This document shows, piece after piece, positions 1 through 29,460 of a DNA stretch of 29,460 nucleotides. Made by a program: the position numbers and the translations under genes. How positions within the stretch are numbered: position 1 is the stretch's first letter; each line of letters starts with the position of its first letter. The DNA is from a virus: positions 1 to 29,460 of IMG/VR virus record IMGVR_UViG_3300050821_006849; one strand, 5' to 3'. The notes under the pieces were generated by a model. It ran no database searches and was not told the origin of the DNA. It saw only the letters and a list, made by a program, of their open reading frames with translations.

Positions 1-390
1 GGGAAGCGCGCTAAGCGCGCAGTGAGTGCGAAGCGCTCCCTACCCGAAGACTTCGGATTGACCGAAGAACGCAAGCAGTGCGGCCGAGACCGTGGCTGGA
101 ACGACGCCCGCACTTTGGCGGAGTTCCTACGCTTTACGGACAGCGCCCTAGCCCATAACCGCACATATGCGAATTGGGACGCCGCATGGCGCAATTGGAC
201 AACCAGCAATTTCCAGGAAACCTCAAACGGAGGTCGCATCAATGGCCATCGACAGCACCCTGCCGAGAGGGCGTTCCAACTCGCAGATGAGCTGGACGCA
301 GCGCTTGAACGCCAGGCTGACGCCACCGGAAGTTCTTCGGGAAGTGGGCCGGATGCTATCAGCCTACTCAACTGGCAGCGATCTTCCTGA
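1..390 (+). CDS. Phage replication-type protein, C-terminal part (5' end outside window)
   Basis: The frame is open from base 1, so the gene begins upstream; the GTG at 22 is only the first internal start codon. The visible part is 129 residues. It has a LPEDF segment followed by a segment ending in DWDAAWRNW-like residues (NWDAAWRNWTT), typical of the C-terminal tail of phage replication-initiation or DUF1376/replisome-organizer proteins. Such proteins normally end shortly after this motif, but here the frame continues another 50 or so low-complexity residues. That extension overlaps the next gene by 149 bases, which is unusual and may mean a lost stop codon. The role in DNA replication is inferred from the family motif only; the catalytic or DNA-binding part is not in the window. 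Confidence 0.6.
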   Translation, partial: GKRAKRAVSAKRSLPEDFGLTEERKQCGRDRGWNDARTLAEFLRFTDSALAHNRTYANWDAAWRNWTTSNFQETSNGGRINGHRQHPAERAFQLADELDAALERQADATGSSSGSGPDAISLLNWQRSS

Positions 391-748
391 CGGCTACATC
401 GCGAATGTCGCCACAGTGCTTTCGCAGTTCCCGCGGGAGGTGGCCGTCCAGTGCTGCTCGCCGGTTCACGGCATTGCGCGCGAGTGCAAGAAATTCCGGC
501 CCAACGCCGGAGAGGTCCACGATTGGTGCGAAATCCGCACCGAGCCAATTTGGGAACGCGCAAAGCTCGAGCGGCCAGCATTGCCGGCGCCGGTTATTCC
601 GAAAGCCGAGCTCGCGGAACGCAAAGCCCAATGCGATCGCGTGATTGCCGATATCAAAAAACGGCTTGGCGTTCGGGAAACGTGGTTCGAGCGGCTGACC
701 GTCGAAGACGCCATGCGCAATCTGAAACCATCCAAGGGGAACCCATGA
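242..748 (+). CDS. Conserved phage protein of unknown function (early block)
   Basis: A 168-residue protein. The start is set at ATG 242 because GGAGG lies about 8 bases upstream; the frame is open further upstream, but that part looks non-coding. Residues about 28-85 match a recalled phage family: a stretch on percent-of-population style helices, then SPVHGI, then a run ending in EVHDWCE. The rest is charged and helical. It sits between a replication-type gene and a NusG-like gene, so a role near replication or early regulation is possible, but no enzymatic motif is visible. Its stop overlaps the next start (ATGA), which indicates translational coupling. Confidence 0.75.
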   Translation: MAIDSTLPRGRSNSQMSWTQRLNARLTPPEVLREVGRMLSAYSTGSDLPDGYIANVATVLSQFPREVAVQCCSPVHGIARECKKFRPNAGEVHDWCEIRTEPIWERAKLERPALPAPVIPKAELAERKAQCDRVIADIKKRLGVRETWFERLTVEDAMRNLKPSKGNP

Positions 749-1326
749 CCAGCATCCATTGGGACAACATTCCGCAAGAGGGCGTACTTCGCTGGCATGT
801 CGCGATTGCCCAGCCTGGCCTCGACTACATGGCCAAACAAGCCCTGAGAGTTCGCGGCTACACGGTCTACAGGCCGACCATGCCGAGACAATTCACGGAC
901 CGCCGCCGCCGCGTTCAAGACGGCAGCAAATCAATGTTCCCTGGATACCTCTTCGTGCTGCCGCATCGCACCGGATGGGAATCGCTACGCACCGCGCCGG
1001 GCATGACCTACGGCGAGCGCGCATTGATGAAAACCAACGGCGGCTTGGCCACGATCAGCCACAACGACCCGTCCCATGTGGGCATCATGCAGATCCGCCA
1101 ACTCGAGTTAAGCCTTTGGACTGTAAACATGAAAAGCGAACACACCGAGCCGAAATTCAAGGTCGGCGATAAGGTTCTGATACGCAAAGGCTTGTGGGTT
1201 GAGTTCTGCGGCGAAATTGAAACACTTGACGACGATTCGAGAATATGCGTTCTAGTGAAACTACTTGGCGGCCAGAGACGTGTTTATGTCTCCTCAGAAC
1301 ACTTAGTCCAAGCTGCAACAGCTTAG
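745..1326 (+). CDS. NusG/RfaH-like transcription antitermination protein
   Basis: A 193-residue protein starting at ATG 745 in an ATGA overlap with the previous gene. Residues about 15-115 look like an NGN domain: RWHVAIAQPG near the start, a GYTVYRPT strand and the typical FPGYLFV motif. Residues about 135-185 look like a KOW domain (FKVGDKVLIRKG, then CGEIETL). NusG-family proteins bind the RNA polymerase clamp through NGN and contact ribosome, Rho or nucleic acid through KOW. A phage copy at the end of the early block, about 430 bases before a hairpin stack, fits a specialised antiterminator of late genes. That function is inferred; the family call is firm from domain order and motifs. Confidence 0.85.
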   Translation: MTSIHWDNIPQEGVLRWHVAIAQPGLDYMAKQALRVRGYTVYRPTMPRQFTDRRRRVQDGSKSMFPGYLFVLPHRTGWESLRTAPGMTYGERALMKTNGGLATISHNDPSHVGIMQIRQLELSLWTVNMKSEHTEPKFKVGDKVLIRKGLWVEFCGEIETLDDDSRICVLVKLLGGQRRVYVSSEHLVQAATA

Positions 1327-1411
1327 GTTAGGTGGGCGAGTGTCGTCCGGCAGCCTTGTAATTTCCCTTAAAGATTTTAGATGTCCTCTGTAAATTTATG
1401 AGGGCTAGTAC

Positions 1412-1768
1412 ATGAAATCACAGAAGCAACGCGAGATTGGTTGGGAAGACGAGGTTATCGATGGGGTCTCGGTCAAGGTTGGTCGCGATCCCCGGAAAAT
1501 GTCTCAGGACGAGTTGCGTGAACTTGGCTTCCAGCCATTGTCAATTTTACAGGCTTTGCGAGCGCGCTGCCTCGACTGCTGTGCAGGTAGCTCCGCAGAG
1601 GTTCGTCGCTGCGTTTCTGTAAACTGTCCAAGCTGGCCGTTCCGTACGGGGTTTAATCCGTGGAGGGAGAGGGTGCAGCTTTCGGAGGAACGAAAAGCTC
1701 AGCTGGCAGCGACACTGTCGAAAGCTAGACTCGCAAAGGTGGCTCAACCCTTGGCTCCTCAAACGTGA
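1412..1768 (+). CDS. Conserved Cys-rich phage protein
   Basis: A 118-residue protein starting at ATG 1412, with a GAGGG about 8 bases upstream. The centre holds a metal-binding-like pattern: RCLDCC, then RRCVSVNCPSWPFRTGFNPW. The CxxCC and CxxxxxC cysteines could bind zinc. Short proteins with the C-x-x-C and CP-x-WP-[FY]-R-x-G-x-NP pattern are, as I recall, common next to packaging genes in alphaproteobacterial prophages, but none has a known function to my knowledge. A hairpin overlaps the stop codon (1754-1773), so the transcript may end here unless antitermination occurs. Confidence 0.75.
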   Translation: MKSQKQREIGWEDEVIDGVSVKVGRDPRKMSQDELRELGFQPLSILQALRARCLDCCAGSSAEVRRCVSVNCPSWPFRTGFNPWRERVQLSEERKAQLAATLSKARLAKVAQPLAPQT

Positions 1769-1773
1769 GGAGC
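1754..1773 (+). other. Perfect 8-bp hairpin overlapping a stop codon
   Basis: GCTCCTCA and TGAGGAGC pair perfectly around an AACG tetraloop; the TGA stop of the preceding gene lies in the 3' arm. It is followed by TTCGCCTTT, a weak U-rich tail, so it may be a partial terminator or an RNA-stabilising hairpin. It is the first of four hairpins in a row. Confidence 0.55.
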
Positions 1774-1786
1774 TTCGCCTTTCCCC

Positions 1787-1810
1787 CGCGTGTTGACCCC
1801 TCGGCACGCG
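1787..1810 (+). other. Hairpin within the early/late boundary stack
   Basis: CGCGTG (1787-1792) pairs with CACGCG (1805-1810) around a 12-base loop. There is no U-tract directly after it; the arm of the next terminator begins one base later. It is probably part of a structured leader or terminator stack. Confidence 0.4.
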
Positions 1811-1840
1811 AAACCCGGTGGTTCAGGCTGCCGGGTTTTT
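1811..1840 (+). terminator. Rho-independent terminator 1 at early/late boundary
   Basis: AACCCGG (1812-1818) pairs with CCGGGTT (1831-1837) and runs into a T-tract (1836-1840). This is a standard intrinsic terminator shape on the + strand, 43 bases after the end of the Cys-rich gene. Confidence 0.75.
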
Positions 1841-1887
1841 CATGACATAGGGTAGGACGTCCCTCCTGACGATCCTCCCACAGGACT

Positions 1888-1928
1888 AAGGGCGCCCTGT
1901 CGCGAAAGCAGACTCGGCGCCCTTTTTT
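1888..1928 (+). terminator. Rho-independent terminator 2, directly before the late genes
   Basis: AAGGGCGCC (1888-1896) pairs perfectly with GGCGCCCTT (1916-1924). The loop is 19 bases and can itself fold a GC-GAAA-GC mini-hairpin, and six Ts follow (1923-1928). The next reading frame begins at the base after the T-tract, so transcripts from upstream must read through this element to reach the late genes. Confidence 0.8.
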
Positions 1929-2249
1929 ATGAGATACGATTTCTTGGATATGCTTCTCGGAGTTGTAATATTCGTATTGGTGCTTGCCGTGGTTGTGATG
2001 CTCGTCAACGCAGCATCGGCGCAATCCGGATATTACCGATATCCCGATTACAACATCGACGGCCGCTACCAAGGCCGTAACCCATCACAAGGCGGCGGAT
2101 ATGGCTCCCGCGGCGATATCTGGTGGTCCGCACCACCAGCCCGGAACTACACGCCATACCCGTACTATCCATCGATCCAGCGCCAGTACCAGTACAACGA
2201 TTACTACAACCCAGGGCGACCGTTCCTGCCAGGGTGGAATTACCGGTGA
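1929..2249 (+). CDS. Small exported or membrane-anchored Tyr-rich protein
   Basis: A 106-residue frame with a strongly hydrophobic N-terminal segment (residues about 8-27, LLGVVIFVLVLAVVVMLV) followed by NAASAQ, which resembles a signal peptidase I site. The mature part is rich in Tyr, Pro, Gly and Asn with many YP/YY pairs. The ATG at 1929 touches the terminator T-tract and has no visible ribosome-binding site; ATG 1950 is an alternative that still keeps the hydrophobic segment. It is the first gene after the terminator stack. Function is unknown; an envelope role is inferred from the export signal. It resembles in style the exported protein at 4302. Confidence 0.6.
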   Translation: MRYDFLDMLLGVVIFVLVLAVVVMLVNAASAQSGYYRYPDYNIDGRYQGRNPSQGGGYGSRGDIWWSAPPARNYTPYPYYPSIQRQYQYNDYYNPGRPFLPGWNYR

Positions 2250-2273
2250 TTGCATGAAGTTAAGGGTAGATTG

Positions 2274-2525
2274 ATGTGCGCTACATCAGCAATTAGCGAT
2301 TATTACCGTGATAGAACCGATCCCGTTAATCCATGGCCGCAGCCTCAGCCTCCAGTACCGTTTCCGCAGCCCTATTTACCTCCAATTCAGATATGGGATC
2401 AGGAGTCAAAGCAGCTTCTGCGCGAGGTGCTTGATCGGTTGGATAAGCTTGATAAGCGCCTGGGCGATATTGAATGTCATGACGACAGCAAGGCTGAGCT
2501 TAAGCGCCAGCTTGGATTGATTTGA
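2274..2525 (+). CDS. Small unknown protein with Pro-rich and coiled-coil parts
   Basis: An 83-residue protein with the start at ATG 2274, chosen because AAGGG lies 7-8 bases upstream; a TTG at 2250 would add 8 residues. Residues about 20-45 are Pro/Gln-rich (PQPQPPVPFPQPYLPP). Residues about 48-80 form a charged heptad-like helix (LLREVLDRLDKLDKRLGDIE), probably a short coiled coil. The stop overlaps the next start (TGATG), so it is coupled to the micro-membrane protein downstream. I do not recognise the family. Confidence 0.65.
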   Translation: MCATSAISDYYRDRTDPVNPWPQPQPPVPFPQPYLPPIQIWDQESKQLLREVLDRLDKLDKRLGDIECHDDSKAELKRQLGLI

Positions 2526-2644
2526 TGACACGCGCAGCATGGGCCTTGACGATACTCGCAATATTTGGAGCAGCCATAATCGGGTCGTGGCTAGATGCAG
2601 TTTGGCGGCTCCATAAGCTGCTGCCAAATGGGGCTAATTGGTAA
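2525..2644 (+). CDS. 39-residue single-pass membrane micro-protein
   Basis: The ATG at 2525 shares a base with the preceding stop (TGATG), giving translational coupling. The 39 residues start MTRAAWALTILAIFGAAIIG and end with a short polar tail containing RLHKLLPNG, so one membrane segment (about residues 5-22) is predicted. Length and layout resemble many phage small membrane proteins; a holin-like, spanin-like or superinfection-related role is possible but nothing in the sequence decides it. Confidence 0.5.
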   Translation: MTRAAWALTILAIFGAAIIGSWLDAVWRLHKLLPNGANW

Positions 2645-2658
2645 AGAGGTAATCCTCT
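2645..2658 (+). other. Short hairpin before the putative terminase small subunit gene
   Basis: AGAGG and CCTCT pair around a TAAT loop, one of the few non-coding spots in the block. It is followed by three GTAGA(C/T) repeats up to the start codon at 2687, in a 42-base gap without a clear Shine-Dalgarno site. It could influence translation of the downstream gene. Confidence 0.25.
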
Positions 2659-2686
2659 ACTTGTAGACTAAGTAGACCAAATGTAG

Positions 2687-3007
2687 ATGGCAATTGGACG
2701 GAAAACAGGTGGTCGCTCAAAAGGAGTTCCTAATAAGAGAGCCGCGGCCCTAAGGGAAAAAATTGCTCAGTGCGTTGACGTCGCGGGGTCGGACCCGGTC
2801 GAGTTCATGCTTGCGATAATGACCGATCATCAGCAGGCGTTACTAGTGAGATTTGAGGCCGCAAAAGCGGTTGCCCCCTATGTGCACCCCCGCAAGGTTG
2901 ATCACGGCGAGGACCGGCCGGCCAACAACACCACGGTGATTATTGGCGGCGTTACGGATGCGGACCGGATAGAGGCGCTAAGGCAATTGCTCGGCAAAAA
3001 GAAATGA
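2687..3007 (+). CDS. Putative terminase small subunit
   Basis: A 106-residue protein. It begins with a basic Gly/Lys/Asn patch (GRKTGGRSKGVPNKR), followed by helices with DPVEFMLAIM and RFEAAKAVAPYVHPRK. This matches a widespread phage family usually placed at the terminase small subunit position, binding DNA at the packaging initiation site. It is shorter than P22 gp3 (162 residues) and not obviously homologous to it. The large subunit lies 4 kb downstream rather than next door, which is unusual. The ATG at 2687 has a poor ribosome-binding site. The assignment rests on N-terminal pattern and context and is moderately sure. Confidence 0.6.
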   Translation: MAIGRKTGGRSKGVPNKRAAALREKIAQCVDVAGSDPVEFMLAIMTDHQQALLVRFEAAKAVAPYVHPRKVDHGEDRPANNTTVIIGGVTDADRIEALRQLLGKKK

Positions 3008-3237
3008 TCTGTGAGCCGATTGTTTTCACCCAGGACGATACCGGCGGATACCACCTCGAGGCAGGTTTGCCTCTCAAAACTGTGATTGACGTGCACAACC
3101 TCATGGGCCGCTGGATGCGGGTGCATCACGGCGCCGTGTACATCGAGTTGGACGGGCGGATTGTGGTTTACCAGCATATTGGTACGACCCCGGAGGGTCA
3201 TTGGGTTTGCCGGCTGCAGGTGGATCCGGGCGCATGA
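3004..3237 (+). CDS. Small phage protein of unknown function
   Basis: A 77-residue protein starting in an ATGA overlap with the putative terminase small subunit gene. It is soluble-looking, with alternating strands (HHGAVYIELDGRIVVYQHI, then HWVCRLQVDP), so a small beta-fold is likely. I do not recognise the family. Its coupling to both neighbours supports it being real and expressed with the packaging genes. Confidence 0.65.
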   Translation: MICEPIVFTQDDTGGYHLEAGLPLKTVIDVHNLMGRWMRVHHGAVYIELDGRIVVYQHIGTTPEGHWVCRLQVDPGA

Positions 3238-3341
3238 TTGCGATCGACAATGACATTTTGAATGTGTGGTCTGTGGTTACGATGGTCTTGGTCCTATCGG
3301 CTTTTGCAATAGCGGGTATTTGGACTGATGATGCGGGCTGA
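3234..3341 (+). CDS. 35-residue single-pass membrane micro-protein
   Basis: Starts in an ATGA overlap with the previous stop. The 35 residues contain one hydrophobic segment (WSVVTMVLVLSAFAIAGIW, about residues 12-30) between short acidic ends (MIAIDND and TDDAG). This layout predicts one membrane pass. It is the second such micro-protein in the block (compare 2525-2644), but the two do not share sequence. Function is unknown. Confidence 0.45.
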   Translation: MIAIDNDILNVWSVVTMVLVLSAFAIAGIWTDDAG

Positions 3342-3489
3342 GATGCACGTAAGATCGTGGTTTTGGCACGGGAGATATGAAGGATCGGCGGGCGGGTACG
3401 TTCCTCCAGATGGTTTTTGGGCTCGCAAATTGTATTATTGCGGGAATGTAATTGGAAGATTGTTTGGCCCACCATCAGATTGTGTATGA
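3331..3489 (+). CDS. 52-residue protein of unknown function
   Basis: A short frame with three in-frame ATGs (3328, 3331, 3343); 3331 is chosen because GGA sits 6 bases upstream, and 3343 would avoid overlapping the previous stop. The sequence is aromatic and Gly-rich (SWFWHGRYEG, GYVPPDGFWARKLYYCG), which looks like real protein rather than noise. The stop overlaps the ATG of the phosphatase gene (ATGA at 3486), indicating coupling. The family is not recognised. Confidence 0.5.
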   Translation: MRAEMHVRSWFWHGRYEGSAGGYVPPDGFWARKLYYCGNVIGRLFGPPSDCV

Positions 3490-4301
3490 ACAAGTCTGAA
3501 CTCTCCCGCAAGGAAATACTGGAAGGGGCAAAGCAGGGGGCGGAGGTCTCGTTCTACCTTGCCCGGCATGGGGCGACGATCCTCAATTCGGAGTCGGCGG
3601 CATCCGTCGATCGCGAGCGTGGTTGGAGCCAATGCCCTCTGACTGCAGAGGGTGCAGAGGATGCCAGGCATGCCGCCCTGAAGCTTAAGGACAAGGGCAT
3701 AGGGGCGATATGCTGCAGCGACCTGGCGCGGTCAGAGGAGAGTGCAGAGATTATAGGGCGCATTTTGGATGTGGAGCCTCGGGCTTCTGCCAAGTTGCGG
3801 CCCTGGGGTCTGGGGATCCTTACTAATCGGCCGATGAGCATGGCCGGGCCGCAGATAGCGGCTTACACCAAGAAGCCGGATCGACCCGTACCGGAAGGCG
3901 AGAGCTTCAATGAATTCAAACGACGCGCTTTCCGAGGCTTATATGAGGCAATTGCGCGCAATCCGGGTAAATCCGTACTCATCGTTTCACACCTACGAGT
4001 TGACGCTCTCCTGCGCTCCTGGCAAGCCGCAGGGCAGCCTATCCATCATGGCGTGGATATTGAGGCTTTTCTTCGGGAAGGCGAACCACCAGGCGGCATA
4101 AGGCTTTTCCGGACGCATAGGCAGCTATTGCGAGGCGAGCTCGACAACAAGCTAACGCACACCGAGGCGAATTACCGGAAAGGCCACGAGCCTGAGTTCT
4201 GCCACACGTGCGAGTATTCAAATCATATGATGAGTCCAACTTGCAGTTTAGTTATGGATATTAGGCGCTCTGGTTGGTGCAGGCTTTGGGAGAATGGTTG
4301 A
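3486..4301 (+). CDS. Histidine phosphatase (phosphoglycerate mutase-like) with C-terminal four-Cys motif
   Basis: A 271-residue protein; the ATG at 3486 overlaps the previous stop. Residues about 20-215 are a histidine phosphatase domain: the catalytic RHG triad at 27-29, then CCSDLARSEES, PEGESFNEF and VLIVSHLRVD carrying the second His. Such enzymes remove phosphate from sugars, nucleotides or proteins through a phospho-His intermediate. Residues about 228-271 are an extra tail with C-x2-C-x10-C-x11-C (239, 242, 253, 265), ending GWCRLW. This resembles the cluster-binding pattern of high-potential iron-sulfur proteins and a Cys motif seen in other phage proteins. The substrate is unknown. 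It lies between terminase subunit genes, as accessory (moron) genes often do. Confidence 0.8.
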   Translation: MNKSELSRKEILEGAKQGAEVSFYLARHGATILNSESAASVDRERGWSQCPLTAEGAEDARHAALKLKDKGIGAICCSDLARSEESAEIIGRILDVEPRASAKLRPWGLGILTNRPMSMAGPQIAAYTKKPDRPVPEGESFNEFKRRAFRGLYEAIARNPGKSVLIVSHLRVDALLRSWQAAGQPIHHGVDIEAFLREGEPPGGIRLFRTHRQLLRGELDNKLTHTEANYRKGHEPEFCHTCEYSNHMMSPTCSLVMDIRRSGWCRLWENG

Positions 4302-4574
4302 GTGGTTAGATTTTTCTTGTTTGCCTGTGCGCTTCTTCTGAACACAATTTCCGCCAGCGCCCAATACTACGGTGGCCATGCCTATCCTGGGCGAGGCTAC
4401 TATGCCGGCGGCGGGCATTATGCAGAACGGTACGCGCAGCATTATGCGCCACGCTATTACGCTCCGAGGCCGGCTCCTAGCTATGCGCCTCGAGGCGGCT
4501 ATGATTGGTCCTGGGGCGGCGGCAATCGCGCCTATACGGGCGGGCGCGGTGGCGGTTGGGGAGGTGAGTGGTGA
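4302..4574 (+). CDS. Small exported Tyr/Gly/His-rich protein
   Basis: A 90-residue protein with a GTG start directly after the previous stop. Residues 1-20 form a good signal peptide (MVRFFLFACALLLNTISASA) with a likely cut before QYYGG. The mature part is low-complexity: Tyr, Gly, Ala, Arg and His, with repeated YAPR/HYA units and a glycine-rich end (GGRGGGWGGEW). Such composition occurs in surface or envelope-associated proteins, but no function can be assigned. It is the second exported Tyr-rich protein in the block (compare 1929-2249). Confidence 0.65.
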   Translation: MVRFFLFACALLLNTISASAQYYGGHAYPGRGYYAGGGHYAERYAQHYAPRYYAPRPAPSYAPRGGYDWSWGGGNRAYTGGRGGGWGGEW

Positions 4575-4819
4575 TAATCGATCCCTCCCAGATTGTTGAC
4601 GTGCCCACTGCTTACCGCAGGATTTATGGTGATTCAAAAATGGCTGATATCGTTGAGCGGCTGCGCAGGCAAGCGGACGGTTCTATCGAGCCCGATCACT
4701 CCATAATGCTTGAGGCTGCTGATGAGATCGAGAGCCTTCGCAAGCACAAAGGAATGAAGGCAGTGGCTGATATGCTATGCCCTCCCGTTCCCAAAAGCAT
4801 CGACCCGACAGGATGGTAA
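4568..4819 (+). CDS. Small phage protein of unknown function (MADIVERLR type)
   Basis: An 83-residue frame. A strong GGGGAGGTGA at 4558-4567 supports a GTG start at 4568 or 4571, slightly overlapping the previous gene. However, the recognisable part begins at ATG 4640 (MADIVERLRR, then MLEAADEIESLR), and related short phage proteins as I recall start there; the upstream 24 residues may be real or untranslated. The protein is helical and charged, with a Pro-rich end (CPPVPKSIDPTGW). Function is unknown. Confidence 0.6.
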   Translation: MVIIDPSQIVDVPTAYRRIYGDSKMADIVERLRRQADGSIEPDHSIMLEAADEIESLRKHKGMKAVADMLCPPVPKSIDPTGW

Positions 4820-4853
4820 TCCCGGCTTAGCCGGCTGTAGCAAGGAGCGAACC

Positions 4854-5558
4854 ATGAAAGTGACAAAATATCTTGCCGCAGCCGCGGCTGTTTGCATTGC
4901 GGGTGGGCTTGCTTGGGGCGGTGGCCTTTGGCAGACCATGCCTATTATCGGAGGCGCTGCTTATTGCTCTGGCAGCAATATCGTAGGCCCGGCCCAGCAA
5001 ACCATTACCGGGCAGAGCGGTACGCCTGCCGGAGCTAATGCCACTACCGGCAATGTGATTTGCACGGTGACAGAGCCTGCTGGTCCGCCGGCGTTGGTCG
5101 GGACCGAGGTCGTTCCGGTTGATATCAACACGCCTGGTACGGCTCAGCCGAACGGCGGCGCTCAGACTGCGGTATTGCCGGTGACTGCTCTCGGGCAGGG
5201 CTATGGTGCAATGCAAGTGTTTACTACCACAGGCACAACGGCGTCGGTTGTCGTGGCCAATGGCATTAACAGTTTCATTTATGCTGGCGGTGCTAACAAT
5301 GCAGCCACAATCACATCTTTGTCGCTGCCGCCCAATCCTATGCAGAATCAGGATTTTTGCATTTCCAACGCATCAACGGGAACCAGTATTCTAACTCTAA
5401 CTGCGGTTGCCGTTGGTACTAGCGGCCAATCGATCGTTGGTGTGACGCCTACATCGGTGCCTGTTGCGACCGCGGTCGGTACCGCGGGCACTGTTACGTT
5501 GTCCCGCATTTGCTGGCAGTATCAAGTATCCAACACCAGCTGGTATCGAATTCAGTAA
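4854..5558 (+). CDS. Exported phage protein of unknown function
   Basis: A 234-residue protein with a clear AAGGAG site 8 bases before the ATG. Residues 1-22 look like a signal peptide or N-terminal anchor (MKVTKYLAAAAAVCIAGG). The rest is rich in Thr, Val, Gly and Ala with strand-like periodicity, includes TGQSGTPAGANATTGN and ends SWYRIQ, so it is probably a beta-sandwich or beta-helix. I recall similar proteins in Bradyrhizobium-like prophages near packaging genes. It could be a virion surface protein or an exported host-modifying protein; the signal peptide favours export. No enzymatic motif is seen. Confidence 0.7.
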   Translation: MKVTKYLAAAAAVCIAGGLAWGGGLWQTMPIIGGAAYCSGSNIVGPAQQTITGQSGTPAGANATTGNVICTVTEPAGPPALVGTEVVPVDINTPGTAQPNGGAQTAVLPVTALGQGYGAMQVFTTTGTTASVVVANGINSFIYAGGANNAATITSLSLPPNPMQNQDFCISNASTGTSILTLTAVAVGTSGQSIVGVTPTSVPVATAVGTAGTVTLSRICWQYQVSNTSWYRIQ

Positions 5559-5571
5559 GTGGGGGTTCATA

Positions 5572-6066
5572 ATGGGATCAAGTGCCAGCTGTTACAGCTA
5601 TAGGGACTTCAAAACGATTGTTGAAGCCCAGTCTTTTAAAGGGGACACGTTCTATTGGGATAGCGGAAATCAGGCAGGCACATACAAATTTAACGTGTAT
5701 GCTATGGATTATGCGAGGAATCTATCTGCGACGTGGGGTGATACCGGTTCAACAGACCGGACTCCTGCCACATTTAGCACGGATTTTCCCAATGCCGTTG
5801 CACTTTTAGATAGTGCATTTCAGGCAGCGCCTGCTAGTTATAGGGACTTTAAAACCCTTTTTTCTGTGCAGGCATTTAAAGGAGATATATTTTACTGGGA
5901 CAGTGGAAACCAAGGCGGAACATATTCTTTCTATTTGTATGCTTTTGACTACTTAAGAGGCCTGTCTCTGACATGGACTTCTTCCGGAGCGGTGGACCAA
6001 ACGCCTGCAACGTTTGGCACCGACTTTCCTAATGCCATCCAATTGCTGGATGGGCCTGATTTCTAA
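5572..6066 (+). CDS. Protein of two tandem 80-residue repeats, unknown function
   Basis: A 164-residue protein starting at ATG 5572 with GGGGG about 8 bases upstream. It consists almost wholly of two copies of one unit: residues 9-88 and 89-164, both beginning SYRDFKT and sharing FYWDSGNQ, then TPATF-x-TDFPNA. There is no signal peptide although both neighbours are exported, and no catalytic motif. The aromatic-rich conserved core suggests a ligand-binding or structural repeat. I do not recognise the family. It sits in the accessory cluster before the terminase large subunit. Confidence 0.7.
   Translation: MGSSASCYSYRDFKTIVEAQSFKGDTFYWDSGNQAGTYKFNVYAMDYARNLSATWGDTGSTDRTPATFSTDFPNAVALLDSAFQAAPASYRDFKTLFSVQAFKGDIFYWDSGNQGGTYSFYLYAFDYLRGLSLTWTSSGAVDQTPATFGTDFPNAIQLLDGPDF
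5596..6063 (+). repeat. Two-copy tandem repeat, about 240 bp per unit (coding)
   Basis: Unit 1 begins at 5596 and unit 2 at 5836, a 240-base spacing; the second unit is slightly shorter. At the start of the units the DNA differs only at synonymous positions (AGCTATAGGGACTTC and AGTTATAGGGACTTT), whereas the middle has diverged, so this is an older duplication under selection. Confidence 0.8.
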
Positions 6067-6084
6067 TCAGGAGCCAGAACACGC

Positions 6085-6570
6085 ATGCCCCCTCTTGCCC
6101 GTCACTGGCTCTTGGCTCTAGCGCTGCTGCCTGGGTTAGGCCTCTCTCAGGCGGCAGCGCAGAGCACTACAGTTCCCCATACCTGCACTCAGGCTATTTC
6201 GCTTACCCAAGGGGGCGTCGGTACCAGCGGTCTTATTGGCCCAGCGGCGACGATTCCATCCTCGATGCCAACCGGCGGCCCGGCGGCTACGAACCTCACG
6301 TCGGGAAACTCGATTCTGGTCTGCGGCTATATCATCAATATGGCAGCTGCCGGCACAGCTGGGCTTGAGTATGGCACCAAGACTACAAATCCGTGCGATA
6401 CGGGGACTGTGCCGCTGACTCCCACCTGGTCGATGGGAACTACAAGCTTTATGACAGATGGCGGCTCTTTCTTCCGCGGGCTGTCTGTACCTCCTGGCAA
6501 TACGCTTTGCCTTGTGAGCGCGACCTCAGCCGCTTCCATCGTCGTTTATTACGACAACCTACCTCCATAG
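6085..6570 (+). CDS. Exported phage protein of unknown function
   Basis: A 161-residue protein. An AGGAG site lies about 12 bases before ATG 6085. Residues 1-25 form a convincing signal peptide (HWLLALALLPGLGLS, then QAAAQ). The mature part is Gly/Thr/Ser-rich with four cysteines (TCTQ, LVCGY, NPCDTG, TLCLV), which could form disulfides outside the cytoplasm, and it ends IVVYYDNLPP. The composition resembles the exported protein at 4854, though they do not align obviously. Function is unknown. Confidence 0.65.
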   Translation: MPPLARHWLLALALLPGLGLSQAAAQSTTVPHTCTQAISLTQGGVGTSGLIGPAATIPSSMPTGGPAATNLTSGNSILVCGYIINMAAAGTAGLEYGTKTTNPCDTGTVPLTPTWSMGTTSFMTDGGSFFRGLSVPPGNTLCLVSATSAASIVVYYDNLPP

Positions 6571-6579
6571 GAGAACATC

Positions 6580-6741
6580 ATGAATGACATCGGTTCAGTG
6601 AAGGGCATCATGGGCCACTCGACTGCGCTTAACTGCCAGTCCGGCCAGGGCACGCAGAAGCCGTCAGCTTCTGGCACGCAGAGCCCCGGTGGCACCAAGC
6701 CCCCGAAGGCTCCGGAAGGCCTCGTGCCGATGCCTAAGTGA
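6580..6741 (+). CDS. 53-residue protein of unknown function
   Basis: Starts at ATG 6580 with AGGAGA 5-6 bases upstream. The protein begins MNDIGSVKGIMGHSTALNCQ and continues as a flexible Gly/Pro/Ser/Lys-rich tail (SPGGTKPPKAPEG). The good ribosome-binding site and the GTGA coupling with the next gene support it. No family is recognised. Confidence 0.55.
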   Translation: MNDIGSVKGIMGHSTALNCQSGQGTQKPSASGTQSPGGTKPPKAPEGLVPMPK

Positions 6742-7007
6742 CTGCCACTAACAGATCGGCAAAAAGAGCGGTTATTGGCGCTTGCTATCAAGAACGGCTG
6801 GCACAGCGAGTGATGCTTCAGCTCAACCCGCCATTGCCCTTGCAAACCCCCAAGGGCGACGGACTTGCATATCTCGTTCTCGACTATGGTCCAGAGCATC
6901 ATTTGATGTGGGTCGTATTTCTTGACACTGGCGGGCAGTGCTGGACGTTCAAAAATCCAGAGGTGTCCATGCCGGCTAATATCACAATGGGGCGCACGTG
7001 CAGTTAG
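6738..7007 (+). CDS. Conserved small phage protein next to terminase
   Basis: An 89-residue protein with a GTG start at 6738 overlapping the previous stop (GTGA). Residues about 30-85 contain LQTPKGDGLAYLVLDYGPEH, then WVVFLDTGGQCWTFKNPEV. This is a compact beta-fold that I recall directly upstream of terminase large subunits in alphaproteobacterial prophages. It overlaps the terminase gene by 10 bases, so both are translated together. The role is unknown; a packaging accessory is possible from position only. Confidence 0.7.
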   Translation: MTATNRSAKRAVIGACYQERLAQRVMLQLNPPLPLQTPKGDGLAYLVLDYGPEHHLMWVVFLDTGGQCWTFKNPEVSMPANITMGRTCS

Positions 7008-8461
7008 CTGACGTCGATCCGGCCAGCTTGATATCTGGATTGACGCACGCCGAGAAGGCTGAGCTTGACCGTATCCTCGGTTTAACGCGTCCTGGTGAGG
7101 TGCGGCTGCCAAACAATTGGGAGCCGCGCCGATATCAGCTTCCAGTTTGGAATTATCTAAACAACGGCGGCAAGCGGGCGTGCATCATTTGGCATCGCCG
7201 GTCCGGCAAGGACGATGTCAGCCTGCATTGGGCTGCGATCGCCTCCCAGAAGCGCGTGGGCGACTACTGGCACATGCTTCCGGAACAATCTCAGGCACGC
7301 AAGGCGATCTGGGATGCTGTATCTCCGCACACCGGGGAGCGCCGTATTGACCAGGCTTTCCCGCTTGAAATCCGCGATCGCACCCGTGATGCGGACATGA
7401 TGATAAGGTTCAAGAATGGCTCTACTTGGCGACTTGTGGGCAGCGATAATTACAATAGTCTCGTGGGATCCACACCCGCGGGCATTGTATTTTCCGAATG
7501 GGCGTTGGCGGACCCTAAGGCGGATGCCTTCCTACGCCCAATTCTGGCGGAATCGAAAGGCTGGGTGATCTACGAGACTACCCCTCGGGGGTCCAATCAT
7601 GCCCGCAAGACTTACGACATGGCCCGACAGGATCCGGCTTGGTTTGCCCAAGTTCTGACGGTTGCGGACACAGGTGTCTTTACGGATGAGGAGCTAGCCA
7701 CCGAGCTTCGGGAGAACCAGAAGCTTTATGGGGTGGATGATGGCAAGGCCTTCTTTGAGCAAGAATACTATTGCTCGTTCGAAGGCGCATTTGTCGGCAG
7801 CTACTACGGCGCATATTTGACGAGAGCTCAGCGGGAGAAGCGCATTGGCAATGTCCCGGTGGACCGCACTGTGCCTGTCCATACGGCATGGGATCTTGGC
7901 ATATCGGACGCTACGGCGATTTGGTTCATCCAAAGGGTTGGCCGAGAATTTCGCCTCGTGGATTACCACGAAGGTTCCGGTGTCGGGCTTGACGAATACG
8001 CACGTGTCCTTGACCAAAAGGCTGTGAAGCATGGCTGGGTCTACGGAAGGCACTACTTCCCCCACGATGTGGCCCACCGGGAGCTGGGTAATCAAGGCAA
8101 ATCTCGGGTGGATACCTTACGCGGGCTCCGGATTACTCCAGTCGTGGTACCCATCTCCAACGTCAATGACGGTATCAATGCCGTACGGCAGTTACTTGAC
8201 CAAGCTTGGATCGATGAAACCCGCTGTGAGCAAGGATTGAATTGCTTGCGGTCCTATCGCCGCGAATGGAACGACAAGCTGCAGGCATTCCGTGATGCGC
8301 CGTTGCACGATTTTGCATCGCATGCTGCTGATGCGCTACGGACGTTCGCCTGTGGCCATCGGGAGATCATGGACAAGGTCATTCCACGGGCTCCGCGCAT
8401 TCCAGTTATTGAAGTTAGTCGGGGTGGTCCGGACCGTGGCGCAGGATGGCTAGGCCGATGA
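6998..8461 (+). CDS. Terminase large subunit (packaging ATPase and nuclease)
   Basis: A 487-residue motor protein that drives DNA into the prohead and cuts the concatemer. Residues 66-73 (HRRSGKDD) are the Walker A region, with Asp in place of the usual Ser/Thr after GK. GIVFSEWA (162-169) is Walker B with the catalytic Glu at 167, and YETTPRG (191-197) is the coupling motif. The nuclease domain shows AWDLGISDAT (acidic residues 298 and 303) and the late acid in SHAADALR (Asp 444). The length is typical of the P22 gp2 class (499 residues). The GTG start at 6998 overlaps the preceding gene by 10 bases. Confidence 0.92.
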   Translation: MQLADVDPASLISGLTHAEKAELDRILGLTRPGEVRLPNNWEPRRYQLPVWNYLNNGGKRACIIWHRRSGKDDVSLHWAAIASQKRVGDYWHMLPEQSQARKAIWDAVSPHTGERRIDQAFPLEIRDRTRDADMMIRFKNGSTWRLVGSDNYNSLVGSTPAGIVFSEWALADPKADAFLRPILAESKGWVIYETTPRGSNHARKTYDMARQDPAWFAQVLTVADTGVFTDEELATELRENQKLYGVDDGKAFFEQEYYCSFEGAFVGSYYGAYLTRAQREKRIGNVPVDRTVPVHTAWDLGISDATAIWFIQRVGREFRLVDYHEGSGVGLDEYARVLDQKAVKHGWVYGRHYFPHDVAHRELGNQGKSRVDTLRGLRITPVVVPISNVNDGINAVRQLLDQAWIDETRCEQGLNCLRSYRREWNDKLQAFRDAPLHDFASHAADALRTFACGHREIMDKVIPRAPRIPVIEVSRGGPDRGAGWLGR

Positions 8462-8613
8462 AATCTCCTACTGGTTATAAGCCGCGCGGCGTCAAGTCTA
8501 TGCAGACTAAAGCTGCCACACAGCGTCTTGGTTACAAGAGCAACACTCGAAATCCTGAGCGAATGTCGCACGGGAATGTGAAGAAGTTCATTCCAAGTAA
8601 GAAGCAGCACTAG
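8458..8613 (+). CDS. 51-residue basic protein of unknown function
   Basis: The ATG at 8458 overlaps the terminase stop (ATGA). The product is highly basic (MKSPTGYKPRGVKSMQTKAA, ending FIPSKKQH), with no hydrophobic segment. It lies between terminase and portal. A nucleic-acid-binding or packaging accessory role is conceivable from charge and position. No family is recognised. Confidence 0.6.
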   Translation: MKSPTGYKPRGVKSMQTKAATQRLGYKSNTRNPERMSHGNVKKFIPSKKQH

Positions 8614-8618
8614 CTTAC

Positions 8619-10862
8619 ATGCTCTTTGACTCCACGCCGGCGGATGACGAACCGACCGGTAAAGAGACAGAAAGGGACGTCGTTACCGAAGCCAATCAAC
8701 GGTGGCATGAGGTTAAGGATTGGCAGGGCGATACTGACGAGCGCACCCGCTCCGATATCAAGTTCTCCAATGGGGATTCTCGCAATGCCTGGCAGTGGCC
8801 AGACAAGATTTACCAGGAGCGCACGGGAGGCGCGAGCGAGCTTCCGTCTCTGACCATCAACAAGACCAGGGTTCACAACGACATCATTATCAACCAGATG
8901 AGTAAGTCTGGCCTTGGGGTGATGGTGCGGCCGACCAGTGGCGATGCTAGCTACGAGGCGGCCAAGGTTCGTATGAACCTGATTCGCCGGATCAACTACC
9001 AATCGAATTCCACGGCGCAATTTCGGAAAGTAGCGGAGCAGCAGGTCGATGGTGGTATTGGATACATCGTTCTGGAGACTCGCTACGTATCAAACAAGTC
9101 AAATGATCAAGATATCTACTTCAGGTCTGCTAGAGACCCAACTGGCGTCTACCTCGATCGCTGGAGCACCGAGCCTGATGGTTCAGACGCCAATTATGGA
9201 TTCATCTTCGAGGAGATGTCTCGCCGAGAGTTCAACCGGAAATATCCTAAGTGGAAGAACAAGGTAGGGTCAGCGCCGCTCAATACTGAGATGATGGCTT
9301 GGCTGACCGACAAAAGCATCACAATCGTCAAATATTACCGCAAGCGTGAGTCTCCCGATCTCTATGTCTGGTGGCAGGAGCCAGGCAAAGAGGCCCAGCA
9401 TTGGCTCCGGTCTGAGTTGTTGGAAGAAATCCGCGGCGATGAGAGCAAGACGGACATTTACAAGGCTCTGCAGGAGCAGATCAAAAATGGCGAGATCGAT
9501 GGCGGGACGCGCAAGGTCACAAACGACAAGGTCGAATGGTTCCTGATTGCCGGCGATACCGTCATAGACAAGGGCGATTGGGCTGGGAAATATATTCCCA
9601 TAGCCAAAGCCGTCGGGCGCGAAGTCATTATCGACAAAACGCTAGATCGGAAAGGGCATACTCGCCCGCTTATCGATGCACAGCGTATGCTGAACTATGC
9701 CGCATCGTGTACCGTAGAGCACGTAGCCAGTGCGGTTAAGAGTCAATGGCTGGTTCCGGCTCGTGGTACAGAGGGTCAAGAGCAGTGGAAAGACGCCAAT
9801 ATCAAGAATTATGCGGTTCTAACCTGGCAAGACATTGATGACGAGCACCCTGACCAGCCAGTACCGGCTCCACAGCGAATAGACCCGCCGACGCCGTCGC
9901 CCGGATGGATAAAGGTCGGTGAGGACGCCGAGCGCCATATGATGATGGTCTCCGGGCAGTTCCAGGCTCAGCTTGGAGAGGATGACCAGCAATCGGCGTC
10001 ATCCGGCAAAGCCATCAACGAGCGCCAGGAGCAGGGAGACACCGCCACATACCACTTCATCGAGCACATGAAGGATATGAAGCGGTTTATCGGGGTTCAA
10101 CTGCTGGATCTGATCCCGAAGATTTACGATACCAAGCGTGTTCTGCAGATCGAAGACGAGATGGGCAAGCGGGCATGGGTGCATGTAGACCCTGATCAGC
10201 AGGAGGCTGTCAGGGAGCTTGCGAAGGTTCAAGAAGAGGGTGAGGCCGCCCGTATCTCATTTAACCCAGGGGTGGGTGAATTTGAGGTAATTTCCGATCC
10301 TGGGCCGGATTTTGCGACCAAGCGTGAAGAGACCTTCAACGCTATGGCGCAGATCATGCAGGCCAACAAGGAATTGACGTCCTTAATTGCGGATATTTTC
10401 TTCAAATTCAGTGATTTTGCGGGTGCTGAGGAGCTAAAAGAGCGTTTCCAGAAGGAATTGAAGGCCACCAAGCCATATTTGTTCGATGAGGCACAGGATC
10501 CGCAGCTGGCGGCGCTCAAACAGCAGAATCAGCAGTTGATTGCCATCAATTCTGAGCTCATGGCGAAGCTTGCGGACGAAAAGTTGAAGGTTCGCGGCAA
10601 GGATGAGCGGCGCGATATCGAGGCCTTCAAGGCGCAGACGGAGCGAATGCGGGCGGATGCCGATAGCCTGCATGCTACGGTCGAGGCGTTGTCCAAAATC
10701 ATGCTAACGCCGGCGCAGCGCGAGCAATTGGACCATGAAGTTGCCGAGAGTGCCCGCCAGCGCTTCCATGAGATTGACCAGGGCGGCCGGCAACACGTCT
10801 ATGACATGATTCAGCAGGCCAATGCGGCAGATATCAGCAATGAAAGCGCGAGTGCGGAATGA
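8619..10862 (+). CDS. P22-type portal protein
   Basis: A 747-residue protein, close to the P22 portal gp1 (725). The N-terminal part has the family pattern RWHEVKDW, SDIKFSNGDSRNAWQWP, LTINKTRVHNDIIINQ and then GDASYEAAKVR. The middle holds an AEQQVDGGIGYIVLETRY strand region and PTGVYLDRWS. The C-terminal part (about 630-745) is Gln/Glu-rich helix, the barrel or coiled-coil portion. The portal forms a dodecamer at one head vertex, the channel for DNA entry and the docking site for terminase and gp4-like adaptors. The ATG at 8619 has a weak site but matches the family start. Portal, scaffold, coat, gp4-like and gp10-like genes together define a P22-like head. Confidence 0.92.
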   Translation: MLFDSTPADDEPTGKETERDVVTEANQRWHEVKDWQGDTDERTRSDIKFSNGDSRNAWQWPDKIYQERTGGASELPSLTINKTRVHNDIIINQMSKSGLGVMVRPTSGDASYEAAKVRMNLIRRINYQSNSTAQFRKVAEQQVDGGIGYIVLETRYVSNKSNDQDIYFRSARDPTGVYLDRWSTEPDGSDANYGFIFEEMSRREFNRKYPKWKNKVGSAPLNTEMMAWLTDKSITIVKYYRKRESPDLYVWWQEPGKEAQHWLRSELLEEIRGDESKTDIYKALQEQIKNGEIDGGTRKVTNDKVEWFLIAGDTVIDKGDWAGKYIPIAKAVGREVIIDKTLDRKGHTRPLIDAQRMLNYAASCTVEHVASAVKSQWLVPARGTEGQEQWKDANIKNYAVLTWQDIDDEHPDQPVPAPQRIDPPTPSPGWIKVGEDAERHMMMVSGQFQAQLGEDDQQSASSGKAINERQEQGDTATYHFIEHMKDMKRFIGVQLLDLIPKIYDTKRVLQIEDEMGKRAWVHVDPDQQEAVRELAKVQEEGEAARISFNPGVGEFEVISDPGPDFATKREETFNAMAQIMQANKELTSLIADIFFKFSDFAGAEELKERFQKELKATKPYLFDEAQDPQLAALKQQNQQLIAINSELMAKLADEKLKVRGKDERRDIEAFKAQTERMRADADSLHATVEALSKIMLTPAQREQLDHEVAESARQRFHEIDQGGRQHVYDMIQQANAADISNESASAE

Positions 10863-11017
10863 AAGCCAAGGGCAAAGGCAAGGTTGAAAAGGTGCTTCAC
10901 GAGTTTAAGGCCGGCAAGCTGCATTCTGGTAGCAAGAAAGGCCCGGAAGTGACCAATCGCAAGCAAGCTGTGGCAATCGCCCTATCAGAGCCGCGCAGGG
11001 GCAAAAAAGGCAAGTAA
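10859..11017 (+). CDS. DUF6496-like small basic protein
   Basis: A 52-residue protein; the ATG at 10859 overlaps the portal stop (ATGA). The sequence (KVLHEFKAGKLHSGSKKG, then VTNRKQAVAIALSEPR) matches the DUF6496 pattern of a short basic helix followed by an SRKQAIAIALSEA-type motif. These small proteins occur in bacterial and phage genomes without a known function. Its stop shares a base with the next start (TAATG). Confidence 0.75.
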   Translation: MKAKGKGKVEKVLHEFKAGKLHSGSKKGPEVTNRKQAVAIALSEPRRGKKGK

Positions 11018-11337
11018 TGGCTTTTCGAGCGGTCTGCGAAACGGAAGCCTCTGCCGCAGCCCGCCATACGGCAGTGATGAACGCTATCAACGCTCTAACC
11101 ACGAAAGTGAACACGATCATGTCCGATCTCGACAATTTGACCGCCGCCGTTGCCGCTCTTCAGACGTCAGTGACGAATGCGGTAGCTGCTATTGATACAG
11201 AGTTGGCGGCCATTGCCGCTGCCAATACTGGCAATAACCCGGCCATCGCAACGGCTGTGACGAATATCCAGAACCTGACTACGGCTCTCAATACGGAAGT
11301 CGCGAAGGTCACTCCTCCGCCCCCGCCGTCCACGTAA
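11017..11337 (+). CDS. Small coiled-coil protein
   Basis: A 106-residue protein starting at ATG 11017 in a TAATG overlap. Residues about 20-98 are a heptad-like, Ala/Thr/Leu-rich helix (LTTKVNTIMSDLDNLTAAVA, then VTNIQNLTTALNTEVAKV), ending in PPPPPST. It is probably an elongated trimeric or dimeric coiled coil, such as a small head fibre or an assembly factor. The position between portal and scaffold fits a virion or morphogenesis role. Confidence 0.65.
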   Translation: MAFRAVCETEASAAARHTAVMNAINALTTKVNTIMSDLDNLTAAVAALQTSVTNAVAAIDTELAAIAAANTGNNPAIATAVTNIQNLTTALNTEVAKVTPPPPPST

Positions 11338-11354
11338 GGCTGAAAGGAATAGCC

Positions 11355-11510
11355 ATGGCTAAAGGTTGGCCTCGACCAGCCCCTAAAGGTAGGGTTCCTA
11401 AAACCAGCTTTATGGATAGGCTTAAATCTAAACCTAAAGAGCCCAAATCTTCGAAGGTTTTGAAGTCTGAGACCAAACGTACGAAAACTTCATACACCAA
11501 GGATTGGTGA
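11355..11510 (+). CDS. 51-residue basic protein, first of a pair sharing an N-terminal motif
   Basis: ATG 11355 is preceded by AAGGA about 7 bases upstream. The N-terminus MAKGWPRPAPKG is shared with the next protein (MATKGWPRPGSKG); the rest is Lys/Ser/Thr-rich. No fold is predicted with confidence. The shared N-terminus and identical DNA (11359-11379 and 11524-11544) point to a duplication. Confidence 0.55.
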   Translation: MAKGWPRPAPKGRVPKTSFMDRLKSKPKEPKSSKVLKSETKRTKTSYTKDW

Positions 11511-11544
11511 CCAATCATGGCAACTAAAGGTTGGCCTCGACCAG
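11359..11544 (+). repeat. 21-bp direct repeat at two gene starts
   Basis: The 21 bases at 11359-11379 recur identically at 11524-11544, a spacing of 165 bases. Both copies encode KGWPRP right after the start codon of neighbouring genes. The identity includes third codon positions, which suggests a recent duplication or gene conversion rather than convergence. Confidence 0.8.
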
Positions 11545-11723
11545 GCTCTAAGGGCATCGATCGCCCATCCGCAAGCGATACGACACCTCGGCCGATGCCA
11601 ACCAACAATTGGCCGGGGCACCAGACCATGTCTCGGAACATGGAAGAACGTCCCATGCGATCGCCGAAGGACGCCTTTAGCCCGCAGAACATCAACCCTG
11701 GAAAGCCTGTGGGGAAGGAATGA
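11517..11723 (+). CDS. 68-residue protein, second of a pair sharing an N-terminal motif
   Basis: Starts at ATG 11517, six bases after the previous stop. After the shared KGWPRP motif the sequence is Pro/Asn/Ser-rich and probably disordered (TPRPMPTNNWPGHQ, ending NINPGKPVGKE). The stop overlaps the next ATG (ATGA at 11720). Disordered basic peptides of this kind may bind DNA or a partner protein in the head. Function is unknown. Confidence 0.6.
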   Translation: MATKGWPRPGSKGIDRPSASDTTPRPMPTNNWPGHQTMSRNMEERPMRSPKDAFSPQNINPGKPVGKE

Positions 11724-12196
11724 AGCTTCCGAAGCGCGAAGAACCCAAACTCGGAGACTACATGGAAGTCAACGGTGAGAAGATCGCCCGTTCCGAAGTT
11801 ATGGAGCTAGTGCGGTCATTTCTCAATCAGGCAAAAAATCGGGCTGGCGAGTTCTACGAGCAGGATCGTTCAGAGAAATTCCGGGCCAATTGGCCAAATA
11901 TCGACGTTTATGTGAACGTGAACTGGGGTCGTTACATTGATGCCGCCAGAACTGATTATGCCAAGCTTATCGGCGATGATAAAACCCCGGAATACGACAA
12001 GCGCCGCGCCTTTTTGGCTTTATGTTTGTACGACCAGATTATGAAGGCTCCTGAGAAAGATGGCGGCCTTCAGATAATGCCCAACACGCAGCAGTTTGTT
12101 GGCGATAAGCACGAGAATTACAAAATCAAAGAGCAGTATGGCCGGCATAGCAATACCTTCAACGAATTGCTGATGCCGCGATCGAGGTTCAATTGA
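11720..12196 (+). CDS. Phage protein of unknown function, helical
   Basis: A 158-residue protein with its start in an ATGA overlap. It is mostly helical and charged, with the stretches EVMELVRSFLNQAKNRAGEF and EYDKRRAFLALCLYDQIM. No signal peptide, metal motif or catalytic site is visible. Its position between portal and scaffold suggests a morphogenesis or packaging-related role, but the family is not recognised. The stop shares a base with the start of the RidA-like gene (TGATG). Confidence 0.7.
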   Translation: MKLPKREEPKLGDYMEVNGEKIARSEVMELVRSFLNQAKNRAGEFYEQDRSEKFRANWPNIDVYVNVNWGRYIDAARTDYAKLIGDDKTPEYDKRRAFLALCLYDQIMKAPEKDGGLQIMPNTQQFVGDKHENYKIKEQYGRHSNTFNELLMPRSRFN

Positions 12197-12663
12197 TGGC
12201 AAACGATAAAAAGGGTCCAATCTTTATCGGCAACGCAGGCGGCAATCGCTCCCAAGTCGTCATAGCCGGGGACACCATGTATGTTTCTGGCGTGCGAGGA
12301 GAACCTGCTCCAGGTCCAGGCCCAGGTAATACACCTGGCGACAGCCCGGATGCGACTGCCCGAATTACGCAGATTTACAATACGCTCAAGAGCATTGCGG
12401 AAGCGCAAGGCTTGACCCTTAATGATTGCGTCAAACTAGAAACCGCTATGACGAACGCGGCTTATATCGGCCCGACCGCTAACCTTCAAACCTTGCCGGA
12501 ATTCTGGGGGACTGGCCCCTATCCTGTTCGCACCCACGAGGTATGGTTGCAGATGTCGGGTTCAGACACGATTTCAGAGTTCCCTGATATTCCGAACTGG
12601 CCCGCCCGCGGCGATATTGTCGAGGTGACGGCGACGTTTTCTACTGGCGGCAAACATAAGTGA
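12196..12663 (+). CDS. RidA/YjgF/UK114-like protein
   Basis: A 155-residue protein with ATG 12196 in a TGATG overlap; a TTG at 12193 is less likely. The layout follows the RidA fold: GNRSQVVIAGDTMYVSGVRG for the opening strands, then a helix YNTLKSIAEAQGLTLNDCVK and LETAMTNAAY. PYPVRTHEVWL comes next, with Arg 112 at the place of the RidA catalytic Arg, and finally GDIVEVTATF. RidA trimers hydrolyse reactive enamine/imine intermediates. The copy is longer than usual (about 130 residues), with a Pro/Gly-rich insert at about 37-52. Phage-borne RidA-like proteins in a head module are unusual, so both enzymatic and structural re-use are possible. Confidence 0.7.
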   Translation: MANDKKGPIFIGNAGGNRSQVVIAGDTMYVSGVRGEPAPGPGPGNTPGDSPDATARITQIYNTLKSIAEAQGLTLNDCVKLETAMTNAAYIGPTANLQTLPEFWGTGPYPVRTHEVWLQMSGSDTISEFPDIPNWPARGDIVEVTATFSTGGKHK

Positions 12664-12667
12664 ACAC

Positions 12668-13477
12668 ATGAGCGACACAAATCTAGCCACTGATCCACCC
12701 GAGCCCGTACTGAACGCCGATCCGGCACCGGAGACCGCTCCGGAGTTGCCACTGGAGACGCCGCCTCAGCCGCGGATGATCCCGGCTGATGTGCTGGTGC
12801 GCGAGGTAACGCCGCTGCGGGCCAAGAACCGGGAGCTTGAGGCAGCCCTTGAGGAGCATCGCCGTCGCGATCGTGACCACCAAGAGCTGATTGCCAGGCT
12901 GCAGCGCAATGGTAACGGACAGGGCGATCCGCCATCTCAGCAGCGCCAGGAGCCGCCGCAGCAGGTCGCACAGTCCGATATTGACCGCCGCGCCATGGAA
13001 CTCAACTTCCAGCGGGATGCCTCCCAGGTCAGTTCTGCCGGTGTGCAAGCCTATGGCGGCCAGTGGAATGACTCGCTGAACATTCTTCAATCGTTTGACC
13101 TGAACACCGCGGACTTTATCAGCTCCATTATGGACGTTGCTGGCCGGGACAAGACCCACGAGGTGGTGCGCGCCATTACCGAGGATCCGTCGAAGGCTGC
13201 TTCCTTGGCCACGATGTCTCACGCGCGACGCATTGCCGAAATTACAAGGATATCCGAACGTATGGCATCCAAAGCTACTACCGGCGCAACACCGGTCGCG
13301 AAGCCTGCGGAGCCGGTTGCGGCACCCGCCAAGACCGTCTCCCAGGCACCAAAGCCGGCGCCTCGTGTAGAGGCTCATGCGGGCGAAAAGCGCGAATTCT
13401 GGGATGATAAAGTGTCAGATGACGAGTTCAGCAAAGGCTGGAACGATCGGTATATGAACCGCGGGGCACGCCGGTAA
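12668..13477 (+). CDS. Head scaffolding protein (putative)
   Basis: A 269-residue acidic and Pro/Ala-rich protein immediately upstream of the coat gene, the classic scaffold position. The N-terminus is Pro/Glu-rich and disordered, residues about 45-78 form a charged coiled coil (LRAKNRELEAALEEHRRRDR), and a Gln/Pro-rich linker follows. After a helical middle and an Ala/Pro linker, the protein ends in a short charged tail (DDEFSKGWNDRYMNRGARR), reminiscent of the coat-binding C-terminal hook of P22 gp8 (303 residues). Scaffolds guide procapsid assembly and leave before DNA filling. The call is from position and architecture more than from sequence identity. Confidence 0.75.
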   Translation: MSDTNLATDPPEPVLNADPAPETAPELPLETPPQPRMIPADVLVREVTPLRAKNRELEAALEEHRRRDRDHQELIARLQRNGNGQGDPPSQQRQEPPQQVAQSDIDRRAMELNFQRDASQVSSAGVQAYGGQWNDSLNILQSFDLNTADFISSIMDVAGRDKTHEVVRAITEDPSKAASLATMSHARRIAEITRISERMASKATTGATPVAKPAEPVAAPAKTVSQAPKPAPRVEAHAGEKREFWDDKVSDDEFSKGWNDRYMNRGARR

Positions 13478-13684
13478 AAGCTAAGCCGTAGCGGAAATCG
13501 GCTCCGCCGCGACCTGGGCGTCATCAGGGATCGGATGTAATCGCGCCTCCTCCAGCGCCGCGACATGAGCGTTATCATGGTTCTCCCGCCCTTGTCTGAC
13601 TAGGGACCAGACGGCCAGCGTCGAAAGACGCTCCAGAGTTACGCGCCCGTAGAGGTGGCGCACCGGTAAGTGGAGCCATACCCT
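13478..13684 (+). other. 207-bp non-coding gap between scaffold and coat genes
   Basis: This is the largest gene-free stretch in the window, in a block where genes otherwise overlap. It holds several inverted repeats: GCGGA/TCCGC (13491-13507), GTCTG/CAGAC (about 13595-13613), and AGCGTC-GAAA-GACGCT (13617-13632) with a GNRA loop. There is no U-tract after any of them, so they are not plain terminators. An 8-base direct repeat GCCGCGAC occurs at 13506 and 13557. A leader that boosts coat translation, an RNA processing site or a small RNA is possible; no promoter is clear. Confidence 0.4.
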
Positions 13685-14944
13685 ATGGCGAACTCGATTA
13701 TCACGCCGAGCATGGTGACTCGGTACTCTATCAAGCTTTTTCTTAATACCAACTATTTCATCCAAAACGTAAGCCGTCAGTTCGAATCCCAATTCGGCAT
13801 CGAAGGCGCCCGTATCGGCGCTCAGCTCCGTATCCGCCTGCCGAATGACTACACCGTGACGGATGGCCCTGGCATTGCCATTCAGGACACGCTCGAGCAG
13901 CAATTCCTGCTTACGGTCGCCACCCAGCGACATGTGGACGTGGCATTCACGTCGGCGGAAACCACCCTGGATGTTGACGATTATATGGAGCGCATTGTGC
14001 TCCCGCGCGTCAATGTTCTTGCTGGCAATGTGGCGCTGCAGGTTCTGACCATAGTTGGCACGACCGTCCGCAATGCGGTGGCCAACGTGGACGCGAACAA
14101 CAACATTCTGCCTGTAACGGATTCTCCGTTCGCTTTGGCCAGGGCAATCCTGGAGGAGAATTCCTCGCCGCAGTTTGGCGAGATGGGTATGCGCAAGGTT
14201 GCCTTGCAGCCTCGCTCGGATGCCCGCGTCCAGCTCGCGCTTCGCGGTCTGCTCAATCCGGTCGATACCATCAGTCGGCAGTTCAATATCGGCATGATGT
14301 ACGAAGGGCTGCAATTCCGCTGGTTCGAGGACCAGTCGGTTCCCTCGCATACGACCGGTACGGCGACCACCGCGACCGTCAGCGGCGCCAACCAGACCGG
14401 TAATTCGCTGACGATCAGCTCTCTCTCCGGCACGCTGAATGCCGGGGATGTGATCACGATCGCCGGTGTGAATGCGGTGAACCGGGTTACCAAGGCCAAT
14501 CTAGGGACGCTTGCGCAGTTCGTCATTACGGCGAATGCCTCTAGCGGCGCCACGTCGCTGTCGATCTATCCAGCGATCATCCCGCCCGCAAATCAGACCC
14601 CATACGCGGGCCTTCCCTACACTCCACAGCAATATCAAACCGTGACTGCCTCTCCTGGCGGCACCGCGACTATTACGCCGTTTGCCAACGCAAGCGTGAC
14701 CTATCGCGAGAACCTGGCCTATTCGCCGGATGCCATCACGCTGGTGATTGCCCCGCTTTGGATTCCGCCCAACGAGAAGGGCGTCATTGCGGCAGCTCGG
14801 CATAGCTTCGACGATTGCTCGATGCGGTCTTTGGTTTGCTACGAGCCTTCAACCGATCAGCCTATCGATCGCTTGGATATCCTCTTTGGTGCGGGTGTGC
14901 CGCGTCCTGAGTGGATTGTTCAGGTCTGCGATTCAACTCCGTAA
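13685..14944 (+). CDS. P22-type major coat protein
   Basis: A 419-residue protein, close to P22 gp5 (430). The start is ATG 13685 (MANSIITPSMVTR), with GGAG about 9 bases upstream; a GTG at 13670 would add five residues. The core shows the HK97-like coat features of this family, and residues about 225-305 contain the signature NAGDVITIAGVNAVNRVTK followed by ASSGATSLSIYP. This is the P22-coat insertion region. It ends with LDILFGAGVPRPEW. About 400 copies would be expected to build the T=7 head. Both sequence and position (after scaffold) support it. Confidence 0.93.
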   Translation: MANSIITPSMVTRYSIKLFLNTNYFIQNVSRQFESQFGIEGARIGAQLRIRLPNDYTVTDGPGIAIQDTLEQQFLLTVATQRHVDVAFTSAETTLDVDDYMERIVLPRVNVLAGNVALQVLTIVGTTVRNAVANVDANNNILPVTDSPFALARAILEENSSPQFGEMGMRKVALQPRSDARVQLALRGLLNPVDTISRQFNIGMMYEGLQFRWFEDQSVPSHTTGTATTATVSGANQTGNSLTISSLSGTLNAGDVITIAGVNAVNRVTKANLGTLAQFVITANASSGATSLSIYPAIIPPANQTPYAGLPYTPQQYQTVTASPGGTATITPFANASVTYRENLAYSPDAITLVIAPLWIPPNEKGVIAAARHSFDDCSMRSLVCYEPSTDQPIDRLDILFGAGVPRPEWIVQVCDSTP

Positions 14945-14956
14945 CGGAGGTCACCA

Positions 14957-15274
14957 ATGGCCTTTGATCATGAAAACCACTACCTCGATGAGAAGGGGTT
15001 TGCCCGTCATAAGGAGACAGGCCACCTGATCGGCATTGAGGCTGCGCCACCCAAAAAGCATCCCGACGAGGGTGGAGAATATCCGAAATGGGTGGTTGCT
15101 CACACAGGACATATCCAGCGCGGACTTAGGGGTGGCATATCCACGCCTGAGTTTGGGGAGCACCACGCTGCCCGCGATGGCACCGTGAGCGTCCTCGTTC
15201 GCGACGAGGAAGATGAGTTGCGAGCTATCAGCGATCCAAAGGCTTCCAAGTCTGATGAGCAATCCAGTATTTGA
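14957..15274 (+). CDS. Small phage protein of unknown function after coat
   Basis: A 105-residue hydrophilic protein with a strong GGAGGT site 7-8 bases before ATG 14957. It is rich in His, Glu, Asp and Lys (HENHYLDEKGFARHKETGHL, then HPDEGGEYPKW) with no hydrophobic core that I can see, so it may be partly disordered or metal-binding. It could decorate the head, as often seen for the gene right after coat, but nothing in the sequence shows this. It overlaps the next gene by 20 bases. Confidence 0.7.
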   Translation: MAFDHENHYLDEKGFARHKETGHLIGIEAAPPKKHPDEGGEYPKWVVAHTGHIQRGLRGGISTPEFGEHHAARDGTVSVLVRDEEDELRAISDPKASKSDEQSSI

Positions 15275-15761
15275 GACTGCGCTCGCGACGATCCTGCAGG
15301 CTTTAGAGGATGTCGAGGCCGAGGTTGGGCGCCTTAGAGGACTCGAAGTTCGAGCCCAAGGCACCCAACAGCGCCTTGATGCCATGCAAGTGCAGGAACG
15401 GGAGATGAAGGCGACCTTAAGTGGTTTGGCCGCCTCAGTTACTGCTGCACAGCGGAAGGTTGAGACGGCTATTCAGCATGCAAGCGATATTGTGAACGAG
15501 GGAGAGAAGACCAAAGCTCAGATTATCGCCGATGCGCATAAGGATGCTGGTCTGATAACAGCCGATGGCCAGAGGGGTGCGCTTGCACTTCTCGAGCAAG
15601 CAAAGAATGACGCGGCACAACATACCGAAAAGGTGGCCAAGGCGAAGCAGGATCTAACAGCCATTGCTGCCCAGCAGAACGAAATTCTGCGGCACATTGA
15701 ATCTGCTCAGAATGAATTCAAGCGGATAAAGCAATCTGCGGCAGCGTTTGCTGGGGAATGA
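15255..15761 (+). CDS. Long coiled-coil protein
   Basis: A 168-residue protein, almost all helix with heptads (LEDVEAEVGRLRGLEVRAQG, QRKVETAIQHASDIVNEGEK and later TEKVAKAKQDLTAIAAQQNE). The start at ATG 15255 lies inside the end of the previous gene. Proteins of this type in head modules are often fibres, assembly chaperones or tail-shaft components. No further function can be assigned. Confidence 0.7.
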   Translation: MSNPVFETALATILQALEDVEAEVGRLRGLEVRAQGTQQRLDAMQVQEREMKATLSGLAASVTAAQRKVETAIQHASDIVNEGEKTKAQIIADAHKDAGLITADGQRGALALLEQAKNDAAQHTEKVAKAKQDLTAIAAQQNEILRHIESAQNEFKRIKQSAAAFAGE

Positions 15762-15765
15762 CATT

Positions 15766-16164
15766 GTGTCGGCCCTGAACTTCGATTTTGGTCCAACTCC
15801 TACTTTCCCGGCTGCGGCGCCTGTTACCAGCGCTGTTTTCACCGGCACGACACTACTTGTACCGCAGTTCGCGGTCATCAACACGACTTCATCGGGCACC
15901 GTGATTGTGGGCGTTCCTGGCCTGATGATCAGGGTGTTAGCTATGGACTTGGTCTCGAGCGCTGCCGTGACCATAGAATGGCAGACCCAAACCGGGTCTG
16001 CAATTATTAGCGGCCCACAAGCGTTTGCGCAAAATGGCGGCATAGTCAGACCGTTCAACCAGGCTGGCTGGTTCCAAACACTGCTTGGAGACGCGTTACT
16101 CATCAACCTGTCGGTCGGCGCAACGGTCGGCGGGAACATAACCTTCGTAACCACTCCAAGCTGA
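15766..16164 (+). CDS. Beta-rich structural protein, unknown
   Basis: A 132-residue protein. The GTG at 15766 is chosen because GGGGA lies about 8-10 bases upstream; a TTG at 15748 would extend it into the previous gene. The sequence alternates hydrophobic and Thr/Ser/Gly residues (GTTLLVPQFAVINTTSSGTV, then LLINLSVGATVGGNITF), predicting a small beta-sandwich such as a head-decoration or surface protein. There is no signal peptide. The family is not recognised. Confidence 0.65.
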   Translation: MSALNFDFGPTPTFPAAAPVTSAVFTGTTLLVPQFAVINTTSSGTVIVGVPGLMIRVLAMDLVSSAAVTIEWQTQTGSAIISGPQAFAQNGGIVRPFNQAGWFQTLLGDALLINLSVGATVGGNITFVTTPS

Positions 16165-16175
16165 GGAGAGTAGAA

Positions 16176-16676
16176 ATGGCCTCATATACGATCAACAACA
16201 CCAATGCTGGGACGCAGCAGAATATCCCGACCACCATTAACGGTACGAATTCGGCTATTCTGCAGGCCGCAGCAACTACCGGTGCGACCACTCTGCGTCG
16301 CATTTGGTGGACTGAATTTGAATGGGGCGCCAACAACGTGCCGAATGCTGTGGACTGCCCAATCATCTTGGATATGTCCAAGTTTACGGCTGCGGCGACG
16401 GCTACTTCTCTAACGCCGGTCCCTACCGACACCGGCGGTGGTGACGCTGTTGCTCTTGGCACCTACACCGCAAATGGCACAACGGCCGGCACGTATACGG
16501 CGAGTTCTTCCGTATTTACGAAATCGATCAATCAGCGTGCTTCTGACAAGCAGTGGTGGCGAGACAAGGCGACTTGTCCGATTATCCCGGCTGTGAATGC
16601 CAACGGACTTGGTATTAGGGTATATTCTACCAACTACGCCTCCACTGTGCTCGTGCAGGCAAGCGTGGAAGAATAA
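16176..16676 (+). CDS. Phage structural protein, unknown
   Basis: A 166-residue protein with GAGGAGAG about 6 bases before ATG 16176. It starts MASYTINNTNAGTQQNIP and is Thr/Ala/Asn-rich with a conserved-looking aromatic patch (LRRIWWTEFEWGANN) and KQWWRDKATCP near the end. Predicted mostly beta. I recall similar proteins downstream of coat in alphaproteobacterial prophages, where a head-decoration or minor capsid role would fit, but this is inference. Confidence 0.7.
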   Translation: MASYTINNTNAGTQQNIPTTINGTNSAILQAAATTGATTLRRIWWTEFEWGANNVPNAVDCPIILDMSKFTAAATATSLTPVPTDTGGGDAVALGTYTANGTTAGTYTASSSVFTKSINQRASDKQWWRDKATCPIIPAVNANGLGIRVYSTNYASTVLVQASVEE

Positions 16677-16680
16677 TTCC

Positions 16681-16965
16681 ATGTGGTCAAATTACGCGGC
16701 GCGGCGGGGACAGGGGTTTGGTTACAACCTTGTGACCAACCCCTATGGTCCTCAGATTGAATCTGACACCTTCCAGTGTGCGCACTGCAACACTACTGTG
16801 TTTATTGATCCAAAAGAGCCGTCGCCTTGGTGCATGTGCTGTGACAGACAGTGGTGTGGGCAGAAGAAGTGCCGCGAGTGCGCGCCCTTCATGAGGAAGG
16901 TTGAGGCAGCAGAAGCCGCGTGCCGCGCTCGTATGTTGATTTGGAAAGCTGCTGACAATGTCTAG
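16681..16965 (+). CDS. Zn-ribbon-like phage protein
   Basis: A 94-residue protein with eight cysteines in a zinc-binding arrangement: CAHC (33, 36), WCMCC (51, 53, 54), C at 59, and CRECAPF (64, 67), followed by a helix (MRKVEAAEAACRARM). The pattern C-x2-C, C-x-C-C and C-x2-C-x-PF-x-x-K-x-E belongs to a recurring small family of phages infecting alphaproteobacteria. Zinc binding is likely; role unknown. It overlaps the next gene by 8 bases. Confidence 0.75.
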   Translation: MWSNYAARRGQGFGYNLVTNPYGPQIESDTFQCAHCNTTVFIDPKEPSPWCMCCDRQWCGQKKCRECAPFMRKVEAAEAACRARMLIWKAADNV

Positions 16966-17173
16966 GAGCGAACGGGTATTAGATATTGCAGCGTCGCTTC
17001 ATGAATTGGTGGAGCGTCATCTTCAGGATGGCAATCCTGAGCATGTCGTGGCTGCTTTGGTATCGGAACTAAACTATGTGATTGAGAACTTGTGGCCCAG
17101 GCATGAATGCAATGGAGTCATAGAGCATTATGCTTCCCAAATGAAATTGCGGAACGCCAAATGTCAGAATTAA
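16958..17173 (+). CDS. Small helical protein of unknown function
   Basis: A 71-residue protein with ATG 16958 inside the end of the previous gene. It is helical (LDIAASLHELVERHLQDGNP, then VAALVSELNYVIENLW) with two cysteines and no distinguishing motif. It overlaps the following gene by 13 bases. It could bind a partner of the neighbouring zinc proteins, but this is speculation from position. Confidence 0.6.
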   Translation: MSRSERVLDIAASLHELVERHLQDGNPEHVVAALVSELNYVIENLWPRHECNGVIEHYASQMKLRNAKCQN

Positions 17174-17484
17174 ATCCGTGCAGGAAGTGTGGTGGCCCGG
17201 CTGTCGAGCACATCCGCGGCGAGTTTCACGCTAAATCGCGCGACGATGTCGAGGAAAATCGTCATCCTGGCGCGCTCTTGGTGTCGATGGATAAGAGCAT
17301 TGAAGACGATTTCAGACTAGCGTGCTCTAAGGTCAAGGAAAGTGATTTTCTCCCCAAGACCGTTGGGGGATGGGGCAGCGGGGTTTTTGAATGCGAGAAC
17401 TTCCTTCCTTGGTGCCAACCGACGTTGAAGGAAGTCAGGAAGCAATACGAGTTGTGGAACACACTCAATCCGAAGGTGTCCTAG
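17161..17484 (+). CDS. Lar-like (restriction alleviation) zinc-finger protein, tentative
   Basis: A 107-residue protein starting at ATG 17161. The opening SELNPCRKCGGPA matches the Lar family opening (LKPCPFCGG), and the end RKQYELWNTLNP matches the conserved WN-containing tail of Lar proteins. The second cysteine pair (FECEN and PWCQP) is spaced differently and the middle is longer and charged. Lar proteins modulate type I restriction to protect phage DNA. It lies outside the obvious head genes, which would fit an anti-restriction role. The resemblance is by short motifs only. Confidence 0.45.
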   Translation: MSELNPCRKCGGPAVEHIRGEFHAKSRDDVEENRHPGALLVSMDKSIEDDFRLACSKVKESDFLPKTVGGWGSGVFECENFLPWCQPTLKEVRKQYELWNTLNPKVS

Positions 17485-17892
17485 ATGGCTACGGCAAATT
17501 CATTCGATATGCAGTTGATCGCTGCAGACTCGAATTTGAAAACGCGTGTTCAGGCCTTGCTCAATGCATTCCTGGTAGGAACGGTGTTTCCCGAGTCTTG
17601 TTCTGACACTGGCAGCGTTACTCCGCAGCGGCATCTAGCGCGCAAGGCCTATGCATCGCAGGTGCTGAACAACTACTCTGCATACGCTACCATGTTTGAA
17701 TGGGCCGCCGCATCCAATCAGACGCTTGCCAATGACGTTGTCACGACTAACGGCGGCAACTTTACGTCCAGCACCACGCAGGCAACGGTGGCCGCTGCTG
17801 TCACGACGGCGACGCCGACGACCACCGGTGCGACCGATACTGACATCAACAATGCATTGGCGGCATCGTTTAATCTGCTTGCGAATGCCTGA
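17485..17892 (+). CDS. Phage protein of unknown function, probably structural
   Basis: A 135-residue protein whose ATG directly follows the previous stop. The N-terminal half is helical (LIAADSNLKTRVQALLNAFL, RKAYASQVLNNYSAYATMFE); the C-terminal half is Thr/Ala-rich (VVTTNGGNFTSSTTQATVAA), ending NALAASFNLLANA. It recalls small proteins found near tail or head-fibre genes. The stop shares a base with the large GH-like gene (TGATG), so it is coupled to it. Confidence 0.7.
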   Translation: MATANSFDMQLIAADSNLKTRVQALLNAFLVGTVFPESCSDTGSVTPQRHLARKAYASQVLNNYSAYATMFEWAAASNQTLANDVVTTNGGNFTSSTTQATVAAAVTTATPTTTGATDTDINNALAASFNLLANA

Positions 17893-20150
17893 TGCCGTCG
17901 CAAGTATTCTGGAGGGGGTTCCCTCCATTGCCGCCTCCGGCGTTCAGCGGGAATGTTGGTCAGATCCTTATCAATCCTAATTTCATGCTGACGAGCGGGG
18001 ATTACGCATTCCTCGATCTGATGAAAATGGGGCTGATGCCATGGGGCATAGTAGGGGGGGGTGGGATTGAGACTATTTCCCCGGCTAACGTGGATAGCAA
18101 TGGGTATCCAACATCGTTGGCAGCTGGGGCCGTAAGCACTCAGATTTTCACGCCAGGTGCTGGGAGAACCGGCCAATCAGCGCAGCAATACGTCATAAGA
18201 TGGGACGGGACAGGCACTGTAACGTGCGATGGGACGCTCGTAAGCGGCAGCCTTACGGGAACTGGTCTCAATAATCGCGCTGTCATGGACACGACGGGAT
18301 TTGCCACTGTTTCTATCGGTATTTCGGCGTTGCCCGTGACGAACATGCACTTCTACCACATTGACGATGAGACAGCTTATCTAGCCGGGCAGATAGCCGG
18401 TGTGGAATTTACGAAGAGAATCAAGCAAGCTCAGGCCCCCGTGTTTCGCATCCTAAATTGGCTGGGGCCGGCGTTCGGCGGGACCAATTTATGCAACATG
18501 ACAAATTGGGCATCGCGCAAGCCGCTGACGTATGCGAGCTATTGCGGGGACGAGCTTAGGTCATCGCTCTTTGCGGGAACCACAACGAATTCCGGGAATG
18601 ATTATTCGATCACATTTGGAAGTGGTGCTCCGACCGATAAGCAAACGATTCACCTTTATTTCAACGCAGCGCAATCAGATACTTCGACTTGGAACGGCAG
18701 TGGTAGCAATCTGACATTCTCGTCAGGGTCGCCTGGCACGGTCAATTGGGGAGCCGCTCTGCCTGCCAGTATTGTCGCGGGCGCTCCAGTGATGTTTGGT
18801 GGCTTTGCTGGCTTTTCTGCTCCGCCGGAAATCGTTCAGTACAGCCCTTACTACGTCAAGACCGTAACAGGGGCACAAACGTTCACGATTTCTCTTACCA
18901 AGGGCGGAACTGCTATCAATTTCTCCACCTCTGGTGGAAGTGGAGTGGTTGGCGTTAGGGCCTGCAGCTTGAATTTAAATGGCTCCGGGGCTGTTCCGAT
19001 TTGGGATCAGCGCCTGCAGATCATGTGGGGGCCTGGCGCAAATTTGATAGCGCTCAATCCAAATCAGAACTCCGGCACGACAAGTTCACTGGGCACCATG
19101 GTTTACGATGCTGGGATAAATGTCTGGACTCTATGGGGTGGTGATTCATCTAACGTGGCAGGGATTGGCAACGGTGTTCCTCCGGAGGCGTTTATTGCGC
19201 TTTGTGCAGAAATCGGCTGCCACCCATGGTTTGAGTCTCCGCAATTAGCGTGTGATCCAATGACGGATTGGCACACGCAGCTTGCGACGTACTGCAAGAA
19301 CAATGCTCCATCGTGGATGGTTCCCAGGTTTGAAATACTCAACGAGCCATGGAATTTTGGAAATTCTGTATCAGATTATGCCCAAGCTAAAAGCTTCGTA
19401 AATTGGGGAGTTGAAGACCTTGTCAATTTCGTCGGGAAGGTAGCTTCAACGGCTGGTCAAGATATCAGCGCCGTCTACGGCGGTACGCCAGGGACAGGCA
19501 TCGCTTATCATCTGATGATCAACTCCCAAACCGGTAATTCAAATCCTACTGACAACGATATGCTGAACTCCAGCCTTTACGTTGGACAAGCAGCCGCTCC
19601 TCAATCCGGGTACATAAAAGCGCCAGCAAAAAACTATCTGACTCACGTTGCCATCAATCACTACATGAATTCTGCTGCCAGCATAACAGCAGCCAACACC
19701 AGTTGGAACGGTGGGGCGAATCCATCTGCCGTCAACGCGTACCTGGACGATCCAACACTTGGTTTCCCGGCATCTGCCGTCAATAATCCTGCTGGCGTGC
19801 TTGGAATGGCGGCTGTTTACACCGCCACGTTTTCTTGGTGCCAGGGGTTCACAAATCTTGCCGGTAACAAGATACGAATGTGCGGATACGAAGGCGGCGC
19901 AGAGGTTGACCTAGGGAACGCTACCAACTCAACCATATTCCCGTTCTGGAATGCCTGCATGAACACAGGCACGAATATGCAGCTTTACTGCACCGAGAAT
20001 TGGCAGAACTTCATCAAGGCCGGTGGTGAGCATCCTGCATTGTTCCAGCTTTCAGGAACGCCGCCCCGCAGTGATGTGTGGTCAGTTCTTCTTGATGTCT
20101 ATCAATCGCCAGATCCGCCGGAATGGTTAGCAGTCGTTAGCTTCTCTTGA
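17892..20150 (+). CDS. Large glycoside-hydrolase-like (clan GH-A-type) phage protein
   Basis: A 752-residue protein in a TGATG overlap with the previous gene. There is no signal peptide. A long N-terminal region (to about 360), rich in Gly/Ser/Thr, probably holds beta domains and inserts. The C-terminal part looks like a TIM barrel: FRILNWLG, then FEILNEPWNFG with Glu 485 in the NEP acid/base motif, AINHYMN, and MCGYEGG with Glu 667 as a possible nucleophile. This pattern matches retaining clan GH-A enzymes that cut beta-linked polysaccharides. It could be a virion depolymerase for host capsule or exopolysaccharide. The fold is inferred from motifs; the family is uncertain. Confidence 0.6.
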   Translation: MPSQVFWRGFPPLPPPAFSGNVGQILINPNFMLTSGDYAFLDLMKMGLMPWGIVGGGGIETISPANVDSNGYPTSLAAGAVSTQIFTPGAGRTGQSAQQYVIRWDGTGTVTCDGTLVSGSLTGTGLNNRAVMDTTGFATVSIGISALPVTNMHFYHIDDETAYLAGQIAGVEFTKRIKQAQAPVFRILNWLGPAFGGTNLCNMTNWASRKPLTYASYCGDELRSSLFAGTTTNSGNDYSITFGSGAPTDKQTIHLYFNAAQSDTSTWNGSGSNLTFSSGSPGTVNWGAALPASIVAGAPVMFGGFAGFSAPPEIVQYSPYYVKTVTGAQTFTISLTKGGTAINFSTSGGSGVVGVRACSLNLNGSGAVPIWDQRLQIMWGPGANLIALNPNQNSGTTSSLGTMVYDAGINVWTLWGGDSSNVAGIGNGVPPEAFIALCAEIGCHPWFESPQLACDPMTDWHTQLATYCKNNAPSWMVPRFEILNEPWNFGNSVSDYAQAKSFVNWGVEDLVNFVGKVASTAGQDISAVYGGTPGTGIAYHLMINSQTGNSNPTDNDMLNSSLYVGQAAAPQSGYIKAPAKNYLTHVAINHYMNSAASITAANTSWNGGANPSAVNAYLDDPTLGFPASAVNNPAGVLGMAAVYTATFSWCQGFTNLAGNKIRMCGYEGGAEVDLGNATNSTIFPFWNACMNTGTNMQLYCTENWQNFIKAGGEHPALFQLSGTPPRSDVWSVLLDVYQSPDPPEWLAVVSFS

Positions 20151-20165
20151 CAACGGGTGTGTGGC

Positions 20166-22385
20166 ATGCCGCGAATATCTATGGTTGCCTTGTGGTTGTG
20201 CGTCTCTGCGGTGCCCGCATCAGCGCAAGTTGCGCTCGATTCATTTGGCTTTCAGGATAATGGTGGCCTAGACAGGGCAAGCTTTAATGCGACGCCGCTC
20301 ACGGTTGGGACCGGAACGCAGCGCGTTCTAGAGTGCGCCGCATTGATCGGCGGCGCCGGCCGCAACGTTACCAACGTCGCCATGAAATGGGGCGGGACGC
20401 CAATGGCTCCGCTCACCTCGGTCGCCAATACCGGGGGTGTAAAGGCATGGGCTGGATTGTTTGGTCTTGTCAATCCGGCGAGCGGCAAACTTACCCTTTC
20501 GACGACATGGAGCGGCGCGAATGGGATCACCGTATCCTGCTGGTCGCTTACCGGCGCCAATCAAGGTGGCGGCTCGGCTACGTTTCAGAATGTCGCCGCC
20601 ATGAAGGGGCAGACGGCTACTGCTTCGGTGACGCTCCCGAGCGCGACTGGGAACTTTGTCATCGGTGCGATTACGACGGACGCCAATGCGCCGGTCAACT
20701 CGATCAGCGGTCTTCAGGACTTCATCGACAACAACTCGACCGGGGCGGCCGGCAGCCATACGCCGGGCTCATCCTCCGTTACAACCACGGCGGCGCTCGG
20801 CAGCGGCTATGGATACACATGGGCAGATGTCTCCTCCGACGTTGCTCCGGGAACGCCTATTCCGCCGGCAGCGCCGGTTGTCGGTGGCCTTTCCCCGAGT
20901 TCAGGCCCCATCAGTGGGGCGACTGCTGTCACCATCGCAGGCAGCGGCTTTACCGGTGCCACGGCGGTAACGTTCGGTTCGGTCTTGGCGCAATTCACCG
21001 TTTCCAGCGATACGGCAATCTCGACCACATCTCCTGCGGAGGCGGCCGGTACGGTAGACGTGACGGTGACGACGGCGAACGGCACCAGCCAGGTAGTGAC
21101 GGCCGACAAGTTCAGTTATACCGCGCCACAGCAGCCAGCCGTGAGCGGGGTCAGTCCTAGCAATGGCACGACATCTGGCGGCACCTCGGTCACAGTAAGC
21201 GGTTCTGGGTTTACTGGAGCTACCGCAGTCAATTTCGGTATGGTCCCGGCCGCCAGCTTTACGGTCAGCAGTGACACCAGCATTTCTGCGGTAGCGCCGG
21301 CTGAGAGCGCGGCAACGGTCGATGTGACCGTAACTACAGCCAATGGCACGAGCACGGCCGGTTCGCCAGACCAATATACCTTCGTGACGCCGAATGGTTT
21401 GATTCCGCCGATAGCGACGCGCCCGTCTTATAACACCGGCAACGGCTTTTTCGTCGTGGGCCGCGGGATCTACGATGCAAACGGTAATTTGTTCACGCCG
21501 ATTGGCGCTAATCGCCAGCATTACGACGCGAGCGAAGATAGCCGCTTTATGGCCAAGCCTAATGTGGAAAGGCTGGTGCCGTTCTTCAATCAGCCGTGGG
21601 CGACCAATCAGGCCTTTCTGAATGACGATGTCACTAACAAGGTGGTGCCGATTCCGGGTGTCTTTTACACGAACTACAATACCGGTACGCAGACCACTGG
21701 AAGCACAAAACTGGCCGATCTCAACACGGCGGTTGGTTTCTGGACCTCGCAGGCGGCAGATTGGACGACCTACAACAACATTGCGATGTTCAATATTGCC
21801 AATGAGTGGGGACCGTGCAGCGACGATCCGAATGCCTCGGATTACGTCAACGGCTATCTGTCTGCCATCCCGACAATGCGCTCTGCGGGCTATACCGCAC
21901 CTCTCGTGGTTGATGCCGGCTGCTCTGGGCAGGGCTTCGACGAGCTCATGTCCTATGCCCAGCAGATCGAAGACGCCGATCCTCTACATAGCATCGTATT
22001 CTCGATCCACAATTACGGCGAGTTCTATGTCACCAATCCGATCTGCAACGGGTGTGGTTGGCAGTGGGGTCCAGCGGTGGCTCAATTGGCCAGTCTAAGC
22101 GTGCCGGTAATCTTTGGAGAGTTCGGTTGCGGAACACCGTGCGGGGACAGCAACTCAACCCCGGTCACGCCAGACATCCTCATGCAGACTCTGCAGACCT
22201 ATCAAATGGGATGGTTGGCCTGGAGCTGGGATGATGGAGGTTGTCAGTTCAATCTGCTTGGCCCATGCCCTAACAATGGGACGTGGCTTTACTCCAATCT
22301 AACGCCATACGGGACGGATGTGATCACCTCTCCCGGCTTCGGCATGCAAGCAGTCTCCAGGCCGGCAACGGTGTTTCCACAATGA
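20166..22385 (+). CDS. Exported GH5-like glycoside hydrolase with two IPT/TIG domains
   Basis: A 739-residue protein starting at ATG 20166; GTG 20157 would add three residues. Residues 1-21 form a signal peptide (VALWLCVSAVPASAQ). About 22-230 is a beta domain shared with downstream genes. Two IPT/TIG immunoglobulin-like domains follow (about 237-319 and 325-408, each with GSGFTGATAV-type turns). About 415-739 is a TIM-barrel hydrolase: FNIANEWGP (acid/base Glu 547), FSIHNYGEFY, VIFGEFGC (nucleophile Glu 652) and WLAWSWDDGG, the latter typical of GH5 mannanase/cellulase-type enzymes. Retaining hydrolysis of a beta-glycan is expected. The Sec signal implies secretion by the infected or lysogenic host rather than simple virion assembly. 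Confidence 0.8.
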   Translation: MPRISMVALWLCVSAVPASAQVALDSFGFQDNGGLDRASFNATPLTVGTGTQRVLECAALIGGAGRNVTNVAMKWGGTPMAPLTSVANTGGVKAWAGLFGLVNPASGKLTLSTTWSGANGITVSCWSLTGANQGGGSATFQNVAAMKGQTATASVTLPSATGNFVIGAITTDANAPVNSISGLQDFIDNNSTGAAGSHTPGSSSVTTTAALGSGYGYTWADVSSDVAPGTPIPPAAPVVGGLSPSSGPISGATAVTIAGSGFTGATAVTFGSVLAQFTVSSDTAISTTSPAEAAGTVDVTVTTANGTSQVVTADKFSYTAPQQPAVSGVSPSNGTTSGGTSVTVSGSGFTGATAVNFGMVPAASFTVSSDTSISAVAPAESAATVDVTVTTANGTSTAGSPDQYTFVTPNGLIPPIATRPSYNTGNGFFVVGRGIYDANGNLFTPIGANRQHYDASEDSRFMAKPNVERLVPFFNQPWATNQAFLNDDVTNKVVPIPGVFYTNYNTGTQTTGSTKLADLNTAVGFWTSQAADWTTYNNIAMFNIANEWGPCSDDPNASDYVNGYLSAIPTMRSAGYTAPLVVDAGCSGQGFDELMSYAQQIEDADPLHSIVFSIHNYGEFYVTNPICNGCGWQWGPAVAQLASLSVPVIFGEFGCGTPCGDSNSTPVTPDILMQTLQTYQMGWLAWSWDDGGCQFNLLGPCPNNGTWLYSNLTPYGTDVITSPGFGMQAVSRPATVFPQ

Positions 22386-23017
22386 GCTATACATTTTCTT
22401 CTACAACAACGGATACCAGTGGGACAACGGTTTCGACCGTCTCCCTTGATATAGGGCCGACTGCAAGTCCGACCGTTATTGTAGCCGTTGCTTGTCCAGG
22501 GGTATCCGGGACGCCTACCTTGACGGTAGGCGGCGCCGCGATGACCTTGCAGGTATCGGATGGAAGTGATGAGTGCTTCGTCTTCTCTGGTGTTGCTTCT
22601 GGGTCTGGTGTGCAATCCGTTGTCTTTACGGCGACCGGAAGCGCTTTCCAACAGCGCAACTATTGTCTTTGGTACACGACAGATACCATAACTGTCTTTG
22701 GCACTGGTTCCACTACCGCTGGCGGACAGGCGAGCTATACGGTCAGTGTTCCTGCTGGAGGTTATCTATTTGCGATCGCAGCCAGCACGCAGACGACACC
22801 GACGTTAAATGGCTCCACGCAGACTCCCACCGCCAACCACTCCATCGCTACCGGCGGCACGAATTTTATAGCCGCTGACTGGGTGATTGCGTCCGGAAAC
22901 GCATCGTTCACTGTTGCCACCAGTCCGGCCGGTAATGAGGTGTCTTCCGCTGTGTCGTTCACAGTGGCCGCTCCGCCTGCTTTCGTAACAATAGGAATTG
23001 GTGGAAGTAACTGGTGA
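22382..23017 (+). CDS. Beta-sandwich protein sharing a module with its neighbours
   Basis: A 211-residue protein, ATG in an ATGA overlap. It is nearly all Thr/Ser/Val/Gly strand, with TPTLTVGGAAMTLQV early and SAVSFTVAAPPAFVTIGIGG at the end. The arrangement of a GG-x-x-MT-type turn, a hydrophobic strand set and late SAVSFTV resembles the N-terminal modules of the flanking genes at 20166 and 23023. There is no signal peptide. It is probably a surface or tail-associated protein; a carbohydrate-binding role is possible given the enzyme neighbours but unproven. Confidence 0.65.
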   Translation: MSYTFSSTTTDTSGTTVSTVSLDIGPTASPTVIVAVACPGVSGTPTLTVGGAAMTLQVSDGSDECFVFSGVASGSGVQSVVFTATGSAFQQRNYCLWYTTDTITVFGTGSTTAGGQASYTVSVPAGGYLFAIAASTQTTPTLNGSTQTPTANHSIATGGTNFIAADWVIASGNASFTVATSPAGNEVSSAVSFTVAAPPAFVTIGIGGSNW

Positions 23018-23022
23018 AGTAA

Positions 23023-25389
23023 ATGGCCGTCACCTTAGACGCTGTCGGCACGCATAAGGTTATTACTAGCACTGGCACTGGAGCCAACACCTTCACCGGG
23101 CTGACTATCAGCGCCGGCCTTACGAACTCCGTAGCCGTTTTTTCCATTGTCTACGGTAACGGGCAGCCAACATTTTCAAGTGTGACGTGGAACGGCGTCG
23201 CATGCACGCAGATAGGTAACGCCTCATTATCAGGTTCTGGTGGTATAGCTTGGTTTGGCATAGTCAACCCTGCTTCCGGCAACCAGACATTTTCATTTAC
23301 GCCTAGCGTTAGTGTTGAAGCTTATGTTGAAGGATGTTCGTTTCAAAACGTAAATCAGACCGGCGGCACCACGACATTTGCACATTTTGTGTCGAATGTT
23401 GTAAGCACGCCAGTAACCACTAAGACTCTGGCCGTCACGACCGTCTCAGGCAATTTTACCTGTATGGCGGTGCTTCCCGGCACACCGGCGGCTACTGTAT
23501 TTACGGCACCTGTTGGTTCGCAGATTTATCGGGACGCAACCGACCCAGCGGGGAATGGCACTAACGCTGCGGCGGCGCAAGCCGCGAGCACTACTACATC
23601 GACTTCTTATACGGCGGCAAACAGTTCATCAGATACGATGCTGATGGCTGGGTTTGACCTGCTTGCGGCGGCTGGCGGTGCTGTTGTCACGATTGGGTGG
23701 AGCCGTCCCAGCGATACAGATAGGCTGCCATGGCCTATGCGGCCAGATAAGAGCGCGGTTGAATCGTTACAATTTTTCACACCGTCTCCTAATCCTGTTC
23801 CAACGACCTGGCTTCCGACTACAGGGGAGGAGGACCGACCGCCAGCTTTAAAGCGTCCACCGGATGAGCCGCGGCTGAATACGTATTTCGTTCGGTCGCC
23901 CAATCCGGTGCCGACGACTTGGTTGCCGACCACGGGGGAAGAGGATCGTCCTCCGGCGCAGAAACGCCCACCGGATGAACCGCGGCTAAACACATACTTC
24001 ATCCGGTCACCCAACCCAGTTCCGACGACTTGGCTGCCAACGACCGGTGAGGAAGATAGGCCTCCGGCACAGAAGCGGCCCCCCGATGAGCCCAGGCTCA
24101 ATACGTATTTCGTTCGCTCTCCGAATCCAGTCCCGACGACCTGGCTTCCTCAATGGGATGGGTGGGAAAAGCCAAAACGGGTTGCCGCCGATCCGAGCGC
24201 AACAGTTCAGGTTCTTCGCGCCATCACCTCTGTGGTGCCGATCTCCGGCATTGCATGGAACATTCCAAGCGAGGACAAAGAACGACCGGCGCCATTTAAG
24301 CCGACCCCAGGCAACAATTTCTTTGCGGTTCAAATACCGGCAGCGGTAGCCACATGGCTGCCGACAACGGGCCAAGAGGACAGGCCGCCAAATCCTAACC
24401 GGCAAAGGACGGATGAGTCGTTCAACTGGTTTGTGCGTTCTCCTCATCCGGTACCCACGACGTGGTTGCCACAGTGGGACGGATGGGAAAGGCCCAAGCC
24501 TGCTATTCCGGATGCCAGTGGAGAGGCATTCGTTTTCAGGCCGGTAACCGCGACTGTTCCGATATCTGGGATCGCTTGGAACACGCTAAGCGAAGATAAG
24601 GAACGGCCAACGCCGTACCGGCCTACACCTGGAAATAGCTTCTTTAGTGTTCAGGTGCCAGTTGCGACCGCCCCAGTATCCGGGATGGCCTGGAACACTC
24701 TGAGCGAAGACAAGGAGAGATTGCCGCCGTTTCATCCAGCTCCCGGCAACAATTTCTTCAGCGTTCAGATCCCGACGTCAACTGTTCCTGTCTCTGGGAT
24801 TGCCTGGTACACGCCTGGTGAGGATAAGGAGAGATGGGAGCCTTATCTCCCGACGCCGGGCAACAGCTTCTTCAGTGTTCAGGTGCCGACCAGCACCGTA
24901 CCGGTGTCTGGTATCGCTTGGTATACTCCAAGCGAAGACAAGGAAAGGTGGAAGCCCTACCTCCCGACTCCTGGCAATAATTTCTTCAGTCTTCAGGTGC
25001 CGATCTCTAGCACGATTGCTGGAATTGGCTGGTTAATCCCTTCGGATAATGGACCGCCGCCTCCAAAAGATGATCCTTCTGTCATACAGACGCTTCCACC
25101 ATTCATCGCACCGCCGCTACAGTCATTCTATGCTGCGGCCAACGCCGATGACTTCAATCCTTTGCCCAGGCCAAGAGAATTCGAAGGGGCAACTACTCAG
25201 ACGTTTCGATCATTTGCGGCTCCGGTTGGGATTGCCGGTATAGCGTGGTGGCAACCGGTGCAGGTCTTCCTCGAGCCGCTGCCGAGCTATCGTGACTATC
25301 ATCTGGCATGGGATCCACAATTTATCGTGCAGATACCGCCACCAACTCAGAACCTGTTTTTACGGCCTTTGATGGGCTTTGGACTCTAA
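23023..25389 (+). CDS. 788-residue repeat protein: beta domain plus proline-rich tandem repeats
   Basis: ATG 23023 follows a GGTGAAG site. Residues about 1-220 are a beta domain (FSSVTWNGVACTQIG, WFGIVNPASGNQTFSFTP) like that of the upstream hydrolase (MKWGGTPM, GLVNPASGKLTL). From about 225 onward there is a Pro/Trp/Glu/Arg-rich array of two related repeat types. Type A has 37 residues (PNPVPTTWLPTTGEEDRPP, then LNTYFVR). Type B has 38 residues (VPVSGIAWYTP-x-EDKER, then PTPGNNFFSVQ). The regular Trp and Pro spacing suggests an extended fibrous rod or a protein-binding array. There is no known catalytic site. It is possibly a head or tail fibre; the family is not recognised. Confidence 0.7.
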   Translation: MAVTLDAVGTHKVITSTGTGANTFTGLTISAGLTNSVAVFSIVYGNGQPTFSSVTWNGVACTQIGNASLSGSGGIAWFGIVNPASGNQTFSFTPSVSVEAYVEGCSFQNVNQTGGTTTFAHFVSNVVSTPVTTKTLAVTTVSGNFTCMAVLPGTPAATVFTAPVGSQIYRDATDPAGNGTNAAAAQAASTTTSTSYTAANSSSDTMLMAGFDLLAAAGGAVVTIGWSRPSDTDRLPWPMRPDKSAVESLQFFTPSPNPVPTTWLPTTGEEDRPPALKRPPDEPRLNTYFVRSPNPVPTTWLPTTGEEDRPPAQKRPPDEPRLNTYFIRSPNPVPTTWLPTTGEEDRPPAQKRPPDEPRLNTYFVRSPNPVPTTWLPQWDGWEKPKRVAADPSATVQVLRAITSVVPISGIAWNIPSEDKERPAPFKPTPGNNFFAVQIPAAVATWLPTTGQEDRPPNPNRQRTDESFNWFVRSPHPVPTTWLPQWDGWERPKPAIPDASGEAFVFRPVTATVPISGIAWNTLSEDKERPTPYRPTPGNSFFSVQVPVATAPVSGMAWNTLSEDKERLPPFHPAPGNNFFSVQIPTSTVPVSGIAWYTPGEDKERWEPYLPTPGNSFFSVQVPTSTVPVSGIAWYTPSEDKERWKPYLPTPGNNFFSLQVPISSTIAGIGWLIPSDNGPPPPKDDPSVIQTLPPFIAPPLQSFYAAANADDFNPLPRPREFEGATTQTFRSFAAPVGIAGIAWWQPVQVFLEPLPSYRDYHLAWDPQFIVQIPPPTQNLFLRPLMGFGL
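23785..24117 (+). repeat. Three tandem 111-bp repeats (type A, coding)
   Basis: Units begin at 23785, 23896 and 24007, each 37 codons, with a truncated fourth copy (SPNPVPTTWLPQWDGW) from 24118. Amino-acid identity between units is very high (changes such as A-L-K to A-Q-K, V-R to I-R), while codons differ at many third positions, so purifying selection acts on the protein sequence. A partial copy of the A motif (VATWLPTTGQEDRPP) recurs near 24350. Confidence 0.85.
24556..25011 (+). repeat. Four tandem 114-bp repeats (type B, coding)
   Basis: Units begin at 24556, 24670, 24784 and 24898, each 38 codons, with an earlier isolated copy from 24235 and a degenerate copy after 25011. Shared core: SGxAW, then S/G-E-D-K-E-R, then P-x-PGN(N/S)FFS(V/L)Q. 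The protein is better conserved than the DNA, pointing to functional repeats rather than recent slippage. Confidence 0.85.
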
Positions 25390-25399
25390 GGAGAAGAAA

Positions 25400-26212
25400 A
25401 TGGAAGAGCATATCTCTCAAGGAAATTTCGGTTATGACATTGCCACTGGACAGGCAACCGGAGTTGCGCAAGGACGTAGACAATACCTGGATCCCGAGAT
25501 TGCGAATGAGGGTACCAAGGTCATCATGTCGGATGGCTCGACCATCACATACAATACGCCGCCTCCGCAGGCCGCCATTTTTGACTATTCTAAAGTTAAG
25601 GGTCTGGCCAAATACTTCAATCGGACTGATTTTCATTTCTTCCCGACGTGGGTATATCATCCGGATGGCAGGGAGGCGATCGCCAAAGATGCTCAGGAAT
25701 GCGGGGATAAGTATGGCATCTTTCTCGTAAAGCGATCCGCTGAAGAGAAGGCCAAGTTCGGCGGCGGCGATTATCGTTGGGAGTTTTCAGACACGACTGA
25801 ATGGCGTCCTGCGCGCTTTGGGCCAAAGAAGTTTGATCCGGAAAATCCAGATACCGGCAAGATTTATGTACCTCGCGCGCCCGATCCTAAAATTGCCAAT
25901 CACGAGCTGATTGAGCGGGTGGTTGCTGCCATGCAGGGCGGCCAGAATGACTTCCTGCTGAAGCTGCTATCCGCGATGCAGAACACGGCCAGCAATGCGG
26001 CGCCGGTGCCTGAAGAGGTCAAAGAACCAGAAGCGTCTGCCGTAGAACTAGGTTCTCAAAAGTCAGCCAAAGAGCACTGGCAGGCGGTTGCTGAAGAGGC
26101 TGGTATTGAAATCGACAAGAGATGGGGAATTGATCGGATCAAGACTGAGATTGCGGCGCAAACCCGTAATGCGACGCTGATGCCTGAAGAACCTACGGAA
26201 GAGGCGGAGTAA
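25400..26212 (+). CDS. Phage protein of unknown function, probably virion or head-completion
   Basis: A 270-residue protein with a strong AAGGAG site 6-7 bases before ATG 25400. The N-terminal half contains EGTKVIMSDGSTITYNTPP and FHFFPTWVYHPDGREAIAKD. The C-terminal half is helical and acidic, with PKIANHELIERVVAAMQGGQ and a terminal HWQAVAEEAGIEIDKRWGID motif resembling short HeH/LEM-type helix-hairpin elements seen in phage head proteins. It lies directly before gp4-like and gp10-like genes, suggesting a head-completion or virion role. No family is assigned. Confidence 0.7.
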   Translation: MEEHISQGNFGYDIATGQATGVAQGRRQYLDPEIANEGTKVIMSDGSTITYNTPPPQAAIFDYSKVKGLAKYFNRTDFHFFPTWVYHPDGREAIAKDAQECGDKYGIFLVKRSAEEKAKFGGGDYRWEFSDTTEWRPARFGPKKFDPENPDTGKIYVPRAPDPKIANHELIERVVAAMQGGQNDFLLKLLSAMQNTASNAAPVPEEVKEPEASAVELGSQKSAKEHWQAVAEEAGIEIDKRWGIDRIKTEIAAQTRNATLMPEEPTEEAE

Positions 26213-26217
26213 CGCTC

Positions 26218-27006
26218 GTGTCGATGACTGCCGAGCCCGTCCTAGGCGGCCCGTCTGAACCGGTACTGGCTGTCGATAATGTCGGCCAGCTGCTTCAGAA
26301 TGCCTTGGAGGACGGCGGCATCATCGGCTTGGATGAGGCCATCGAGCAGGCCTATATGACCAAGGCTCTGCGCCACGCCAACTGGCTGCTGGCGCAATGG
26401 GCTCGCAAGCGTTGGCTTGTCTACTCGATATCGGAATATGCGTTCGTGGCCACTGGGGCCAACTTCTACAACGTAGGCCTTGGCCAGATCGTCAACATAA
26501 ACCCGCGTCCGGACCGCCTTGAATATGCGTATATGAGGTTCCTGAACTCATCGCAGCCTGTACAGTTCCCGGTCGATATCCCGCTCGACATCATCCCCTC
26601 GAAAGAGGACTACTCGCGGATTACGGTGAAGACCATCGGCACCTTACCGTGGCGCGTCTTCTACGATCCGCAATGGCCCATAGGCCAGATTTATCCGTGG
26701 CCGGTTCCTCAACAGTCTCAATACGAGCTGCACTTCGGATTCAAAACGGTCCTACCGCGGTTTGCCAGCCTCACTCAGAAGATAAATTTTCCGCCTGAAT
26801 ATGAGGCGGCGATGAATTGGTGCCTTGCCAGACGTTTTAGAACGGCTTGGACATTGCCGCCAGATCCGGAAATCATCGCCCTGGCGCGCGAGGGCATGAA
26901 TGTCATTCGCCTGGCCAACCAGGCAGTCTCAACGCTCGTAATGCCGAGCTTTCTGCGGAGCCGCAATCGTGGATACGATTATCGTGGAGACAGCGACAGT
27001 TACTAA
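26218..27006 (+). CDS. P22 gp4-like head-completion / tail accessory protein
   Basis: A 262-residue protein. GTG 26218 is preferred over ATG 26224 because GGAG lies 8 bases upstream of the GTG. The pattern ALRHANWLLAQWARKRWLV, a helical N-terminus, then YEYAYMRFLNSS-like strands, IPSKEDYSRITVKTIGTLPW, GQIYPWPVPQQSQYELHFGF and finally INFPPEYEAAMNWCLARRF matches the gp4-type packaged-DNA stabilization family, in a longer form than P22 gp4 (166). Such proteins plug the portal after DNA packaging and connect it to gp10. Position right before the gp10-like gene fits well. Confidence 0.78.
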   Translation: MSMTAEPVLGGPSEPVLAVDNVGQLLQNALEDGGIIGLDEAIEQAYMTKALRHANWLLAQWARKRWLVYSISEYAFVATGANFYNVGLGQIVNINPRPDRLEYAYMRFLNSSQPVQFPVDIPLDIIPSKEDYSRITVKTIGTLPWRVFYDPQWPIGQIYPWPVPQQSQYELHFGFKTVLPRFASLTQKINFPPEYEAAMNWCLARRFRTAWTLPPDPEIIALAREGMNVIRLANQAVSTLVMPSFLRSRNRGYDYRGDSDSY

Positions 27007-27028
27007 CTGCAACTAGGAGTACAGGACA

Positions 27029-27451
27029 ATGCCAGGGTTTCCTCCGCAATACGGTGATCAGCAACTCATCGACGGGATTTGGTTGCTCGCGCTAGCAGGC
27101 GGCCAGAACCGCGTATACGAGAGCGGTCTCACGGCGCATGCCGGCGGCACGCAGGCGGCTGGATTCCAGATACCATCTGGATTCGAACTCATTGAGTTCG
27201 ATACCGTGGCAAATGCTGCAGATAGCGCCATTCTACCTTTTGCAACAACTCCTGGCACCATTATTGTGGTAATCAATTCGACCGCCACAAGCATGAATGT
27301 CTACGCCAATCCAGGAACCAACCCAGTGACTGCTGCCGCTGATAAGCTCAACGGTAGCACTAGCGCAGCGGTGGCCGTTGCTGCCGGCAATACCACAACT
27401 CCCGCTGCAGTCAGATTTTATTGTGTCAAAGCTGGTGTGTGGCAGGCATAG
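27029..27451 (+). CDS. Small beta-rich phage structural protein
   Basis: A 140-residue protein with AGGAG about 9 bases before ATG 27029. After a short N-terminal part (MPGFPPQYGDQQLIDGIW) it is strand-rich: AGGTQAAGFQIPSGFELIEF, then VANAADSAILPFAT, IIVVINSTATSMNVYAN, and it ends FYCVKAGVWQA. This layout, as I recall, recurs in Bradyrhizobium-like prophages between gp4-like and gp10-like genes and at head or tail surfaces. A decoration or connector role is plausible. Function is not proven. Confidence 0.7.
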   Translation: MPGFPPQYGDQQLIDGIWLLALAGGQNRVYESGLTAHAGGTQAAGFQIPSGFELIEFDTVANAADSAILPFATTPGTIIVVINSTATSMNVYANPGTNPVTAAADKLNGSTSAAVAVAAGNTTTPAAVRFYCVKAGVWQA

Positions 27452-27456
27452 AATCA

Positions 27457-27666
27457 GTGTCCCGGCGCCGCAAGCTCTATTGCTGGCTGCGTAAGCCAGG
27501 CGAATGGTGCATAGGCCGATATCCTCCTGATATTCCGATCGGACCGTTTGGCGTCTTCTCCTCCATGGAGGAGGCAGAGCGGGCCGTCACGGCAAAGTAT
27601 GACATCATCTGGTGCGGCGATGCGCTTAAGACGCGCGAGCAGGTAGCATGGTCGCAATCCCGCTGA
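27457..27666 (+). CDS. 69-residue protein of unknown function
   Basis: The GTG at 27457, five bases after the previous stop, is the likely start. The sequence is basic then aromatic (MSRRRKLYCWLRKPGEWCIG, FGVFSSMEEAERAV), with three cysteines. It overlaps the gp10-like gene by 19 bases. The short compact sequence looks protein-like, but no family is recognised. Confidence 0.5.
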   Translation: MSRRRKLYCWLRKPGEWCIGRYPPDIPIGPFGVFSSMEEAERAVTAKYDIIWCGDALKTREQVAWSQSR

Positions 27667-29171
27667 GGTCGGGCGCCTATTCTTCAGCTTCGCTAATTGC
27701 TGATGCCCAGCGCTGCATCAACATGTTTCCAGAGGAGAACCCGGAGAAGACGGCGCCCAATATGCCGACTACGCATTATGCTCGGCCTGGACTGAATGTA
27801 ATCGGAGCTGGTCCCCCAGCATCTGCGCAGGGAAGATGTCTCTACCGCTCGACGAGAGGTACAGCCGACCCTAATGGCGATCTATTTGCTGTTGTCGGGT
27901 CTAATGTTTATTACATTGATACGAATTTCACATTCAATCTGTTGGGGGTACTTAAGGTTCCGGCCATCACGCCCGTGTCCATGGCAGACAACGGTACAAC
28001 GCTTATCGTTGTAGATGGGTCACCATACGGTTATCAAATAACCATCTCCAACAAGGCGTTCAGCTCCATAACTGATGTGAGTTTTCCCGGAGCAACGCGA
28101 GCGGATTTTCTAGATAGCTTTTTGATCTTCAACAATCCTGGAACCAATCAATGGTATTCCAGCCTGTCGGGTCAGGTTGCATTTAATAGTTTGTTTGTTG
28201 GGATAAAGACGGCATGGCCCGACAATGTCCTGTCTGTCGTTGCTATCGAGCGAGAGGCCTACATCTTTGGTCCGCAGAAATCAGAAGTATGGTTCAATGC
28301 CGGCGCGGTGCCATTTCCGTTCCAGATTCTGCCGGGCAATATTATCGAGCAGGGCCTGCAGGCGGCATATAGTCCTGCCAAGATGGATACCTTCGTCTAT
28401 TGGCTGTCTTCCTCGCCAGAGGGCGGCTTTATGGCGATGCGTTCAGGGTCGCAGAATTTAGCACAACGTATATCTAATCATGCCGTTGAAGCCGAATGGA
28501 AGAAATACCCCAAGGTGGATGATGCAATCGGCTCCGTCTATCAGATCGGTGGCCATTCCTTCTACCGCATTACGTTCCCGACTGCGGATAATACCTGGGT
28601 ATATGATGCGGCAACTGAGCAATGGTGGGAGGACAATTGGCTTGACACGAATGGTGTCTTCCGCCGGGCGCGAAATACTTTCACGGCTTTCGCCTATGGC
28701 CGCAACCTTGGCCTCGATTGGAACAACGGTACACTATATGAGATGACCTACAGCGCCAAATTGGACGCTGGACAGCCAATTCCATGGGTCAGGTCATTTC
28801 CTCACGTTGTGAACGAGCTGAAATGGGTTCAGCATTCAATGTTCATGGCGGATGTTCAGACCGGTGATCAGCCTGGCACCGGTGAGACTACACAATACCT
28901 CAGCCCGTGGAGCAGCGGATTCAGTTCTGGTTTCGGACCAGTCACGGCGATTCCGTCACCGGTCGTTAACCTCCGGATATCCAAAGATGGAGGCAACACG
29001 TTCGGGAAATATCGTCCGCAGCAGAATGTGTCATCCGGGCGCTATCGGCCCCCTATGCGCTGGCGAGGTCTTGGTATAGCTAGAGACGCTGTATTTGAGC
29101 TGAGCTCCACTGCGCAGATGTGCACCGCTCTTAATGGCGGCTACATTGACCCAATTCCGGCTGGCGCATGA
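27648..29171 (+). CDS. P22 gp10-like packaged DNA stabilization protein
   Basis: A 507-residue protein, similar in size to P22 gp10 (472). The N-terminus (IPLRSGAYSSASLIADAQRC, then INMFPEENP and ARPGLNVIG) is a typical opening of this family, where an SR-containing strand and an NMF/NLYPE motif precede a beta-propeller-like body. Further family traits are VAIEREAYIFGPQKSEVW, FPFQILPGNIIEQGL and WVYDAATEQWWED. The gp10 hexamer closes the portal channel together with gp4 and anchors the tail needle. The start overlaps the previous gene. No tail-needle gene follows within the window. Confidence 0.88.
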   Translation: MVAIPLRSGAYSSASLIADAQRCINMFPEENPEKTAPNMPTTHYARPGLNVIGAGPPASAQGRCLYRSTRGTADPNGDLFAVVGSNVYYIDTNFTFNLLGVLKVPAITPVSMADNGTTLIVVDGSPYGYQITISNKAFSSITDVSFPGATRADFLDSFLIFNNPGTNQWYSSLSGQVAFNSLFVGIKTAWPDNVLSVVAIEREAYIFGPQKSEVWFNAGAVPFPFQILPGNIIEQGLQAAYSPAKMDTFVYWLSSSPEGGFMAMRSGSQNLAQRISNHAVEAEWKKYPKVDDAIGSVYQIGGHSFYRITFPTADNTWVYDAATEQWWEDNWLDTNGVFRRARNTFTAFAYGRNLGLDWNNGTLYEMTYSAKLDAGQPIPWVRSFPHVVNELKWVQHSMFMADVQTGDQPGTGETTQYLSPWSSGFSSGFGPVTAIPSPVVNLRISKDGGNTFGKYRPQQNVSSGRYRPPMRWRGLGIARDAVFELSSTAQMCTALNGGYIDPIPAGA

Positions 29172-29460
29172 GCTTTCGATCGTTCCCGTATGCCTTCATT
29201 ACGGGTGGAACGAAGATCATCAATCAGCAGGATGGCACGCCGACAACGAACTTTTACAAGTATCTGCTGGCGCTATTTAACCGTACTGGCGCAGGTTCGG
29301 GTATAGTTTCGATTGTGAGCGGGCCACTCACTGCTACGGGAGGAAGTCAGACTGATGCCTTGGCGCTGGCCAATGATTGGAACAACGTTACGGCGGCATT
29401 TGCCGGGTCTGGTGTTGTCATGCCGCAGATGAGTCCAGGAAACGATATTTCCGTACTGAA
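29168..29460 (+). CDS. Start of a phage structural protein (3' end outside window)
   Basis: The ATG at 29168 overlaps the gp10-like stop (ATGA) and the frame stays open to the window end, giving 97 residues. The visible part reads MSFRSFPYAFITGGTKIINQ and ends MPQMSPGNDISVLN. The last motif (a LP/MP-x-M-x-x-G-x-x-I-x-V-x-N type) recurs in beta-rich proteins of related prophages. Function is unknown, but coupling to the gp10-like gene suggests a virion component. Confidence 0.65.
   Translation, partial: MSFRSFPYAFITGGTKIINQQDGTPTTNFYKYLLALFNRTGAGSGIVSIVSGPLTATGGSQTDALALANDWNNVTAAFAGSGVVMPQMSPGNDISVL

Follow-up and report, generated by a model that had tools for sequence, protein, structure and literature searches.

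The window analysed here comprises one complete IMG/VR virus record (29,460 bases), and it derives from a P22-like phage, as indicated by matches to PF16510 (E 1.6e-127), PF11651 (E 1.9e-23) and phrog_578 (E 1.6e-71). The P22-like markers found in it are the portal (PF16510), the coat (PF11651) and Hc3, and portal, coat and neck genes of the P22 type are all present. The coat and neck genes are separated by a cassette of 10 kb, whose last gene encodes a protein made of an N-terminal beta domain followed by a tandem array of proline- and tryptophan-rich (W/P) units. The features of the region are the following:

13670..14944, plus strand: P22-like coat protein (PF11651), the upstream boundary
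15275..25389, plus strand: cassette of 10 kb lying between coat and neck genes, not present at 25 related loci
15748..16164, plus strand: gene of 138 aa
16597..16965, plus strand: Zn-ribbon-like (CAHC...C..C) gene
17485..17892, plus strand: gene of 135 aa
17892..20150, plus strand: cassette protein of 752 aa, no family match
20157..22385, plus strand: paralogue of the N-terminal domain (N-domain) of the array protein, followed by two TIG domains (PF01833) and a GH5 beta-mannanase (PF00150)
22382..23017, plus strand: beta-domain-like gene ending in VTIGIGGSNW, 5 nt before the array gene (the longest ORF starts at 22283), no database match
23023..25389, plus strand: array gene of 788 aa, N-terminal beta domain plus W/P array (ORF; autocorrelation)
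23023..23688, plus strand: predicted N-terminal jelly-roll-like domain, residues 1-222 (AlphaFold2, Foldseek and sequence HMM)
23689..25386, plus strand: W/P array, residues 223-788, about 15 units including a degenerate first and a degenerate last three
23806-23916, 23917-24027 and 24028-24138, plus strand: three A units of 37 aa each
24139..24252, plus strand: C unit, TWLPQWDGWEKPK..., 38 aa
24253..24351, plus strand: short B unit, 33 aa
24352..24459, plus strand: A unit variant, 36 aa
24460..24573, plus strand: second C unit, 38 aa
24574..25026, plus strand: four B units of 38, 38, 38 and 37 aa
25027..25386, plus strand: degenerate C-terminal units
25379..27006, plus strand: two neck genes directly 3' of the array (phrog_6587 and phrog_12985), conserved in relatives

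A preliminary description of this DNA had proposed a Pro/Trp array at 23700-25150, composed of two interleaved unit types of 37 (A) and 38 (B) residues with a common W...P-x-P...N-x-F-F core. The tandem array is real: it occupies the C-terminal ~565 residues of the ORF, and identities within it peak at lags of 38 (130) and 37 (126), far above the maximum of 66 found at any lag in 1000 shuffles. Its extent is larger than had been thought, due to the degenerate units at both ends. The unit lengths are 33-39 residues, mostly 37 or 38, with a terminal remnant of 48, and most copies of A (three at 37 aa and one at 36) and of B (three at 38 aa, one at 37 and one at 33) have exactly the length assigned to them. 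On the other hand, a third type, C (TWLPQWDGWE[KR]PK), had been missed, and the interleaving is confined to the middle of the array; over the whole array, a degenerate opener is followed by the order A A A C B A C B B B B and by three degenerate units. As for the common core, Trp is indeed invariant, and the sole residue to be so across 13 aligned units, whereas N-x-F-F is found in B units only and A units carry N-T-Y-F instead. The core of the window units is W-x-x-P...E-D/K-x-R-P. The array contains 18% P and 4% W. AlphaFold2 models it with low confidence (mean pLDDT about 25-50), with a short strand in several units. An ORF on the opposite strand (23607-24101), which mirrors the A units in reverse, was regarded as spurious.

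The first three A units are 95-97% identical as proteins and only about 75% identical as DNA, with pN values of 0.01-0.04 and pS values of 0.81-0.90. Among their 35-36 identical residues, 21-25 differ in codon, compared with the 22-23 expected under independent draws at the codon frequencies found in eight genes of the window. For comparison, orthologous coat genes whose proteins are 81% identical show a pS of only 0.71. This saturation of pS beyond that of coat orthologues indicates either that the copies are ancient and conserved at each residue, or that repetition at the DNA level is selected against. In any case, the W/P array is under strong amino-acid constraint, which bears out in stronger form the earlier claim of amino-acid conservation despite synonymous drift, and near-zero pN together with saturated pS supports its description as functional. 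Near-identical repeat peptides written in independent codons offer a clear natural example of a protein-level repeat maintained without DNA repeats.

The statement that the array matches no known phage fibre is correct as far as the repeats are concerned, as searches of Pfam, NCBIfam, PDB and phage records gave no match. Profile and sequence comparisons with established phage fibre repeat families in Pfam, PHROGs, NCBIfam and PDB likewise produced nothing significant, and the tandem A-type pattern was found neither in 2.9 million viral contigs nor in 257 Gb of genomes. A tblastn search against phages (50,697 GenBank phage records) and plasmids recovered no array match, under a low-complexity filter that may hide weak ones, and no paper on such repeats was found in the literature. 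By these searches, the repeat type of the window array is new. A weak PHROGs match of the array to phrog_24284, a family of 46 positions and unknown function, fell to E 0.011 with the unit consensus alone and was judged to be due to chance, and a search for this family gave nothing in the window or the controls. A match to 6mpx, which consisted of two 8-bit alignments only, was rejected.

The N-terminal ~222 residues are shown by modelling to be a jelly-roll-like domain of the kind found in phage structural proteins. AlphaFold2 predicts beta structure for residues 1-110 (pLDDT 67-93), and a Foldseek search against BFVD with the N-domain returned 33 matches at E <= 1e-3 (lowest E 1.7e-8), most of them from tailed phages, with ~210-230 alignment columns, and many annotated as mycobacteriophage 'minor tail protein'. 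Similarity to the minor tail protein jelly roll concerns the N-domain only: the proteins of Tweety, Hawkeye, Tonenili and Stubby have a similar fold (TM-score up to 0.68 on the target), but their sequence identity is low (roughly 15-22% among those named), no W/P array was seen in them and their gene context differs from that of the window. In PDB, no structure matched the whole model at E <= 1e-3, the jelly rolls of C1q/Cbln1 being weak matches only. Within the cassette, residues 27-204 of the array protein match residues 48-228 of the protein encoded two genes upstream (20157-22385; E 1e-6), which carries a GH5 beta-mannanase behind the same N-domain, with beta-mannanase matches in PDB (E 3e-26); unlike GH5 beta-mannanases, the array protein lacks a catalytic domain. 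By eye, the N-terminus of this mannanase resembles a Sec signal, and its gene lies inside the late structural region. Also by eye, the LNEPWN motif of the neighbouring protein (17892-20150) recalls clan GH-A hydrolases, with no family or PDB match.

Relatives of the phage were gathered by scanning with the neck gene that lies downstream of the array, which gave 29 loci, 25 of them with both coat and neck placed; the same scan of genomes revealed no related prophage. The gap between coat and neck is 10434 nt in the window versus 251-1910 nt (median 738) in the 25 relatives, and, among the 26 coat-neck intervals compared, the cassette is present in the window only. The gene that immediately follows the coat (14957-15274) is common to the relatives, with 23 homologues, whereas no homologue of the cassette genes between 15213 and 25389 was found at the relatives' loci. 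Even in the closest relative, L002, with a coat 96% identical, the array is absent from anywhere in the 59.8-kb record. The array gene thus sits in an exchangeable coat-neck cassette. Tailspike-like proteins with N-termini that resemble signal peptides by eye are encoded at L002:18408-20696 and at L003:11270-12283.

A scan with the N-domain led to a phage ORF (L035) in which the same domain is followed by a different W/P array. From the DW units of this protein and from motifs of that kind, a DWPxP pattern of three units 30-40 aa apart was drawn and run on viral contigs, and the family was afterwards borne out by the data: 69 loci matched, of which 66 have array ORFs (L039-L107), corresponding to 55-56 non-redundant arrays of environmental phages. 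Three loci (L054, L092 and L103) showed no array ORF by the criterion used, and L106, a simple repeat, was probably picked up by the pattern in error. The arrays of these uncultivated phages are, like that of the window, Pro/Trp-rich and tandem, with one Trp-led unit per 31-40 residues (lengths mostly 30-37). Observed codon differences are 0.99-1.11 times those expected in L047, L052 and L099, as in the window, and 0.4-0.5 times in L071 and L089, unlike the window. A DWPxP array modelled with AlphaFold2 gave no confident fold either (mean pLDDT 49). No match was found in Pfam for the arrays of L047, L089 and L055, nor among GenBank phages for those of L101 and L095 and for the L035 protein. 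The array proteins of L048, L051, L053, L087 and L097 end in a common LTAKQRSNIA..AA..RWK stretch, distinct from the array, and those of L071 and L089 alternate two unit types and carry a C-terminal block of short W.PVDDSQ-like repeats.

The window and the DWPxP loci also share their genes. With the N-domain HMM, homologues were detected in L097 and L048/L049, where they lie immediately 5' of the array gene and overlap it by 4 nt, more weakly in L068 and L076 (0-3 nt before the array gene), and in L035, where the domain is fused to the array. The Zn-ribbon gene has homologues in 16/55 non-redundant array loci, always upstream and on the same strand, a homologue of the 17485 gene lies directly before the array gene in L051 (L051:3190-3564; E 9.7e-7), and L067 has a homologue of the 15748 gene 5' of its array (E 1.9e-23). 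Downstream, a homologue of the neck gene 26218 directly follows the DWPxP array in L042/L074, L066 and L073; other arrays have a head-tail adaptor, TerL, portal or coat gene next to them. The window therefore has in common with the family the tandem Trp-led units of 31-40 aa with Pro of at least 9%, the N-domain and the upstream module genes, and differs from it in unit sequence, as the D-W-P-x-P core is unlike that of the window. A profile of 303 DWPxP units gave -71.0 bits with the window array (shuffles up to -28.6), compared with 29.3 bits for the L035 array (shuffles <= -2.0), and profile-profile comparison with HHalign found no alignment between window and DWPxP units, that is, no relation above shuffles. 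Membership of the window units in the DWPxP repeat family was thus supported by neither method and, because this comparison failed, a relation is claimed at the level of the module only. Judged by these profiles, the window units are a separate or very diverged repeat, which fills the same place in the module, either by extreme divergence or by replacement. By homology of its genes, the window cassette is a relative of a widespread and unnamed module of environmental phages. Nothing in Pfam, PHROGs, NCBIfam or, for those arrays that were compared with them, the 50,697 GenBank phage records matches this module, which is placed among head and neck genes and linked to a mannanase and to folds of adhesion proteins. 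The preliminary description had overlooked the N-terminal domain fused to the array, its paralogue on the mannanase, the cassette of 10 kb and the related module of other phages, and it is these that lend the array its meaning.

The reading favoured here, to which we give an even chance, is that the array protein serves a P22-like phage for display or adhesion at the virion surface, and is built on a linear W/P scaffold. It draws on the occurrence of the cassette in the window only among 26 intervals, on the fold of the N-domain and on the constraint, as well as on the sharing of the N-domain with a GH5 beta-mannanase and on the module genes found beside DWPxP arrays and head and neck genes. 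As the window units do not match the DWPxP HMM, function is carried over through gene context only. We infer that the protein would sit on the particle, where the array could form a long, extended and Pro-stiffened scaffold, whose regularly spaced Trp residues and short strands would make repeated contacts with the capsid or neck, or else with the envelope of the host and the polysaccharides of that envelope. Such an extended scaffold is a default reading, as AlphaFold2 gives no confident fold for either array type; low confidence on both fits an extended or an obligately multimeric chain without proving either. A fibrous or ligand-binding role of the array, as put forward earlier, is plausible. 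The jelly-roll head would bind glycans and hold the particle on polysaccharide-coated hosts, while the cassette mannanase would trim the coat, and the swapping of the cassette between phages could serve adaptation to surface sugars. If virion-borne, the system would help to explain how phages hold on to, and pass through, polysaccharide. On the other hand, the Sec-like N-terminus of the mannanase counts against this reading, since secretion fits it at least as well as incorporation into virions.

Like T4 Hoc, Dec of phage L and phi29 gp8.5, the array protein is accessory, dispensable within its clade and encoded near the coat gene; no sequence or fold match with these proteins was found. For all three, carbohydrate binding has been proposed, and head decoration or fibre proteins with carbohydrate-binding beta domains constitute the nearest functional precedent, which the array protein matches in position and multi-domain beta design (PMC7602432). 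From its genome position, the protein is a candidate for head decoration by capsid binding, and it would belong among the accessory phage surface proteins, with a new and constrained repeat type.

Among the alternatives, a tail or neck fibre, in which the array would be a trimeric shaft attached at the neck or tail and the N-domain a virion anchor or receptor tip, seems unlikely. The annotation of N-domain fold neighbours as minor tail proteins, the weak match of the L035 N-domain to the minor tail protein phrog_553 and the neck genes immediately after the array gene are in its favour, but phages of the clade without the array keep a beta-helix tailspike-like protein elsewhere (L002:18408-20696), the repeats resemble no known shaft repeat, and the DWPxP modules examined are mostly situated amid head genes or ahead of TerL.

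A further possibility stems from the genes that precede the DWPxP arrays, many of which, in spite of different N-terminal domains, share a C-terminal tail (for instance DVLQAQIML, DILYPQIML or NVLFAQSVM). This tail, [DN][IV]Lx[AGP]Q[IAVS][MLW][LMW], was observed on the beta-domain genes L097:4769-5458, L048:3508-4176, L053:3522-4307, L087:2091-2879, L095:2345-3061 and 11 more, that is, in 16/562 genes at DWPxP loci, all on the array strand and most of them 0-4 nt before the array, compared with 0/359 genes of array-less relatives and 0.07 expected from the internal motif rate; the enrichment is descriptive, as the regular expression was written after the tails had been seen. The tail suggests docking or anchoring and, as it is shared by different upstream genes, a scaffoldin-like model was proposed, in which the array would offer anchored docking sites to several cargoes, beta-domain proteins would dock through the tail ([DN][IV]Lx[AGP]QI[ML]L) and the cargo of the window would be fused. 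If true, such a scaffold with docked or fused cargo would be a phage analogue of the cellulosome scaffoldin. Both fused proteins, those of the window and L035, lack the tail, as the model would have it; nevertheless, capsid binding or oligomerisation would be an alternative role for the tail, and its conservation may partly reflect coupled-start sequence, so that the model is rather improbable. We consider equally doubtful the wider proposal of an exchangeable surface-display system, common among uncultivated phages of the environment, where a W/P scaffold of variable length and unit type would carry jelly-roll/LamG-like or enzymatic cargo, fused or tail-docked, and the window array would be a second, independently evolved scaffold repeat.

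A protein secreted or exposed on the cell surface by a prophage, for lysogenic conversion or polysaccharide degradation, rather than a virion component, would suit the Sec-like N-termini, judged by eye, of the mannanase and of the product of 6085-6570; it is nonetheless a poor prospect, as nothing resembling a signal is seen at the N-terminus of the array protein itself, its gene lies in the late structural region and its N-domain has structural-protein fold neighbours. Finally, a non-functional or decaying repeat expansion, which the degenerate terminal units and the relatives that do without the array might evoke, is most improbable, being already contradicted by the substitution pattern of the A units and by the open frame of 788 codons.

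With regard to a cultured example of the module, the N-domain, the Zn-ribbon gene, the W/P array and the C-terminal tail offer markers for finding one. Elsewhere in the window, the gene at 5464-6066 encodes a protein made of two ~80-aa copies (YRDFKT...QAFKGD.FYWDSGNQ.GTY...), with no family match.
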